Below are positions 1 through 64,000 of a stretch of DNA of 64,000 nt, in pieces. The stretch spans positions 124,001-188,000 of the forward strand of contig NZ_JAALJH010000004.1 in NCBI RefSeq assembly GCF_011064615.1, written 5' to 3'. Source of the stretch: Aquisphaera insulae. Lineage in GTDB: Bacteria; Planctomycetota; Planctomycetia; Isosphaerales; Isosphaeraceae. A model generated the notes under the pieces. The model was not told the DNA's origin. It saw only the letters and a list, made by a program, of their open reading frames with translations, and searched no databases. The position numbers and the translations under genes were made by a program. Every line of letters starts with the position of its first letter. Position 1 is the stretch's first letter.

Positions 1-1
1 C

Positions 2-994
2 TTGCCGGGCGCGCGCGTGGTCGCCGCCTACAGCCGGTCGCGGGTGAACGCGGAGAAGATCGCGGCGATGGCCGGCGGCCACTGTCAGACCTTCGACGAC
101 CTGGACGCCATGCTCGCGACACCGGGCCTGGACGTCGTCTGCATTTGCACGCCGAGCGGCGCCCACATGGAGCCGGCCGTCCGAGCCGCCCGCGCCGGCA
201 AGCACGTCGTCGTCGAGAAGCCGCTGGAGATCACACTCCCCAGATGCGACGCGATCATCGACGCCTGCGATGCGGCGGGCGTCCGACTCTGCACGATCTT
301 CCCCTCTCGTTTCTCGCCCGCCAACCGCCGGCTCAAGGAGGCCATCGACCTCGGCCGCTTCGGACGCCTGACCCTGGGCGACACTCACGTGAAGTGGTGG
401 CGAACCCAGGAGTATTACGACTCCGGAGGCTGGCGCGGGACCTGGTCGCTGGACGGCGGCGGGGCGCTGATGAATCAGGCGATCCACAACGTCGATCTCC
501 TCTTCTGGCTGATGGGCGACGTCGCCACGATCGCCGCCCAGGCCGCGACCCTGGCCCACGAGCGGATCGAGGTCGAGGACACGGCCGTGGCGACCGTGCA
601 GTTCCGGAACGGCGCCCTCGGGATCATCGAGGCGGCCACGAGCGCCTATCCCGGGCTCCTCAAGCGGACCGAGATCCACGGCGATCGCGGCTCGGCCCGG
701 GTGGAGCAGGATGACATCACCCTCTGGGAGTTCCAGGAGAAGGTCCCCAGCGACAACGAGGTCCTGGCGGCGATAGCCGGCGCCACGGGCGACAAGGCCG
801 GCGCCAGCGACCCCCGAGGCATCAACCACGCCGGCCACCGGGACCAGCTCGCTGACTTTCTCGCCGCCATCGACCACGGCCGAGCCCCGCTGGTGGATGG
901 CCGCGAGGGGCGAAAGTCCGTGGAGATCATCCGCGCCGTCTACAAGTCCGCCCGCGAAGGCCGCACGATCGCCCTGCCATTGGTTGACGACTGA
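2..994 (+). CDS. Gfo/Idh/MocA family oxidoreductase, 5' end cut by window
   Basis: NAD(P)-dependent sugar or inositol-type dehydrogenase. The N-terminal Rossmann strand with its GxGxxG loop lies outside the window; the visible 330 codons begin just after it. The cofactor-domain EKP signature is at visible residues 72-74, and the C-terminal catalytic stretch GGGALMNQAIHNVDLL (near 151-166) carries the family's Gln, His and Asp. The TTG at position 2 is simply in-frame sequence and is not a credible start. No Tat leader can be judged. Two more members of the family lie at 37793-39355 and 45439-46752, but this one looks like the cytoplasmic type with a C-terminal DGREG segment. The substrate cannot be inferred. 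Confidence 0.93.
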   Translation: MPGARVVAAYSRSRVNAEKIAAMAGGHCQTFDDLDAMLATPGLDVVCICTPSGAHMEPAVRAARAGKHVVVEKPLEITLPRCDAIIDACDAAGVRLCTIFPSRFSPANRRLKEAIDLGRFGRLTLGDTHVKWWRTQEYYDSGGWRGTWSLDGGGALMNQAIHNVDLLFWLMGDVATIAAQAATLAHERIEVEDTAVATVQFRNGALGIIEAATSAYPGLLKRTEIHGDRGSARVEQDDITLWEFQEKVPSDNEVLAAIAGATGDKAGASDPRGINHAGHRDQLADFLAAIDHGRAPLVDGREGRKSVEIIRAVYKSAREGRTIALPLVDD

Positions 995-1128
995 CCGTCG
1001 GCCCGTCGGCTGCCCCCACCGCCCCGACCTCGAACCTCCCCTGGACGCATCGCCGGCAGCCGATACACTGGAATCGAGACGACGAGGACGGGCTTATCGA
1101 GCCCAGCCTCCCGCGAGCCGAGGGTGCC

Positions 1129-1824
1129 ATGAGCAGGATCGTCTTGCCGAAGCCGCTCAACGAGGTCGTCTATCCCGACAGCGACGGTCGGCCGATGGCG
1201 GAAAACACGCGCCAGTTCAAGTGGATCGTCGTCATCAAGGAGAACCTCGAGATCCTCTACCGCAAGAAGGACGACGTCTTCATCGCCGGAGACCTCTTCT
1301 GGTACGCGGAGAAGGGGAACAACCAGGCCCGCACGGCGCCCGACGTCATGGTCGTCTTCGGCCGGCCCAAGGGAGACCGCGGCTCCTATCGCCAATGGGA
1401 GGAAGGCGGCATCGCGCCTCAGGTCGTCTTCGAGGTCCGTTCTCCCAGCAACGACGACGCCGAGATGGCCGCCAAATTCGACTACTACGACCGGCACGGT
1501 GTCCGGGAGTACTACGACCTGGATCCCGACACCGGCCGTCTCGCCGGATGGCAAAGGAAAGGGCGAGGTCTCAAGCCCATCGCGCGGATGGAGGGCTTCA
1601 CGAGCCCCCTTCTGGATATCCGATTCGAATGTCACCCCGCTCCGGAGTACTTCAGGATCTTCGGGCCCGACGGCAGGCGGTTCCTGACCAGCGTCGAACT
1701 CGCGGATGCGAAAGAACAATCCGACCGGCGCGCCGAGATCGCCGACCGGCGAGCTGAGATCGCCGACCGGCGCGCCGAGCTCCTCGCCGCCAAGCTCCGG
1801 GAACTGGGCATCGACCCGAACTGA
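1129..1824 (+). CDS. Uma2 family (DUF820) PD-(D/E)XK-fold protein
   Basis: A 231-residue member of the Uma2 family, which has a restriction-endonuclease-like fold, is expanded in cyanobacteria and planctomycetes, and has no firmly established role. Candidate catalytic residues are D72 (APDVMV), E102 (FEVRSPS) and K116. The C-terminus (about 193-220) is a charged helix made of near-identical seven-residue units, DRRAEIA, encoded by 21-bp repeats. The ATG at 1129 is preceded by a GAGGGTG element. A paralogue at 43366-44094 aligns without gaps over the catalytic domain (same D72/E102/K116 numbering) and also ends in expanding heptads. The gene sits alone between the oxidoreductase and the acyltransferase. 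Confidence 0.9.
   Translation: MSRIVLPKPLNEVVYPDSDGRPMAENTRQFKWIVVIKENLEILYRKKDDVFIAGDLFWYAEKGNNQARTAPDVMVVFGRPKGDRGSYRQWEEGGIAPQVVFEVRSPSNDDAEMAAKFDYYDRHGVREYYDLDPDTGRLAGWQRKGRGLKPIARMEGFTSPLLDIRFECHPAPEYFRIFGPDGRRFLTSVELADAKEQSDRRAEIADRRAEIADRRAELLAAKLRELGIDPN
1723..1779 (+). repeat. 21-bp tandem repeat in the Uma2 gene
   Basis: Units begin at 1723, 1744 and 1765 (the last partial), sharing GACCGGCG...GAGATCGCC. Each unit encodes one DRRAEIA heptad, so copy-number change stays in frame and only alters helix length. Confidence 0.8.
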
Positions 1825-1919
1825 CAGGCGACGGTCGACCCGAACCTTCAAACCATGCCGGGGGAAAGTCGCACCGGCGAGAATCACCAGGATGATGCGG
1901 TCGTCAACGGAGTGACCTC

Positions 1920-2864
1920 ATGGCCCGTCGCAAGAAACACCGCCCCTGGCTCGACTACCTCGTCTACCTGGCCGTCCGAGCCGTCGTGACCACCGCCCGC
2001 TGCCTGCCGATCGGCGTCTGCTATCGGCTCGCGGAGCTGCTCGCGTGGATCATGTACAAGGTCGACGTCCGACATCGCGTCGTCGGCCTGGAGAACCTCC
2101 GCCTCGCCTATGGCGACGACCTGGACGAGACCCGCAGAGATCAGATCGTCCGCGGCGTGTATCGTCATTTCTGCATGATGATCATGGAGATCCTCCATAC
2201 CTACGGACGGATGCACCTCACGAACTGGCGAGAGCACGTCCGGCTGGTCGGCCACGAACCGGTCCTCGATCGGCTGATCACCGGAGGGCCATTGATCCTG
2301 CTCACCGGGCATTACGGCAACTGGGAGATCGCGGGCTACCTCTTCGGGCTCTTCGGCTTCCCCACCTCGTCCGTCGCCCGGACGCTCGACAATCCCTATC
2401 TGGAGGCTTACCTGAAGTCGTTCCGCGAGTGCACGGGGCAGAGCCTCATCCCCAAGTCCGGCGGATACGACCAGATCCTCGAGGTGCTCCAGTCCGGACG
2501 GACGCTCTCCATGCTGGCCGACCAGGATGCCGGCCAGCGCGGGCTGTTCGTGGAGTTCTTCGGCCGGCCCGCGTCGACGCACAAGGCCATCGCGCTGCTC
2601 GCCATCGAGCACCGGGCCCCGGTGGTCGTCGGCGTCGCCCGCCGCGTCGGCCCGGGGTTCAAGTACGAGCTCCGCTGCGCCGACGTCATCGAGCCCGAGG
2701 AGTTCCAGGGAACCGCCGACGACGCCCGCCTGCTCACCCAGCGGTACACGACCGCCCTGGAGGGCCTGATCCGCCAGGATCCCTCCCAGTATCTCTGGCT
2801 CCATCGCCGCTGGAAGCACCAGCCGCAGCCCCGCAAACGAGCCGCGGCGGGCGCCCCCGCTTGA
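1920..2864 (+). CDS. LpxL/HtrB-type lysophospholipid acyltransferase
   Basis: A 314-residue member of the lipid A late-acyltransferase family, which transfers acyl chains to a lipid A precursor or a related glycolipid at the inner membrane. The catalytic HX4E motif is in HYGNWE (H131, E136). A hydrophobic N-terminal segment (about 13-47) fits membrane anchoring, and the downstream block SMLADQDAG and FGRPA is typical of the family. Length matches the family norm of about 300. The ATG at 1920 is the natural start. Whether the acceptor is lipid A cannot be told from the sequence, although planctomycetes do have an outer membrane. It converges with the M16 gene, 24 bp away. Confidence 0.9.
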   Translation: MARRKKHRPWLDYLVYLAVRAVVTTARCLPIGVCYRLAELLAWIMYKVDVRHRVVGLENLRLAYGDDLDETRRDQIVRGVYRHFCMMIMEILHTYGRMHLTNWREHVRLVGHEPVLDRLITGGPLILLTGHYGNWEIAGYLFGLFGFPTSSVARTLDNPYLEAYLKSFRECTGQSLIPKSGGYDQILEVLQSGRTLSMLADQDAGQRGLFVEFFGRPASTHKAIALLAIEHRAPVVVGVARRVGPGFKYELRCADVIEPEEFQGTADDARLLTQRYTTALEGLIRQDPSQYLWLHRRWKHQPQPRKRAAAGAPA

Positions 2865-2888
2865 ACGATCGCGGGACAAACCGGTCCG

Positions 2889-4415
2889 TCACTTCTCGAA
2901 CATCTGGTCCACGGGTACGATCCGGACCTTGACGCCCTTGAGCGGGAACGCGGCGATCGTCCGGTCCTCGCCCAGGATCTCCTCGGGGGTCCCCTGCGTG
3001 TCGTAGGCGATGGGCGTCGGCGTGCCCGCGACCAGCAGGTCGCGAAGCTCCTCGGCGTTCTGGGCGACGATGGCGATCCGCATTCCCGCGGGCTTCAGGT
3101 GCCTGCGGACGGCCGCGTTGACCTGCTCCAGGGTGAGCTTCGGCAGCCGCTCCGCCAGCTCGGTCACGAGGTCCTTCTTGCCGTAGAATCCGCCGTCGAT
3201 CTGATACCCGATCCGCCGCGAGAGCGTCTGCACCCAGAGCTTGCTGTAGTTCAGCAGGAATGATCTCGTCGCCTCGAACTCGGCCGGGCTCATCCCGTTC
3301 TCGACGAGCCGATGGTGCTCCCAGAGCGCCGCGCGGAGCGCGAAGACGGCCTTGTCCCGCGGGACCGGGCGGACCCACATGGAGAAGTACTGCTGCCGGC
3401 GTGGGTTATTCGGCACGGGGAAGGTGCTGCCCCCCTCCTGGATGAAGTCCTCGATGTACGAGTAGTCCCCGTAGTTCAGCCCGCGCTTGCCCCGCAGATC
3501 CTGCATCAGCTTCCCGTTGAAGGTCCGGTGCTCGCCCAGGAAGGAGTTGGCGACGGCGAGCGCGTAGAAGTCGTCGTCGGCCCGGGTCACGCCGATCGGG
3601 AAGCCGATCGAGATCGCCGTCGCCTCCGCCGGCTTGGAGACGATGGTCACCTCCAGGCCCTGCGGTGACTTCGGGACGGGCAGGGCCGTCGGCGCCGGCT
3701 GCTCGCCCCGGAGGCGATCGAGGTGATGCCGGATCTCGTCCAGCCCCGCGCCGTCGGAGCCGCCGGCCGCGACCACGGAGATTCGGCTCTTGTTGTAATA
3801 CTTGCGATGAAACTCCTTGACGTCCTCGAGCGTGATCGACCTGAGGCCCGCGACCGTCCCGAGATCGGGGTGACCGTAGGGATGCCCTTCATAGAGGTCG
3901 CATTGCAGCGTCCACTTGCCGAGCTCCTCGTCGTTGTTGCCCCGTAGGGTCTTGGTCACGTAATCGAGGGCTTCGTTGCGGAGCCGCTCGAAATCCTCGG
4001 GCGCGAACCTCGGCGTGGCGATCAGCTCCCCGACGATCGGCCCATAGGCCTTCGCGTTGTCCCCGTGGATCGTGCCCTGGAAGACGGTCAGCTCCTTGCG
4101 ACAGGCCCCGTCCAGCGAGGCCGCCATCGGGTAGAACTTCTCCAGGATCTCCTCGTGCGAGAGGGCCTTCGATCCCCCCTCGGCGACCATCGCCGCCGTG
4201 AGGGCCGCGAGCCCCTCCTTACCCGCGGGGTCGTCCTTCGAGCCGACGTGCACGACGAGGCGAAACGCCATCAGCGGGCTGGAGGGCGCGGGCACGAAAT
4301 GCGACTCCGCCGCGGGCTCGTCGCGCGTCGTCGGCCCGGCGGCACGGGCGGCCGCGCCCAGGGCCGCGAGCCCGGCCAGGCAGAGCCCCGCGGCGATTCG
4401 GCTTCTCCGCGTCAT
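2889..4415 (-). CDS. M16 family peptidase, non-catalytic-type subunit
   Basis: A 508-residue exported M16 (insulinase/processing-peptidase fold) protein with an N-terminal signal peptide (about 1-25, LCLAGLAALGAAARAAG). The N-terminal half lacks HxxEH: where it is expected the sequence reads EGLAALTAAMVAEGG. The C-terminal M16 domain is intact, with a family-like RGLNYGDYSYIEDF stretch. The start overlaps the stop of the upstream M16 gene by 4 bp (ATGA at 4412-4415), so the two are translationally coupled. By analogy with heterodimeric M16B enzymes, in which one subunit carries the zinc site and the other a glycine-rich loop, this is probably the partner subunit of the protease encoded at 4412-5788. 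Periplasmic location is inferred. Confidence 0.9.
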   Translation of the reverse strand: MTRRSRIAAGLCLAGLAALGAAARAAGPTTRDEPAAESHFVPAPSSPLMAFRLVVHVGSKDDPAGKEGLAALTAAMVAEGGSKALSHEEILEKFYPMAASLDGACRKELTVFQGTIHGDNAKAYGPIVGELIATPRFAPEDFERLRNEALDYVTKTLRGNNDEELGKWTLQCDLYEGHPYGHPDLGTVAGLRSITLEDVKEFHRKYYNKSRISVVAAGGSDGAGLDEIRHHLDRLRGEQPAPTALPVPKSPQGLEVTIVSKPAEATAISIGFPIGVTRADDDFYALAVANSFLGEHRTFNGKLMQDLRGKRGLNYGDYSYIEDFIQEGGSTFPVPNNPRRQQYFSMWVRPVPRDKAVFALRAALWEHHRLVENGMSPAEFEATRSFLLNYSKLWVQTLSRRIGYQIDGGFYGKKDLVTELAERLPKLTLEQVNAAVRRHLKPAGMRIAIVAQNAEELRDLLVAGTPTPIAYDTQGTPEEILGEDRTIAAFPLKGVKVRIVPVDQMFEK

Positions 4416-5788
4416 GGCTTCTTCTCCGTCTCGAGGGTGATCGTCGTCTCATTCGTCGGGACGAAGTACTTCGCCGCGACGCGCTGGAGGTCGGCGGGCG
4501 TGAGCCGCTCGTAGCCGGCAAAGAGGTCGTTCATGGCGTCGGGCCGGCCGGTCGTCGCGATCGACTCGCCGACGGCCCGCGCCACGGCGTCCGGGCTCTT
4601 CAGCGAGCCGGCGTAGGCGTAGCGCAGGTGAGACTGGACCGCATCGAGCCGGGCCCCGGTGATGGGGCTCTCGGCCGCCGCCTTGAGCGCCCCGGCGATC
4701 CGCGACCGCACCGCCGGGAGGTCGTCGGAGGACCGCACGCGGGCCAGGATCGAGAAGAGCGCCGGATCCCGCCGGGCCTGCGAGTCGGCCATCAGCGTGA
4801 CGACCTTCTGCTCCTTCAGCACCAGGTCTCGGTAGAGGGGGCTCGTCTCCCCGAAGACCGCCTGCTCGAGCGCCCCGAGCGCGGGGACGTCCGGGCTCGG
4901 CGGGTCGGCGGCCGGCATGTGATATCCCAGGAAGAGGATCGGCAGCGTGGGCACCGGCCAGGTCAGCTTCGCCGATCGGGGCTCCGCCTGGGGCGGTTCC
5001 GCGGGGATCTCGACCGTCGCCTTGCCGCGCTCCCAGGAGCCGTAGGCGGCCTTCACCAGCGCCAGGAGTGCGTCGTGTTTCACGTCCCCCGCCACGACGA
5101 TCGTGCAGTTCTCCGGCCGATACCAGCGGTCGAAGAAGACCTTGCTGTAGGCGTACTGATTGGGCATGTCCTTGATGTCGGCCAGGAATCCGATCGTCGT
5201 GTGCTTGTACGTATGCCGGGTGAAGGCCGTGTCCGACATGGCCTCTTCCAGCTTCAGGAAGGGGGAGCTGGCGCTCTTGTTGTACTCGCCGAGCACGGCC
5301 CGGGCCTCCTTCTGGAAGGAGGGCTGGTCGTACTTCAGGTTGCGGAACCGATCGGCCTCGATCTCCACGGCCGTGGCCAGCGCCGTGGCCGGAACGGTCA
5401 TGTGATAGCATGTCCAGTCCTCGGTCGTGAACGCGTTGGAATCCGCCCCCAACGACTTGAGGACGTCGTTGTACTTCTCCGCCGGGTATTTCTCGGTCCC
5501 GCGGAACATCATGTGTTCGAAGAAGTGGGCGAAGCCGGACAGGCCCTTCTCCACCTCGTTCCTCGAGCCGGTGCGGACCACGGTGTAATACGCGATGATC
5601 CCCGGCGAATCGAAGGGCACCGAGACGACGCCCAGGCCATTCTCGAGCGTCGTCCGGTGGATCGGGAAGGGGAAGATCGGCCGGCCTTCCGCCGGCGCGG
5701 CGGAGGCCTTGGCGGGCTCCGCCGCCGGTGCCGCACCGGTCGCCCCGGCGATCAGCACGCAGGCAAGGAATGCAAGTCCTCGTCGCAT
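4412..5788 (-). CDS. M16 family zinc metallopeptidase, catalytic subunit
   Basis: A 458-residue exported peptidase with signal peptide 1-22 (FLACVLIAGATGAAPAA). The inverted zinc motif HFFEH is at 88-92, and the third ligand E168 lies 76 residues after H92, the spacing usual for M16. An M16 C-terminal domain follows (about 200-380). It is the first gene of a two-gene operon with the HxxEH-less partner downstream. Likely substrates are peptides or unfolded periplasmic proteins; the sequence does not say which. The product resembles the YmxG/PqqL group in size. Confidence 0.94.
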   Translation of the reverse strand: MRRGLAFLACVLIAGATGAAPAAEPAKASAAPAEGRPIFPFPIHRTTLENGLGVVSVPFDSPGIIAYYTVVRTGSRNEVEKGLSGFAHFFEHMMFRGTEKYPAEKYNDVLKSLGADSNAFTTEDWTCYHMTVPATALATAVEIEADRFRNLKYDQPSFQKEARAVLGEYNKSASSPFLKLEEAMSDTAFTRHTYKHTTIGFLADIKDMPNQYAYSKVFFDRWYRPENCTIVVAGDVKHDALLALVKAAYGSWERGKATVEIPAEPPQAEPRSAKLTWPVPTLPILFLGYHMPAADPPSPDVPALGALEQAVFGETSPLYRDLVLKEQKVVTLMADSQARRDPALFSILARVRSSDDLPAVRSRIAGALKAAAESPITGARLDAVQSHLRYAYAGSLKSPDAVARAVGESIATTGRPDAMNDLFAGYERLTPADLQRVAAKYFVPTNETTITLETEKKP

Positions 5789-5831
5789 CGTCGATGTTCC
5801 CTCCGCTCCGGGCCGAGATCGGGTGATGTCG

Positions 5832-6893
5832 TCAGCGTGATTCGAACTCGCGCGTCGCGCCCGCGGCGCCGATCTGGACCGTGAACCGCTCGCCGCCCGG
5901 GCGTACCGAGACGTGGATGAACTCGCCCCCGTCCTGGCCGCGATTGGCGATCAGCTCGGCCGGTGCATTTTCCTCCGGCTTCGTCCCGGCATTGCGGTGG
6001 AGCTGGTAGGCCGCGCGGATCGTCGGGATCGCGCGGAGTCGTTCCACCGTCGCCGCGGAGCCTCCCTTCCTCGGCCCATTGTTCATGATCGCCACGGTCG
6101 GTGAGATCGTCTTCAGCAGGGCGGGGTTGTTCGAGATGTCCATCCCGTGATGGGTCACCTGGTAGAGATCGATCGGCCCGATCCGGTCGGACGGGCAGAC
6201 GAGCGCCTGCTCCACGTTCCAGGTCAGGTCGCCGCAATCGAGGAAGTCGAACTTCCCGAACCTGAACCGCAGGACCAGGCTCCGCGCGTTGTCCGACTTG
6301 TCGGTCGGTTGCGGCGAAGGCGCCTCGGCGCAGGCCGGGTTAGCCGCCGAACCGGGAGCAGCGGGCAAAACCCTGCCGCCCGCGGCAAGGACCACGGCCT
6401 TCGTCTCGCCTCGAAGCGGCAGGGAGTCCCCCGGCTTCAGGGCGGTCCGTTTGCCCATCGAGGCCCGGCGATAGGCGGCCCCGAGCGGGTCTCTCTCCGA
6501 CGGCCCTTCCGGGTAGTCGATCGCGGGATCGTGGTCCTCGGGCAAGCCCCGGTCCCAGTAGTGGCCGATCTCGACGAGCTTGCTCAGCCCGGAGACCCCG
6601 CCGAAATGGTCGACATGCCAGTGGGTCGTCACCAGGTGGTCGAGTCGCTCGCAGCCGGCCGCCCTGAGAGCCGCGACGATTCGCTTCGGATCGCGATCCT
6701 CGTTCCCCGGCCAGCCGGAGTCGATGAGCACGGACTCCCGCTCGGGCGTGACGATCAGGGTGGCGGCGCCTCCCATCACGTCGATGAAGTAGACGTCCAG
6801 CCCGCGACCGCCGTCCTCGGCCCGGGCCGGTAACACCAGGAAGAGCCAGGCCGTCCATCCCAGCAACCACGTCGGTCTCGTCGCGTGCCTCAC
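5832..6893 (-). CDS. Secreted metallo-beta-lactamase-fold hydrolase (ComEC/Rec2 C-terminal type)
   Basis: A 353-residue MBL-fold protein. The metal motif HWHVDH is at 91-96, preceded by the family's VLIDSGWPG strand, and the DCGDLTWNVE segment further on supplies a conserved Asp. The GTG at 6893 is preferred: it follows GGGGGTGG and opens directly into a signal peptide (about 1-25, LLGWTAWLFLVLPARA). A longer in-frame start at 7070 would add a low-complexity stretch unlike a protein head. The closest known layout is the hydrolase domain of ComEC, here free-standing and exported; a phosphodiesterase or nuclease-like activity is possible. It is 43 bp upstream of, and parallel to, the M16 pair, so it may be co-transcribed. 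Confidence 0.88.
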   Translation of the reverse strand: MRHATRPTWLLGWTAWLFLVLPARAEDGGRGLDVYFIDVMGGAATLIVTPERESVLIDSGWPGNEDRDPKRIVAALRAAGCERLDHLVTTHWHVDHFGGVSGLSKLVEIGHYWDRGLPEDHDPAIDYPEGPSERDPLGAAYRRASMGKRTALKPGDSLPLRGETKAVVLAAGGRVLPAAPGSAANPACAEAPSPQPTDKSDNARSLVLRFRFGKFDFLDCGDLTWNVEQALVCPSDRIGPIDLYQVTHHGMDISNNPALLKTISPTVAIMNNGPRKGGSAATVERLRAIPTIRAAYQLHRNAGTKPEENAPAELIANRGQDGGEFIHVSVRPGGERFTVQIGAAGATREFESR

Positions 6894-7528
6894 GACCACC
6901 CCCAATTCCGACTGGGTTCCACCCGGACGCAAGTCTCCATGGCCCACATCCAAATCGAAATCCACGGTCCAGGTCGTGCCGATGGTCGCGGATCCCCGCA
7001 TCATCCGCAAGAGTCGACCCGCCCGCCCGCCCGCCCCCACCGGACTCAATTCACCGATTGAAGTCGCCAAGGAACCATCGCTTCATGTCTCCACGGACCG
7101 AGCCCCCCTTGCGAACGTCGAAGCCATCACCGGGCGAGGGTACTCATCCAAGGTCGCGAAAAATCAACATAGAAACGGTGAAGAGTCGTCCCGAATCGGG
7201 ATAGCCCACGTCATCACGAAATTGCTTTTCTGCGTTGAAATCGCTAACGGGACGGCGCTTAAGCGAACGAGGCCGCTTGGCGGCTGCGGCAAGGTCCTCC
7301 GGGCAGGACAAATGCGTGTCAAGTTGAGATTGCGGGAATCGATTATTCTGGCTACGGATTATCAATGCTCTCCACTGAAGGGTCGCGGCTTCGAAGAGAA
7401 TCCGGTTACTAGGCTGACTCATGAAGTCATGACGGTCAGCTCGGTGCGATGTTGCCCCCGCCGGGTCTTGCCACGACGGTGGATCGACAGGGAAGGTTTG
7501 AGGTCCATCCGCTACAGGGAGTTTCGCC
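6894..7528. other. Intergenic region, divergent promoters expected
   Basis: There are 635 bp without a convincing gene between the divergently read MBL hydrolase and the receiver-like gene. It holds a short CCCG tandem run (about 7017-7037), a stretch of lower GC (about 7150-7440) and a 5-bp-arm palindrome TGACTcatgaAGTCA at 7415-7429. No promoter with two good boxes was found by eye. Confidence 0.5.
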
Positions 7529-8014
7529 ATGAGAGATCTCACGGTCCTGGCCGTGTCCGATGACGCGAGGTGGCTCGCGCGATTCTGGGCCGAGGTCCGC
7601 TGCTTCCCGGGCGCCCGGCTCGTCATCGCTCGGTCTCTTGCGGAGGGGGCCGAGCTGATCGACTGTACCGCCCCCGACCTGATCGCTGTCGATTGGCCGA
7701 GGTCGACGGACGGACGCCGGGCCGATGAGATGGACCAGCTCCTCTGGTCGAATTCAATCCTCCCCAGGCCGGCCACGGTCCTGGTCGCGGACGAACACTA
7801 CGACGACCAGACTGCGTTGGACCTGTTCCGGGGGGGCGTGGATGAGTACATCAGCATGACGGAACATCCGAACAGGATCGCTTCGGTCGTGGGCCAATGG
7901 CTCGGTCGCAGCCCCGAGGTTTCCCCGTGGCGCGAAGAGGTCGGCCCCCGGACGACGGCCGGTCTGGTCCCCGTCCCGGCGACGGAGCCGGTCGCCGCCA
8001 TGACCTCGGCCTGA
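7529..8014 (+). CDS. Stand-alone receiver-like (REC) protein
   Basis: A 161-residue protein whose first 125 residues follow the response-regulator receiver pattern: acidic pair D11-D12 after the first strand, phospho-acceptor candidate D55 (LIAVDWP), a fourth strand ending VLVADEH (84-90) and GGVDEYI (102-108). The conserved Lys of canonical receivers (KP loop) is not seen, where SMTEHP stands instead. The last 35 residues are proline-rich and look disordered. There is no output domain. CAGGGAG lies 8 bp before the ATG. No kinase is adjacent. A degenerate or phosphorylation-independent receiver is the best reading. Confidence 0.65.
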   Translation: MRDLTVLAVSDDARWLARFWAEVRCFPGARLVIARSLAEGAELIDCTAPDLIAVDWPRSTDGRRADEMDQLLWSNSILPRPATVLVADEHYDDQTALDLFRGGVDEYISMTEHPNRIASVVGQWLGRSPEVSPWREEVGPRTTAGLVPVPATEPVAAMTSA

Positions 8015-8032
8015 TTGTTTACGGAAAGGGGC

Positions 8033-8054
8033 GGGGGCGAGGTCAGTCGCCCCC
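8033..8054. terminator. Hairpin between convergent genes
   Basis: GGGGGCGA (8033-8040) pairs with TCGCCCCC (8047-8054) across a 6-nt loop. It lies between the stops at 8014 (+) and 8090 (-). The T-tract is weak on both strands. Confidence 0.4.
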
Positions 8055-8089
8055 CAAGGTGCGGCTCGTTCCGACAGCGAGGGTCGGCC

Positions 8090-11000
8090 TCAGCGGAGCG
8101 CCGGCGGTGTGGGGCGTGCGGCCGGCGTGCCGCCGGAGCCGGAACTCGGGTTCGTCGATCTCTCGAGTCCGAGCGGGGCTCTGCCCGCCTGCACGTCTTT
8201 CAGCCGCTCCTGGTATCTCGCGTAGAGTCGAGTGTGCCGGCTTTCCATCGGCTCGAAGCGGCCGTCGATGAACAGGGCGAGGACGCGTGTGGTCGGTTGC
8301 AGGAGGTGGCCGGCCGTGATGACGACGTTCGCTCGCTTGCCCGGATCCAGCGATCCGAGTTGATCGGCCACGCCCAGGACCTCAGCGGCGGTCAGGGTTA
8401 CCGAGCGGACGGCGATGTCCTCGGGGAGCCCGAAGGCGGCCGCGGTCGCGGCCTCGAAAGGAAGGTTCCTGGGCCCCGCGGCGGCCAGAGAGCCGTCACG
8501 CCGGCAACTGAGCGCGAGCTTGACCCCCGCGGCGTGGAGCTTCGCCGGGTTGGCGTAGACCGAATCATAGGGTTCGTGCTCGTGGCGGAGCTCGTTGAGC
8601 ACGCCCCCCACGATGACCGGTATGCCGGACGCCTTGAGTTCCTTCGCCACCTTCCATCCCTCGTTGGCCCCGGTGATCGCCGCCTTCAACTTCAGGTCCT
8701 TGGCGATGGCCAGGGCGTCGAGGATCTCCATCCTCTGATCGGCAGAGAAGATCACGAGCGCCTCTCCCTTCGCGTAGGGGGCGAGTGCGGCGAGCCGGAT
8801 GTCGACGGGCGGAGGCGTGGTCCCTTTGGACCGGGCGGCGGCGACCGCATCGCCGTACCGCGCCGCCCGCTTGAACCAGGTGCGAATCAGCTCGAGCTGC
8901 TCCTTGCGCCGGGCCTGGGGATCCTCCTGGTTCTCGGGGCCTTCGCCGGGGGGCTGGCCCATGCCGGGTCGGCGGCGGGCGCCGTCGGCCGGCGGCGGGA
9001 CATAGGTCGGGATGTTCACGCAGAGCGCCACGGCGTCCTTCACCACGAGCTCCCGGGGCACCCAGCCTCGGAGGTTGATCACGCAGCCCTGGCCCGCGAT
9101 CAGGCCGCCCCCGGGCTCGACGAACGACGACAGCACGCCCGCGATCCGGGTGACGGGGATGTGCTCCGAGTCGGCCCGGAGCGCCGAGCTCGCCCGCAGC
9201 TCCGGATCGAACCGACCCGCGTCGGCGGAGTCCTGGGTCTCGGTCAGGCTGCCGATCTCCGAGAGGCCGATCGTGGTCCCCGCGTCCACCATGCCGGGCC
9301 AGACGTCCATCCCCTTCACCTCCACGATCTGGGCCTCGGCCGGGATCGGCGTGGAGGCCGCCGGGCCGACGGCCGCGATCTTGCCGTCGGCGATGATCAG
9401 GTTGCCGTCGGGGATCTCGGGGCCGGAGACCGGATGGATCTTCGCCCCTCGGAGCGCGACCAGCCCCTTCGGCTGCTCGGCCAGCGCGATCTCCGGCACC
9501 CTGGCCGGATCCGCCGGCTGGGGCATCGCCCGATGGTCGCCGGGACGGGCGCCATGCTTGCCGTCGGGCTCCGCACGCTCGAAGTAGACCTCGCCGTCGA
9601 CGAGCGTGAGCTCACACCGGGAGAAGGCGTCGAACGGGTGGGCGTTGAACAGGGCGATGTCGGCATCCTTCCCGACCTCGATCGAGCCCAGCCGGCCGTC
9701 GAGGCCGAGCTGGCGAGCGGCGTTGATCGTGACCATGGCGAGTGCCTGCTGCTCCTTCATCCCGCCGTAGCGGACCGACTTGGCGGCCTCGAGGTTGAGA
9801 TGCCGGATCAGCTCCTCGCTATCGCTCTTGATGCAGACATCCGCGCCGGCCTGGGCCAGGAGGGCGGCGTTCTGGGGGATCGCGTCGTAGGCCTCGATCT
9901 TGTAGGCCCACCAGTCCGAGAAGGTCGAGCTGCTGGCGCCATGGGCGGCAATCTCGGCCGCGACCTTGTAACCCTCGAGGACGTGCTGGAGGGACTGGAC
10001 CCGAACGCCATACTTCTCCGCCGTGCGGAGGAGCATGAGGATCTCGTCGGCCCGGTAACAGTGGCTGTGGATCTTGATCGATCCCTCGAGGATCCGGGCG
10101 AGGGCCTCGAGCCTCAGGTCCTGGCGAGGAGGCGGGCCGACCTTCTTGCCGGCCTTGCGGTCCGCCTCGTAACGGGCCCATTCGGCGCGGTAGGCCCTCG
10201 CCTCGTCGAAGGCGCGTTCGAGCACCGACTCCACGCCCATCCGCGTGTTCGGGAACCGGCCGCGGGACCGCGTGACGTTCTCACCGAGGGCGAACTTCAC
10301 CCCCTGGGGGGCGTCGCGGAGGATCAGGTCGCGGCCGGGTTGGCCGTACCGGAGCTTGATCACGGCGTCCTGGCCGCCGATCGTGTTGGCCGAGCCGTGC
10401 AGCAGCCGGGCCAGGGTGGTCCCGCCGGCGAGGGCCCGGTAGATCGTGGCGTCGTCGCCGATCACCACGTCCTTGACCCGGACCTCCGGGACGACCGAGA
10501 GGCTCATCTCGTTGACGCCCCCCTGGATCGCCATGTGCGAATGCGTATCGATGATGCCCGGCATGGCGACGAGCCCCGCGGCGTCGATCACGGCGACGCC
10601 CGGCTTCGCGGGCAGGTCCGGCCCGATGGCCGCGATCTTCCCCTTCTCCACCAGGATGGAGCCCTTCGCGATCGTCCCCTTGGTGACGGTCAGGATCGTC
10701 GCGTCCTTGATCAGGACGTTGCCGCCGGTCCTCGTCTTCGGCTTCCGATCGGCCTCGGTCTCGATGGCGACGTCCACGAAGGGCGCGGGCTTCTCGGCCG
10801 GCTTCGCCTCGTCCTTCTTGGTGTCCTTCGCCTTCGGCTCGTCGGCCTTCTTGCCGGCGTCCTTCGCCTTCGGCTCGTCGGCCTTCTTGCTGACCTCCTT
10901 GCGGTCGGGGCCGCCCGGGCCGCGTCCGCCCGGGCCACCGCGACGGCCGCCGGGTCCGCCCGGGCGATCGCCGCCCGCCGGGGCCTCGGACTCCTTGACC

Positions 11001-12508
11001 TCGAGCTTCTGGCCGTCGATCAGGGCGAGCTTGACCTTGGCGTTCTCGTCCAGGAACGGCGCCGAGAACGCGACGAGGTGTCCGAGCTTGCCCGGCTCGA
11101 GCGTGCCGAGCCGGCCGTCAAGGCCCGCGATGGCCGCCGCCTGCTTAGTCAGCCCCGCGAGGATTTGATCCTCGGTCAGCCCCTCCTTCTTGAGCGCCCG
11201 GAGCTGCGCGGCGAAGCGGTCAAGGCGATCGATCCCCTCGCTGCTGAACGCGAACGGGATGCCGGCCTTTGCCAGCGTCGCGGCCGTGCCCACGCGCTCC
11301 TTCCAGAGCTCGTGTCGATGATTCAGGAGCCGGAGAGGCTCGTCCTGCTCGGCGGCCGTCTTCTTGCGGTACTCCTCCTCGGTCGGGACCTTGGGCTCTT
11401 CGGGGAAGTCAAGGGTCAGGACCACGGGGACCCGTTCCGCCTTAAGCCGGTCGAGGACCTTGGGCGCCTCTCGGCCGCCGACGACGACGGCCGTGGTGCC
11501 GAACTCGGCGGCGAGGTCGAGCGCCCGGTGGATCTCATCTCGGGTCTGCGCCTGCCACCAGACCGGCAGCTTCCGGCCGGCCGCCCGGCCGAGTGCCACC
11601 AGCGCCGGGTCGTACGGGGCGCCCGGCCCGGAGGCATCGAGATCCATCAACCGTTGATGCCGATCGGCGTCGAGCATCGCCTGACGGAAGTGGGCGACCG
11701 CCCCCATGAGCGACCGCGGATAGGGGTTCTCGGTGCCGCCCTGCTCGCCCCCGGGGCGGCGACGCGGCCCCTGCTGCGGGCCGAAGGGCATACCCGGCTG
11801 GCCTCCTCCGGCGGGCGTGTCGGTGGGGGGAGAGACCTGGACGTGGAGCGCGACCGGCGTCTTGACGATCACCTCCCGGCGCGGGAGGCCGCTCAGGCTG
11901 ACGACCGCGCTCTGGCCGGTGGCGATGGAACCGGAGGGCGCCGCCAGGATGTCCGTGAAGCCGAGCTTGCGATAGGGCAGGGCGGCCGAATCGGCGAGCT
12001 CCACGGCCGGCGCGACCTCGAATTCCGGCGTCAGCCCCCGCCGATTGTCGCCGGGCGTCGCGGCCAGCGGAGACTCGGCCAGGTCCACGAGCCGCCCCTT
12101 GCCGCTGGCCGACCGATCCACGCCGGCCTTCTGGGCGGCCGTGGTGTACAGGTCGAGGAACCCCGGGTAGACCACCAGCCCCTTGCCCTCGATCACCTCC
12201 GCATCGTCGGGGATGAGGGTCTCCTTGCTCAGCCCGACGGCTTCGATCGTCCCGCGACGGACCACGATCGTGCCCGGATCGAGGACCTTCCCGGGCGCCG
12301 CCACGATCTTCGCGTCCCGGATTGCATAGGCGGTCGGGAAGCCCTCGCGTCCCCCCGCCGGGTCGTCGTCGGCCGTCGCCCTTGCAATCATGGCCACGGC
12401 CAGCATCATGGCGGAGGCCGCCAAGGCGGCCGTCAGCCGAATCCGAAGAGTCGCGGGGCGGAACCACGAGGCGCGAGAGGGCTCGGCTCGTGCGGGGGAT
12501 GGCTTCAT
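8090..12508 (-). CDS. Secreted triple-module amidohydrolase
   Basis: A 1472-residue exported protein built from three successive amidohydrolase (metal-dependent hydrolase, imidazolonepropionase-like) modules. Module 1 (about 45-540) and module 3 (about 990-1440) keep the beta-sandwich and barrel framework, but the metal motif is lost (PGFLDLYTT and PGMVDAGTT in place of PGxxDxHxH). Module 2 (about 590-985) keeps PGIIDTHSHM, KIHSHCY, QHVLEGYK and SDSEE, so it should be the active one. A Lys/Asp/Glu-rich linker separates modules 1 and 2. The ATG at 12508 has GGAGT 7 bp upstream and is followed by a signal peptide (about 1-44); a longer start at 12640 lacks such support. Substrate unknown; cyclic amides or dipeptides are typical. 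Confidence 0.9.
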   Translation of the reverse strand: MKPSPARAEPSRASWFRPATLRIRLTAALAASAMMLAVAMIARATADDDPAGGREGFPTAYAIRDAKIVAAPGKVLDPGTIVVRRGTIEAVGLSKETLIPDDAEVIEGKGLVVYPGFLDLYTTAAQKAGVDRSASGKGRLVDLAESPLAATPGDNRRGLTPEFEVAPAVELADSAALPYRKLGFTDILAAPSGSIATGQSAVVSLSGLPRREVIVKTPVALHVQVSPPTDTPAGGGQPGMPFGPQQGPRRRPGGEQGGTENPYPRSLMGAVAHFRQAMLDADRHQRLMDLDASGPGAPYDPALVALGRAAGRKLPVWWQAQTRDEIHRALDLAAEFGTTAVVVGGREAPKVLDRLKAERVPVVLTLDFPEEPKVPTEEEYRKKTAAEQDEPLRLLNHRHELWKERVGTAATLAKAGIPFAFSSEGIDRLDRFAAQLRALKKEGLTEDQILAGLTKQAAAIAGLDGRLGTLEPGKLGHLVAFSAPFLDENAKVKLALIDGQKLEVKESEAPAGGDRPGGPGGRRGGPGGRGPGGPDRKEVSKKADEPKAKDAGKKADEPKAKDTKKDEAKPAEKPAPFVDVAIETEADRKPKTRTGGNVLIKDATILTVTKGTIAKGSILVEKGKIAAIGPDLPAKPGVAVIDAAGLVAMPGIIDTHSHMAIQGGVNEMSLSVVPEVRVKDVVIGDDATIYRALAGGTTLARLLHGSANTIGGQDAVIKLRYGQPGRDLILRDAPQGVKFALGENVTRSRGRFPNTRMGVESVLERAFDEARAYRAEWARYEADRKAGKKVGPPPRQDLRLEALARILEGSIKIHSHCYRADEILMLLRTAEKYGVRVQSLQHVLEGYKVAAEIAAHGASSSTFSDWWAYKIEAYDAIPQNAALLAQAGADVCIKSDSEELIRHLNLEAAKSVRYGGMKEQQALAMVTINAARQLGLDGRLGSIEVGKDADIALFNAHPFDAFSRCELTLVDGEVYFERAEPDGKHGARPGDHRAMPQPADPARVPEIALAEQPKGLVALRGAKIHPVSGPEIPDGNLIIADGKIAAVGPAASTPIPAEAQIVEVKGMDVWPGMVDAGTTIGLSEIGSLTETQDSADAGRFDPELRASSALRADSEHIPVTRIAGVLSSFVEPGGGLIAGQGCVINLRGWVPRELVVKDAVALCVNIPTYVPPPADGARRRPGMGQPPGEGPENQEDPQARRKEQLELIRTWFKRAARYGDAVAAARSKGTTPPPVDIRLAALAPYAKGEALVIFSADQRMEILDALAIAKDLKLKAAITGANEGWKVAKELKASGIPVIVGGVLNELRHEHEPYDSVYANPAKLHAAGVKLALSCRRDGSLAAAGPRNLPFEAATAAAFGLPEDIAVRSVTLTAAEVLGVADQLGSLDPGKRANVVITAGHLLQPTTRVLALFIDGRFEPMESRHTRLYARYQERLKDVQAGRAPLGLERSTNPSSGSGGTPAARPTPPALR
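10823..10890 (-). repeat. 32-bp direct repeat in the linker of the amidohydrolase gene
   Basis: Two identical 32-bp copies start at 10823 and 10859, a 36-bp (12-codon) period. They encode the Lys/Asp-rich KKADEPKAKD units of the linker between modules 1 and 2. Confidence 0.8.
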
Positions 12509-13332
12509 GGGTATGACTCCGGCCGCGAGGGCGGCCATCGTGGTTGAGCGTCGAGAGCGGGCGAGATCATGCGACGTCGGACCGAGGAGAGGTCCGTAAG
12601 ACTCTACCAGGGGCCCGAGGCAACGGGAAGGCCCGGGCACAGTTCCCGACCGCGAACGAAGCGCGCCGGACGGAAAGATGAGATTGGCTTTGATCGTTCA
12701 TCGAACCTCACTGATTCGTCAGCCGTAAGTCATGCATCTATCAAGTCTTGACATCGAATCTCGAATTGGCTTTGATGGCGCGCCTGGGTCGCGTTTCGTC
12801 CCCGGTCCTGGCTCGGATCGGGGCATCGATACGGCCTGCTCCAGGCGACGGGAAGTCCGGTCATGCAGTCGGGAAGCCTGCCGGCGCATGGACGTTCGCT
12901 TTCGGGTTCGGCGTGAATCGAGCGCGCGGAATCTCGTCGTGCCTACTCAATAAGATCCCGAAAAAACGCTCGTGAGTTTCATGGTTGGCGGGAATTTTGA
13001 GAAATCGTGCGGCGCGACGCGGTCCACGTGGCGACGATCCGGTCTTCACCCTTCGATCCGGGTGCGACTCGCACTCACGATCCCCACGGATTCCTCAGAC
13101 CGGGAGGAGGCCGGACGGGCCCGCGGTTGGCTCAGGAAGCTGGTGATAGTCCTTCCCGGCACGGTGCTGCTCGCGACCTGCCCCGACGCCCGCTACCGCG
13201 ATGGACACAAGGCGGAGTGACCTGGCGGCCCAGGCTGGGAAATCCGCGAGATTTTCTTGGTTTCCTGTAGGGAATCGTCGTTCGCCTGCATGGGAGATCA
13301 GAGAGAAACGCAGGCACGATGGGGTTGATGCC
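12509..13332. other. Intergenic region upstream of the sigma-thioredoxin gene
   Basis: There are 824 bp with no convincing gene; short open frames here have no recognisable pattern. It contains a 12-bp direct repeat ATTGGCTTTGAT at 12681-12692 and 12765-12776, the second copy overlapping a promoter-like pair. GC is lower than in flanking genes. Confidence 0.5.
12748..12776 (+). promoter_or_regulatory. Candidate sigma-70-type promoter
   Basis: TTGACA (12748-12753), a 17-bp spacer, then TTTGAT (12771-12776). The -35 is a perfect match; the -10 matches 4 of 6. It points toward the sigma-thioredoxin gene, whose start is about 555 bp away, so a long leader would be implied. Confidence 0.3.
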
Positions 13333-15843
13333 ATGAGGCCCGAGAGATCGCCGGACGTCCTGAGGCAGGTGCAAGCGCTCTTTGGACCGGGCGCGACCGC
13401 GGGGGTTTCGGACGCGGAATTGCTGGAGCGATTCGTCCTCCGGAAGCGGGAATCGGCCGAGGCGTTGGCGTCCGCCGAGGCCGCATTCGAAGCGATCGTG
13501 GCGCGGCACGGGCCGATGGTCCTGGGGGTCTGCCGCCGGGCCCTGAACGCGCCGGCCGACATCGACGACGCGTTTCAGGCGACATTCCTGATCCTGGTCC
13601 GCAAGGCCGGCTCGGTCCGCGTGGACGGCTCGCTCGGCCGCTGGCTCTACGGCGTCGCCCGCAAGGTCGCGGCGCGAGCCCGAATCCGGGCCGAACGGCA
13701 GAGGGGCCGGACCTGCTCGCTGATCGACGACCCCGAAGCACCGGCCGGCGCCTCGAATCGGGATGAACGATTCGGTATCCTTGATGAGGAAGTGGCAAGC
13801 CTTCCGCTCCGGTATCGGACGCCCGTGATCCTCTGCCATTTCGAGGGCCTGACCCAGGCCGAGGCCGCGGCCCGGCTGCATTGCCCGGTCGGCACGGTCA
13901 GCGGCCGGCTGACTCGCGCCCGCGGCATGCTCCGCCAGCGGCTCGTCCGCCGCGGGCTGGCCGTGAGCGCCGGGGCACTTGCGAGTGACTTCGAGATCGG
14001 CGCAGCCCGGGCCGCGGTTCCGCAAGCCCTCGCCACCTCGACAAGTCGGGCCGCGGCAGCGCTGGCCACGGCCGGATCCTCGCCCACCGGGATCGTCTCG
14101 GCCGCAGCCCTATCGCTGATGAACGAGACCGCCCGCGCCGTGTCCGCCGTCCGGCTCGGCCTGGCCGCCGCAGTCGTGCTGGCCTTGAGCCTGGCGGGGT
14201 ACACCGTAACGACGGTGCGGGGCCAGTCGTCCGCTCCGCCGCGGATTGTTCAGGAGAACGATGGATCGTCCGCTGGGGCCGCCCCGACGAAAGGCACGAC
14301 TCAACAAACCTCCCCCAGCGCCGACGCGGGCGAACGACCGGGACATCGACCGGCGGATGAGATCGTCGCGGAGCTGGACGCCACGGTCAGGGCCTCGGAG
14401 GGGAAAACACCGCAGATGGCGAATCTGGCGCTGGAGCGTCGAGAGGGCGTTTATCGACAATTGCAGGAGAAGCTCGCGACTCTTGCGGAAGAGCTGTACA
14501 CTCACTTCCCCGAGGATCCGCGACTCGGCAAATACCTGCCGGAGCGCTGGGCCGCATTGAGATATTCCAGCCGCGACTCCCTGGCAAGGGATGAGATCGC
14601 GAGGGAGCTGAGATCCACTAGCAACCCCGCCCTGCATGCGTCGGCCCTGTATTTCGACGCCGCAATCCGCTATCAGGACGGTCCGATCGACAGCACCTCC
14701 GCCGTGGCACTCGCCGATCGATTCGCCGCCCAGGTCCCGGGCGATCCTCGAGCGGCGAGCCTGCTTCGGCAAGCGGCCCTCCAGGTCGACTACGCCCGGA
14801 ACGCCCGGCTGGGATGGCTCGTCGCATGCCTGCTGGTGCTTCGCCTGGTCCTGCTCAACCGGCGAAACCTGAAGCTGGCGTGGCGTTCGACGGTGGTGCT
14901 CCTCGGCCTGGCCTGCGCGAGCGCGATCGGGATCGCTCTTTTCGCCCCCGGGGGCCTTCCGGCGGTCACCGCGAAGGTCTACAACGCGGCGATTGACCCA
15001 CAGCGCACGCAACGGGTCATGATGATGGCTGGGCTCTTCGAGATGGAATTCCGCAAGTGCCTCCAGGACATGCCAGGTCTTCACGAATCCCTGCTATTGC
15101 TCTCCCTGAGCCTGGCGACGACCCTCGGCCTGCTGGCGATCCTGGAGCGGCGGAGAGGGCCCGACGCCCCAGACGGCCAGCCTCATTCCGTCCGCCGGAT
15201 CGCGGCTATTCTCCTGGCAACGCTGAGCGCCTTCTGCCTGGCCGATGCGGGACGCATGGAGATCTGGAAACACGTAATCTTGAACCGGGTGACCAGCCAA
15301 TTCCCCGACTCCTTCTCGGGCCGTCTCATCCATGGCGAACGGCGGCAGGCCCACGCAATCGGCCAGCCGTTCGAGCTGGAATTCACCGATGTGATCTCGG
15401 GGCGACGGGTCTCGATGAGGGACTTACGCGGCAAGGTCGTGCTCATCGACTTCTGGGCGACCTGGTGCGGACCCTGTCTCGGCGAGATCCCGAACCTCAC
15501 CGAACTCTACGACCGCTACCATGACCGCGGATTCGAGATCGTGGGCGTCAGCCTCGACAATGCGGAAGACGAGAACGGCCTTGAGGATCTCAAGAGAACC
15601 CTGGCCGAGAAGAAGATCCCTTGGCCGCAGTACCATCAGGGAATGGGCTGGGGCGAGAGCATCAGGACGGGCAAGTCCACGGACACCTTCTCCGAGTCCT
15701 GGGGCATCTCGATGATCCCCACATATTTCCTGATCGACGCCGACGGCCGGCTCTATTCGACCGAAGCCCGCGGGAAGCTGGATGACCTGGTGCCTCGCCT
15801 GCTGGACGCCCGGGACCAGAACCGTGGTGGAGATCGTCGATGA
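13333..15843 (+). CDS. ECF sigma factor fused to five-TM region and TlpA-like thioredoxin domain
   Basis: An 836-residue fusion. Residues 45-206 are an ECF sigma factor: region 2 (VLGVCRRALNAPADIDDAFQ) and region 4 with its helix-turn-helix (EGLTQAEAAARLHCPVGTVS). Membrane helices follow at about 273-292, 492-509, 519-537, 585-604 and 622-637, with a helical domain at 340-490. Residues 676-826 are a TlpA/ResA-type thioredoxin with WCGPC at 711-715 and the cis-Pro in MIPTY (794-798). Loops 510-518 and 605-621 are Arg/Lys rich, so the positive-inside rule puts the sigma domain in the cytoplasm and the thioredoxin outside. The ATG at 13333 is preferred over 13201, which adds a non-conserved head. 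It probably senses envelope redox state or delivers electrons; this is inferred. Confidence 0.92.
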   Translation: MRPERSPDVLRQVQALFGPGATAGVSDAELLERFVLRKRESAEALASAEAAFEAIVARHGPMVLGVCRRALNAPADIDDAFQATFLILVRKAGSVRVDGSLGRWLYGVARKVAARARIRAERQRGRTCSLIDDPEAPAGASNRDERFGILDEEVASLPLRYRTPVILCHFEGLTQAEAAARLHCPVGTVSGRLTRARGMLRQRLVRRGLAVSAGALASDFEIGAARAAVPQALATSTSRAAAALATAGSSPTGIVSAAALSLMNETARAVSAVRLGLAAAVVLALSLAGYTVTTVRGQSSAPPRIVQENDGSSAGAAPTKGTTQQTSPSADAGERPGHRPADEIVAELDATVRASEGKTPQMANLALERREGVYRQLQEKLATLAEELYTHFPEDPRLGKYLPERWAALRYSSRDSLARDEIARELRSTSNPALHASALYFDAAIRYQDGPIDSTSAVALADRFAAQVPGDPRAASLLRQAALQVDYARNARLGWLVACLLVLRLVLLNRRNLKLAWRSTVVLLGLACASAIGIALFAPGGLPAVTAKVYNAAIDPQRTQRVMMMAGLFEMEFRKCLQDMPGLHESLLLLSLSLATTLGLLAILERRRGPDAPDGQPHSVRRIAAILLATLSAFCLADAGRMEIWKHVILNRVTSQFPDSFSGRLIHGERRQAHAIGQPFELEFTDVISGRRVSMRDLRGKVVLIDFWATWCGPCLGEIPNLTELYDRYHDRGFEIVGVSLDNAEDENGLEDLKRTLAEKKIPWPQYHQGMGWGESIRTGKSTDTFSESWGISMIPTYFLIDADGRLYSTEARGKLDDLVPRLLDARDQNRGGDRR

Positions 15844-15872
15844 GGGATGTGACCTCGGCCAGAGCGGTTCCG

Positions 15873-15959
15873 TTCGTCGTCGACAAGGTCGGGAGCGGGT
15901 CAATTCAGACGGCGAGCGAGGTCATCCGAGATGGCCTGAGGCTCCTCAAGGAAAAGAAG
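15873..15959 (+). pseudogene. ParD-type antitoxin fragment
   Basis: A 29-codon stretch, read in the frame that opens at 15840, contains TASEVIRDGLRLLKEK, the second-half signature of ParD/CopG-type antitoxins (A/S-S-E-V-I/V-R-x-G/A-L-R-L-L). The N-terminal ribbon and any ParE toxin are missing, and downstream residues are unlike the family. It starts immediately after the sigma-thioredoxin stop. Read as a decayed toxin-antitoxin remnant. Confidence 0.5.
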
Positions 15960-16120
15960 ACGGGAATCAGGCCAGGACGCGGTCGCCGGACGGCGCCGAC
16001 TCGGATCCCGAGCCGGGATCGGGGCTCCTCGGGAGCACGAGGCTCCTGCCGAGTCGGGAGAGGCCATGGATTGGGGGACAGGAGCCGTCACAACCGCGCA
16101 AGAGATCCCGAACGAGCCCG

Positions 16121-16528
16121 TCATACCATCAAGGGCGAGCTTTTCACCGCCTCTCGGCCCCCATACCACCATCTCCAGAAGACGACCGCTCCGAATGCCC
16201 CCAGCGCGTAGTACATCACGTCTTGATGGTCGGCCTTGCAGTACGCGGAGAAGAGCGTCGTCCGGGGCAGGGCGACCTCGAAGACCCACGACCAGATCAC
16301 CAGCGGCGCGGCGATCTCGAGGACGTCCGGCGGGCCGTCGTGGCGACGGACTCCCAACCGGCGCTCCATCCAGACCATGATCGGCACCCAGAAGGGGATG
16401 CAGATCAGGTCGTTGAGGTGGTCGTGGACAAACCCTGAATCCAAGATCGCCTTGAAGACCCATCGGTTGATGAAATAGGTCGTCAGGCAGACGAGGAACA
16501 GCGGGTCGCGGAGGTAGCGGAATCGCAC
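16121..16528 (-). CDS. Hypothetical membrane protein
   Basis: A 135-residue protein, GTG start at 16528, 4 bp after the stop of the upstream gene, so probably co-translated with it. It has three or four hydrophobic segments (about 8-24, 42-53, 72-86 and 103-118) and aromatic-rich ends. No family is recognised. Because of the tight spacing it likely works with the pseudopilin-like membrane protein encoded at 16533-17168. Confidence 0.7.
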   Translation of the reverse strand: MRFRYLRDPLFLVCLTTYFINRWVFKAILDSGFVHDHLNDLICIPFWVPIMVWMERRLGVRRHDGPPDVLEIAAPLVIWSWVFEVALPRTTLFSAYCKADHQDVMYYALGAFGAVVFWRWWYGGREAVKSSPLMV

Positions 16529-16532
16529 GGCG

Positions 16533-17168
16533 TCAGTGTCCGCTCGGGTAATGGATTGCCGCCATGATCAAGGCCATCAACAGGGCCGCGGCCGAAGTGA
16601 TGACGACCCAGACCGCAAACCCGATCCCTCGGTGCGACTGCGAGACCTGAAGGCACGCCAGGCCCGCGAATCCGCCCGCCAGAACGCTCGACCAAAGTAT
16701 CCCGCGAGTCGGCAAATCGAATACGAACTGCCGGAACGTGATCGGATCGATGGGTCGTCCCGTGGACTTCGGGTAGACGTCCGCATCCAGCCCGTAGCCG
16801 CCGGGCCTGCCGTCATTGCCCGGCCAGAAGAGGGTGTAACGATCTCCCTCCGCCTGATAGTGATACGGGATCGGCCCCGCGCCCAGTGGCCGGCCCTGCG
16901 AGTCCAGCTCGAACCGCTCCTTCCGCTTCACGATGTCCAGCTCGGCAAGACTTGCAGGGAGGTGGCCGCTCACCTTGCGGTGAGCCTCGATCGCCTGTTC
17001 GAGCAGGTCCATCTGGGCCTGTGTTTGCCCCAGGTAGGAACGATAGGGATAGACGCCGCGATTGCCGCGATAGGCGATATCGAAAGCCATGGCCGAGACG
17101 ATCAGGCCGACAAGCAAGGCGACGAATGGCTGGCTGGTCGGGCCATCACATCCTTTTCTTGACTCCAT
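16533..17168 (-). CDS. Membrane protein with GspG-like pseudopilin core
   Basis: A 211-residue protein with an N-terminal TM helix (14-32), a soluble middle domain (40-150) and two C-terminal TM helices (156-174, 182-205). The middle domain resembles the type II secretion major pseudopilin fold: a long helix (QMDLLEQAIEAHRKVSGHLP) followed by GPIPYHYQAEGDRYTLFWPG and GGYGLDADV, like the GspG Y-x-x-x-G-D/YDLYSLG region. It lacks a prepilin peptidase site and the extra C-terminal helices are not pilin-like, so it is not an ordinary pseudopilin. GAGAG precedes the ATG. It lies 63 bp downstream of the GH95 gene on the same strand. Confidence 0.7.
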   Translation of the reverse strand: MESRKGCDGPTSQPFVALLVGLIVSAMAFDIAYRGNRGVYPYRSYLGQTQAQMDLLEQAIEAHRKVSGHLPASLAELDIVKRKERFELDSQGRPLGAGPIPYHYQAEGDRYTLFWPGNDGRPGGYGLDADVYPKSTGRPIDPITFRQFVFDLPTRGILWSSVLAGGFAGLACLQVSQSHRGIGFAVWVVITSAAALLMALIMAAIHYPSGH

Positions 17169-17231
17169 GATTCACGCTCTCGGATGGTGGAGAAGGCCGA
17201 AGCCCACCCGGCCGACGGATGGAGCGGACTC

Positions 17232-19613
17232 CTACCGATCGACGGGCCGGGCGGCATTGCTGGGCGCGGCGGGGGCGTGCTCCGGCTTCTCGAACCGGGC
17301 CTCGATCGCCTCGCCGGACTTCAGGGGGATCTCGTAATTGTCGCCGACCTTGGTGACGCCCGGCCGGCTCCAGCTCGGGGCACGGCCGCCGAAGTTGTCG
17401 CGGATCCGGATCGTGCCCAGGGGGCCGGCGACGACGCGGAACCAGGTCGTCGCGTTGTTCTCCCGCCGGGCCGAGACGCGGTGCCCCCCCTCGGTTCGAA
17501 GGTCCTCGAAGGACGCGTCGTGCCACCGCCAGGGCGTGGCCGGGAAGACTCGCAGGACCTCCGTATCGCGGATCCCGGGCGTCGGGCTCCAGCTCTGAAG
17601 GAGCATCTCGTGGACGGCCGCGGCGGCGAGCATGTTCCCCTCGAGCGTGAACGGCCGGTAGGTGAAGTTGCTGAAGCCCTGCTTCGTCTGGTCGCCGTTG
17701 GCGTGGAACCCGTTCCGGAGCAGGAATGCCTTCACGAAGATGTCCAGGTTCCGCACGGCCGCCTCGCCATCGCCCGTCCGGGCTCGCAGCGCGGACATCC
17801 AGGTGAAGCTGTACCCGCACCACTCCTTGGTGCCGAGCGAATCCCATTGGTCGAGGCTGGCCTTGATGACACGCCGATCGGCCTCGCTCCCCTCGATGGT
17901 CAACAGGTTGAAGGGATAGAGCCCCATGAGGTTGGTAAGGTGGCGATGGCTGGTCGTCAGGTCCTCGCGGGCGTCGAGCTTGAGCGCGCCCGCCGGGTTG
18001 ACGTGCCAGCCGCCGAGTCCCCTCGCGGCCTCTCGCCATTTGGCGGCGTCGGCGGGCTCGCCCGCGGCATCCGCCATCTCTCTGAGCGAGAGGAAGAGCA
18101 TCTTCAGGCAGCCGATGTCGAAGTTCGTGTTCGGCCGAAGCCAGGCCTCGAGGCGGTTGTCGTGGATCTCGGGAGAGGATGAGAGGGGCAGCACCAGCAC
18201 GCCCTGGGCATCGGGCTTGAGGAGGGCCCGGACGCTCTCCCCGATCTCGCGGCACCAGGGATAGGCCCGCGACTTCAGGAAGGCATCGTCCGCCGTGTAG
18301 CGCCAGTGAAGGTAGAACAGGTGGGCGACCCAGGGTCCCATCGTGGGCGAGAGCGAATACTGGCACCAGCCGGCCAACGGGTCGCCGGTCAACGACATCA
18401 CGCCCGGGACGTTGGCGCCCGGCGTCCCGTAGAACTCGCGGGCGAACTTGCGATATCGCGGCAGCAGCTCCACGTTGAGGTCGAGGAAGCTGAGGCCCTC
18501 CTCGAAATGGCCCGCGCCTTGATATCCCATGTAGCTCATCTGGGTGTTCAGGTCGTTGTGATAGTCCCCCTTCCAGGGGGGCAGCGATCCGGCATCAGCC
18601 GTCCAGACCCCTTGCAGGGGCATGGGCGGAGCACCGCGCCGCGAGGCAGCGCCGTAGAAGTAGCGGACGAGGTCGTACTGCCGCTGGATCTCGGGCTCGG
18701 GGATCCGGACGTTCGACCGGGACCAGAAGCGCGACCACCATTCCGCATGTGGCGCGAAGCTCGCCTCGTAACCGCGTTCGAGCGACTCTGCGACCCGGCG
18801 GCGGGCGATCGCCAGGGGATCGGGTCCATCCTTCGTCGAGGTGACCGTGACGGCCAGCAGCGTCGCCCCGTCGAGTTTCCGGCTGCCGACGCAGACGCAG
18901 TAGATTAGGGGGCCGGCCGTCTCCTGCACGAACCAGTGCGTGCCGCCGTCCCGGCCGGTCCGCGCGGGAGGGTAGCCGAGCTTCGAGACCGCATGGCTGC
19001 TGGGTCCCGTTTCTCCGCGTCCGCTTCCCGGCACACGGAGGCGTATGTCCTTCGGCTCCGCGCCCGCGACTCGGAGCAGGGCGACGGGTGCCGCCGCGCT
19101 GAAGAAGGCCCGGCACTCGCCACCGGATCCCATCACGGCACGGCCCTCGGCGGCCGCCAGGTCCAGTTCGAATCGTTCGAGGGTCCGGGACGAGTCCAGC
19201 TCGATCTCGAGGCGGCCGGCCGGGATCTTCGTGGGGGTGGGATGGTCGTACGGAGCATCGGTGAGTCGCGCGATCTCGGCGGCGTTCTTCTCGGCGACCA
19301 GTTTCTGCAGGTTCGCATAGGTGAACCCCGGCTCGTGGACCTGGGGAGCGGTCCGAAGGTCCCAGAGGTCGCCGCGGTCGAGCGACAGCCGAAGCTGATG
19401 GCCGTCGCCCCAGAGCAGGCCCCCCAGCAGGCCGTTGCCGAGCGGGATCGCCTCGTCCCAGGTCGCGATCGGGGCCGTAAGGACCAGGTTCGACGAGGCG
19501 TCGGGCGGGGTTGCGTTCGCTCTCGGTCTCGATACGGTCAGCATCAGCAACGCCGCCCTGACGAGGAGCTTCAGCCCAGGCAGCCCGATGCCTCGTGATG
19601 GATTCATGATCAT
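17232..19613 (-). CDS. Secreted glycoside hydrolase family 95-type protein
   Basis: A 793-residue exported glycosidase. The N-terminal GH95 super-sandwich domain begins with DEAIPLGNGLLGGLLWG, the diagnostic opening of the family; a linker and an (alpha/alpha)6 barrel follow, with DYHNDLNTQMSYMGYQGAG in the position of the catalytic Asn-x-Asn segment, and a C-terminal beta domain (about 700-780). Known members remove alpha-L-fucose or alpha-L-galactose from polysaccharides. The ATG at 19613 (GAGAG 7 bp upstream) opens a signal peptide ending near ANA (about 33). Substrate is not certain. Possible targets are algal or plant fucose-containing glycans. Confidence 0.9.
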   Translation of the reverse strand: MIMNPSRGIGLPGLKLLVRAALLMLTVSRPRANATPPDASSNLVLTAPIATWDEAIPLGNGLLGGLLWGDGHQLRLSLDRGDLWDLRTAPQVHEPGFTYANLQKLVAEKNAAEIARLTDAPYDHPTPTKIPAGRLEIELDSSRTLERFELDLAAAEGRAVMGSGGECRAFFSAAAPVALLRVAGAEPKDIRLRVPGSGRGETGPSSHAVSKLGYPPARTGRDGGTHWFVQETAGPLIYCVCVGSRKLDGATLLAVTVTSTKDGPDPLAIARRRVAESLERGYEASFAPHAEWWSRFWSRSNVRIPEPEIQRQYDLVRYFYGAASRRGAPPMPLQGVWTADAGSLPPWKGDYHNDLNTQMSYMGYQGAGHFEEGLSFLDLNVELLPRYRKFAREFYGTPGANVPGVMSLTGDPLAGWCQYSLSPTMGPWVAHLFYLHWRYTADDAFLKSRAYPWCREIGESVRALLKPDAQGVLVLPLSSSPEIHDNRLEAWLRPNTNFDIGCLKMLFLSLREMADAAGEPADAAKWREAARGLGGWHVNPAGALKLDAREDLTTSHRHLTNLMGLYPFNLLTIEGSEADRRVIKASLDQWDSLGTKEWCGYSFTWMSALRARTGDGEAAVRNLDIFVKAFLLRNGFHANGDQTKQGFSNFTYRPFTLEGNMLAAAAVHEMLLQSWSPTPGIRDTEVLRVFPATPWRWHDASFEDLRTEGGHRVSARRENNATTWFRVVAGPLGTIRIRDNFGGRAPSWSRPGVTKVGDNYEIPLKSGEAIEARFEKPEHAPAAPSNAARPVDR

Positions 19614-19860
19614 GCGACTCTCAAGGAAGCTCGGCCCACGACCGACCGGACCGCTCGCGGCCATTCTCCGTCGTCCACCCGAGGGTCGCAAGCTGCGGCC
19701 GGCGGACGATCGTGTTAGGCTGGACTCGCTCGTGCCCGTGGCGACGAAAGAGCAGTTACCTCGAAGATCGCGGCGAGGCGATCACGTGCACGAGTCACAC
19801 AGGAGCAGCAAGTGGCTCATCCAGTACGAGGCGGCTCCCATCCTCTCAGGCCCGGCGGGT

Positions 19861-20141
19861 CTGCGATATGATGACGAGGGGCTCTTCCAACTGCTCGGGC
19901 GGGGAGAAGCCATGATGGATTCGCCGATTCTCCGAAAGCTCCAGATAGATGGAAGAACGAGGTCGTGGCCCGAATGACCACCGACATTCTCGTGACAAGC
20001 TTCGGTACTCGGGCTCGGTCGATGAGTGCCGGTCTCGCGGGAATTCAGGATGAAAAACAACTCGAGGCCTTGCATGGCCTGGCGGTGACCTGCGCGGACC
20101 TGAAGGAATTCCGCGCTCGCCTCCGCGGCGAGAAGCCCTGA
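19861..20141 (+). pseudogene. Frameshifted Rpn/DUF4351-like gene remnant
   Basis: Two adjacent reading frames together read like the C-terminal part of planctomycete Rpn-family (PD-(D/E)XK nuclease, DUF4351-type tail) proteins. Frame one (19861-19977) gives EAMMDSPILRKLQ; frame two (to the stop at 20139-20141) gives VTSFGTRARSMSAGLAGIQ and DEKQLEALHGLAVTCADLKE. The frame changes around 19945-19950. The N-terminal nuclease domain is not present upstream. Inference from family resemblance; no alignment was run. Confidence 0.45.
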
Positions 20142-20241
20142 TCGAGCCGATTGCCCTCCGCGAGCCCTCCTGGCAGACTGGGGTCATGTGCCTGCCCGGA
20201 TCGGGCAAGGCATCGACTTGCAGCCGCGGAGGAGGATCGCG

Positions 20242-21687
20242 ATGAGACGCAACGCCTGGGGGATGGCCGCCGTGCTGGCGGGGCTGATGGCCTGGGGGAT
20301 CGAGGCCCGCGGGCAGTCCGCGGCGGACTTCGCGCAAACGGCGGCTTACGTCGCGGCCCAGCAGAATTCGGACGGGGGATTCGCACCGGCGCCGGGGCAG
20401 CCCTCGACGCTCGGGGCGACAAGCACGGCGATCCGGACGCTCGGGTTTGTCGGCGGCTCGGCCCCGGACGTGGCGGACTGCATCAAGTTCGTCAAGGCCT
20501 GCCGCGTCCCCGGCAAGGGGTTCGCGGCGACACCGGGCGGCGAGCCCGAGGTCGTCGTGACCGCGATCGGCCTGATGGCGGCGGTCGAGTTGAAGATTGT
20601 CGACGAGGCCTTGGTCGAGGAGGCCGTCGCCTTCTTCGGCGAGCAGGCGAAGAGCTTCGAGGATGTCCGGATGGCCATCGCCGGGCTCGAGGCCGTCGAG
20701 GCGGATTCTCCGGACTTCTCCAAGTGGTCCCAGCGCATCGAGCAGATGCGCCAGCCCGACGGCTCGTTCGGAGAGGGCTCCTCGAAGGCATTCGCCACCG
20801 GCGGAGCGGCCGCGGCGATCCTTCGAATGCGCCTGCCGCTGGACCGCAAGGAGGCTGTCGTCGCCGCGCTCAAGGCCGGCCAGCGACCCGAGGGGGCCTG
20901 GTCGAAGGACGACGGGCCGCCCGATCTCGGCAGCAGCTACCGGATCATGCGGGCCCTCTACATGCTCAAGGAGAAGCCCGACGTCGAGAAGCTCGTCGGC
21001 TTCATCGCCCGCTGCCGCAACGCCGACGGCAGCTACTCCGGGACTCCCGGCGGCCCTCCCAGCCTGGGGACGACTTACAACGCGGCGATCATCCTCCACT
21101 GGCTCCGGGCCCTCGACAACAAGCCCCCCGTCCTCGAGGCCTCGACCTTCGCGCCCCTGTTCAGCGGCACCGACACGACGGGCTGGGAGGGGAACTCCTC
21201 GCTCTGGTCGGCGCACGACGGCATCCTCGTGGGCAAGTCGCCGGGCATCGATCACAACGAGTTCCTCGCCCATCGCGAGCGCCAGGGGGATTTCATCCTC
21301 TCGCTCTGGTTCCGCCTCGTCGCCGGCAAGGGCAACAGCGGCGTCCAGTTCCGCAGCGTACGCGTCCCGGGCACCGAGATGTCGGGCTATCAGGCCGATA
21401 TCGGCGAGGACTACTGGGGCTCGCTCTACGACGAGTCGCGGCGGAACAAGACCCTGGTGAAGGCGACCCCGGAAGCCCTCAAGCCCCTCAAGAAGGAAGG
21501 CTGGAATCACTACGTGGTCTACGCGATGGGAGACCGCGTGACCCTCTACCTCAACGGCTCGACCACCGCCACCTATACCGAGCCGGAGGCCGAGATCGCC
21601 CGCGACGGCCTGATCGCCGTCCAGATCCACGCCGGCGCACCGATGGAGGTCCACTTCAAGGACCTGCTCGTCCGCCCGTTGCCGTGA
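20242..21687 (+). CDS. Secreted protein: prenyltransferase-like alpha/alpha repeats plus DUF1080 domain
   Basis: A 481-residue exported protein. After the signal peptide (1-24, ending EARGQ) come repeats of the squalene cyclase/prenyltransferase alpha-toroid type (about 28-295), each with a QNSDGGFAP or CRNADGSYSG hairpin between helices. Residues 303-480 are DUF1080 (3-keto-disaccharide hydrolase, laminin-G-like fold): LFSGTDTTGWEGN, GNSGVQFRS, YQADIGEDYWGSLYDE and a W-x-x-Y-x-V strand. The ATG at 20242 has GGAGGA upstream. DUF1080 proteins are numerous in planctomycetes and at least some cleave 3-keto-glycosides; the toroid could bind a carbohydrate or another protein. It runs 87 bp ahead of the TPM-HbpS gene. 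Confidence 0.88.
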   Translation: MRRNAWGMAAVLAGLMAWGIEARGQSAADFAQTAAYVAAQQNSDGGFAPAPGQPSTLGATSTAIRTLGFVGGSAPDVADCIKFVKACRVPGKGFAATPGGEPEVVVTAIGLMAAVELKIVDEALVEEAVAFFGEQAKSFEDVRMAIAGLEAVEADSPDFSKWSQRIEQMRQPDGSFGEGSSKAFATGGAAAAILRMRLPLDRKEAVVAALKAGQRPEGAWSKDDGPPDLGSSYRIMRALYMLKEKPDVEKLVGFIARCRNADGSYSGTPGGPPSLGTTYNAAIILHWLRALDNKPPVLEASTFAPLFSGTDTTGWEGNSSLWSAHDGILVGKSPGIDHNEFLAHRERQGDFILSLWFRLVAGKGNSGVQFRSVRVPGTEMSGYQADIGEDYWGSLYDESRRNKTLVKATPEALKPLKKEGWNHYVVYAMGDRVTLYLNGSTTATYTEPEAEIARDGLIAVQIHAGAPMEVHFKDLLVRPLP

Positions 21688-21774
21688 TCGGCTGAGATCG
21701 CGGCGCGATTTGTGCCTGGATAGCTCGACGCGGTCGACGTCGAATCCCCCAGCCGGGAAACGGGAGCCTCCACG

Positions 21775-22980
21775 ATGATCCTCGCGAAGATACGCCCCGA
21801 TCGAGTCCTTTCCGCACTCCTCGTGCTGGCCGCCCTTCACGGGATGGGATCGTCGCGACCGGCCGGCGCGCAGGTTCGAGAGCCCGAGGTCCAGGGAGGA
21901 GGGCCACGGCGGCTCTCGCCTCCCGAGATGACCACGGTCCCGTCCGACATCCGCGACGGCGCGGGGATGTTCTCGGAGGACGCCGAGAAGCAGGCCCGGG
22001 CGGAGCTCGGACGGATCGAGAAGCAGACGGGCTCGCCCGTGCTCATCCAGACGATCGACTCGCTCGATGGCGAGAAGATCGACCAGGTCGCCGCTCGCCT
22101 CGCCCGCCGCGCGGGGACCCAGGGGATCTTCGTCCTCGTGGCCCGAAAGGACATGAAGCTCGAGGTCCTCCCCTCGACTCGTTACGCCGAGGCACTGAAC
22201 CGGCCGGCACGCGACAAGGTCCGCGCAACCTTCATCGAGAGCTTCAGGAAGCGACGCTTCGACGAAGGGCTCGGCCGGGGAATCGAGGCCCTCGAGGCCG
22301 AGCTGACCGCGGCGAAGAAGCTCGGCAAGGTCCCGCCGGGCGAGATGCCCGAGCCGTCCGGCGAGAGCACCCGGCCCGGGAGCTTCCCGCCGACCGAGAC
22401 CGCGATGCCCGCCGCCGTCCCTTCGTCCGGCCGGGCCGACCCGCACCGTGCCGAGGCCTCCACGGGTGCGCCCCAGGCCGCGAGCTCTCTCGTGATCCGA
22501 AACCAGACCAGGCTGACCCTCGAAGGAGCCCGGCTGATCATCGCCGCGGCCAAGGGGAAGGCGATCGAGATGAACCTGAAGGTCAACGTCGCGGTCGTGG
22601 ACGACGGCGGCCACCTCCTCAGCTTCGATCGCATGGACGGAGCACGGACGGTCAGCGCGTACACGTCGATCACCAAGGCGACCAGCGCGGCGACCCTGCG
22701 GACGGCCACCGGGCCGATCCCCTCGGGCACGAAGGAACCGGACCCGCTGCTGAACCTGGGCCTCCAGCTCTCGGCCCAGGCCAGCGGGGGGACCCTGTCG
22801 ACGCTCCCGGGGGGCGTCCCCCTCGTGATTGACGGCCAGGTCATCGGCGCCGTGGGCGTGGGCGGCAACTCGGGCGATCAGGACGCCGAGATTGCCCGCG
22901 TGGCCGTGCAGGCATTCGTCGACGCCGTCCAGAAGCCGCAGCCTGCACCGGCGACGCCGAGCGAATCGAAGAAGCCCTGA
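21775..22980 (+). CDS. Exported TPM domain fused to HbpS/GlcG-type domain
   Basis: A 401-residue protein: signal peptide 1-32, TPM domain (about 55-180; GMFSEDAEKQARAELGRIEK, then IFVLVARKDMKLEVLPS), a Pro/Ser-rich linker (185-243), and an HbpS/GlcG domain (about 246-388; AVVDDGGHLLSFDRMDGA, GGVPLVIDGQVIGAVGVGG). TPM domains occur in envelope-associated proteins such as YgcG and in photosystem repair factors, some with phosphatase activity. HbpS-type proteins bind or degrade haem, or sense redox stress outside the cell. No C-terminal TM, unlike YgcG. The combination suggests an extracytoplasmic stress or haem role, inferred only. Confidence 0.87.
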   Translation: MILAKIRPDRVLSALLVLAALHGMGSSRPAGAQVREPEVQGGGPRRLSPPEMTTVPSDIRDGAGMFSEDAEKQARAELGRIEKQTGSPVLIQTIDSLDGEKIDQVAARLARRAGTQGIFVLVARKDMKLEVLPSTRYAEALNRPARDKVRATFIESFRKRRFDEGLGRGIEALEAELTAAKKLGKVPPGEMPEPSGESTRPGSFPPTETAMPAAVPSSGRADPHRAEASTGAPQAASSLVIRNQTRLTLEGARLIIAAAKGKAIEMNLKVNVAVVDDGGHLLSFDRMDGARTVSAYTSITKATSAATLRTATGPIPSGTKEPDPLLNLGLQLSAQASGGTLSTLPGGVPLVIDGQVIGAVGVGGNSGDQDAEIARVAVQAFVDAVQKPQPAPATPSESKKP

Positions 22981-23001
22981 GTTTCCGCCCGAACGCAGGG
23001 C

Positions 23002-23583
23002 TCAGGGGTTGATCTCCGCCGCCGACCATCGCCCGTATTCGTCCCGCTTGTACTCCCAGCGATGCTGGGGATTGCCGACGAGCTCCAGGTGGTCGACCTC
23101 GCTCACGTCGAGCACGAGGAGGCCGAAGTGGGGGAGCGGCTCGAGCGGGTCCGGCGGGACGGTGGGGAACGGTGCCAGCGGCACCCGGGCGCGCCCGGGG
23201 TCGGGCCAGGTGTAGGTCAGGCGGGACTCGGCGGACATCTCCCGCCAGGTGGCGACCCGCACCTCGAGCAGCTCCCGGTCGGTCGTGGACTCGTCCACGA
23301 CCGAGAGGGGACCGCCGAGCCGGAATTGCTCGCGAGTGACGTGGAAATACCAGCAGGCTTCGCCCCAGGGCGAGGCCCCGATCTCCGTCCATTTTCGCGC
23401 CCGGGAATCGGTCGCGAAGATGAGCCGGGCCCCGTCCTCCAGGAACCCTCGCCAGACGATCGTCCGGACGGCGGGCCGGCCATCCTCGCGCACCGTCGCA
23501 AGCTGGACGAACCGCGCCTGCGGCGACTGCCGGTTGCGATGGAGGGCCAGGTCCAGGGACGGACGCCAGAGTTCGGTCGACAT
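23002..23583 (-). CDS. Pyridoxamine 5'-phosphate oxidase-related FMN-binding protein (Alr4036 type)
   Basis: A 193-residue split-barrel flavin protein. The N-terminal strand FVQLATVREDGRPAVRTIVWRGF (about 24-46) and the FATDSRARKW segment are the Alr4036-type PPOX signatures; SRLTYTWPDPGRAR and the C-terminal W-E-Y/RWS-x-x-x-NP ending also fit. These proteins bind FMN; most are not true PdxH enzymes and have no assigned substrate. ATG at 23583 chosen (GAGAGAA upstream); a GTG at 23604 would add seven residues. It converges with the TPM-HbpS gene (21 bp apart) and is followed upstream by ispH on the same strand. Confidence 0.85.
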   Translation of the reverse strand: MSTELWRPSLDLALHRNRQSPQARFVQLATVREDGRPAVRTIVWRGFLEDGARLIFATDSRARKWTEIGASPWGEACWYFHVTREQFRLGGPLSVVDESTTDRELLEVRVATWREMSAESRLTYTWPDPGRARVPLAPFPTVPPDPLEPLPHFGLLVLDVSEVDHLELVGNPQHRWEYKRDEYGRWSAAEINP

Positions 23584-23657
23584 GCCCCGATTCTCTCGAA
23601 TCACGGGCCGGTTCGGTAGTCCCCACCGGTCGCCCGATCCCGCCCCGAATGCCCCAA

Positions 23658-24578
23658 TCAGGCGAGGGCATCCGAGCGGACAAGCCCGGGATCGGCCGGG
23701 CAGCAGTCCGCGGGCAACGGCCCGTTCATCCGGGTCCCGATCTGGACCAGTGCCCGATGAACCTCGTCAATGGTCCGGTCGAGCGTCGAGGTCCCGGCCG
23801 TCAACCCGACGGAGGCGAATCCCGCGAGCCAGCCCTCGTCCAGCTCGTCCGCCGACGTCACGAGCCGCGCCGGTCTCCCGCGGAGATGGCACAGCTCCAG
23901 GAGCTGTCGCGTGTTGTTCGACGATCGACCACCGACCACCACGACCGCGTCGACGCGGTCGAGCAGGCGTTCAAGCGCCCGCTGATGATCCTTCGTCGGC
24001 TGACAGACCGTGTCCACGAAGCGGATCTCCGAGTCCGGGTTGCACGCGGCGATCCGCCGGCGAAGCTCGGCCGCGCGGCTCTCCGGCGTCGTCGTCTGAC
24101 AGACGATCCCCAGCCTGGGGAGGCCGAAGTCGCGGACGTCGGCCTCGTCCTCGATCACGTCCACCCGCTCCAGGTCCTCCACGACGCCCCGGACCTCGAC
24201 GTGCCCCTTCCGGCCCAGCACCAGGACGTGGTATCCCTCCTCATGCAGGTTCCTCGCCGCCAGGTGGACGCGGATCACCAGCGGGCAGGTCGTGTCGAGT
24301 AGCTCGTTTCCGGCCGCCTCGAGCCGCGTCCTCTCTCGATCGGAAATCCCATGCGCCGTGATCAGGACGCGGTGCCCCCGCGGCAGCTCTGCCGTCGATC
24401 GTTCCGCCTCCCTCCGGATCGCGAATCCCCGGCGCTCCATGTCGCCGAGCACGACCTCGTTGTGCACGAGTTCGCCGTGGACGATCACCCCGCCGGGGTC
24501 GCCAATCCGCTCGACCACCCGCAAGGCGTCGCGGACCCCGAAACACATCCCCAGGACCTCCGCCCGAATCACTCGCAT
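23658..24578 (-). CDS. ispH: 4-hydroxy-3-methylbut-2-enyl diphosphate reductase
   Basis: A 306-residue IspH/LytB, the final enzyme of the methylerythritol phosphate pathway, reducing HMBPP to IPP and DMAPP with an iron-sulfur cluster. The three cluster cysteines are recognisable in GMCFGVRDAL (C12), DTTCPLVIRVH and VDTVCQPTKDHQ; conserved VHGELVHN, AHGIS, CQTTTP and GGRSSNNT segments are present. The ATG at 24578 has GGGAGG 6 bp upstream. It lies 103 bp downstream of the winged-helix regulator gene, and an inverted repeat matching the proposed operator of that regulator sits 37 bp before the start. Confidence 0.96.
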   Translation of the reverse strand: MRVIRAEVLGMCFGVRDALRVVERIGDPGGVIVHGELVHNEVVLGDMERRGFAIRREAERSTAELPRGHRVLITAHGISDRERTRLEAAGNELLDTTCPLVIRVHLAARNLHEEGYHVLVLGRKGHVEVRGVVEDLERVDVIEDEADVRDFGLPRLGIVCQTTTPESRAAELRRRIAACNPDSEIRFVDTVCQPTKDHQRALERLLDRVDAVVVVGGRSSNNTRQLLELCHLRGRPARLVTSADELDEGWLAGFASVGLTAGTSTLDRTIDEVHRALVQIGTRMNGPLPADCCPADPGLVRSDALA

Positions 24579-24614
24579 CGTTCGCCTCCCGTTCGACGGC
24601 CGCTCGGAATCCTC

Positions 24615-24639
24615 GTTAACTTTGCGATACAAAGTAAAC
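24615..24639 (-). promoter_or_regulatory. Operator-like inverted repeat before ispH
   Basis: GTTAACTTTG-CGATA-CAAAGTAAAC: two 10-bp arms with one mismatch around a 5-bp centre; the inner ACTTTG/CAAAGT arms are perfect (24619-24635). Read on the minus strand it matches the 25732-25748 element in TTACTTTGnATCGnAAAG. Probable binding site of the winged-helix regulator encoded at 24682-25083. Confidence 0.6.
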
Positions 24640-24681
24640 AGACGTGAAGGCACCGGCCGCGGAGGGCCGGACGGTCACGGT

Positions 24682-25083
24682 CTAGATGGGCGACCAGCCC
24701 TCGGTCAGGCCGGAGCCGGTCGCGGGGCGGGCGGCGGCCTGGAGGGCATCCTGGACGACGGACTCGAGGACGCTGATGTACTCGAGGAACCGACGGCGGC
24801 CGTCGTCCGTGACGCGGCAGAGGGTCTGGGGGCGGTTCTTGTGGAATCCCTTCCAGATTTCCACGAAACCGGCCTCGTGGAGGACCCCCAGGTGGCGGCT
24901 GAGGTTGCCGTCGGTGAGGTGGCAGAATTCCTTGAGGTCGGAGAAGATCACGCCGCGAGGGTTGGTCACGAGCGAGGTCATGATGCCCAGCCTCGCCTTC
25001 TCGTGGAAGATCCGCTCGAGGCCCTCGTAGGCGAAGCGGCCGTTCTGCTCCTCGGCGGGCGGGGTGGTCGTCTTACGACGCAT
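24682..25083 (-). CDS. Winged-helix transcriptional regulator (PF13601/MarR-like)
   Basis: A 133-residue DNA-binding protein. The helix-turn-helix core is at about 30-75 (IMTSLVTNPRGVIFSDLKEF, then DGNLSRHLGVLHEAGFVE, the recognition helix), followed by a wing with RPQTLCRVTDDGRRRF and a C-terminal dimerisation helix. The start ATG (25081-25083) lies inside the last codons of the upstream membrane-protein gene, an 11-bp overlap, so the two are co-translated. Operator-like inverted repeats lie before this operon (25732-25748) and before ispH (24615-24639), which suggests autoregulation and control of ispH. Ligand unknown. Confidence 0.85.
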   Translation of the reverse strand: MRRKTTTPPAEEQNGRFAYEGLERIFHEKARLGIMTSLVTNPRGVIFSDLKEFCHLTDGNLSRHLGVLHEAGFVEIWKGFHKNRPQTLCRVTDDGRRRFLEYISVLESVVQDALQAAARPATGSGLTEGWSPI

Positions 25084-25684
25084 GATCGCGCTCCAGGGTT
25101 CGGTAGAGCACGGCGGCGGCGAGGAGCTGGCCGGCCCCGAAGGGGAAGCCCATCGCCCAGGGGCTGAGGGCAAGCTCGCCCCGGCAGAGTCCCAGGACGG
25201 CGAGCCCGCAGAGGAGGTAGAACGCGGCCACCCAGGCCGTGGGCCGCGGCAGGAGCCGGCAGGACGCGAAGATCCCCAGGCTGTACAGGACCTGCCAGAG
25301 CCCCGGCAGGATCCAGCCCGAATCCGGCGCCGTGCGGGCGATGACGATCGTCAGCAGTCCGCCAGCCACCAGGCAGGGGCAGAACTGCTCGATCGCCAGG
25401 CGGGTCAGCTCGCGAGTCATCGGCGAGCCCGCGTTCCTTGCCCTCACGATCATCTCGAAGGCGGCCGACGCGCCGCTGATCGCCGCGGCCCCGACCCAGA
25501 GCCAAAGATAGGCGGAAAGGTTCTGCGCCGGATCGGGCAGGGCCGCGGACTGGAGGAAACCCGCGCCGATGGCCACCAGGCCGGAGAAGGCCGCGGGCAT
25601 CGCCCGGTATCCCCGGAAGACCTCCGTCCGGGCCATCTGGAGGCGGATTTCCGTGATCTGCGTGAGCGCCTCGCGCAACTCCAT
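25073..25684 (-). CDS. Six-TM membrane protein partner of the regulator
   Basis: A 203-residue integral membrane protein. A short amphipathic N-terminal helix (MELREALTQITEIRLQMART) precedes about six hydrophobic segments (31-47, 61-76, 103-120, 127-143, 150-166, 171-192). No enzymatic motif. Its stop overlaps the start of the winged-helix regulator. Membrane protein plus PF13601-type regulator pairs are common in planctomycetes and acidobacteria; the membrane member has no known function. It may sense or be the object of the regulator's control. Confidence 0.8.
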   Translation of the reverse strand: MELREALTQITEIRLQMARTEVFRGYRAMPAAFSGLVAIGAGFLQSAALPDPAQNLSAYLWLWVGAAAISGASAAFEMIVRARNAGSPMTRELTRLAIEQFCPCLVAGGLLTIVIARTAPDSGWILPGLWQVLYSLGIFASCRLLPRPTAWVAAFYLLCGLAVLGLCRGELALSPWAMGFPFGAGQLLAAAVLYRTLERDHAS

Positions 25685-25731
25685 AGGGTTCCCCCCCGCA
25701 TGCCTCCCGCCGATTCCATCACAGGGCCATT

Positions 25732-25748
25732 ACTTTGCATCGTAAAGC
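25732..25748 (-). promoter_or_regulatory. Operator-like element overlapping a -10 box
   Basis: ACTTTG-CATCG-TAAAGC on the plus strand: half-sites ACTTTG and (T)AAAG around CATCG. It lies 48 bp before the membrane-protein/regulator operon and shares TTACTTTGnATCGnAAAG with the element before ispH. Confidence 0.55.
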
Positions 25749-25767
25749 CGAAGGACCGGGCCGTCAA
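25739..25767 (-). promoter_or_regulatory. Candidate promoter of the membrane-protein/regulator operon
   Basis: On the minus strand: TTGACG (25767-25762), 17-bp spacer, TACGAT (25744-25739). The -35 matches 5 of 6 and the -10 4 of 6. The -10 box lies inside the operator-like repeat, the usual arrangement for repression. Confidence 0.5.
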
Positions 25768-25939
25768 GCCGGAAGCCCGCGATTGGTGACGACGGGAAAC
25801 ACGCGGCGGTGCAGGGTCGCGAGAGCCCGGCACGCCGAATGCGTGGCCGGTCCGGGAGTGCGAGCCCGCCTCCTTTCGATTAGGATGTTGCTTTCGGCCG
25901 GGGCTATCCACAAGGCGAGGAGGGGACGTCGGTCCCACG

Positions 25940-27364
25940 ATGGACTACTCTCATTTCCTGATCATCGCCGGGCTGATCCTGATCAACGCGTACTTCGTCG
26001 CCGCGGAATTCGCGCTCGTCAAGGTCCGGACCAGCCAGATCGAGCAGCTCGTCGAGGAGGGGAGCTGGGCGGCCCGGATCACGAGCCGGGCGCTCGACAG
26101 GCTGGACCTGTACCTCTCGGCGTCGCAGATCGGGATCACGGTCGCGAGCCTGGCCCTGGGGCGGGCGATCGAGGGCTGGGTCGAGCCGGTCGTGAAGTCG
26201 ATCTTCCACCGCGTCGGCGAACTGCCGGTCGTTGGCACGGTGTTGGGCCGAGCCGCCTGGCCATTCCAGGTCCTCCTCGGCTGGATGGGGATGGACCTGG
26301 AACACCTGATGCCGGGCCTCTCCGCGGGGATCGTCCCGGTGGCGGCGATCAGCCTGGTGACCTTCCTCCACATGGCCCTGGGCGAGCAGGCCCCCAAGAC
26401 CCTGGCGATCCGGGTGCCGCTGGCCCTTGCCCTGATCACGGCCCCCCCGCTGGTCCTGCTGGCTCACCTCTTCTGGCCGGTCATCTGGCTGCTGAACACG
26501 GCGAGCAATCTGACGCTCCGGATCCTCGGCCTGGGCCGGGCGAGCTCCCACGAGCTGACGCACACGGAGGAGGAGCTCCGCCACATCCTCCTGGAGAGCA
26601 CCGAGGGGGGGCACCTCTCGCGCCAGGAACGGATCATGATCGAGAACGTCCTCAACCTCGAGGAGAAGACCGCGAAGCGGGTCATGGTGCCTCGGACCGA
26701 CATCGTCTACCTGAGCCTAGCCCGCCCGCTGGAGGAGAACCTGCGGCTGGCCCGCCAGGCTGGCCATACGCGGTTCCCGCTCTGCGAGGACGACCTGACC
26801 AGGGTGATCGGCATCATCCACGTCAAGGACGTCTTCCGCGCGGGGACGGCCCAGAACGGCCGGCTCGACCTCAAGCAGCTCGCCCGCAAGGTCCCTTTCC
26901 TCCCCGTCACCCTCCGGCTCGACCAGCTCCTCGTCGAGTTCCAGAAGAACCGCGTCCACCTCGCGATGCTGCTGGACGAGTATGGCAGCATGGTCGGGAT
27001 GGTCACCCTGGAAAACGTGCTCGAGGAGCTGGTCGGGCCGATCCAGGACGAGTTCGACCGGGAGTCTCCGCCGGTCGTCGCGGGCGAGGACGGGACCTTC
27101 GAGGTGGAAGCCTCCTGCCCGCTGGACGTCCTGGCGGAGCAGGTCGGGATGACCCTGCCGGAGACCGACGTGGAGACCGCCGGGGGCCTGGTCCTGGACC
27201 TGCTGGGCCGGTTGGCCCGGGTCGGGGACGCCGTCGACGTCGAGGGCCACCGCCTGACGGTCACCCGGGCGGATCCGACCCGGATCCGGAAGATCCGCGT
27301 CGAGCCCATCGCCGCCAAGGGCGTCCAGGAGGCCGGCCGCGAATCCGAGCGCGTCGAGAGCTGA
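25940..27364 (+). CDS. Hemolysin/CNNM/CorC family membrane protein
   Basis: A 474-residue protein of the DUF21-CBS-CorC_HlyC layout: a DUF21 membrane domain (1-195, opening LIINAYFVAAEFALVKVRT and with the conserved GEQAPKTLAIR), a pair of CBS domains (about 205-335; KRVMVPRTDIVYL, then DEYGSMVGMVTLEN) and a C-terminal CorC/HlyC domain (350-455). Such proteins act in divalent cation (Mg or Co) efflux or homeostasis; the old name hemolysin C is not meaningful here. The CBS pair would sense adenine nucleotides. Length is normal. It precedes lutA by 59 bp but has no obvious functional link to it. Confidence 0.93.
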   Translation: MDYSHFLIIAGLILINAYFVAAEFALVKVRTSQIEQLVEEGSWAARITSRALDRLDLYLSASQIGITVASLALGRAIEGWVEPVVKSIFHRVGELPVVGTVLGRAAWPFQVLLGWMGMDLEHLMPGLSAGIVPVAAISLVTFLHMALGEQAPKTLAIRVPLALALITAPPLVLLAHLFWPVIWLLNTASNLTLRILGLGRASSHELTHTEEELRHILLESTEGGHLSRQERIMIENVLNLEEKTAKRVMVPRTDIVYLSLARPLEENLRLARQAGHTRFPLCEDDLTRVIGIIHVKDVFRAGTAQNGRLDLKQLARKVPFLPVTLRLDQLLVEFQKNRVHLAMLLDEYGSMVGMVTLENVLEELVGPIQDEFDRESPPVVAGEDGTFEVEASCPLDVLAEQVGMTLPETDVETAGGLVLDLLGRLARVGDAVDVEGHRLTVTRADPTRIRKIRVEPIAAKGVQEAGRESERVES

Positions 27365-27423
27365 GGTCGAGGCGAGCCGCCGTCGGCCCGCCCGAATTGC
27401 CGGGGAGTGCGAGCGACAGACCC

Positions 27424-28206
27424 ATGCGAGTTTCCCTCTTCATCGCCTGCTTCAACGACACCCTCTTCCCCGGCACCGGCCGCGCCGTGGTGAACGTCCT
27501 GGAACGACTCGGACACGAGGTCGATTTCCCGATGGCGCAGACCTGCTGCGGACAGATGCACTTCAACACCGGCTATCAGCGCGAGGCCATCCCGCTGGTC
27601 CGCCACTTCGTGCAGACCTTCGCCGACGCCGAGGCCGTGGTCTCGCCGTCGCCGTCGTGCGTCGGCATGGTCCACGAGATGTACCCCAAGGTCGCGGCCC
27701 TGGCCGGCGACGAGGGGCTTGCCCGCGAGGTCGACGCCCTGATCCCCCGGGTCCACGAGTTCACCACCTTCCTCACCGGGGTCCTGAAGGTCGAGGACGT
27801 GGGCGCCTACTTCCCGCATCGGGTGACGTTCCATCCGACCTGCCACTCGCAGCGGATGCTCCGGATCGGCGACGCCCCCCAGCGGCTGCTCCGGAATGTC
27901 CGCGGGATCGACTTCGTGGAGCTCGCCAATCAGGAGGAATGCTGCGGGTTCGGCGGCACCTTCGCGGTCAAGAACGCGGACACGTCGATCGCCATGCTCT
28001 CCGACAAGGTCCGCTGCGTCCTGGACACCGACGCCGAGTACTGCGTCGCGGCCGACAATTCCTGCCTGATGCACATCGGCGGCGCCCTCCACCGCGAGCG
28101 GACCGGCGTGCGGCCGCTCCACATCGCCGAGATCCTCCAGCACCACGAGGCCGAGCCCGCCGCGATCGGCACCGCCGCGACGGACGGAATGGGGGCCGCT
28201 CGATGA
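27424..28206 (+). CDS. lutA: L-lactate oxidation complex iron-sulfur subunit LutA
   Basis: A 260-residue (Fe-S)-binding protein of the LutA/YkgE family with two CCG domains: QTCCGQMHF (C41-C42) and EECCGFGGTF (C173-C174), and upstream partner cysteines C9 and C148-region (FHPTCHSQRM). With LutB and LutC it forms the complex that oxidises L-lactate to pyruvate. Its stop overlaps the lutB start (ATGA, 28203-28206), and lutB overlaps lutC in the same way, so the three are one operon. Confidence 0.93.
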   Translation: MRVSLFIACFNDTLFPGTGRAVVNVLERLGHEVDFPMAQTCCGQMHFNTGYQREAIPLVRHFVQTFADAEAVVSPSPSCVGMVHEMYPKVAALAGDEGLAREVDALIPRVHEFTTFLTGVLKVEDVGAYFPHRVTFHPTCHSQRMLRIGDAPQRLLRNVRGIDFVELANQEECCGFGGTFAVKNADTSIAMLSDKVRCVLDTDAEYCVAADNSCLMHIGGALHRERTGVRPLHIAEILQHHEAEPAAIGTAATDGMGAAR

Positions 28207-29729
28207 AGCCGAAGATCCCGACGACGACCGCCGAGCTGATGTCGCGGCACATGGACCCGCTCCCCACCGAGCCGGGCATCCCCTTCCAGGCCGCCGCCCG
28301 GCTCTCCCTGGAAGACGTGCAGCTCCGCCGCAACATGGGGAAGGCCACCACGACCATCCGCCGCAAGCGTGCCAAGGTCGTCGAGGAGCTGCCGGACTGG
28401 GAACACCTCCGCGAGGCCGGCCGCGCCATCAAGGACCGCACGCTTCGGCACCTGGACACGTACCTGCTCCAGCTCGAGGCGTCCGTCACCCGCGCCGGGG
28501 GCGTCGTCCACTGGGCGGCCGACGCGGCCGAGGCGAACGCGATCATCGGCGGCCTCGTCGCCCGGCACGGCGCCCGCGAGGTCGTGAAGATCAAGTCCCT
28601 CACGACCGACGAGATCGGCCTCAACGAGGCGCTCGAGAAGATCGGCGTCGAGGCCACGGAGACGGACCTCGCCGAGCTGATCATCCAGCTCGCCGGCGAG
28701 CGGTCCTCGCACATCCTCGTCCCGGCCATCCACAAGAATCGGTCCGAGATCCGGGCCCTGTTCCGCAAGCGGCTCGCCGGCACCGAGAACCTGACCGACG
28801 AGCCGAAGGACCTGGCCGCCGCCGCCCGCGCCCACCTCCGCCGCAAGTTCCTCACCGCCAAGGTCGCCGTCAGTGGCGCGAACTTCGGCGTGGCCGAGAC
28901 CGGGACCATCTGCATCGTCGAGTCCGAGGGGAACGGCCGGATGTGCCTGACCCTCCCGAAGGTCCTGATCTCGGTGATGGGGATCGAGAAGACCATCCCC
29001 ACCTGGCGCGACCTGGAGGTCTTCCTCCAGCTCCTGCCGAGGTCGAGCACGGCCGAGCGGATGAATCCCTATACCTCGTTCTGGACGGGAGTCTCGCCTG
29101 GGGACGGGCCGGAGGAATTCCACCTGATCCTCCTCGACAACGGCCGGACGAAGGTCCTCGCCGACGCGGCCGGCCGCCAGACCTTGCAGTGCATCCGCTG
29201 CTCGGCTTGCCTCAACATCTGCCCCGTCTACGAGCGGACCGGCGGCCACGCCTACACCTCGGTCTATCCCGGGCCGATCGGCGCCATCCTCACGCCCCAG
29301 CTCGTCGGGGTGGAGAACGCGAGCTCCCTGCCATTTGCTTCCTCGCTCTGCGGCGCCTGCTACGAGGTCTGCCCGGTGAAGATCAACATCCCCGAGGTCC
29401 TCCTCCACCTCCGCGGCGAGGTCGTCCGCCACAAGCAGGACAACCACCTGATGCCCTCGGGCGAGAGCATCGCCATGAAGTCGCTGGGCCGCGTCTTCGC
29501 CAGCCCCGGCCTCTTCGAGCGGGCCCAGCGGATGGGCCGGTTCGGCCAGCGGTTCATGCTCAAGGGGGGCGTCATCACGTCCCTCCCCGGCCAGCTCGGC
29601 GGCTGGACCACCGTCCGCGACGTCTTCCCCGTGGCCGATCAGACGTTCCGCGAATGGTGGCGGGCGAGGAAGAAGCCCGCAGCCCCCTCGTCCCCGAAGT
29701 CTGATTCGCCGAAAGGGGGCGATTCGTGA
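28203..29729 (+). CDS. lutB: L-lactate oxidation complex protein LutB
   Basis: A 508-residue subunit with an N-terminal LUD (DUF162) domain (about 60-300; VKIKSLTTDEIGLNEALEK and AETGTICIVESEGNGR) and a ferredoxin-like domain with two clusters: CIRCSACLNICPVY near residue 329 and CGACYEVCPVKI near 383. A C-terminal helical tail follows. Length and order match LutB/YkgF. The second gene of the lutABC operon, coupled by 4-bp overlaps at both ends. Electron acceptor is not indicated. Confidence 0.94.
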   Translation: MKPKIPTTTAELMSRHMDPLPTEPGIPFQAAARLSLEDVQLRRNMGKATTTIRRKRAKVVEELPDWEHLREAGRAIKDRTLRHLDTYLLQLEASVTRAGGVVHWAADAAEANAIIGGLVARHGAREVVKIKSLTTDEIGLNEALEKIGVEATETDLAELIIQLAGERSSHILVPAIHKNRSEIRALFRKRLAGTENLTDEPKDLAAAARAHLRRKFLTAKVAVSGANFGVAETGTICIVESEGNGRMCLTLPKVLISVMGIEKTIPTWRDLEVFLQLLPRSSTAERMNPYTSFWTGVSPGDGPEEFHLILLDNGRTKVLADAAGRQTLQCIRCSACLNICPVYERTGGHAYTSVYPGPIGAILTPQLVGVENASSLPFASSLCGACYEVCPVKINIPEVLLHLRGEVVRHKQDNHLMPSGESIAMKSLGRVFASPGLFERAQRMGRFGQRFMLKGGVITSLPGQLGGWTTVRDVFPVADQTFREWWRARKKPAAPSSPKSDSPKGGDS

Positions 29730-30379
29730 GCGACTCACGCATGCCGATGCTCGAACGCATACGAGCCGCCCTCAAGGACGTGCCCTCGTCGGAAACGCCC
29801 GAGGACGTGCCCATCGATCGCGACTACCGGACGAGCGATGACCTCTCCGCGGCCGATCGGCTGGAGCTGTTCATCGAACGGGTCCGCGACTACAAGGCCG
29901 TGGTCCATCGGGTGAAGTCGGCGGACCTCCCGGCGGCCATCGCCGGGGCCTGTTCCGCCCGCGGCATCAGGCGCCTGGTCGTCCCGGCCGACCTGCCCGA
30001 CGGCTGGGCCCCGCCGGGCGTGACCCTGGTCCGCGAGCCTGGCCTGACGAACGACGATCTCGAGCAGAGCGATGGCGTCCTGACCGCCTCGGCCGTCGGC
30101 ATCGCCCAGACCGGGACGATCGTCCTCGATTCCGGACCGGGCGAGGGCCGCCGCGCGATCTCGCTGATCCCGGATTACCACCTCTGCGTGATCCGAGAGG
30201 ACCAGGTCGTGGGGCTCGTCCCTGAGGCCATCGCGCGGCTCCACGAATCGGCTTCCCGGCCGGGCCGGCCGATCACGTTCATCTCCGGCCCGTCGGCCAC
30301 GTCGGACATCGAGCTCCACCGCGTCGAGGGCGTCCACGGGCCGAGGACGCTCGAGGTGCTGGTGGTCGGCGAAGGATGA
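29726..30379 (+). CDS. lutC: L-lactate oxidation complex protein LutC
   Basis: A 217-residue LUD (DUF162) domain protein, the third Lut subunit. Diagnostic features are GIAQTGTIVLDSGPGEGRR (about 131-149), LIPDYHLCVIREDQVV and the final GPSATSDIELHRVEGVHGP stretch. GTG start at 29726 overlapping the lutB stop (GTGA). A possible N-terminal helix carries RIRAALKDVP. The operon ends here: a hairpin at 30405-30436 separates it from the convergent citrate synthase gene. Confidence 0.92.
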   Translation: MSDSRMPMLERIRAALKDVPSSETPEDVPIDRDYRTSDDLSAADRLELFIERVRDYKAVVHRVKSADLPAAIAGACSARGIRRLVVPADLPDGWAPPGVTLVREPGLTNDDLEQSDGVLTASAVGIAQTGTIVLDSGPGEGRRAISLIPDYHLCVIREDQVVGLVPEAIARLHESASRPGRPITFISGPSATSDIELHRVEGVHGPRTLEVLVVGEG

Positions 30380-30404
30380 GGGCATTCCCTGGAGGAGCCG
30401 GCTC

Positions 30405-30436
30405 CGGGTGGGCGCACGCTCGACGTCGCCCACCCG
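30405..30436. terminator. Bidirectional hairpin between lutC and citrate synthase
   Basis: CGGGTGGGCG (30405-30414) pairs perfectly with CGCCCACCCG (30427-30436), 12-nt loop. It is between convergent stops at 30379 and 30447. No T-tract. Confidence 0.55.
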
Positions 30437-30446
30437 AGCCCCTCGG

Positions 30447-31790
30447 TCAGCACACCTTCGGCGCGGCGGTCCGCCGCTCGTCCACCGGGACGAACTCGCG
30501 ACGGCGAGGGCCGGTGTAGATCTGGCGGGGGCGGCAGATCCGCCGCTGGGGGTCGTGGTAGAGCTCGTACCAGTGGGCGATCCAGCCGGGGATCCGGCCG
30601 ATCGAGAACATCACCGTGAACATGCTCACGGGGATGCCGATCGCGCGGAGGATGATGCCCGAGTAGAAGTCGACGTTCGGGTAGAGCTTCCGCTGGAGGA
30701 AGTAATCATCCGTGAGCGCGATCTCGGCGAGCTCGTGGGCGATGTCCAGGAGCGGGTCGGGCTCGGACTTGGTGGCCAGCAGGTCGCGGGCGGTCTGCTC
30801 GAGGATCTTGGCCCGGGGGTCGAAGTTCTTGTAGACCCGGTGGCCGAAGCCCATCAGCCGGAACTTCTTCTGCTTGACCTTCTCGACGATGGTCTTCGGG
30901 CTCTCGCCCCCCTTGTGGATCTGCTCGAGCATCTCGATCACGGCCATGTTGGCGCCGCCGTGGAGCGGCCCCCAGAGGGCACAGACGCCCGCCGAGACCG
31001 AGGCGAACACGTTCGCCCGCGACGAGCCGACCATCCGCACGGTCGAGGTGCTGCAATTCTGCTCGTGGTCGGCGTGGAGGATCAGGAACCGGCTGAGCGC
31101 CTTCACCACCTGGGGCGTGGGCTCGTAGCGGCGGTGGGGCTTCGAGAACATCATGTGGAGGAAGTTGCGGCAATAGGAGAGCGACGGGTCCGGATACTCG
31201 ACTCGCTGCCCCGACGTCATCTTGTACGCGAACGCGGCGATCGTGCAGACCTTGCTCATCAGGATGGCCGCGGCATGAAAGAGGCTCTGGTCGTCCATGT
31301 CGGGGTCGAGCAGCTCGGGATGATAGCATCCGCACGCGTTGATCATCGCCGACAGCATTGCCATCGGATGGCCGTGGGGCGGGAACCCCTCGAAGTGGTT
31401 CCGCATGTTCTCGTGCAGGAGCTGCTGGTCGGTCAGCTTCTCCCGGAACCGTGTCACCGTCTCCCCGGCCGGCAGCTCGCCGTACATGAGCAACAGCGCC
31501 GTCTCGACGAACGTGCTCTTCGCCGCCAGGTCCTCGATGTCATATCCGCGATAGCGGAGGATCCCCTTCTCGCCGTCGATGAAGGTGATCTTGCTCTCGC
31601 AGGCCCCCGTGTTGCTGTAGCCCGGGTCGAGCGTGATGAAGCCCGACTGGTCCCGCAATGCTTGGATGTCGATCGCCTGCTCGTCCTCGGTCCCGGTGAT
31701 GATCGGCAGCTCGATCTCCTCGCCGGGTAGCTTCAACGTGGCCGTCTTCGAGGAGGTCGCGGGCTGCGAGGCGCTGGTGGATGTCGACAT
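30447..31790 (-). CDS. gltA: Citrate synthase
   Basis: A 447-residue type II (hexameric-type) citrate synthase, entry enzyme of the citric acid cycle. An N-terminal beta domain (20-80: GYSNTGACESKITFIDGEKG) precedes the catalytic core. Catalytic residues are visible in WGPLHGGANMAVIEML, MGFGHRVYKNFDPRAKI and the Asp in NVDFYSGIILRAIGIP. The chosen ATG at 31790 opens with a Ser/Thr-rich tail; a longer start (31832) is possible but lacks a ribosome-binding site. Convergent with lutABC, so lactate carbon and its entry into the cycle are neighbours but not co-transcribed. Confidence 0.96.
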   Translation of the reverse strand: MSTSTSASQPATSSKTATLKLPGEEIELPIITGTEDEQAIDIQALRDQSGFITLDPGYSNTGACESKITFIDGEKGILRYRGYDIEDLAAKSTFVETALLLMYGELPAGETVTRFREKLTDQQLLHENMRNHFEGFPPHGHPMAMLSAMINACGCYHPELLDPDMDDQSLFHAAAILMSKVCTIAAFAYKMTSGQRVEYPDPSLSYCRNFLHMMFSKPHRRYEPTPQVVKALSRFLILHADHEQNCSTSTVRMVGSSRANVFASVSAGVCALWGPLHGGANMAVIEMLEQIHKGGESPKTIVEKVKQKKFRLMGFGHRVYKNFDPRAKILEQTARDLLATKSEPDPLLDIAHELAEIALTDDYFLQRKLYPNVDFYSGIILRAIGIPVSMFTVMFSIGRIPGWIAHWYELYHDPQRRICRPRQIYTGPRRREFVPVDERRTAAPKVC

Positions 31791-32331
31791 GGAGCAGGTC
31801 CAATCATCAGTCCGGACTCGGACCTCGTCCACGTTCTCCCGGTGATCGACCGGCCTGTATGTGGCCCGCCCGATCGAGGACGCGGTCCATTACGAATGGA
31901 TGGCTCCGTGGCGACCCGACGGAGCGGGGGCAACCCATGGATTGCGACTCTCGATCCCGGCGCACCGTGACGGCCGACGTCAGGTCGCGACACAACCCAT
32001 CCCCATGATCGCAGGTTTCGTGCCCGGATCCATGGGCGGCTTCGACGACGGGAGTTGAGGAGGCGGAATGAAAGCCACCAGGGGCCAAGAGACCGGCGGC
32101 TCTTGCCGTTGGTTGCGTTGAGGAAAGGACTTGCGACTCAGAAGGGGGCAATGAAGGATTCGGAAGATCGAGGGAAGTCGAGAGACGGAGAGGCGCATGG
32201 CCGGTCTCTGCGTCGATCGCGACCGGCCAAGGCCTTCGGTCCAACACGATTGATCGTCGTGATCCCGGGCAATCGTGATGGAAATCTGAGCACGGCGGGG
32301 ATTGGATCCCTGAAACGCATACAAGTCAGGA
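31791..32331. other. Intergenic region with no recognised gene
   Basis: There are 541 bp between the citrate synthase start and a PEP-CTERM tail on the minus strand. Short open frames on both strands show no family pattern. It should contain the gltA promoter, but no clear boxes were seen. Confidence 0.5.
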
Positions 32332-32532
32332 TCACTGAGACACTCGCACACCATGTCGAGCCACCAGGAGGGCTCCGACGAAGCCTGACCCAATCGCCAG
32401 GGTGAATATCGATACCGGCTCCGGGATGGCCGCGGGATTGAGGGGCAGCTCGATAATCCCGCGATAGGGGCCGTCGAGAGTATCCGTGTTCGAAATATCG
32501 TTCCACGTACGCCCTCGATGAGTCACCCTCAA
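32332..32532 (-). pseudogene. Tail of a truncated PEP-CTERM protein
   Basis: The last 66 codons of a sorted surface protein: AAIPEPVSIFTLAIGSGFVG is the PEP-CTERM motif followed by a membrane helix, then ARHGVRVSQ as the basic end. No signal peptide or body precedes it; only 36 bp separate it from the stop of the intact PEP-CTERM gene upstream. Read as the surviving end of a deleted gene, or the last exon-like remnant after a recombination between tandem copies. Confidence 0.6.
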
Positions 32533-32568
32533 GGATAACTTACCGCGTGGTCCGATTTCCGGGGGCCA

Positions 32569-33657
32569 TTACAAGAGCCTGAACTTGCGGACGATAACCA
32601 AGCCAGCCAACCCAACGCTAGCGGAAGAGAATAGGAGCAGACCCGACGGCTCTGGCACAGCATAAGAAATGAGTCTGATCTCTCCATTACCACCCTGCGA
32701 GCCATTGGCGGCCCCAAAGCTCCCGGAACCACCGGAGCCAGGCGAAACGTCAAGTAGACCTCCCTTGTTAAGAAACCCTCCGTTACCTGTGGCGATGAGA
32801 ATTCTGCCACCCCCTCCGCCCCCACCTCCGGCTGTAAAGGGGGCCTTGATCGAGCCTCCGTCACCTCCTCTGGCGAGCAATTGAGCTGACGGTCCATCCA
32901 GGCTCACTGAGTTTCCGTGAATGAGAATTCCCCCACCGCTTCCTCCTCCTCCGCTAACCGAGATGTAGTCCGCAGTTCCCCCGGCACCACTGGCCGATAT
33001 CTGAGACTTGATTACGATGTTCCCGTTCGCTCCGATTTCGATGGCACCGCCACCACCACCGCCGTATATGCTCGCGCTGTTGTTGCCATTCGCGCCGCCA
33101 CTCCCTCCTTGAAGCAACGTAGCCAGGTCTCCGTATGCTTTGCCACCGGTAGCATTCGGGGAGTTGCCGCCAGCCCCACCGAAGCCCCCTCCGCCGCCCG
33201 GCGCACTTCCACCTCCAGGGCCGCTGCCAGGTTGGTTGATACTCCCTTGGCCAGCCCCAAGGTATCCTCCGGCGCCAGCGAACGACCCTTGGGCGTCGAG
33301 ATTTAGGTTGCTCGCGATGAGAATGTTGCTTCGAGACAATAGTGCGAGCGGAACGGCGTTATTCCCCGAATTGTGGCCAGATATCGCAACCGTTATGTCC
33401 GCAGTAATGTTAATCGAGTCAAAAGTGAAGACCGCGACGCCGTTCGAAAACACGCCCGAAATAAACCCTCCGCCCGAGAGGTTGAGTCGTGGAGCTCCGA
33501 GGAATGTATTCGTGTCGAAGGAGTAGGCCCCTGGAGCGGAAGGGAAGGCCCCCAACGACGCGAACGAGTTTGGGTCGAGGAATCCGGCTTGGGCATCCGC
33601 CTGGCAATACACACCAACGACTGCCAGGAAGCAACTGAAAGAGCATCGCCTGAGCAT
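32569..33657 (-). CDS. Glycine-rich PEP-CTERM surface protein
   Basis: A 362-residue exported protein: signal peptide (1-25; LRRCSFSCFLAVVGVYCQADAQA), an Asn/Ser-rich beta region with NITADITVAISGHNSGNNAV, a long Gly-rich stretch with many GGGG runs (about 150-320), and a C-terminal sorting signal (VPEPSGLLLFSSASVGLAGL, then RKFRLL). PEP-CTERM proteins are exported and processed by an exosortase; none is in the window. The ATG at 33657 has GGAGATG upstream and is preferred over one six codons earlier. The glycine-rich repeat structure suggests a flexible or fibrous surface component. Confidence 0.85.
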   Translation of the reverse strand: MLRRCSFSCFLAVVGVYCQADAQAGFLDPNSFASLGAFPSAPGAYSFDTNTFLGAPRLNLSGGGFISGVFSNGVAVFTFDSINITADITVAISGHNSGNNAVPLALLSRSNILIASNLNLDAQGSFAGAGGYLGAGQGSINQPGSGPGGGSAPGGGGGFGGAGGNSPNATGGKAYGDLATLLQGGSGGANGNNSASIYGGGGGGAIEIGANGNIVIKSQISASGAGGTADYISVSGGGGSGGGILIHGNSVSLDGPSAQLLARGGDGGSIKAPFTAGGGGGGGGRILIATGNGGFLNKGGLLDVSPGSGGSGSFGAANGSQGGNGEIRLISYAVPEPSGLLLFSSASVGLAGLVIVRKFRLL

Positions 33658-33770
33658 TGGGAAGCATCTCCACATCTAAAGCCCCTGGAACTCGAGTCCT
33701 GACTTGAGCTTGGTCATCGAACTTGGGAATCCTCAAAGTTGAGCCGACACCTCTGAGGCGGATTTTTGGC

Positions 33771-33800
33771 TTGAACCGAACGGTCTCGTTTCACGATAAT
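33771..33800 (+). promoter_or_regulatory. Candidate promoter of the sigma/kinase operon
   Basis: TTGAAC (33771-33776), 18-bp spacer, GATAAT (33795-33800). Matches 4 of 6 and 5 of 6, 85 bp before the sigma-factor start. Confidence 0.4.
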
Positions 33801-33884
33801 CGGGACCAACGATTGCTGATCAACCGGCGAAATCCACATCATCAAAGTCCGCATCGTCGCGACCCCACTGGCACGGTGAGGTTC

Positions 33885-34463
33885 ATGGCCCATAATTCAG
33901 AGTCGCTGATTCGGGCATCCCATGATTCGATCACCGACCACTTGCTCGAAAGCTATCGCCCCTACCTGCTCATGATCGCAGGACGCGAGCTCGATCCCGT
34001 CCTGAAAGGCAAGTGCGGGCCTTCTGACGTGGTGCAGGAGACACTTATCGAAGCCCATTACGGAAGGACGGCATTACGCGGTGGCTCGTCCGAGGAGGTG
34101 AAACGGTGGCTCCGCGGTATCCTTCACAACAACCTCCGCGACCTTGGGCGACGATTCCGGCAGCAGAAGCGACAGGCCGGAAGAGAAGTCCCGATCGGCC
34201 CGGAGCATGCGGCCGGGATCGCCGACGACGAATTGACGCCGAGCACTCGCGCGAGTCGGAATGAAGAGGTCCTGGCGCTGGTCGCGGCGATGGAACGGCT
34301 GCCGGAGGCGGACCGCAGGGTGATTGAACTTCGCAATCACGAGCACCTGCCGTTCGCCGACATCGGCAAGATCCTCGGCAAGTCTGCGGATGCGGCGCGG
34401 ATGCACTGGTTCCGGGCTATCGATCGGCTGTCTCGAGACATGGCGCGGAACCATGGCGATTGA
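33885..34463 (+). CDS. ECF-type RNA polymerase sigma factor
   Basis: A 192-residue sigma-70 family factor. Region 2 is at about 22-88 (YRPYLLMIAGRELDP, CGPSDVVQETLIEAH, WLRGILHNNLRDLGR), and region 4 at about 126-185 (ALVAAMERLPEADRRVIELR, FADIGKILGKSADAARMHWF). ATG at 33885 with GGTGAGG upstream. The stop lies inside the next gene: an 11-bp overlap with the kinase-WD40 start, so the two are translated together. The kinase is the obvious candidate regulator, a pairing seen in planctomycete ECF groups linked to Ser/Thr kinases. Target genes unknown. Confidence 0.92.
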   Translation: MAHNSESLIRASHDSITDHLLESYRPYLLMIAGRELDPVLKGKCGPSDVVQETLIEAHYGRTALRGGSSEEVKRWLRGILHNNLRDLGRRFRQQKRQAGREVPIGPEHAAGIADDELTPSTRASRNEEVLALVAAMERLPEADRRVIELRNHEHLPFADIGKILGKSADAARMHWFRAIDRLSRDMARNHGD

Positions 34464-37400
34464 CGAGCCTGGCGATGAATCGCGGACGGAGGACGAAGAG
34501 CTGGCGGCGATGCTCGCCGCCTATGACGCGCGGCCTCGACCGCCCGATGAACAGACGGCCGCAGAGCCGCCGACCCAACTCGACCCGTCCGATTTCGCGC
34601 GATTGACCCGGGCGGTCGAATGCGTCGACCTGCTGCACCGGATCTGGCCTGAGCCGAGCCAGGGTGAACCCTCGGCTCGAACCTTCGGAAAGTTCGAGAT
34701 CATCCGCGAACTGGGCCGAGGCGGTCACGGTGTCGTCTTCCTGGCGCGCGACACGACCCTGAATCGCAAGGTGGCGCTCAAGGTGCCTCGCCCGGAACTC
34801 CTGGAGGATCCTCAACTTCGTCGGCGATTCCTCAGGGAAGCCCAGGCCGCGGGGATGCTCGACCATCCGGGGATCGTCCCGGTCCACGAACTTGGCGAGA
34901 TCGGCCCGGTCTGCTTCATCGCATCGGCCTTCTGTCGAGGGTTGACTCTTGCGGACTGGCTCGCCACGCGGGATGGCCCCCCACTGTCCGCCCGATGGGT
35001 GGCCGGCCTCGTACTCATGGTGGCGGAGGCCGTCGCCCACGCCCACTCGCGAGGCGTCGTTCATCGGGACCTCAAGCCCCGGAACATCCTGCTCGAGCCG
35101 GTCGCAACCTCGGAGTTCGAAGGCGACGGGCCGAGCTTTCGCCCCAGGGTCACGGACTTCGGACTCGCCAAGCTCCTGGAGGCCGGAGCCGAGATCACCC
35201 AGACGGGAGCCGTCCTGGGAACGCCACGATACATGGCGCCGGAGCAGGCATCGGGAGATCATGAGCGCGTCGGACCTTCGACGGACGTGTATGCCCTCGG
35301 GATGATCCTGGGCGAGTTGCTCAGTCGGGCCAGCGGAGCGAGGGAGGGGAAAGCCGGATCCGATGCGGGCGAACGCATGCTCGCCGCCCCTCCATCCCTG
35401 AGGAGGATCCTCAGGGGCGCCACCGGGCGTCGACCCGAGGACCGGTATCCCGACGCGGCCGCGCTGGCCGCGGACCTCCGCCGATTCCTGGACGGAGAGC
35501 CCATCCGGACTCCTCGACGGCTCGTAGGGCGAATATGGTTGGGCGCGGCGGGTCTGTTCGCTCTCGCCGTCGTCCTGGCTTTCCGGGTTTCGACGAGGCG
35601 GGAGGCCGCGGAGGGACCGGCCCCCACGACACTCCCCGCGAAACCGGAATCCCCGGATATCGTCGCTCGGACGAATCATTATGTGAGCGTCCTCAACGCC
35701 GTGGAGGCCTTCCTACCTATAAGGCTCGATGATTCCTCGAACATTCAGAAGGCCCGGCAGCTCGTTAAGGAGCAAGAGCCGCGGACCGGCGAGCCCGACC
35801 TTAGATCGCTGGACTGGTTCCACTCCCGTCGCCGTCTGCACGACGAGCGAGCCACGCTGGCCGGACACCGCGGGCCCGTCTACAAGGTCGCTTACTCGCC
35901 CGACGGGTCGATCCTGGCCTCCGCCGGTGAGGACGGTGTGCGGCTCTGGGACACAGCGACCGCAACGCTGCGGAGGACAATCACGGGCCACGAAAGCGAC
36001 GTAAACTGGGTGGCTTTCTCTCCGGACGGCCTGCAACTCGCAACGGCCAGCGACGATGGTTCCGTCGCGCTCTGGCGGTGTTCGGACGGTGCGAACCTGC
36101 TCGGACGGCTGCCCCATCCCGCCAAGGCGGTGGCCGTGATTTTCTCAACCGACGGGCAACGATTGATTTCCGGAGATCGCGACGGTTGGGTCGTTGTCCG
36201 AGAGTGCGTCGGCGGGGGAGAAGTCGCTCGCTGGCGTGTCTACGAGGGAGGGGTAGAGGGCATGGCCGCACTGTCGGACGGAGAGTCCGTGGCGATCGCA
36301 ACCTCGCGCTGGTTATTGCGACTCAACGTGACGACGGGAGAGGTTTTTCCGCTCCTTCACGCGGAGAAAGAAACGGCCTTCCGCAACGTCTCGCGGTCGC
36401 GGAACGGCGACATACTGGCGACATCAGGCGGAGCGGGTCGCGGGGTGCGCATCTTGCGGATTCAGACTCCGGGTGCTCCTCTCTATGCCTATTCCCACGA
36501 CGTCGAATCGACCGCATTCTCGCCCGACGGGACGCTCCTGGCGTCAGCCGGGACCCTATCCGCCATCGGCCTTCACGACGTCGGAAAGGGAAGCGTTAGG
36601 GGTTTCCTGCTCGGCCATGACGGGCGCGTCTGGGATGTCGCCTTTTCTCCCGACGGCCACACTCTGGCCTCAGCGGGTAACGATTCCACGGTGAAGGTCT
36701 GGGAGATTCCTCCGCGAACCGGGATCCTACCATTCTCCGAAGGGATGCCGCAGATCGCCGCGATGGCCTTCTCCGCCCACAGCCGATCGGTTGTCACCCT
36801 GAGCATCGACGGTTACGTCCGTACATGGGATCGTGGGACCGGGGAAATGCAGCTCGAGCTGGCTATGATCCCGCCGGGAGAATCTCCGATCGGGCAAACG
36901 CTCTCGCCCGGTGCGGTCCGGATCGCCTGGAGTCGGGCCGACGGGACCATCGTCGTCAAGGGTGTCGATGGGGCCGACCTAACCACATTCGAGGCCAACG
37001 CCGACCCGACCGTCCCCTGCCTCCAGTTTTCCAGTGACGGTTCGCGACTTGCCTTCGCTACGATGGATGGGCATGCGGCATGGCTCGCCTTGGACCAGCA
37101 CGATCCTCGCGTGTTGCGACTTGAGCCCGCCTTGACGTCCATCAGCAGACTCGCTTTTACACCGGATCGTTCGAAGCTCGCGGCCGCAGGCGGCGGGGGC
37201 ACAATCCTGCTCTGGAACCTTCCGGACGGGACCCTTCTTCGGAGAACGGCATCGGGTCATGCTGGCCCGCTCAGCGTGTTGACGTTCGCCCCTCACGTCG
37301 GCCCCGCGTTTTCGAGCGGAGTTGATGGCAAACTGGTGCTCCATGACGGAACAACGGCCGAGCCCATCAAGATTATCCGGGATCGAGATAGCTGCTTCGA

Positions 37401-37680
37401 AACTGTGGAGATCTCGGCTGACGGTCGCTGCGCCATATGGCCCTCGGCGGTCGATCATCCGCTCGAGACATTCAACATCGCGACACTGCGCACTTCCATT
37501 CACATGAAATGGTTTCATGATCGCGGAACGACGATCCCCCGCTCCCAGGCCGACGGCCACATGATATGCATAGCCCCGGATGATTCCGCCGTGGCCGGTT
37601 GCATGACGGACTTCGGGCAGAAGCGCAGCTGGGGAACCATCTGGCTCGCGCCGAGGGATTCGGAAGACGTCCGCGAGTGA
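34453..37680 (+). CDS. Membrane-anchored Ser/Thr protein kinase with WD40 repeats
   Basis: A 1075-residue kinase. The catalytic domain (80-345) is complete: glycine loop GRGGHGVVF, K110, HRDLKPRN (D206), DFG 235-237 and APEQ in the activation segment. A single TM helix is at 361-378, after which WD40-type repeats fill about 460-1075, each with the PDGSILASAGEDG-type turn and WD/WE ends. Given one TM, the propellers should lie outside the cytoplasmic membrane, sensing an envelope signal. The ATG at 34453 overlaps the upstream sigma gene by 11 bp. The kinase probably controls that sigma factor. Confidence 0.93.
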   Translation: MAIDEPGDESRTEDEELAAMLAAYDARPRPPDEQTAAEPPTQLDPSDFARLTRAVECVDLLHRIWPEPSQGEPSARTFGKFEIIRELGRGGHGVVFLARDTTLNRKVALKVPRPELLEDPQLRRRFLREAQAAGMLDHPGIVPVHELGEIGPVCFIASAFCRGLTLADWLATRDGPPLSARWVAGLVLMVAEAVAHAHSRGVVHRDLKPRNILLEPVATSEFEGDGPSFRPRVTDFGLAKLLEAGAEITQTGAVLGTPRYMAPEQASGDHERVGPSTDVYALGMILGELLSRASGAREGKAGSDAGERMLAAPPSLRRILRGATGRRPEDRYPDAAALAADLRRFLDGEPIRTPRRLVGRIWLGAAGLFALAVVLAFRVSTRREAAEGPAPTTLPAKPESPDIVARTNHYVSVLNAVEAFLPIRLDDSSNIQKARQLVKEQEPRTGEPDLRSLDWFHSRRRLHDERATLAGHRGPVYKVAYSPDGSILASAGEDGVRLWDTATATLRRTITGHESDVNWVAFSPDGLQLATASDDGSVALWRCSDGANLLGRLPHPAKAVAVIFSTDGQRLISGDRDGWVVVRECVGGGEVARWRVYEGGVEGMAALSDGESVAIATSRWLLRLNVTTGEVFPLLHAEKETAFRNVSRSRNGDILATSGGAGRGVRILRIQTPGAPLYAYSHDVESTAFSPDGTLLASAGTLSAIGLHDVGKGSVRGFLLGHDGRVWDVAFSPDGHTLASAGNDSTVKVWEIPPRTGILPFSEGMPQIAAMAFSAHSRSVVTLSIDGYVRTWDRGTGEMQLELAMIPPGESPIGQTLSPGAVRIAWSRADGTIVVKGVDGADLTTFEANADPTVPCLQFSSDGSRLAFATMDGHAAWLALDQHDPRVLRLEPALTSISRLAFTPDRSKLAAAGGGGTILLWNLPDGTLLRRTASGHAGPLSVLTFAPHVGPAFSSGVDGKLVLHDGTTAEPIKIIRDRDSCFETVEISADGRCAIWPSAVDHPLETFNIATLRTSIHMKWFHDRGTTIPRSQADGHMICIAPDDSAVAGCMTDFGQKRSWGTIWLAPRDSEDVRE

Positions 37681-37735
37681 GAGGCGGCATTCGCCTGCGC
37701 GGTCGCCGTGCGGAGCCGGCATCCACAAAACGAGA

Positions 37736-37765
37736 ACGGGGCGAGACGCGAACGCCTCGCCCCGT
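37736..37765. terminator. Bidirectional terminator
   Basis: ACGGGGCGAG (37736-37745) pairs perfectly with CTCGCCCCGT (37756-37765). It lies between the convergent kinase gene (stop 37680) and oxidoreductase gene (stop 37793). On the minus strand TTTT follows 5 nt later. Confidence 0.65.
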
Positions 37766-37792
37766 CGATTGGGCTGGGATCAGGGGCTGCGA

Positions 37793-39355
37793 TTAGCTCG
37801 TCTTGGCCGCGATCGCCGGCGCGCCTTCGGGCGTCTTGTCGGACTTGAAGTCGAACCAGGCGGGGTCGAACTCGATCCGGCGGTTCTGCTTCATGGCGAG
37901 GTTGGTGGTCAGGGCGATGACGGCGTCGGCCAGGGCCACCTCGCCGCGGCAGCGGGGCTGGTGGTCCTTGTCGTCGTGGTAGTTCGACGCGTTGCCGTTG
38001 CGGACGCAGTAGGCGAAGTGCTCGAGCTCCTCGCGATAGCCGCGGGAGGGGTCGGCCGTGGCCAGGCCGCCGATCGCGGTGGCCGCGCTCGGGCCGGCCA
38101 GGCTCGGGCTGGTCTCGAGCGCGGGCTTCTTGCCGACGGTCTCCATCGTGATGCTCGTCTGCCGCGAGAGCGTGGCGTTGCCCGCCTCCTTGTAGAGCAG
38201 GATCTCCTTCTCCTGCGAGACGATCATCGTCCCGCGAGAGCCCATCACCATCTCGCCATAGCCGTCGAACGAGTTGGTGTTGATCGACGAATACGTGACG
38301 ACCACGCGGTCCTTGTCGTCCTGGCCGTAGGGGAACTCATACGTCGTGAAGACGTGGTCGTCCACCTCGCGTCCGTCCTTGTAGAAGATCGTCCCGCCCA
38401 CGCCCGTGACCGCGAGCGGGTGCTTCTTGCCCAGGAAGATCGAGCAGGCGTCGAGCTGGTGACTGCCGAGCTCCGCCATCAGCCCCGCACCCGTCCGGTT
38501 GTAGAGCCGCCACCGGATCAGCTCCTCGAGGCTCTTGTAACCGAACTTGGCGTAGTCGACATTCTTGTCGGAGTCGGGGATGGCCTTCTTCCAGCTATCT
38601 CGATACACGATGTTTCCCTTGTCGTCCTTCACCCATTCGGGGAGGCCGGTCTTGGGGTCGTAGATCGTGTTGTTGTCCTTGTCCTTGGCCACCATCGGCT
38701 GCGCGTTGTTGCGGTGCCAGAGGGCGCGGATGTGGCGGACGTCGCCGAGGACCCCGTTCTGGAGCAGGAAGTTGGCGTTGTCGTAGAGCGCCGAGTAGTG
38801 CCGCTGGTGGCCGACGGCCAGGAGCCTGTTGGTCTGGCGAGCGACGCGGCACATCTCCTTGCACTCGGCCACGGAGTGGGCCATCAGCTTCTCGGTGAAG
38901 ACGTGCTTGCCGGCCTTCATCGCCTCGATGGCCACCGGGGCGTGGAGCCAGAGGGGCAGGGCGATGACGACGACCTCGACGTCCGGATCTTCGAGCATCT
39001 CCTTCTTGGAGGGATACTGCTTCAGCTTCTTGACGTCCTCCGGCGAGTACTGCTTGTGGTCGGTGAACTCCTTCTTCGCCCGCTCCTGCTGGGACGGGCG
39101 GATGTCGCAGAAGCCGATGAAGTTCAGGTAGTCGCGGTTGTGGAACCGGATCATGGCCTGGCAACCCTCGTCGCCGGTGCCGATGATGGCCGCCTTGACG
39201 GGGGGCTTGTCGCCCAGCCCCTTGTAGCCGAAATAGAAGCCGCCCATCGTGGTGGCGGCGCCGGCGGCGGCCAGGAAGTCGCGGCGGGTCATGCCGAGGG
39301 CCCGATCCGCGTTCTCTCGTCCGAGGATCCGCTGCTCCGGGGTCAGGTTCGTCAT
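37793..39355 (-). CDS. Gfo/Idh/MocA family oxidoreductase with Tat signal
   Basis: A 520-residue NAD(P)-dependent oxidoreductase. It begins with a twin-arginine leader (TRRDFLAAAGAAT, about 23-36), then a Rossmann domain (KAAIIGTGDEGCQAMI), EKL in HVFTEKLMAHS (the usual EKP is altered), and a catalytic domain with GAGLMAELGSHQLDACS. It is longer than average owing to inserts in the C-terminal half. Start chosen at 39355, with GGAG 8 bp upstream inside the alternative 39367 start. A DoxX family gene lies 38 bp upstream on the same strand. Exported members are abundant in planctomycetes; the substrate is probably a sugar. Confidence 0.92.
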   Translation of the reverse strand: MTNLTPEQRILGRENADRALGMTRRDFLAAAGAATTMGGFYFGYKGLGDKPPVKAAIIGTGDEGCQAMIRFHNRDYLNFIGFCDIRPSQQERAKKEFTDHKQYSPEDVKKLKQYPSKKEMLEDPDVEVVVIALPLWLHAPVAIEAMKAGKHVFTEKLMAHSVAECKEMCRVARQTNRLLAVGHQRHYSALYDNANFLLQNGVLGDVRHIRALWHRNNAQPMVAKDKDNNTIYDPKTGLPEWVKDDKGNIVYRDSWKKAIPDSDKNVDYAKFGYKSLEELIRWRLYNRTGAGLMAELGSHQLDACSIFLGKKHPLAVTGVGGTIFYKDGREVDDHVFTTYEFPYGQDDKDRVVVTYSSINTNSFDGYGEMVMGSRGTMIVSQEKEILLYKEAGNATLSRQTSITMETVGKKPALETSPSLAGPSAATAIGGLATADPSRGYREELEHFAYCVRNGNASNYHDDKDHQPRCRGEVALADAVIALTTNLAMKQNRRIEFDPAWFDFKSDKTPEGAPAIAAKTS

Positions 39356-39392
39356 CGCTCGCTCCATGGGGGATCTTGGATCGGGGATCGGG

Positions 39393-40439
39393 TCAGGACC
39401 GGGCCACGGCGGCCGACTTGAAATGGCGGACGTCGCCGTCGCCGTCGTCCTCGTTCACCAGGCCATATTTCTCGACGAGGCGGCGCTCATAACGGGCCCA
39501 GCGGCGGCGGCGAAGGCCGCCGAAGACCAGGGCGTCGAGGCCGAACCAGTGGCCGCTGGCGGTGGTGGCGACCACCAGGCAGGCGATCAGCTCGACCAGG
39601 TTCTTGTTGACGATCCAGTAGTGACCTTCGGCTTTGGGATTGGGGGGAGAGTTCGCCAGAGGCGGCATGCTCAGGTAGATCATCGCCAGGAAGGCCGCGG
39701 CGCAGACCGCCGCGAACGGCGTCAGAAAGCCGAGGATCAGGCAGACCCCCATGGCGCAAAGGCCGTAGGTCGTCAGCTTGTTGGCGACGTCGAGGAACGT
39801 CCAGGCTGGCACGAAGTCGCCGGCCGCCTTCACCTGCTCGGGCGTGGCGAGGGCGGTCACGGCGGCCGCCAGGGTCTCACCCTGCGCGACGATCGGGGCG
39901 GTCAGCGTCCGGCGGTCCGTCTCCAGGCTCCGGCGCGAGTCCCAGGCCCGCTCCAGGTCGTACGAGAGCGATTCCGGGTTCCGCTCGACCTCCTCCGTCC
40001 GCTTCAGCTCGTGGAGGTATTTTTCGCGGGCCTCGCGGTTGTCGTAGCCGTTGAACCAGACGTCGATCCATTCGTGGCTCTTGTCGAGCAGTTGCTTCGC
40101 CTTCGCCTGATCGTCGGCGTCCAGGTTGTAGTGCTTCACCAGGGCCGAGACGCGATCGGCCCAGGCCTCTTTCAGAGCCGTCGGATCGAGGAGGGCGAGG
40201 CCGTCCGCATCGGGCAGCATCTTGCGGAACTCGGGAGCGAGCGGCCCGGCCGCGTTCCGCAGGTAGATCTCCGCGGAGAACGGCTTCTTGGCCAGGCGGA
40301 CGGACTCCGCCTTGTCCAGCCCCTCCACCAGGAAGTGCCAGCCGATCGCGACGCGCAGGAGGACGAGGAAGAAGGCGGCGAGGAAGCCCGGATAATGGCG
40401 ATTGGAGAGGAGCCAGGGGGGGATGGTATAGGTGGGCAT
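39393..40439 (-). CDS. DoxX family membrane protein
   Basis: A 348-residue membrane protein. The first helix (LAAFFLVLLRVAIGWHFLVEGLDK, about 20-43) is the DoxX opening; three more helices lie at about 234-308 (GLCAMGVCLILGFLTPFAAV, then FLAMIYLSMPPL, then LVELIACLVVATTASGHW). Between them is a long soluble insert (about 45-225), much larger than in minimal DoxX proteins (about 130 residues). DoxX proteins take part in quinol oxidation or thiol/redox stress; no catalytic motif is known. Operon with the oxidoreductase gene just downstream. Confidence 0.88.
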   Translation of the reverse strand: MPTYTIPPWLLSNRHYPGFLAAFFLVLLRVAIGWHFLVEGLDKAESVRLAKKPFSAEIYLRNAAGPLAPEFRKMLPDADGLALLDPTALKEAWADRVSALVKHYNLDADDQAKAKQLLDKSHEWIDVWFNGYDNREAREKYLHELKRTEEVERNPESLSYDLERAWDSRRSLETDRRTLTAPIVAQGETLAAAVTALATPEQVKAAGDFVPAWTFLDVANKLTTYGLCAMGVCLILGFLTPFAAVCAAAFLAMIYLSMPPLANSPPNPKAEGHYWIVNKNLVELIACLVVATTASGHWFGLDALVFGGLRRRRWARYERRLVEKYGLVNEDDGDGDVRHFKSAAVARS

Positions 40440-40519
40440 GAAGTCGGTCCTGAGGTTGCGTTGCAGGGCATGGCGGGGGGCGGGTCAGCGGCCGGGACGC
40501 AACCCTTCCGCCCTGGCCT

Positions 40520-41623
40520 TCATGAAGTCGTCATCAAGTCTACCGCAGCGGGGTCGATGAGGAAATCCTCCGGCCTCAGGCCGGCCGTCAGGATCCGGGG
40601 TCGATCTTCGCGGGCCTCCTCCAGGACGAAGATCGCGGCCACGTCCGGCCGGGTCGCGACGTATTCCCGCGCCCCGTCCGGGCCGAGCAAGTAGAAAGCC
40701 GTGGAGAGGGCGTCGGCCTCGGCCGCGGTCGGGGCCAGCACGGTGACGCTGGCCGGCCCCATCGCCGGCCGGCCGGTCCGCGGGTCGAGGATGTGCCCGA
40801 ACACCTGGCCGTCGGCGACGAAGCTCTGGAAGGCCCCGCCGGACGTCCCGAGCCCGCGATTGCGGAGGCGGATGACGCCGAGCGGACGCTCCGGGTCTCG
40901 CGGATTGCGGAGCGCGACCTCCCAGCGGGCCCCGAACCGCCCCGGGGGCGAGCCGAGCGCGAAGAGGCTGGACTGGCCGCCGTGGACCATCGCGGAGGTG
41001 GGAAGCCAGTGGTCGCGGATCAGGGCCACGGCGCGGTCGATCGCGTAACCCTTGCCGATGCTCCCGAGGTTGATGCAGATCCCCGGGCGATCGAAGGCGA
41101 CCGTGGACGCGGCCGGATCGAGCCTCAGGTGATGCCAGCCGGTCCGCGCCCGGGCGTGTTCCAGCGACACCGGATCGGGGACTCGCTTCGGCCCCCGGGT
41201 GAATCCCCAGGCCTCGGAGAGGGCACCGGCGGTCACGTCGTACGCTCCGCCGGTCAACCGGCCCAGGTTCACGGCCTGCTCGAGCAGCCGGAACAGCGCG
41301 GGCTCGACCGGGACGGGGCCGAGGTGGGCCGTCGCGTTCAGCCGGCTGACCTCGGAATCCTCGCGATAGACCGTCAATTGGGCCTCGAGCTCGTCCACGA
41401 GGTCGAGGGCCCTGGTCGCCAGGTCGACGGCGCCGGGGAGCCTCGCCCCCAGGCGGACCTCGAAGTACGACCCCATGGCCGGGCGATGCACGCGGACGAG
41501 GTCCGCCGCGCCGGGGGATTCCTCGGCCTGTTCCTCGTTGCGGGGCGCGGACGGGCCCGGTTCGGCCGGCGATCGCAGGCGGAAGAGGTTGCGACGGTTC
41601 ACGCCGGGGCGGGGGCCGTTCAC
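40520..41623 (-). CDS. apbE: FAD:protein FMN transferase (ApbE family)
   Basis: A 367-residue ApbE. It covalently attaches FMN to Thr residues of flavoprotein subunits such as NqrB/NqrC or RnfG. Motifs: MGSYFEVRLGA (about 52-62), the INLGSIGKGYAIDRA core (metal and FAD site), GGQSSLFALGS, and HILDPRTGRPAMGP with the family's H-x-x-D-P-x-T-G. Start is GTG at 41623 with GAGG upstream. No Nqr/Rnf genes are present in the window. A Tat-like NRRNLFRLRS is near the N-terminus but lacks a clear hydrophobic segment. Confidence 0.93.
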   Translation of the reverse strand: MNGPRPGVNRRNLFRLRSPAEPGPSAPRNEEQAEESPGAADLVRVHRPAMGSYFEVRLGARLPGAVDLATRALDLVDELEAQLTVYREDSEVSRLNATAHLGPVPVEPALFRLLEQAVNLGRLTGGAYDVTAGALSEAWGFTRGPKRVPDPVSLEHARARTGWHHLRLDPAASTVAFDRPGICINLGSIGKGYAIDRAVALIRDHWLPTSAMVHGGQSSLFALGSPPGRFGARWEVALRNPRDPERPLGVIRLRNRGLGTSGGAFQSFVADGQVFGHILDPRTGRPAMGPASVTVLAPTAAEADALSTAFYLLGPDGAREYVATRPDVAAIFVLEEAREDRPRILTAGLRPEDFLIDPAAVDLMTTS

Positions 41624-41764
41624 GATGACCTCGAGGATGGTGGCGAGGCAGGGGGGACGTCACGAGTCCGGCGGGGAGGCCAGTGCAGTATATCTCACTC
41701 CCGGCGCCGTGAACTAGGCTTCCCTGGGGAGGCCCCGTCCCGGACTCACGAAAGGAGCGCCCGC

Positions 41765-43369
41765 GTGGTTCGCGCCCGCCGTTTCCTGCCCGGCCCGTCC
41801 GAGGTCGTCTTCGGGCTGGTCCTGCTCGTCATCCTGGTCCGCGGCCGGATCGCCCTGTTCAACGATCCGGGGACCCTGTGGCATTACCGGCTGGGCATGG
41901 ACATCCTCGCGGCAGGCGCCTTGCCGCGGTGCGACACGCTCACGTTCACGCGCCAGGGCGCCCCATGGGTGGACCAGTCGTGGGCCTTCGACGTGGGCCT
42001 CGCCCTGGTCGTCGCCCGCTGGGGCTGGCCGGCCGCCGTCGCCCTCTCGGCGCTGCTCCTGGCGGGGATCTACGCGGCGCTCGCGAAGTTCCTGATTCGC
42101 GACGGCAGCTCGCCCGTGATCGCCGTCTACGTGGCGCTCGGTGCGATGACCATCGGCTGCATCCACTTCCTGATTCGTCCTCACCTGTTCACCTTCGCGT
42201 TCGTGCTGGCCACGGTCCGGATCTGCCAGGTACAGCATGAGAGGGGGGGATGGATCGTCGCCTGGGTGCCCCTGCTGACGGCACTGCTGGCGAACATCCA
42301 CGGCGGCTTCCTGGCGCTGCCGGGGATCGTCGGGACGGCGACCCTGGCCCACGCGGTGGCCGGGCCCTGGGACCGGGAACGCGGGATGAACGTGGCGAAG
42401 TTCGCCCTCGTATTTGCGGCGTGTCTCGCGGCGGCGCTGCTCAATCCCTATGGGATGAACCTGTATCGCCACGTGGCCAGGTTGCTGGTGACCAGCGAGG
42501 TCACGTCGCTCATCCAGGAGTACATGCCGGTCCCCTTCGGCCAGCCGAACGTGCAGGCGATGGAGCTGGCGGTGATCTCGCTGATTGCGTTGCCGATGCT
42601 CGTCTCCCGCCGGGTGGACCGCTATCAGCTCGTTCACGTCCTGGTCTGGCTGCACCTAGCGTTAACCTCGGTCCGGAACGTCCCCCTGTTCGCAATCGTC
42701 GCCGCCTTTCCGCTCGCCACCATGCTCGACGCGCTGCCGGTCAAGTTCGCCGACTACTGGCGGCCGGCGCCGTCGAGGATCTCGTGGATCCCCGCGCTCG
42801 TCCTCCTGGTCCTCGTCCTGGTCGCCGCCGGCGTCCCGCTGGGGACGTTCGACAACGGCATCTGGCCCGTCGCCGCGCTCCCGAAGCTCGACGCCCAGCC
42901 CCTGAATGCCAGGCTCTTCCACGAGCTCGAATGGGGGGGACTCATCGAGTCCGAGACGACTCCTCGGCGGCTGACGTACATCGACGACCGCTTCGAGCTG
43001 TACGGCAAGCCCGCCATCGTGGAGTACTCCGATGCGCTCTACGGCGGACCGGCGTGGGACACCATCCGCGATCGCGAGCGAATCACCGCGGTCTGGATCA
43101 AGCCCGATCGCGGACTCGCGGAACGACTACGTGGCGATCCGGCCTGGAGGGAAGTGTACCGGGACGACAGGTCCGTCCTGTTCGCGATCCATCCCGATCG
43201 GCGGGATGTGGCAATCCGGAGGGGCGCTGAACGTCCACCCCGCACCAGGACCGAACCGGGGGATCCCGGGAAGTCACGTTCCGCCCTGGTCGGAGAAGAA
43301 GTATACAATGATGACGTGGGCGATCGCGTTCGTTTCACGGCCGGCACCTCCGGGGAACACGTCCGATGA
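41765..43369 (+). CDS. Polytopic membrane protein, possible GT-C glycosyltransferase
   Basis: A 534-residue protein with about ten hydrophobic segments. The first loop (PGTLWHYRLGMDILAAGALP, then APWVDQSWAFD) contains acidic and aromatic residues in the place where GT-C enzymes keep their catalytic Asp, and HPD-like ends are seen near the C-terminus. Family members are common in planctomycetes without a name. GTG start at 41765 with AAAGGAG 8 bp upstream; longer upstream frames are non-coding. The stop (TGA, 43367-43369) overlaps the ATG of the downstream Uma2 gene. A lipid-linked sugar transfer role is inferred from shape only. Confidence 0.75.
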   Translation: MVRARRFLPGPSEVVFGLVLLVILVRGRIALFNDPGTLWHYRLGMDILAAGALPRCDTLTFTRQGAPWVDQSWAFDVGLALVVARWGWPAAVALSALLLAGIYAALAKFLIRDGSSPVIAVYVALGAMTIGCIHFLIRPHLFTFAFVLATVRICQVQHERGGWIVAWVPLLTALLANIHGGFLALPGIVGTATLAHAVAGPWDRERGMNVAKFALVFAACLAAALLNPYGMNLYRHVARLLVTSEVTSLIQEYMPVPFGQPNVQAMELAVISLIALPMLVSRRVDRYQLVHVLVWLHLALTSVRNVPLFAIVAAFPLATMLDALPVKFADYWRPAPSRISWIPALVLLVLVLVAAGVPLGTFDNGIWPVAALPKLDAQPLNARLFHELEWGGLIESETTPRRLTYIDDRFELYGKPAIVEYSDALYGGPAWDTIRDRERITAVWIKPDRGLAERLRGDPAWREVYRDDRSVLFAIHPDRRDVAIRRGAERPPRTRTEPGDPGKSRSALVGEEVYNDDVGDRVRFTAGTSGEHVR

Positions 43370-44094
43370 GTCCTTCGATTCCTCCGCTCTCGCCGACCTG
43401 GATCAAGTACCCGGATTCGGACGGTAAGCCCATGGCGGACAATACGATCCAGTACGAGTGGATCGTCACCATCAAGGGAAATCTCGACGAGCTCGACCTG
43501 GATGGGCAGGACGTCTTCGTCGCCGGGGACCTGTTCTGGTATCCCGTGGAAGGGGACCCCAACACGCGTGCAGCCCCGGATGTCATGGTCGCCATCGGCC
43601 GGCCGAAAGGGCACCGGTATTCCTACCTTCAATGGGACGAAGGTGGGATCCCGCCCCAGGTGGTCTTCGAGATCCTCTCACCGGGAAATCGCGCAGGCGA
43701 GATGACGCGCAAGCGGCGATTCTACGAACGGTTCGGCGTTGAGGAGTACTACGTCTACGACCCCGCGCGGGACAGGCTCGAGGTATGGATTCGAGAGGGC
43801 GATCGACTCGCGGAGCAGTCCGCGGAAACGGGGTGGGTGAGCCCGCGTCTGGGCATCCGATTCGACACGCAGGCTTCCCCACTGATCATCCGCAGGCCGA
43901 ACGGCACTCCGTTCGAGTCATTCCATGAATCGCAGGCGGGAAAGGAAGAAGCGATTCGCGAACGCGACGCCATCGCCGAGCAACGCGACGCCATCGCCGA
44001 GCAACGCGACGCCGCGATCGAACTGGCCAGGGACGAGGCCGAGAAACGGCGACGCCTCGAGGCAAGATTGAGGGAACTGGGGATCGAGCCGTAA
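43366..44094 (+). CDS. Uma2 family (DUF820) protein
   Basis: A 242-residue Uma2 family protein. D72 (APDVMV), E102 (FEILSPG) and K116 are at the same positions as in the 1129-1824 paralogue, and the N-terminal PDSDG-PMA-NT block is shared. The last 55 residues form a charged coiled coil with repeated AIAEQRD heptads from a 21-bp tandem repeat. The ATG overlaps the stop of the polytopic membrane protein gene (ATGA), so expression is coupled. The family may be a nuclease of unknown target. Confidence 0.88.
   Translation: MSPSIPPLSPTWIKYPDSDGKPMADNTIQYEWIVTIKGNLDELDLDGQDVFVAGDLFWYPVEGDPNTRAAPDVMVAIGRPKGHRYSYLQWDEGGIPPQVVFEILSPGNRAGEMTRKRRFYERFGVEEYYVYDPARDRLEVWIREGDRLAEQSAETGWVSPRLGIRFDTQASPLIIRRPNGTPFESFHESQAGKEEAIRERDAIAEQRDAIAEQRDAAIELARDEAEKRRRLEARLRELGIEP
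43963..44013 (+). repeat. 21-bp tandem repeat in the second Uma2 gene
   Basis: Two identical 21-bp units start at 43963 and 43984 (CGCGACGCCATCGCCGAGCAA less one base per end is shown in the flanks), plus a partial third. Encodes AIAEQRD heptads of the coiled-coil tail. Confidence 0.8.
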
Positions 44095-44144
44095 CCTCCG
44101 CGACTCAACCCCCACCCTTTTTCGCGGGAAACGCTCATCCCCGC

Positions 44145-45359
44145 TCAGGGCTTCGGCCCGAGGTTCTCGAACAGGTAGAGCCCGCTCTTGCCCGGGCAGA
44201 CCAGGTCGAGGTCGCCGTCGCCGTCGATATCCACGGTCGTGACCTGAAGTCCCGTTCCGGCGGTGCCGGCGGGGAAGTCCTTGAGCGCGAGTCGCTGGCC
44301 GGCCTTCTCGGGCGCGTTCTTCGCGGGTTCACCCTGGAAGATGACGTGTCGGATCCAGGTTTTCGTGCCGCGGTCGAAGGCGTACCAGGCGATCAGGGAG
44401 CCGTCGGTGGCGCCCGGCTCGATCTCGTGGGCGTAGACGCGCTTGCCGCTGATCAGCTCGTTGGCCTGGCCGTCGCCGTCCACGTCCGCCCACTGGAGAA
44501 GGTGAACGGACGCGACGGAGGCGTCGATCGTCCCCTTCGTCCAGGTGGTCTCGCCGCCGCCGCTCTTGCCCTGCTTCATCCAGAAGAGCCCGTAGTCGTG
44601 GCCGTTGCCGTAGACGAGATCGGCCAGGCCGTCGCCATCGACGTCGCGGGCGAGGATCTGGATTCCGGTGGCCCCCAGGTTCCAGTCGGGATGCCAGGCC
44701 CAGGTCTGGCTGCTCGGCTTCGCGGGCGCCTCGAACCAGCCCTTCGGGGTGAGCAGATCGACACGGCCGTCGCCGTTGACGTCGCCGGAGCCGACTCCGT
44801 GTCCGGCCGCGGCGGTGCCGAGGTCGTGTTTCTTGAGCGAGACCCCCTTGGAGCCCTGGGCGGGGACCACTTCGTACCAGACGACGACGTTCACCGTGTT
44901 GGGCAGCAGGTCGGGCACGCCGTCCCCGCTCAGGTCCACCATCGCGGCGGTCTCCGAGGAACCGGGGACGTCCACCTGGTGATAGGCCCACGGGCTTCCG
45001 GACACGCCCGGATTCTCCACCCAGGCGACATCCCGGCCGAAGTAGGAGACCGTGAGATAGTCGGTCTTGCCGTCGCCGTTGACGTCGAGCGGGAAGGTCG
45101 CGAAATCGTTGTAGTATGTCCCCTGGCGGACGACGTCCCGGACGTGGTGGGGCTTCCAGGAGGGTGCCTGGTACCAGGTGTCGCCGCAGAGGATGTCGAG
45201 CTTGCCGTCCCCGTCCACGTCGAAGACGCCGGCCGCCTCGAACTCGCTCCGACCGTTGATGGCGTGCTGCTTCCACCTCGGCTCGCCCGCCCATGCGCCC
45301 GCGGCCGAGGCGAGGGTCAACGCGGCCACGCCCAGCGGGATCACGTCGCGAAGTCTCAT
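44145..45359 (-). CDS. Secreted FG-GAP/VCBS repeat protein
   Basis: A 404-residue exported protein with signal peptide 1-24 (LGVAALTLASAAGAWA). The body is a beta-propeller of FG-GAP/VCBS repeats, each with a calcium-binding D-x-D-x-D-G signature (VDGDGKLDIL, VNGDGKTDYL, VNGDGRVDLL, VDGDGLADLV, VDGDGQANEL and VDIDGDGDLDLV). Start at 45359 has GGAGAG upstream. Such propellers serve as adhesins or carbohydrate-binding surfaces; no catalytic domain is attached. Its upstream neighbour on the same strand is an oxidoreductase, 79 bp away. Confidence 0.88.
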   Translation of the reverse strand: MRLRDVIPLGVAALTLASAAGAWAGEPRWKQHAINGRSEFEAAGVFDVDGDGKLDILCGDTWYQAPSWKPHHVRDVVRQGTYYNDFATFPLDVNGDGKTDYLTVSYFGRDVAWVENPGVSGSPWAYHQVDVPGSSETAAMVDLSGDGVPDLLPNTVNVVVWYEVVPAQGSKGVSLKKHDLGTAAAGHGVGSGDVNGDGRVDLLTPKGWFEAPAKPSSQTWAWHPDWNLGATGIQILARDVDGDGLADLVYGNGHDYGLFWMKQGKSGGGETTWTKGTIDASVASVHLLQWADVDGDGQANELISGKRVYAHEIEPGATDGSLIAWYAFDRGTKTWIRHVIFQGEPAKNAPEKAGQRLALKDFPAGTAGTGLQVTTVDIDGDGDLDLVCPGKSGLYLFENLGPKP

Positions 45360-45438
45360 TCTTCTCTCCTGCGCTGTAGTTGTCTGGATCGATGAAGTCC
45401 GCTCTCGACGGAGGCCGACGGGCACACGCACTGAACCA

Positions 45439-46752
45439 TCAGACCTCCGGCAGGGCCCATGGCGCCCGGAACGTCTTGGTGAGGAGCCGATTCGCCTCGG
45501 GATGATTGGTGAATTGCTCGGCGGCGGCGTCCCACTTCAGCTTCTCTCCGGTCCGCAGCGAGATGTTCCCCAGGGCGCCCACGGAACTGAGGCGGTGGCC
45601 GTAGTCGAAGTTGCACGAGCATTTCGCGCGGGACTTGATCGCGTCCAGCCACTCGCGATGATGGCCGACGGAGCGCGGCAGCGACTTCGGGACCTCGGGG
45701 ATCTCCTTGCCCTTGGCGGGGATGATCTTGTGGGTGTTGTAGTTGGTGACGAGCGTCGCCTCGGTCCCCTGGAACATGATGCCCTGGCCCATGTCCTCGA
45801 TGCCGTGCGTGTTCGCGTCGGTGTGGCTCCAGACCAGGAGGAAGTTCCTCCCGTCCTTCTCGTACTCGTAGACGACCTCGAGCGTGTCCGGCGTCTCGCC
45901 GTTGTCCACCAGGGCGAATCGTCCGCCGGTCGCGGCGATCGTGCTCGGGGCCTCGACGCCCATGGCCCAGTGGACGGGATCGACGATGTGGCAGCAGAAG
46001 TCGGTCAGGAGGCCGCCGCCGTAGTCCCAGAACCATCGCCAGTTGAACAGGAAACGATTCGTGTTGAACGGCCGCTTGGGCGCGGGGCCCAGCCAGAAGT
46101 CGTAGTCGCAGCCGGCCGGCGGGTCGCCGTCGGCGGGCTTGCCCAGGCCGCTGCGGTCGGCGGCCATCCAGACGCGCACCTTGCTGATCGTGCCGAGTGC
46201 CCCGGACTGGACGATCTCGACCACGCGGTGGTAATTCTCGCCGGCGTGGATCAGGTTCCCCATCTGGGTGACCCGCCCGTGCTTCGCCGCCGCCTTCACC
46301 ACCGCCCGGCCCTCCGCGACGGTGTGCGTCAGCGGTTTCTCGCAATAGACGTCCTTGCCGGCCTGGCAGGCGTGGATCGTCGGGATGGCATGCCAGTGGT
46401 CGGGCGTGGCGACCACGACGGCGTCGAGGTCCTTCCGCTCGAGCAGCTTGCGGAAGTCGTGGTACACCTCGGGCTTGCCGTCGGCCGCCGACTGCGCCCG
46501 GAGGGCGTTGGGCTCGTACACGTCGCAGACCGCGCCGACGCGGACGTCCGGGAATCCCTTGAAGATGTTGAGCAGCCCGGAGCCCATGCCGCCGACGCCG
46601 ATGAAGCCGAGCACGATCGATTCGTTCGCCGGGGCCTTCGCCGGCCTCGCCTCATCGTCCCCGCTCGTGCCCGCGAGGCCCCGACGCGCCGCCAGGCTCG
46701 CCGTCCCCAACGCCGAGGCCGCCAGGATCTCACGCCGCGTCCAGTTCCTCAT
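45439..46752 (-). CDS. Gfo/Idh/MocA family oxidoreductase with Tat signal
   Basis: A 437-residue oxidoreductase: twin-arginine leader NWTRREILAASALGTAS (3-20), NAD(P)-binding loop GFIGVGGMGSGLL (about 49-61), the EKP motif in YCEKPLTHTVAEG, and a GGGLLTDFCCHIVDPVHW catalytic segment with His and Asp. It is exported like the oxidoreductase encoded at 37793-39355 but shorter, with closer to average length and an intact EKP. FG-GAP and porin genes flank it. Substrate not identifiable; probably a sugar or polyol. Confidence 0.93.
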   Translation of the reverse strand: MRNWTRREILAASALGTASLAARRGLAGTSGDDEARPAKAPANESIVLGFIGVGGMGSGLLNIFKGFPDVRVGAVCDVYEPNALRAQSAADGKPEVYHDFRKLLERKDLDAVVVATPDHWHAIPTIHACQAGKDVYCEKPLTHTVAEGRAVVKAAAKHGRVTQMGNLIHAGENYHRVVEIVQSGALGTISKVRVWMAADRSGLGKPADGDPPAGCDYDFWLGPAPKRPFNTNRFLFNWRWFWDYGGGLLTDFCCHIVDPVHWAMGVEAPSTIAATGGRFALVDNGETPDTLEVVYEYEKDGRNFLLVWSHTDANTHGIEDMGQGIMFQGTEATLVTNYNTHKIIPAKGKEIPEVPKSLPRSVGHHREWLDAIKSRAKCSCNFDYGHRLSSVGALGNISLRTGEKLKWDAAAEQFTNHPEANRLLTKTFRAPWALPEV

Positions 46753-46888
46753 CCGCCGCCTCCTCTCCTTCGCCCCATCGGGTTGACTTCAACCTGGTTG
46801 GTATCAGAGCGGGCGGACGATCACAAGGGCCTGGTCGGCCGATCGGCCCGGCGGAGCCGACGCCCCTCAATCCGCGGCCGGGACGTTC

Positions 46889-48478
46889 TCAGTAGACGAC
46901 CGTCATCTGGGTGCGGAACAGGAGACCCGTCTGGCCGGCGTTGTAGCCGGTCCGATTCTGGCCGGCCGGCGAATGCTCGAGCCACGTCGCGTCGATCGTG
47001 TAGCGGAGGTTGTCGCGGCCCTGCAGGCAGAACCAGTTGAGGCCGCCGCCGAGCTCCCAACCCGAGCCGAAGGCCCCCGTCACGGCGGAGGTGCGGGCAT
47101 AAAGCTCGCCACGTTGCGGGATCACGAAGTACCCCCCCTGAAGCACGCCACCGTAGGCTCGCGTGGAGTGGATCGGCAGCGCCCCGGTCCCCCGGAACTT
47201 GAGCAACTCCTGGGAGTAGAGCTCGGTCGACAACCCGAGTCCCCGGCGCTTGAAGGCGAAATCGATCGTCCCCAGCGAGACGTCATACGCGTTGAGCGTC
47301 ACTCCGGGCGCCAGTGCCCCCGGCGTGGTGATGATCGTTCCGTCGGAGAGGCGGAGCGGCGAGTTCTCGACGGCATCGCTGTCCGCCTGGTCGCCGCGGC
47401 CGATCGCGTAGGCGTAGCTGCCGCCGAGTCGGATCGCGGCCTCGCGGTGGTCCTGGAGGTCGGAATAGCCGGCGCCGAAGGCTCCCCACGGCTCCCACAG
47501 GGTCGTCACCGTGTAGCACATCCGATTGTTGAGCTGGTTCGGGAGGAGGTTCAGGGTGTTGAAGCCGTTGGACACCATGGCGCGATAATGCCAACCGTCC
47601 AGGGGCTCCCCGAAGATCCACATCCCCTGGCTCAAGCTGGGGCGGAAGAAGGTGGTCGCCATGGAGCGGTCGGGCCCTTGCAGGGGGGCGAACGCGCTCT
47701 CCTGCCACTCGCGAGACGCGGGCACCTTCGTCTGGCCCGCTCCCAGCTCGAAGGCTCGGCTGAAGCGGTAGACGAGCTCATAGGCACGGAAGCCGATCGG
47801 GTTGCTGGTGACCGAGTTGTAGTCGATATTCAGCGTGTAGGAGAGTTTCGGCAGGAGCACCCTCCCCGTGAAGATGATCCGGCCTCGGGGGATCCCGAAG
47901 AAGTTGTTGTTGGCGATGACCTTCCGAGTGCCCGCGCTGTCGGTCCAGTAGGTCGCATCGCGGGAGAACCCATCGTAGCGGAAGACGTTCTGGCTCCTGA
48001 TCCGGAGCGAGAACGGGGTCTCGTCGAAATTCTCCGGGAGGATGGCGAATCCGTTCTCGTAGTCGACGCGGTAACGACTGGCGGTTGTCCAGGGAAGGGC
48101 CTGCCAGGCGGGGGACGGATCGAGCTCAACCCCGCTCGCCGGGGGGGCGAAGCCGGGGGACGGGCGCAGGGCCTCCACCCCGGGCGTCTTGTCCGCCGGG
48201 ATCGCCTCGGGGAGCGCGGGAGAGGGCGGTTGCGGCGGGCGGGCGGCGAGTTGCCCCTTGAGAGTGCGGACCTCCTCGGCGAGGCGTCGATTCTCCTCGA
48301 CGACCGTCGACATCATCCGCTCCAGCCGCTCGATCCGAGTCGACTCTGCGGAGTCAGGAGGCCCCGGGGTTGTCGTCTGGGCTTGCGACGCGACGGTGGG
48401 GATCGCGGCCGCCAGCGCCAACCAGTGCAACGCTCGCGTCGCCTGGCGGATCGGGCTGACTCGTTCCGCACGCCCCAT
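46889..48478 (-). CDS. OprP/OprO-like porin with N-terminal coiled coil
   Basis: A 529-residue outer-membrane porin candidate. After the signal peptide (1-32, ALAAAIPTVASQAQ) there is a trimerising coiled coil (about 43-74; RIERLERMMSTVVEENRRLA), a Pro-rich linker, and a beta-rich region rich in Tyr/Phe/Trp strands of the phosphate-selective porin family (FRYDGFSRDATYW, GGVLQGGYFVIPQRGELYAR). It ends in an aromatic residue (VVY), as outer-membrane barrels do. Start at 48478 chosen because it opens the signal peptide; longer frames upstream are implausible. It likely takes up phosphate or other small anions. Confidence 0.85.
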   Translation of the reverse strand: MGRAERVSPIRQATRALHWLALAAAIPTVASQAQTTTPGPPDSAESTRIERLERMMSTVVEENRRLAEEVRTLKGQLAARPPQPPSPALPEAIPADKTPGVEALRPSPGFAPPASGVELDPSPAWQALPWTTASRYRVDYENGFAILPENFDETPFSLRIRSQNVFRYDGFSRDATYWTDSAGTRKVIANNNFFGIPRGRIIFTGRVLLPKLSYTLNIDYNSVTSNPIGFRAYELVYRFSRAFELGAGQTKVPASREWQESAFAPLQGPDRSMATTFFRPSLSQGMWIFGEPLDGWHYRAMVSNGFNTLNLLPNQLNNRMCYTVTTLWEPWGAFGAGYSDLQDHREAAIRLGGSYAYAIGRGDQADSDAVENSPLRLSDGTIITTPGALAPGVTLNAYDVSLGTIDFAFKRRGLGLSTELYSQELLKFRGTGALPIHSTRAYGGVLQGGYFVIPQRGELYARTSAVTGAFGSGWELGGGLNWFCLQGRDNLRYTIDATWLEHSPAGQNRTGYNAGQTGLLFRTQMTVVY

Positions 48479-48775
48479 CACGCTGAGCCCTTTCCGGCCC
48501 GAACCCTCCCATCCGAGGCGCGTTCGGCACCCTGGCCTCGGATGGACACCTCTCCGTGAAGAGAATTCCGAACTCCTCACCGCGCAAGCAATTCGGCCGG
48601 ATGCCTCTCCGATCGGCCGTGACTCCACGGACATCCAGAACCTGCAGGCGCGCCCCGATCTGCGCACACGCCGCGCGGAATCAGTTTTCCTTATCGGCGG
48701 AATGTAACGGCGGAGATAAGTCGTAGTGGCTGGATGGGCGCGCGTGAAACCCCGACAAGTGCTCTCCGCGGCCGT

Positions 48776-49201
48776 TCAACCGTAGCGGGGCACCTCCGCG
48801 TCGGCCTGCAGGGACCAGGCGTCGATGCCGCCCCTGAGGTTATGGACGCCCGCGACGCCCCGCGCGGTAAGCCACTCGGCGATGGCCATGGAGCGCACGC
48901 CGTGGTGGCAGTAGATCACCAACGGACCCTTCGCCGCCGCGGCGATCAGCATCTCGAGGTGCGCGGGGACCTGACGCATCGGGAGGTGCAGGTCGCCGGC
49001 CGTCGCGGGGACGGCGATGGCGCAGAAGGTCCTCTCCATCGGCTCGCGCACGTCCAGCAGCGTCATCGGCTCGCCCGACCGGAGCCGTCGCTGGACATCC
49101 AGCGGCGCCAGCTCGGGGATCTCCGGGAAGGGGTTCGGATCGCTCGCGGGGCTCACGGTGCGGCCTCGGCTGGTTGGGGCGTGGGCTTCGTCCCGACTCA
49201 C
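48776..49201 (-). CDS. Rhodanese-like domain protein
   Basis: A 141-residue single-domain rhodanese. Signatures are MTLLDVREPMERTFC (46-60) and the active-site loop YCHHGVRS with the catalytic Cys98; the last segment LRGGIDAWSL is the family's C-terminal GG-W motif. Rhodaneses transfer sulfane sulfur, e.g. from thiosulfate to cyanide or to a thioredoxin-like acceptor. The GTG start at 49201 overlaps the stop of a DUF3500 remnant, as though the two were once one operon. A second GTG about 16 codons in is also possible. Confidence 0.9.
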   Translation of the reverse strand: MSRDEAHAPTSRGRTVSPASDPNPFPEIPELAPLDVQRRLRSGEPMTLLDVREPMERTFCAIAVPATAGDLHLPMRQVPAHLEMLIAAAAKGPLVIYCHHGVRSMAIAEWLTARGVAGVHNLRGGIDAWSLQADAEVPRYG

Positions 49202-49302
49202 TTGGCGGCGATCGGGATCGCGAAGTCGCCGAGCATGTTCCGCCAGACTGAGTGGATGTGGTTGGCGTCGTTCTGCGTGTTATTGAACTCGTAACAGGTT
49301 AA
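49198..49302 (-). pseudogene. C-terminal remnant of a DUF3500 gene
   Basis: The frame ending at the TGA (49198-49200) reads LTCYEFNNTQNDANHIHSVW and then RNMLGDFAIPIAAK. YEF/Y-x-NTQN-x-ANH-x-HSVWR is the C-terminal signature of DUF3500, but the preceding 200-odd residues in this frame are low-complexity and unlike the family, so only the tail survives. It overlaps the rhodanese start by 4 bp (GTGA). Confidence 0.55.
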
Positions 49303-49714
49303 CGAACGATGGCGCCGCCGCCAGATGCCTCCGGGACGAATCGGCCCGTCGACCCGCTCCCCGACCTGGTGCGAATCAGGACCCGTCGCGACCTCGTGCC
49401 GGGCTTCGTGGGCGATCCCCTCGGGGTCTGCTCGAGGCCGCCGCACGCTGCAACGTGCCGGCCTTCCGGCCTGGATAGAGGGGACCGGATACCGACGCCG
49501 CCGTCGCCGGGCCCTCGGACCATGTCGCGGTCGAACCGCGCACATACGAGCGAGGTTGGCCACATTCTCGGGGCGTCTTGTTGACAATGCATATAAATCC
49601 TGTATGACTAGTATGAAATAAGGGTGACGGCTACGGGGCCGGGCATCAACGGAGGAGACTCGGAGAGTGAGTCTCGCGGCAACGAACTCGGGACGGAGAG
49701 TGAGGAGGATGATG
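49303..49714. other. Intergenic region with AT-rich promoter patch
   Basis: There are 412 bp without a recognised gene. The right part (about 49580-49625) is markedly AT-rich and carries the promoter-like element at 49581-49608; the rest is high-GC with no pattern seen. Confidence 0.5.
49581..49608 (+). promoter_or_regulatory. Candidate promoter for the lipoprotein/DUF1559 locus
   Basis: TTGACA (49581-49586), 16-bp spacer, TATGAC (49603-49608). The -35 is a perfect match and the -10 matches 4 of 6, in an AT-rich patch, about 105 bp before the small lipoprotein start. Confidence 0.45.
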
Positions 49715-49927
49715 ATGGGCCGATCTCGACGCCTGGTATGCGTCGCGGTGGTCGTGGCCGTCGTCGTGGGTTTTCCCGGATGCGGTAGCGGGGACGGCCA
49801 GCCCCCGAGGGGCTCCATCGTCACGCCGCCCCGAGACGGCGCCGGCGATGTGCCGAAAGGTGCGGAGAAGTCGGCCGGGAAGGGCGTGGTCAAGCCCACC
49901 GGGAAGAAAGGGACGACCGGCCCTTGA
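49715..49927 (+). CDS. Small putative lipoprotein
   Basis: A 70-residue protein. The ATG at 49715 sits 6 bp after GAGGAGG, the best spaced of three consecutive ATG codons. Signal region RRLVCVAVVVAVVVGFPGC, with Cys24 as the likely lipidated residue (the lipobox is poor: F-P-G-C). The mature part is Lys/Gly/Pro-rich and looks disordered (PPRDGAGDVPKGAEKSAG). It precedes a DUF1559 gene, as small lipoproteins commonly do in planctomycetes. Confidence 0.65.
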   Translation: MGRSRRLVCVAVVVAVVVGFPGCGSGDGQPPRGSIVTPPRDGAGDVPKGAEKSAGKGVVKPTGKKGTTGP

Positions 49928-50005
49928 TCCCGCACGCGATCGCCGGGGGATTGTGCCGGCAGCGAGAGACCTTACCGAATTCACCCTTAACGGCTGGAGG
50001 CTCAC

Positions 50006-51169
50006 ATGTCACACCGCAGCGCGTCGCGAATCCGGACGGGCCGAGGCTTCACCCTGATCGAACTCCTGGTCGTGATCGCGATCATCGCCGTCCTGATCGC
50101 GCTCTTGCTCCCGGCCGTGCAGTCGGCCCGCGAGGCCGCCCGTCGGGCCCAGTGCGTCAACAACCTGAAGCAGCTCGGCCTCGCCCTGGCGAATTACGAG
50201 TCCGCGAACTCGTCATTCCCCATGGCCTGGTTCTGGAACTTCTGCGAACAGGGGGCCACCTGCAACGGCTTCGGATCGCCCGACATCGGGGACGGCTTCG
50301 GGCCCCTGGTCGCCCTCCTGCCGTACTACGAGCAGGGCCCGCTTTGGAACGCGTACAACACGAGCGTCCAGCTTTACGGTGACACGAATTCGACGATCGA
50401 CGGGACGGGAGTCGCGACCCTCTGGTGCCCCAGCGACGGGTCGATTCAGGGATATCGCGCCGTCTACGCCCCGAACGAACTCTTCAACAACCTGCCCCAC
50501 CCCATCACCTTTTCGAACTACCGCACGAGTTGGGGCTTCTGGACCGGGAAGTCCACCGGGGCCCAGGGCACCGGCGAAGCGGTCGCCGACAATGCCCATC
50601 GACTTACCGCCCTGGCCCAGTTCAACGGACCCTTCGTCCCCAACGGGTACGGGACGGCGGGCGGCGCCGTCCTCACGAGCCGGAAAGGCGTCGCCAGGGC
50701 GCCGGTGCGACTCGCCGCGGTCACCGACGGGACGAGCAACACCATCGGGTTCAGCGAGCTGGCGCACGGCCTGCTCTCGAACGTCGTCCCGACGGGCGGT
50801 TCGCACTCCCCCTTCGATGACCGAGGCTGGTGGGTCGGGGGGAATCTCGGCGACTCGAGCTACACGCACTACTGGCCCGTCAACCCCCAGAAGCGAAGCA
50901 ACGTCCGCCCGCAGGATCAGGGCACCGCGTTCCTCCACGGTGCATCCAGCTTCCACCCCGGGGGAGTCAACGCGGCGTTCGTGGACGGCTCGGTCCGTTT
51001 CATCAAGGAAACGATCGACACCTGGTCCTACGATTCGGCGACCGGCTATCCCGTCGGCGTGACGAAGGACGCCTCGGTTTGGGTCCCCGGCGTCGGCACC
51101 AAGGTCGGGGTCTGGCAGGCCCTCGGATCGATCAACGGCGGCGAGGTCATCAGCGCCGATCAATACTAG
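50006..51169 (+). CDS. DUF1559 domain protein with type IV pilin-like N-terminus
   Basis: A 387-residue exported protein. Residues 12-45 are a prepilin signal and hydrophobic helix ([20 protein letters not shown]), cleaved by a prepilin peptidase-like enzyme; the [20 protein letters not shown] helix follows. The DUF1559 body (about 60-387) ends with the signature FHPGGVNAAFVDGSVRFIKE and NGGEVISADQY. Planctomycetes carry many such genes. Their role is unproven; a pilus-like or surface structure is usually assumed. GGAGG precedes the ATG. A strong hairpin follows at 51193-51230. Confidence 0.92.
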   Translation: MSHRSASRIRTGRGFTLIELLVVIAIIAVLIALLLPAVQSAREAARRAQCVNNLKQLGLALANYESANSSFPMAWFWNFCEQGATCNGFGSPDIGDGFGPLVALLPYYEQGPLWNAYNTSVQLYGDTNSTIDGTGVATLWCPSDGSIQGYRAVYAPNELFNNLPHPITFSNYRTSWGFWTGKSTGAQGTGEAVADNAHRLTALAQFNGPFVPNGYGTAGGAVLTSRKGVARAPVRLAAVTDGTSNTIGFSELAHGLLSNVVPTGGSHSPFDDRGWWVGGNLGDSSYTHYWPVNPQKRSNVRPQDQGTAFLHGASSFHPGGVNAAFVDGSVRFIKETIDTWSYDSATGYPVGVTKDASVWVPGVGTKVGVWQALGSINGGEVISADQY

Positions 51170-51192
51170 GCCACGGACGGCGGCGCAGAAGG

Positions 51193-51230
51193 CGAGGCGG
51201 GGCAGGGGATGGATCCCCGACCCCGCCTCG
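51193..51230 (+). terminator. Nested hairpin terminator
   Basis: Outer stem CGAGGCGGGG/CCCCGCCTCG (51193-51202 with 51221-51230), inner stem GGGGAT/ATCCCC (51205-51210 with 51213-51218); both perfect, then ATTATTA. It lies 24 bp after the DUF1559 stop. Confidence 0.7.
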
Positions 51231-51290
51231 ATTATTACAACAGCATCAGGGACAATCCATCATATTTTTGTCACCAGGAGAGAGCATACC

Positions 51291-52313
51291 ATGAAGCGTT
51301 TCGCCGCAAGCCTCGCCGCCGCGATGGCGTCCGTGGGGCTCGGGATGCCGTGTTCGGCCCTCGACGAGCCGAAGGGGCGTCCGCAAGCCCCCGCGAGCAC
51401 GTCTCAGGAGCTACCCGTCCGGGAGGTCCCGGGCGTGGCGGAGGGCGGCGAAGCGTACTTCTCGCCCGACGGCAAGGCCCTGATCTTCCAGGGGAAATTC
51501 CCCGGGGACTCGGCGTTCCACGTCTACACGATCAACATCGACGGTTCGAACCTCAGGAAGATCAACGACCGGGGTGCCGATGCCTGTTCCTTCTTCCGGC
51601 CCGACGGCAAGGCCCTGGTATGGACCTCGACGCGGGACAACCTGGACCTCCCCCCCGGGAATTTCTCCGACCCCAAGAATTACCCGCAGGGCGCCGAGCT
51701 CTACCTCTCCGACCTCGACGGCAGGAACGTGACCCGCCTCACGCACAACCGCGACTACGATGCGGAGGTCACCTACGCCCCGGACGGCCACAAGATCCTC
51801 TTCGGCCGCCAGATCGGCGGCAAGATGGACCTGTGGACGATGAACCCCGACGGCTCGGACCAGCGGCAGATCACCTTCTCGCCGGACTTGCAGGAAGGGG
51901 GTGCGGTCTACCTTCCGGACAGCAAGACCATCATCACCCGGGCCTGGAAGAAGTCCGAGGAGCACCTGCCTTCACGAGACATGCAAGTCTATACGCTCAA
52001 TGAAGACGGTTCGGACTGGAAGCAGATCACGTCCGGGCCCGGGACGCACTGGGCGCCCTACCCGGCTCCGGACGGGATTCATGCGGCCTACGTCAAGTTG
52101 CTGCCGCCGCGCAACTTCGAGATCGTCCTGCTCAACCTCAGGACCGGTGAAGAGCGTCAGCTCACCAGCAACCCGGCGTTCGACGGCTTCCCCGCGATCT
52201 CGCCGGACGGCAAGCTCCTGTCGTTCTCCTCGGGCCGGGATGCGAAGCCGGGGACGCGGAAGATCCGCCTCTACCTGATGGACATCTCGTCGTTGGGCAT
52301 CGGACCGAAGTGA
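51291..52313 (+). CDS. Exported TolB/WD40-like (PD40) beta-propeller protein
   Basis: A 340-residue exported protein. Signal peptide 1-24 (RFAASLAAAMASVGLGMPCSA). The rest is a propeller of PD40/WD40-like repeats, each with the turn A-x-F-S-P-D-G-K (YFSPDGKALIFQG, SFFRPDGKALVWT, TYAPDGHKILFG, AISPDGKLLSFSS) and an N-x-D-G-S-x-x-x-x-I/L T/N pattern (NIDGSNLRKI, NPDGSDQRQI). It resembles the C-terminal TolB domain without TolB's N-terminal part. A periplasmic protein-binding or scaffolding role is plausible. Located between a DUF1559 locus and a glycosidase-like gene. Confidence 0.85.
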   Translation: MKRFAASLAAAMASVGLGMPCSALDEPKGRPQAPASTSQELPVREVPGVAEGGEAYFSPDGKALIFQGKFPGDSAFHVYTINIDGSNLRKINDRGADACSFFRPDGKALVWTSTRDNLDLPPGNFSDPKNYPQGAELYLSDLDGRNVTRLTHNRDYDAEVTYAPDGHKILFGRQIGGKMDLWTMNPDGSDQRQITFSPDLQEGGAVYLPDSKTIITRAWKKSEEHLPSRDMQVYTLNEDGSDWKQITSGPGTHWAPYPAPDGIHAAYVKLLPPRNFEIVLLNLRTGEERQLTSNPAFDGFPAISPDGKLLSFSSGRDAKPGTRKIRLYLMDISSLGIGPK

Positions 52314-52476
52314 GGGGATGTGGCCGAGCGCCCTGCCGGGGACCGTCGCAAGCCCTCACACCGGGAGGGCTCGCGAGCCACTTGCCCCGGCCTGGCGGGC
52401 GCGGCATCCTACGGTCAGGTCCGCGGATCTCCATCCTCCCCTGGCACGCCTCCCTCCCCACCCCGGTGAACTCCCA

Positions 52477-54519
52477 ATGATCCCGCCCCTCCTCCGGCGT
52501 CGTCGCGCCCCACGCCGTATCGCGCTCGCCCTGGTCCTGCTCACGACGCCCGCCCTCGTCCGCGCCGCGGACCCGCCCCGACTTCGACGATCGGAGAGCT
52601 TCCTCGGCATCCACTTCGACTTCCACGCCGGTCCCGACTGCAAGGAGGTCGGCAAGAACACCACGCCCGCGATGGTCAACCGGATCATCGACCTCGTGAA
52701 GCCGGATTACCTTCAGATCGACTGCAAGGGACATCCCGGCTACACGAGCTATCCGACGAAGGTCGGCAATCCCGTCCCGGGCTTCGTCGGCGACCCGCTC
52801 CGGGTCTGGCGCCAGGCCACCGCGCGGCGGGGCGTGGCCCTCTATACGCACTACTCGGGCGTCTACGATCAGCACGCCGTGGAGGCGCATCCCGACTGGG
52901 CCGCGACCCACGCCGACGGATCGAAGGACGCGAACGCGACGACCCCATTCGGCCCTTACGCCAACTCGCTCCTGATCCCCCAGCTCCGCGAGCTCGCCGG
53001 CGCCTATGGCGTGGACGGGGTCTGGATCGACGGCGACTGCTGGTCCGCCGTCCCCGACTACGGGGATGCCGCGGCGCGGGCGTTCCGCGCGGCCACCGGC
53101 TTCACGAGCCTGCCGAAAGGCCCGGGCGATCCTGCCTGGCGTCCTTTCCTGGACTTCCACCGCGACGCCTACCGCGATTACCTCCGCCGCGTCGTGGCCG
53201 GCGTGAAGGCCACGAATCCGGGCTTCCAAATCTGCTCCAACTGGGCCTTCACCGATCACATGCCCGAGCCCGTCTCGGCCCCGGTGGACTTCCTGTCGGG
53301 CGACTTCTCGCCGCAGGACAGCGTGAACTCCGCCCGGCTCTCGGGCCGCTATCTGGCCCGGCAGGGGATACCCTGGGACCTGATGGCCTGGAGCTTCACC
53401 ACCATCCCCAGCAAGACGACCACGCCGGGCCGCAACACCAAGTCCGCGGTCCAGCTCCAGCGCGAGGCCGCGGTGATCCTGGCCCTTGGGGGGGGATTCC
53501 AGGCGTATTTCGTCCAGCGACGCGACGGATCCGTGGACCTCGACCGCATGCCCGTGATGGCCGAGGTCGCCGCCTTCTGTCGCGCCCGGCAATCTCTCTG
53601 CCACCACGCGCAGGCCGTCCCCCAGATCGCCTTGCTCTTCTCCACGCCGGCCCACTATCACGGCGTGAATCAGCTCTTCAGCCGCGACAACGAGCGACTG
53701 GGCGGAATCCTGGCGGCACTCCTGGAGTCTCGACACTCGGTGGAGGTCCTCGGCGAGCATCATCTCGCCGGCCGGCTGGACGACTACCCGCTCATCGTCG
53801 TGCCCGAATGGGAATACCTCGCCCCGAGCTTCATCGCCGACCTGAAGGGCTACGTGAAACGGGGCGGCAACCTCCTGCTGGTCGGCGCCGAGTCCGCCGC
53901 GCTCTTCGCCGACGCGCTGGACGTCAAGCCGGACTCGGCGACTCCCTGGGGCATCCACCTGGAGCACGAAGGTTCCATCACCGCCCTCCCAGGCACCGCC
54001 CCAGGTTTCATCCTGGGACACCGGGCGAAGCCGTTCGGCACGCTCCACCCGACCGACACCGACAGGGCGGCGAGCCGCCCCGCCGGGGCCATCGCCTCGT
54101 CCGGGAAGGGGAAGATCGCCGCGACCTTCTTCCCCATGGGGCGTGCTTACAACCACGAGCCGAACGGCAAGGCCCGCGCCTACCTCGACGCCCTCACTCG
54201 GTCGCTCTTCACCGATCCGATCGCCGTCGTGACCGGCTCCCCCGCCTCCGAGGTGGACGTCCACGTCGCCACAAAACAGGGCCGGCTGCTCGTCAACCTG
54301 GTGAACGCCTCCGGCCCGCATCGGACCGAGCCGGTCTTCGATGCCATCCCCCCGGTCGGCCCCCTGGACGTCGTCCTCCGCGTCCCAGCCCGACCGGCCC
54401 GCGTCACGCTCGAGCCCTCCGGCGTCGAACTGCCATATCGGCATGAAAGCGGACACATCCGATTGAGCGTCCCCGGCGTCGCCGTGCACGAGGTCATCGT
54501 CGTCGAGCCCGCGAAGTGA
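52477..54519 (+). CDS. Putative exported glycosidase-like protein (TIM barrel plus trimerisation-like domain)
   Basis: A 680-residue exported protein. Signal peptide 1-28. Residues 40-290 read like an alpha-amylase/fucosidase-type TIM barrel: DLVKPDYLQIDCKGHPGYTS, ATARRGVALYTHYSGVYD, AGAYGVDGVWIDGDCW (D-G-D, likely nucleophile region) and GFQICSNWAF. Residues 370-500 resemble the glutamine-amidotransferase-like trimerisation domain of GH42-type enzymes (LDDYPLIVVPEWEYLAPSF, then GGNLLLVGAES); a beta-rich tail follows. The family is not certain. The ATG at 52477 has GGTGAAC upstream. Substrate unknown. Confidence 0.75.
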   Translation: MIPPLLRRRRAPRRIALALVLLTTPALVRAADPPRLRRSESFLGIHFDFHAGPDCKEVGKNTTPAMVNRIIDLVKPDYLQIDCKGHPGYTSYPTKVGNPVPGFVGDPLRVWRQATARRGVALYTHYSGVYDQHAVEAHPDWAATHADGSKDANATTPFGPYANSLLIPQLRELAGAYGVDGVWIDGDCWSAVPDYGDAAARAFRAATGFTSLPKGPGDPAWRPFLDFHRDAYRDYLRRVVAGVKATNPGFQICSNWAFTDHMPEPVSAPVDFLSGDFSPQDSVNSARLSGRYLARQGIPWDLMAWSFTTIPSKTTTPGRNTKSAVQLQREAAVILALGGGFQAYFVQRRDGSVDLDRMPVMAEVAAFCRARQSLCHHAQAVPQIALLFSTPAHYHGVNQLFSRDNERLGGILAALLESRHSVEVLGEHHLAGRLDDYPLIVVPEWEYLAPSFIADLKGYVKRGGNLLLVGAESAALFADALDVKPDSATPWGIHLEHEGSITALPGTAPGFILGHRAKPFGTLHPTDTDRAASRPAGAIASSGKGKIAATFFPMGRAYNHEPNGKARAYLDALTRSLFTDPIAVVTGSPASEVDVHVATKQGRLLVNLVNASGPHRTEPVFDAIPPVGPLDVVLRVPARPARVTLEPSGVELPYRHESGHIRLSVPGVAVHEVIVVEPAK

Positions 54520-54704
54520 TCGCGATTCTTGAATTTTCAATTTTTCCAATCTTCCCAGAACCGCGGGGTGACCACTTGTTCGCCGGCCGTCGATTCGCTT
54601 AGCTTATCTCACCCAAGCGGCCCGGAGGCCCAGCTCGACGTCCCTGATCGGGAGGAGCGGGCAACCTTCGCCGTCACGTTCCCTCGTGTGAGAGACGCAC
54701 CCCG

Positions 54705-55163
54705 GTGCCCAGGTTTTGCCCCTCCAACTGGACGTCGACGCGCCTCATCGGGACGGCCCTGGCCCTCCTGACGGTGGTCCTGTGCGCGCCGGATCAGGCG
54801 AGGGCGGGGTGCTCTCACGGCACGGCCGAGCTCCCGGGAATCCACGATCCGCTCGCGTTCCTGCGGCAGACACAGGCCCTGGGAGCGATCGTGGATCCCG
54901 ATGAAGACGCCGAGGCTCGTTCGCCCAGGAAGGGCTCGCCGGGCCGATGCCATGGGCCCTCATGCTCGGGCCGCTCGGGTTTGCCAATCGTGCCGGCCTC
55001 GGTCGTCTCGCCCCGGTTCAGCCAGTGGGCGGCGGTCCATCCTCCGCTCCAGCCGGCCGCGCTCGCTCGCGACACGCTCCGTGCCGACGACCGAGTCGTC
55101 TGGTCCAATCCCCTCGCCGATCCCATCTTCCACCCTCCCCGCGTGGCCTGCCCCGCCTCCTGA
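54705..55163 (+). CDS. Small secreted hypothetical protein
   Basis: A 152-residue protein with a clear signal peptide ([21 protein letters not shown], near 13-33) and a mature part with paired Cys and Pro-rich stretches ([11 protein letters not shown], then [15 protein letters not shown]). Cysteine-rich C-x-GPxC is a pattern seen in planctomycete exported proteins without function. GTG start at 54705. Codon use and the signal peptide argue that it is real; no family is recognised. Confidence 0.55.
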
Positions 55164-55265
55164 CCGTCGGGGCGAGCCTTGTAGGCCTGCGCCCCCGACT
55201 GATACCCCGAGTCTCGGCGGCGCTCTTCCCACGCCGCCTCCTCGACACCGTTGACTCGTCCTCGC

Positions 55266-55287
55266 CGTGCCCTGCGTTCAGGGCACG
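55266..55287 (+). terminator. Hairpin in the gap before the second DUF1559 gene
   Basis: CGTGCCCTG (55266-55274) pairs perfectly with CAGGGCACG (55279-55287) over a 4-nt loop. About 100 bp after the secreted protein gene; no T-tract, so it may be a terminator or a leader structure. Confidence 0.3.
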
Positions 55288-55459
55288 AGGGACCGTCCAT
55301 CCACGCGCCCACTGATCCACGGCATCGAGCCAGCTCGCGACGTGATCCGTCCCGGGGTGTCCTGCATCCTCGGGGCATCCGACGATCGCGACCGGATCGG
55401 GGTGCGCGCCTCGTCAGCCTTCGACATCCATCATCGCCCCGTACTCGAGAGGATTCACC

Positions 55460-56458
55460 ATGAAGTCCCGGATCATGCGCGCCGGTTTCACGCTCATCGA
55501 GCTGCTCGTCGTCATCGCCATCATCGCCGTCCTGATCGCGCTGCTCTTGCCGGCCGTCCAGTCGGCCCGCGAGGCGGCCAGGCGTGCCCAGTGCACGAAC
55601 AACCTGAAGCAGCTCGGGCTGGCCGTGCATAACTACCTCAGCTCGCACGGCCGCTTCCCGATCGGCCGCGGAACGCGCCCTCCCCGTCCGTACGACATCA
55701 CGTCGCGATACAACTACTCCGGCTTCGCCCAGCTCCTGCCGTTCATGGAGCAGAAGCCCCTCTATGACTCGATCAACTTCAACCTGACCATCCCCGTGCA
55801 GGATGGGAACACGACCGTCCTGGTCACGACGGTCAGCTCTTTCCTCTGCCCGACGGAGAGCCAGCAGGTCCCGTCCGGGACGGCGGGGACGAACTATCGG
55901 TTCAACGAAGGGGCCAACACGCTCTATTCCTACGGCGAGACCGATACCGGCTCGGTGAACACGGACCAGCCGGCGCCCAACGGTCCGTTCTTCCCCGAGC
56001 GGTCCATCCTCCTCAGCCAGGTGACCGACGGGACGAGCGGGACGGCCCTCGCCTCGGAGAAGTTGTTCGGCGACTTCAACCAGGGCATCCCGACGATCCG
56101 CCGCGACGTCTACGTCGGCTCCACGTGGCCCCCGAACATGGAGCAGGCGTTCCTGGACTGCGAGGCCACCGACAATTCCAGCATCCCCACCAACGGCGAG
56201 TCCAACGCTGGCACCCCCTGGATCGACGGGTTCCTCCACACCTCGATCTACAAGTCGAACGCGACGCCCAACAAGAAGTCCTGCTACTTCTACCCCGCGC
56301 GGCTCGTGATGACGGTCTCGAGCAACCACCCCGGCGGGGTGAACGTGGCGATGTGCGACGGCTCGGTCCGCTTCGTCAAGGACACGATCAACCGCAACAC
56401 CTGGCGGGCCATCGGCTCGATGAACGGCGGCGAGGTCGTCTCGGCCGACCAGTATTGA
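55460..56458 (+). CDS. DUF1559 domain protein with type IV pilin-like N-terminus
   Basis: A 332-residue paralogue of the 50006-51169 product, with the same prepilin-like head ([20 protein letters not shown] at 9-28), the [20 protein letters not shown] helix and the terminal signature [20 protein letters not shown] and [12 protein letters not shown]. The middle is divergent and shorter. GAGAGG precedes the ATG. It is followed 34 bp later by a lipoprotein gene. Two copies of a pilin-like class lie within 6 kb, consistent with a surface-appendage locus or repeated duplication. Confidence 0.92.
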
Positions 56459-56492
56459 CCCGGCCCAACCCCTCGCGACAGGAGATACGCCC

Positions 56493-56888
56493 ATGAATAA
56501 CGTCGACACTCGCCGTGCCGCCGGTCGGATGGTCTTGCTGACACTGGCCGCGGCCCTCGCCGGCTGCGAAGGCACCTCGGCGCCGGCCGTCGCGCCCCAG
56601 GAGAAGGCCCGTCAAACACTGGACCAGGCCCTCACGGCCTGGTCGGAGGGGAAGACCCCTGAGGCCGTCAAGGCAGGGAGCCCCTCGATCCTCGTCGAGG
56701 ATCCCCAGTGGAAGAAGGGCCTGGCCTTGAAGAAGTTCGCCGTCAAGGGGGACGGCAAGCCCTCCGGCGCCGAACGCATCTTCACCGTCACCCTGACGCT
56801 GTCCGACTCCGGCAAGGAGAAGGTCCAGGAGGTCGACTACAAGGTCGGCACGGACCCCATCCTGACCGTATTCCGATCCATGTTCTGA
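56493..56888 (+). CDS. Lipoprotein, hypothetical
   Basis: A 131-residue lipoprotein: [17 protein letters not shown] with a good lipobox (LAGC, Cys25) and a mature domain of mixed helix and strand ([20 protein letters not shown], then [20 protein letters not shown]). Directly downstream of a DUF1559 gene, as small lipoproteins often are in planctomycetes. No name or function is known. It is followed 20 bp later by the four-domain AhpD-like gene, so an operon of three is likely. Confidence 0.8.
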
Positions 56889-56908
56889 TCATCCGGGAGA
56901 TCCACCTC

Positions 56909-59572
56909 ATGTTGAACCGTCGACTCCTTGCGCCCCTGGCGGCGATCCTCCTGGGCGCGCCGGCCATGGCCGCGGCCGGCGCGAACGAGCCGCTCGCGCC
57001 GCTCTCGAACGCGGACGCCTGGAAAGCCCTGCCGGAGGCAACCGCAGGCACGGGCCAGGCCCTCCCCGCCTGGGCGCGGAGCCTCGCCCGCGAGATGCCC
57101 CGAACCGCCGCGGCCATGCTGCGGGTCGATTACGTCCAGCGGGCGAAGAGCCCGCTCGACCCGAAGCTCCGCGCCGCCATGCGATGGACGGCCGCCCACG
57201 CAAACCACTGCGCCTACGCCGAGTCCTACGCCCTGGCCGATGCCCGCCGCGCCGGCCTCTCGGATGAAGCCGCCTCGGCGCTTCGCACCGGCGATCTCTC
57301 CGGCTGGTCGCCCGCCGAGCGGGCGGCCCTGGGGTTCGCCCGCAAGATGACCGTGGCCTCCTCAACCGTGACGGACGATGAGTTCGCCGCGCTCGTGAAG
57401 GCGTACGGAGAGAAGGACGTCGTCGCGATGGTCCTCCTGCTGGCCTACTCGAACTTTCAGGATCGGCTCCTGACGTGCCTGGGGACCGCGGTTGAGCCCG
57501 ACGGGCCGTTGCCTCCACAGGACGTACAGTTTGCCCCGGGCGGTCTGCAGGGGCAGATGCTCGCATTCCCGAAGAGCAACTCCGCGCTCGCCAGCCCGAC
57601 CGGCAGGGATATCGTCCCGGACGACCCGAAGTGGGCGGCCGTCGGCTACGACGACCTGCAGGTGAAGCTCGAACGGCAGCGGAACCGGACCACTCGCGTC
57701 CGGGTCCCGACCTGGGACGAGGTTGTCCGCGGCCTGCCGGCCGACTTCCGTGCGCCCCAGAAGCCGGTCCGGATCGTCTGGACGCTCGTCTGCCTGGGCC
57801 ACCAGCCGGAGCTCGCCTCCGCCTGGGAAACCCTGATGCGTACGGCCGGGGCAGAGTCGCGCGGGAAGCTCGATCGGGTCTTCTCCCAGGGCCTTTTCTG
57901 GGTCGTCACGAAGACGGTCGACTGCCCCTACTGCATGGGCCACTGCGAGATGAACTGGGAGGTCGCCGGCCTGGACCGGTCTCAGATCGCCGAGCGGAGC
58001 CGCCTGCTGGCGGGCGACGACTGGTCGAGCTTCCCGCCCGAGGAACAGCGTGCCTTCGCGTTCGCCCGCAAGCTGACCGGCGATCCGGGGTCGGTCACGC
58101 GGGACGACGTCGGCCAGGTGATCCGCGACTTCGGCCTCGCGCGAGGCATCAACGTCCTCGTCTACGCCTCACGGTGCAACTACATGGTCCGGGTCTCCAA
58201 CGGCTTCCAGCTCAGCCTGGAGCGTGACAACGTGTTCTTCGACTACTACTCGCAGGAGAAGCCCGCGGCGCCCGCCGCGGTCCCCGTCGCGAGTCGGATC
58301 GACGAGGAGACCTGGAAGCGCCTGCCGGCGGCCGTCACCGGCGGCGGCCAGCCTCTCCCCTCCTGGGCGCACGCCGTCGCGACCAGGTTGCCGCGCACGA
58401 CGGCCGCGATGCTCGAGCTGGATCATGCCCAGCGGACGAAGAGCCCCCTCGATCCGGCCCTGCGGGCGAAGATGCGCTGGGTCATCGCCCACGCCAATCA
58501 CTGCTCGTACTCCGAGGCCACGGCCCTGGCCGACCTGAAGCGCACCGGCGCGGACGAGGCCGTCCTGCGGACCCTCACCGGAGATCCGGCGGCCTGGCCC
58601 GAGGCCGACCGCGAGCCGCTTGAATTCGCGCGGCTGCTCACCGTCGCCGCGCCGACGATCGGCGACGACCTGTTCGCCCGGCTCCGCGAGCGGTTCGGCG
58701 ACAAGAAAGTCGCCTCGATGGTGCTGCTCGGGGCCTACGGCAACTTCCAGGATCGCATCATCCTGGGGCTGAACCTCCCGCTCGAGCCGAACGGGCCCCT
58801 GGCTCCCGTCGACGTGAAATTCGCGCCCGGGTCCATCCAGATGACCCCTCCGCCGCTGGTCCGGAACGAGAAGCCGAAGCTGCTGGATCACGGCGACACG
58901 GTCGTGGACCGCGACCCCGAATGGTCGGAGCTGTCCTACGACGAGCTCCAGTCCCGGCTCGAACGCCAGCGCGGGCGCTCGACCAGGCTGCCGATCCCGA
59001 AGTGGGACGACGTGAAGCAGAAGCTCCCGCCGGCCATGACGGCCCGGCCGATCAAGGTGGTCTGGACGCTCGTGTGCCTGGGATACGTCCCGGAGCTGGC
59101 GCTCCCCTGGAGCAACGCGACGAGGACGCTCTGGGCCGAGTCCCCCACCGACCGTGTCTTCGAGGAGAGCCTCTTCTGGGTGGAGACGCGGGCGATCCGC
59201 TGCAACTACTGCATGGGCCACTGCGAGATGCTCATGGAAGTGAGCGGGCTCGACAAGTCGGAGATCGCCGACCGCACCCGCCGGCTCGCGAGCGACGACT
59301 GGTCCGCGTTCCCGCCGGCCGAGCAGCGGGCCTACGCCTACGCCCGCAAGCTCGCCAAGTCGCCCTGGCAGCTCACCTCGGCGGATTACGCCGCCCTGGA
59401 GAGTGACCTCGGCTCTGAACGCGCGATGTCGGTCTTCTGGTGGCTCTGCCGGGGCCTCTACATGACCCGCGTCTCGGACGGCTTCCAGCTGCCGCTGGAA
59501 CGCGAGAACGTCTTCCGGAACTTCTATCCGCCGGGGCCGGTCCAGGCTCAGGCCGGCCCCGCCGCGAAGTGA
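56909..59572 (+). CDS. Exported protein with four AhpD/carboxymuconolactone decarboxylase-like domains
   Basis: An 887-residue exported protein: signal peptide 1-23, then two halves (30-450 and about 460-880) that are internal duplicates. Each half holds two AhpD-like domains. The first of each has one Cys only (ANHCAY, C101; ANHCSY, C532), the second a full C-x-x-C-x-x-x-C (CPYCMGHC, 339-346; CNYCMGHC, 765-772), as in AhpD peroxidase and carboxymuconolactone decarboxylase. The periplasm is an unusual place for this fold. Peroxide or thiol redox chemistry is inferred. Third gene after DUF1559 and lipoprotein; GGGAGA before the ATG. Confidence 0.9.
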   Translation: MLNRRLLAPLAAILLGAPAMAAAGANEPLAPLSNADAWKALPEATAGTGQALPAWARSLAREMPRTAAAMLRVDYVQRAKSPLDPKLRAAMRWTAAHANHCAYAESYALADARRAGLSDEAASALRTGDLSGWSPAERAALGFARKMTVASSTVTDDEFAALVKAYGEKDVVAMVLLLAYSNFQDRLLTCLGTAVEPDGPLPPQDVQFAPGGLQGQMLAFPKSNSALASPTGRDIVPDDPKWAAVGYDDLQVKLERQRNRTTRVRVPTWDEVVRGLPADFRAPQKPVRIVWTLVCLGHQPELASAWETLMRTAGAESRGKLDRVFSQGLFWVVTKTVDCPYCMGHCEMNWEVAGLDRSQIAERSRLLAGDDWSSFPPEEQRAFAFARKLTGDPGSVTRDDVGQVIRDFGLARGINVLVYASRCNYMVRVSNGFQLSLERDNVFFDYYSQEKPAAPAAVPVASRIDEETWKRLPAAVTGGGQPLPSWAHAVATRLPRTTAAMLELDHAQRTKSPLDPALRAKMRWVIAHANHCSYSEATALADLKRTGADEAVLRTLTGDPAAWPEADREPLEFARLLTVAAPTIGDDLFARLRERFGDKKVASMVLLGAYGNFQDRIILGLNLPLEPNGPLAPVDVKFAPGSIQMTPPPLVRNEKPKLLDHGDTVVDRDPEWSELSYDELQSRLERQRGRSTRLPIPKWDDVKQKLPPAMTARPIKVVWTLVCLGYVPELALPWSNATRTLWAESPTDRVFEESLFWVETRAIRCNYCMGHCEMLMEVSGLDKSEIADRTRRLASDDWSAFPPAEQRAYAYARKLAKSPWQLTSADYAALESDLGSERAMSVFWWLCRGLYMTRVSDGFQLPLERENVFRNFYPPGPVQAQAGPAAK

Positions 59573-59585
59573 CGGACGTCACCTC

Positions 59586-59620
59586 GACGAGCCGTTCCAT
59601 CCGGGGCGGCTCGTCTTTCC
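59586..59620 (+). terminator. Intrinsic terminator after the AhpD-like gene
   Basis: GACGAGCCG (59586-59594) pairs with CGGCTCGTC (59607-59615), followed by TTTCC. It lies between convergent genes. Confidence 0.6.
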
Positions 59621-59640
59621 GCGTGGCCCGCGTGCGCCTT

Positions 59641-60075
59641 TCAATAGAGCTCGTAGCTATGCTCGCCGCCATGCGCCGGATTCCCGATCAGCGTGCGGCT
59701 CCGGAGGTCGACGACGAAATCCAGGTGCGCCAGCGGCAACTGGCCAATCAGGACCGGAATACCGTCCGGGACTTCCAGCACGTCCATCGTGCAGGAGCGC
59801 CCCTGGATGGTGAGCCGGACTGCCTCGTAAAGAGAGGCCTCGGCCACTCCCGTGCTTGTCCGGATTCGCTTCCTGGTGACAGGGCTGAGCCCCAGTTCCT
59901 TGATCAGCCTCGTCGGCAGGGAGAGGAGCGTTGCACCCGTGGCGACGAGGGCATCGGGAATTGTGATCGATCTGGCTTGCTCGGCGGATTTCAACTTCTG
60001 CTCGACGGCCCAAAGATCCTCGAGATTCTCAATCTTCACTTCCGCCGTCACCCGTCCCACGTCTTGCGTCCCCAT
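59641..60075 (-). CDS. Retroviral-type aspartic protease-like protein with altered active site
   Basis: A 144-residue member of the clan AA aspartic protease-like group. The flap and psi-loop strands LLSLPTRLIKELGLSP and the second half VLIGQLPLAHLDFVVD, then GNPAHGGEHSYELY, fit the single-lobe family. The usual DTG-AT is replaced by A45-T46-G47 (ALVATGAT), so the catalytic Asp is absent. The gene is otherwise full-length and in frame. It may be an inactive, binding-only version. No partner gene is near. Confidence 0.8.
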   Translation of the reverse strand: MGTQDVGRVTAEVKIENLEDLWAVEQKLKSAEQARSITIPDALVATGATLLSLPTRLIKELGLSPVTRKRIRTSTGVAEASLYEAVRLTIQGRSCTMDVLEVPDGIPVLIGQLPLAHLDFVVDLRSRTLIGNPAHGGEHSYELY

Positions 60076-60148
60076 CGGTATGCCTCCATCGGGAGCACCA
60101 GCCCGGTCGGCCTGCCCTCATTCGATCGTGGGCCCCGATCAGATCACC

Positions 60149-61429
60149 TCACCCAATCGCCTTGATTGCCTTCAGCACCGACTCGGCGAACACATCCACA
60201 TCCTCAATCGACGCATCCACGTTCGGCGTGGCGCGGATGCCGTCGAACTCGTCGTGGGTGATGGCGACGGTGACGATGCGCCTTTTCTCCCAGAGCCACT
60301 CCGTCAGCTTGCCGGGCTTCAGGCCCTCGACATGGAGGAGGCCGATGCCGCTGGCGCGTTCGGTCTCCTGCGGGGAGAGGAGCCGGGCCCTCGGATTGGC
60401 GTCGGCGATCTGGGTGGCCCACCGGGATCGGAGGTAGCGAAGCCTCGCGATCTTGCGGTCCGCGCCGATCGATCGATGGAACGCCAGCGAGCCGGCGATC
60501 GCGTTGTGGATGGCCGCCGGATGGGTGCCGATCTCCTCGAACTTGCGGATGTCGCCGGTCAGCGACTCGGGCGCCGCCAGCAGGGGCCAGACCTTGGGGA
60601 TCATCTCCTTGCGGACGTAGAGGAAGCCGGTGCCGATCGGGGCCAGGAGCCACTTGTGGAGGCTCGTCGCGTAGAAGTCGCAGCCCAGGTCGTCGCGGCG
60701 GAACGGGAAATGGGCGAAGGCATGGGCCCCGTCCACGAACGTCTGGATTCCACGCTCGCGAGCCATGGCCACGACCGCGTGGACCGGGAGGATGTTCCCG
60801 GTCAGGTTCACGACGTGGGTGATCTCGACCACCTTCGTCCGCGGCGTGATGGCCTCCCGGAAGCTGGCGATGACCTTCTCGGGCGACGGGGCCGGGCCGC
60901 CGAAGGAGACCGTCTTCACGACCACGCCGTCGCGGCGGGCCCGCTGGGCCCACATGTTGAGCATCCGCGGGTAATTCTGGTTCGAGACGATGACCTCGTC
61001 GCCCCGCTTCAGGTCGAGTCCATTGATGAGGATTCCGAGCGACTCCGAGGCATTCCGCGTGATCGCCATCTCTTCCGGGTCGCAGCCGAATTCTCGCGCC
61101 AGCTCGCGTCGGACGGACTCGATCCGGGGCTCGAGGACCTGCCACATCTGGTGGGCGGGCGCGACGTTCGAGAACCGGAGGTCGCGGAACATCGCCTCCA
61201 GCACCCCGATCGGCGCGGGGGCCACGCCGCCGTGATTGAAGTTGATCAGCGTGCGGTCGGAGTCGAACGCGCGGCGGATCTCGGCCCAGTAGTCCTCGAC
61301 CTCGGCCAGTTCGTCCGGGTGCCGACCGGCTCCGATTTCGGCGGCCCGGACCAGCCGTTTCGACGCGTCCGCCGCGAGACATGCGGCACCAATTCGGGCG
61401 AGGAACCCGCGACGATGACTCTCAAGCAT
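60149..61429 (-). CDS. Class V PLP-dependent aminotransferase, isopenicillin-N-epimerase-like
   Basis: A 426-residue exported-type enzyme. The N-terminus SHRRGFLARIGAACLAAD resembles a Tat signal. PLP-site features: NFNHGGVAPAPIGVLEAM, MAITRNASESLGILINGLDL, VDGAHAFAHFP (Asp that holds the pyridine N) and the Schiff-base Lys in TSLHKWLLAPIGTG. Comparable proteins are annotated as isopenicillin N epimerase or cysteine desulfurase-like; this one has no obvious pathway neighbours. Extracytoplasmic location would be unusual for PLP chemistry and needs care. Confidence 0.9.
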   Translation of the reverse strand: MLESHRRGFLARIGAACLAADASKRLVRAAEIGAGRHPDELAEVEDYWAEIRRAFDSDRTLINFNHGGVAPAPIGVLEAMFRDLRFSNVAPAHQMWQVLEPRIESVRRELAREFGCDPEEMAITRNASESLGILINGLDLKRGDEVIVSNQNYPRMLNMWAQRARRDGVVVKTVSFGGPAPSPEKVIASFREAITPRTKVVEITHVVNLTGNILPVHAVVAMARERGIQTFVDGAHAFAHFPFRRDDLGCDFYATSLHKWLLAPIGTGFLYVRKEMIPKVWPLLAAPESLTGDIRKFEEIGTHPAAIHNAIAGSLAFHRSIGADRKIARLRYLRSRWATQIADANPRARLLSPQETERASGIGLLHVEGLKPGKLTEWLWEKRRIVTVAITHDEFDGIRATPNVDASIEDVDVFAESVLKAIKAIG

Positions 61430-61517
61430 GCTGCCGCCTTCCGGTTTTCGTGGACGCCGCTGCGTCCGTTCCTGGCACCCCGATCATCGAGGATTGACGG
61501 GCTCGTCGTCCAGAGGG

Positions 61518-63341
61518 TCAGCCCCCTCGACCGCCGAGGATGGCCATCAAGATCGCCGAGGCCGTGCCGTCCATCGTCGGCTCGTTCGTGACGTAGTCCT
61601 TGAGATCGTCGTGATAGACGGCCCGGGCATCCTGGAAGGGCCCCAGCGGGTCGGGCTCGGTGATCGACACGCCGAGCTGGGACCGGAAGATCCGCTCGTA
61701 GACCGGGCCGTCCACGAGCGCCCCGCGGACCGACCGCCCGGTGAGCCGCGTCGTCTGGAGGTGAACGTCGCCCGGGGACCTGCCGCCGACGCCCGAGAAC
61801 ATCGCGAATCCCCACGGGTTGCGGCCGAGCAGCCAGTCGCGGTTCCTCGCGGCCAGTCCCCGGAACGACGCATCGCCGGACATCCTCTCGTAGAGCTCGC
61901 ACTGCGTGACGAGGGCCACCACCAGGTTGTTCGAGCACCAGATGAACGGCACGCCCACGCGGTACGGGTTGCCGAGCCCGGCCTTCACGCATCGTTCGAT
62001 CCCCACGCGATAGTAGCCCGCGAGGCGGTTGCGAAACTCCTCGTCCACCTGGTCGTGGAGCCGGTAATGCCCCAGGTTCATGAACGGGTAGAAGCCGTAG
62101 TGCGGGGCCCGCTCGAGTCCCATCCAGCCCTCGGCCGCGGCGAGCGCGGCGTACCGTTTCGCGTCGCCCAGATAGCCGGCCTCGCCGGTGGCGCGGTGCA
62201 GCTCGGCCGCCCCCCATTCCATGTCATCGGCCCAGGTCGATTCCTCGTAGCGGTACGGGGCGCCGTAGGAATTGCCCTGCTGCGAGCCCTCGCGGTCCCG
62301 GCCCATGGCATAGACCTCCCGGCCGGCCTTCAGGCAGCGGTCCGCGAAGGCTCGCTCGCGCGGGTCGTCCTTCCAGACCTGATACGCCAGGGCCATGGCC
62401 GCCGCGTAACGCCCGGCGATGTTCGCCACGCCCGTCGATTTGCTCTGGTACTTGCCCAGGCCCTGGGGCCGACCGTCGGCGAAGTAGACGACCCGGGCGC
62501 CTCCCTTTCCCCAGCCATAGTCGGCGATCTCGTCCTGGGGGAGCCGGAACCCGGCGTGATCGCGATCGTCGGCGACCTGGTGATAAAGCTCGCCGGGCCC
62601 CGGATGGAGCTTCAGCATCCACTCCAGCCCCCACCGCGCCTCATCCAGGAGGTCCGGCACGCCGTTGCCGCCGGGGTCGCCCTGGGCGTCCACCCGATCC
62701 GCGAGCCCGGCGGACCTCGGATCGCGACGGCGCGTCCCTTCCAGGTAAGCGACGAGCATCTGCGCCGTCGCGTTGCCCGAGGTCATGTGGTACTTGAGCA
62801 GGTCCGCCGCGTCATGCCAGCCGCCGCGGGCGTCGATCTCGGTCCCGGCCGCGCGCGGGCCGTAGGCCGTACGCCCGTCGAGCTGGTGGCACTTCGACTT
62901 CAGCCAGGGATTGTATCCGCACCGCTGCTGCCTCATGAACTCGAGGAGCGCGTCGGGCAGCTCCGCGAGTGGCTCCCGCGCGATCGTGAAGGGGAGCGAG
63001 CGACTCGTCCCCATTCGGAGGACGTAACGCCCGGGCTTCGTCAGCGAGGTGAAGTCGAGCTCGGCGTGCGACGTGAACCGCCCCCACGACTCGCCCGGAA
63101 GGACGGCCGCGCGGCCCTCGAAGGCGGGTCCGTCCGAACCCTCCGGCGTGACGACGAATACCGGGGGCAATTCGGCCTCGGAGAATGCCAGCGCGACCTT
63201 GACGCCGCCCGGCGAATATCCCAGCTGGCTCGCACGGAGGAAGACCTCGGCGGCCGACGAGGGGACGGAGCCGAACATGACGGCGGCGATCACGGCCGCG
63301 ACTCGGATCGGTTGGCTGCGGGATCGGGTGGTGCGTGTCAT
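61518..63341 (-). CDS. Exported glycoside hydrolase family 9 enzyme
   Basis: A 607-residue GH9 enzyme: signal peptide 1-31 (VAAVIAAVMFGSVPSSAA), an N-terminal immunoglobulin-like domain (32-125; VFLRASQLGYSPGGVKVALA is the family's opening strand), and an (alpha/alpha)6 catalytic domain. Catalytic pair: the Asp in GGWHDAADLLKY (about 172-183) and the acid Glu in YVTNEPTMDGTAS (near 584). Known members act on cellulose, xyloglucan or chitosan oligomers. Divergent from a sugar porter, suggesting joint use of the released sugar. ATG at 63341. Confidence 0.92.
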   Translation of the reverse strand: MTRTTRSRSQPIRVAAVIAAVMFGSVPSSAAEVFLRASQLGYSPGGVKVALAFSEAELPPVFVVTPEGSDGPAFEGRAAVLPGESWGRFTSHAELDFTSLTKPGRYVLRMGTSRSLPFTIAREPLAELPDALLEFMRQQRCGYNPWLKSKCHQLDGRTAYGPRAAGTEIDARGGWHDAADLLKYHMTSGNATAQMLVAYLEGTRRRDPRSAGLADRVDAQGDPGGNGVPDLLDEARWGLEWMLKLHPGPGELYHQVADDRDHAGFRLPQDEIADYGWGKGGARVVYFADGRPQGLGKYQSKSTGVANIAGRYAAAMALAYQVWKDDPRERAFADRCLKAGREVYAMGRDREGSQQGNSYGAPYRYEESTWADDMEWGAAELHRATGEAGYLGDAKRYAALAAAEGWMGLERAPHYGFYPFMNLGHYRLHDQVDEEFRNRLAGYYRVGIERCVKAGLGNPYRVGVPFIWCSNNLVVALVTQCELYERMSGDASFRGLAARNRDWLLGRNPWGFAMFSGVGGRSPGDVHLQTTRLTGRSVRGALVDGPVYERIFRSQLGVSITEPDPLGPFQDARAVYHDDLKDYVTNEPTMDGTASAILMAILGGRGG

Positions 63342-63534
63342 CAGAAGAACCTCGAGGGCCGGTCGGCATGGTCGCAGCCGCGATCGTAATTCCCGGGCTT
63401 CCTTTGCGTCGAGCCGGCACCTCCCTGCATTCCGCCGGGGATCCGCTAAGATGGGGGATGGTCCGGAGGCGATTCGGCCTCGAATCTCCCGCGCGGCCGG
63501 CCTCGGACCGGACCAGACTTGCGATGAGGCAGAC

Positions 63535-64000
63535 ATGACCAGCCCTTCCTCCGCGAGCCTCCCGACGCACGATCGGGCGGCGGCGGCCCGCTACGTGCTC
63601 TTCGCCACGGGCGTGACCGCGATCGGCGGCTTCCTGTTCGGGTACGACACGGCCGTGATCAACGGCGCGAACTCGTACCTCAAGGTGCACATGGGGCTGA
63701 CGCCCACGCAGGAGGGACTGGCCGGTGCGAGCGCCATCCTCGGCTGCATCCCCGGCGCGATGTTCGCCGGGATCCTGAGCGATCGCTTCGGCCGCCGGAC
63801 CATGCTCTTCGTCTGCGCCTTCCTGTACGCCATCTCGGGCGTCCTGTCGGCGATCCCGCGGAGCTTCGAGCCCTTCCTGGCAGCTCGCTTCGTCAGCGGC
63901 CTCGGCATCGGCGCGTCGTCGATGATCTGCCCGGTCTACATCGCGGAGATCGCCCCGGAGCGGTATCGCGGGCGGCTCGGCACGCTCTTCCAGCTCGGCA
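63535..64000 (+). CDS. Sugar porter family MFS transporter, 3' end cut by window
   Basis: The first 155 codons of a sugar porter. It opens with a short hydrophilic head, then GFLFGYDTAVINGA (the first-helix signature of the family), DRFGRRTML (loop 2-3 motif), RFVSGLGIGASSMICPVYIA and EIAPERYRGRLG (helix 4/5 signature P-x-Y-x-x-E-x-A-P). It would bring a hexose into the cell by proton symport or facilitation. It is divergent from the GH9 gene, with 193 bp between the two starts. Confidence 0.93.
   Translation, partial: MTSPSSASLPTHDRAAAARYVLFATGVTAIGGFLFGYDTAVINGANSYLKVHMGLTPTQEGLAGASAILGCIPGAMFAGILSDRFGRRTMLFVCAFLYAISGVLSAIPRSFEPFLAARFVSGLGIGASSMICPVYIAEIAPERYRGRLGTLFQLG

Follow-up and report, generated by a model that had tools for sequence, protein, structure and literature searches.

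A planctomycete ECF sigma factor joined to five predicted membrane helices and a predicted extracytoplasmic thioredoxin domain

A single gene of Aquisphaera insulae encodes, in one polypeptide of 836 amino acids, an ECF sigma factor, a membrane segment (TM1), a helical domain, four more membrane segments, and a ResA/TlpA-like thioredoxin domain. The gene is at 13333..15843 (+ strand) of the 64,000-nucleotide stretch of DNA that we analyzed, which we will call the window. We tentatively propose, at a little less than an even chance, that the protein is a membrane-anchored ECF57-like sigma factor whose outer domain senses conditions in the envelope and whose sigma part is freed by proteolysis.

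Domains and predicted topology

Translation of 13333-15843 (+) gives one open frame with no interruption. There is an alternative in-frame ATG upstream, at 13201, but the start at 13333 is likelier because the protein from a congener begins at the residue that matches 13333. All of the features described below are on the + strand. The initial annotation reported a sigma factor, five membrane segments, and a thioredoxin domain in one polypeptide, and this stands: the frame is uninterrupted, Pfam and NCBIfam profiles match sigma region 2, sigma region 4, and redoxin, and there are five hydrophobic segments. It did not name the helical domain that lies between TM1 and TM2.

The N-terminal part has sigma-70 region 2 (residues 56–119, 13498..13689; PF04542, 2.9e-9), which recognizes the -10 element and binds core RNA polymerase, and sigma-70 region 4 (residues 149–198, 13777..13926; PF08281, 7e-13), which recognizes the -35 element. 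Judging by Pfam, NCBIfam, and fold matches, regions 2 and 4 are present without region 3 or region 1.1, which is the make-up of an ECF factor, and the protein matches the NCBIfam family for sigma70-ECF (1.8e-22). We predicted structures with AlphaFold2 as two separate models, one of residues 1–299 and one of the C-terminal module. In the first (pLDDT 86.8, pTM 0.82), residues 25–126 resemble region 2 of E. coli sigmaE (4lup_A; Z 12.1, rmsd 1.9), and region 4 resembles that of sigL (3hug_E; Z 11.3, rmsd 1.4). Each region has a conserved cysteine: Cys67 in region 2 (13531..13533) is found in 43 of 44 aligned proteins and Cys168 in region 4 (13834..13836) in 39 of 44, with both present in 38.

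Region 4 is joined to TM1 by a helical linker, predicted to be cytoplasmic (residues 207–268, 13951..14136; pLDDT 70–95). Its modeled helices span 213–223, 231–247, and 257 onward, and the last one runs into TM1. No anti-sigma domain was matched by Pfam in the 836-amino-acid protein; the part between the sigma factor and TM1 is predicted to form these three helices. The linker is moderately conserved across the 44 aligned proteins, and it is possible that it is a built-in regulatory element.

The hydrophobic segments start at residues 269, 490, 520, 583, and 619. TM1 (about residues 269–292, 14137..14208) occupies the position of the signal peptide in relatives that lack the sigma factor. It is followed by a low-complexity spacer that is predicted to be disordered (residues 293–337, 14209..14343; pLDDT <50) and then by a predicted extracytoplasmic helical domain (residues 338–488, 14344..14796), which is also present in ordinary secreted TlpA-like proteins of the Isosphaeraceae. 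The four-TM insert (14800..15243) comprises TM2 (490–508), TM3 (520–538), TM4 (583–601), and TM5 (619–637); no Pfam family matched it. The loops between TM2 and TM3 (residues 509–519, 14857..14889) and between TM4 and TM5 (residues 602–618, 15136..15186) are predicted to be cytoplasmic, and both are more positively charged than the outer sides. With the sigma factor in the cytoplasm and a chain that would cross the membrane five times, the thioredoxin domain is predicted, from hydrophobicity and charge, to be outside. The fused relatives in genomes G029 and G002 also have five hydrophobic segments and a similar charge bias. The initial annotation had placed the thioredoxin domain outside on the basis of the positive loops, with a C-terminus inside as the result that would count against it; these predictions agree with the outside placement.

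The thioredoxin domain (residues 677–826, 15361..15810) is complete, as had been claimed. It matches Pfam's AhpC-TSA/Redoxin (residues 688–807, 2e-15) and NCBIfam's ResA (3.7e-19), and its best sequence matches in the PDB are to 2lja (1e-18) and to ResA (4nmu, 7.3e-18). The model of the module (pLDDT 80.5) has a thioredoxin fold, with ResA as the best match (4nmu_B; Z 17.5, rmsd 1.9 over 135 residues). Both the CxxC motif and the cis-proline of this fold are present: the CGPC active site is at residues 712–715 (15466..15477; WCGPC is 711–715) and the cis-proline motif is IPT (795–797).

We considered whether the four helices belong to a known thiol system. A thiol relay like that of DsbD or CcdA was rejected as there was no match to Pfam's DsbD_TM and the membrane cysteines are unpaired and unaligned. 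A VKOR-like arrangement (four membrane helices plus thioredoxin) was rejected as well: there was no match to VKOR and no CxxC in the four-helix bundle. The four-TM part has single cysteines at 499, 528, 576, and 635. The cysteine in TM5 is common to the window's protein and to the proteins of G029 and G002, while those in TM2 fail to align, and among the fused relatives that we compared, no pair of membrane cysteines that could relay thiols is kept.

Relatives with and without the sigma factor

Across 45 genomes from the family, we found that the whole protein is kept in one other Isosphaeraceae genome (44–47% identity; full-length homolog L022). In this genome, G029, a frame of 813 amino acids matches over residues 1–827. 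In the congener G002, the match ends at residue 670 and the thioredoxin domain is missing, and in G030, the frame runs to the end of the contig, which falls inside the last membrane helix. By their sigma domains, the four fused proteins group as one clade (support 100/99). Long open reading frames in G061, G035, and G034 also matched, but they have no sigma domain, and a sigma-thioredoxin match in an MAG from the Opitutaceae (L095 3269-5494) turned out to be two genes, a TlpA-like gene with a separate ECF sigma factor directly after it.

These relatives bear on whether the fusion is real. An error of assembly or sequencing that joined two genes near residue 270, or the absence of the fusion from all relatives, would have undermined the initial annotation. 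Instead, independent assemblies show the same architecture (including those of G029 and G002, of 3 contigs each), the fusion is present in G029, G002, and G030, and the gene is well away from the ends of its 261-kb contig. Together with the five hydrophobic segments and the charge bias shared by the fused relatives, this makes it very improbable that the fusion is an artifact or that the C-terminus is cytoplasmic. It had also been suggested that if homologs part ways after residue 270, then the fusion is a local event. The junction is indeed at TM1 (about 270–300), but the event is not local, as the fusion is found in four genomes of three genera.

Between the window's protein and that of G029, identity is high in sigma region 2 (62%), sigma region 4 (66%), and the thioredoxin domain (60%), but only 25% in the four-TM part. 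TM1 is weakly conserved (33–58% identity). The copy in G002 (L088 6332-8512) has the same neighbor as the window's gene, one for an amidohydrolase. The two amidohydrolases are 86% identical, while the sigma fusions are only 47% identical, and the G002 copy lacks about 25 residues of region 4 as well as the thioredoxin domain, so this copy looks decayed.

That the gene can decay would fit an explanation in which the two halves have separate jobs: the thioredoxin domain would be an ordinary envelope thiol reductase, the sigma factor would be a constitutive or idle N-terminal anchor, and the fusion would simply be tolerated. The existence of sigma-free versions also fits. However, the sigma regions are among the best-kept parts of the protein between genera, and there are three types of sigma-redoxin genes in this one genome, more than one would expect from chance joins that were tolerated. 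We consider separate jobs to be rather improbable, though still a serious rival.

The module beyond TM1 looks like an envelope protein with an addition. When aligned to ordinary secreted TlpA-like proteins of the Isosphaeraceae, it has the helical and thioredoxin domains in common with them, with a clean gap at the position of the four membrane helices, so we view the module as a TlpA-like protein into which four membrane helices have been inserted. A genome from another family of the class, G042, encodes the module without the sigma factor, in a frame of 566 amino acids with a signal-peptide-like start at the position of TM1. In a tree built without the insert's columns, the window's protein and those of G029 and G042 are together (support 100/100), so the insert likely arose just once, as judged from these sequences. 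A query with the helical domain and four-TM part against 392 genomes of the phylum, with few candidates scored per genome, found only the window's genome and G042.

Long sigma frames of this type number 39 in the window's genome, and 36 or 37 of them have a membrane segment after region 4. More precisely, 36 of the 39 have a hydrophobic segment within residues 196–330, with a median start of 265 (shuffled sequences gave a mean of 15.4 and a maximum of 22). Of the 97 blocks beyond residue 340, only 2 contain such a segment. As a rule, therefore, these factors have one anchor, which follows region 4. The C-terminal parts of the 39 matched varied families, mostly of the envelope type (CarboxypepD_reg in 12, redoxin in 3, HlyD in 2), which implies that the far side of the anchor is outside. 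The gene is thus one of many for membrane-anchored ECF57-like factors, and what is unusual about it is the combination of five membrane segments and a redoxin. Two of the long sigma paralogs are side by side on the same strand with near-identical linkers (L047, G000:C263:25500-32000), a recent tandem copy.

The three types of sigma-redoxin genes in the window's genome are represented by the window's protein (P0001), C277 (L034, G000:C277), and C57 (L033, G000:C57). The C57 protein has 1222 amino acids, with a sigma factor, a membrane segment, carboxypeptidase-regulatory repeats, and a terminal redoxin. All three types also occur without the sigma factor in relatives. For C57, six genomes have fused relatives, and G010 and G032 have sigma-free ones. 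For C277, fused relatives occur in seven genomes and sigma-free ones in G032, G008, G027, and G018. For all three types, the match to the sigma-free relatives starts at or after the anchor helix (a few of the C277 matches start slightly before), and several of the sigma-free relatives begin with signal-peptide-like stretches, as judged by eye. The sigma domain of C57 groups with L096, a factor that gave no match to thioredoxin (support 100/100), so the redoxin of C57 was probably gained or lost separately.

The active-site motif is WCGPC in the window's protein and in G029, and WCAPC in the C57 type. Among six fused members that we compared of the C277 type (L034 and L188–L190), two have lost both cysteines, one has CEDC without the tryptophan, and one has SCGPC. 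All seven of the sigma-free relatives of the C277 type keep WCxPC. The numbers are small, but this suggests that a redoxin that is joined to a sigma factor may act as a binding or sensing part and not as an enzyme.

Other features of the window were noticed. At 33723-37680, a short ECF-like sigma gene is followed by an overlapping frame for a Ser/Thr kinase with WD40-like repeats (seen in translation only), an arrangement that resembles the kinase-linked ECF groups of planctomycetes. G+C content falls to 0.584 at 32001-34000, versus about 0.67 around it, over a glycine-rich protein that looks secreted (32569-33675, - strand). Two frames, at 49991-51169 (+) and 55346-56458 (+), both match the same neighbor protein from G042, which has a pilin-like N-terminus.

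Proposed role of the tethered sigma factor

We propose that regions 2 and 4 and the helical linker would be in the cytoplasm, anchored by TM1, and that beyond TM1, the protein would be an envelope protein with the helical domain, the four-helix membrane insert, and an outward-facing thioredoxin domain. Such a protein could have originated from a secreted TlpA-like protein whose signal peptide gave way to a sigma-linker-TM1 unit, or by the reverse. While tethered, the sigma factor would presumably be kept from RNA polymerase or from promoters. The outer module may feel an envelope signal, such as misfolded or oxidized protein or an absent redox partner, in response to which site-1 and site-2 proteases would cut the protein near TM1. 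The freed sigma part would then switch on its regulon. Proteolytic release, which the initial annotation had also raised, is thus plausible. The four extra membrane helices are not required by this scheme. Among the genes adjoining the sigma-thioredoxin gene, none suggests a partner. Several M50 site-2 proteases and a DsbD are encoded in the genome, so machinery of the sort that the scheme calls for is at hand; M50 proteases occur in nearly all genomes, so their presence supports cleavage only weakly. Fused, membrane-anchored ECF factors do have precedents in IutY and SCO4117 (PMC8999054), and IutY, which is a fusion of sigma and anti-sigma factors, is freed by Prc and RseP (PMC8999054).

The sigma factor might instead be switched without cleavage. 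An outer change, in redox state, ligand, or partner, would be passed through TM1 and the linker and would expose the sigma factor, which would be active at the membrane. Regulation by protein interaction and conformational change, and not by proteolysis, has been proposed for ECF57 (PMC8999054), and a moderately conserved linker with ordered helices that continue into TM1, in a model with high overall pTM, could transmit such a change. But TM1 itself is weakly conserved, and among the paralogs, the domains after TM1 differ greatly in size and kind. We think that switching without cleavage is unlikely, yet it deserves to be taken seriously.

The initial annotation raised direct redox-to-promoter signaling. 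In the form that we considered, the outer CxxC would exchange electrons, by way of membrane cysteines, with Cys67 and Cys168, so that the redox state of the envelope sets sigma activity. The frequent co-occurrence of the two sigma cysteines, the intact CxxC in the window's protein and in G029, and the shared cysteine in TM5 speak for such a relay. However, paralogs that have no redoxin conserve Cys67 and Cys168 equally well, which means that these cysteines are not linked to its presence. The CxxC losses in the C277 type and the unpaired membrane cysteines further weaken a direct relay, and G002 has no thioredoxin domain at all. As a general rule, this idea is not supported, and we regard it as a long shot.

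More broadly, Isosphaeraceae may have repeatedly turned secreted proteins into one-piece membrane receptors for transcription, by exchanging the signal peptide for a sigma-linker-TM1 unit. The thioredoxin fusions would then be cases in which a thiol enzyme of the envelope, intact or degenerate, became the sensor of a tethered sigma factor, so that a single protein leads from the outside to the promoter. We offer this broader idea as a doubtful one.

How such proteins are controlled matters because long ECF sigma factors number in the dozens in planctomycetes, with 39 of this type in this genome. If the sensor lies beyond the anchor, then the domain that receives the signal can be read from each gene, and the free secreted counterparts, where they exist, are natural controls. 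With the thioredoxin fusions, the tethered-sensor idea could be tested by simple mutations of cysteines and of the cleavage site.

Comparison with known systems

ECF factors with membrane-spanning extensions are already known. In the literature that we searched, which did not include the main classification papers for planctomycete ECFs, we found no description of a sigma-thioredoxin fusion. The closest group is ECF57, whose members are planctomycete ECF sigma factors with long C-terminal extensions and two conserved cysteines, one in region 2 and the other in region 4 (the pair is described in PMC8999054). The window's protein has these features, but ECF57 is described as having WD40-like extensions, whereas here there are five membrane segments and a thioredoxin domain that is predicted to be extracytoplasmic.

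In IutY from Pseudomonas putida (ECF243), as is predicted for our protein, a sigma factor carries an extension that is anchored in the membrane and partly periplasmic. Its extension, however, is an anti-sigma factor for cell-surface signaling with an outer-membrane receptor, and neither was found here. SCO4117 and the ECF48/52/53 groups of Actinobacteria also have C-terminal fusions with membrane helices and an outer domain, and proteolytic activation has been proposed for them, but they have zinc-finger anti-sigma domains along with carbohydrate-binding or proline-rich parts, and no redoxin. The far end of the protein is most like the ResA/TlpA thiol-disulfide oxidoreductases, with their thioredoxin fold and WCGPC motif (2lja and 4nmu are the closest solved relatives). 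Those proteins are usually secreted, or held in the membrane by one helix, and are not joined to a sigma factor as the domain is here.
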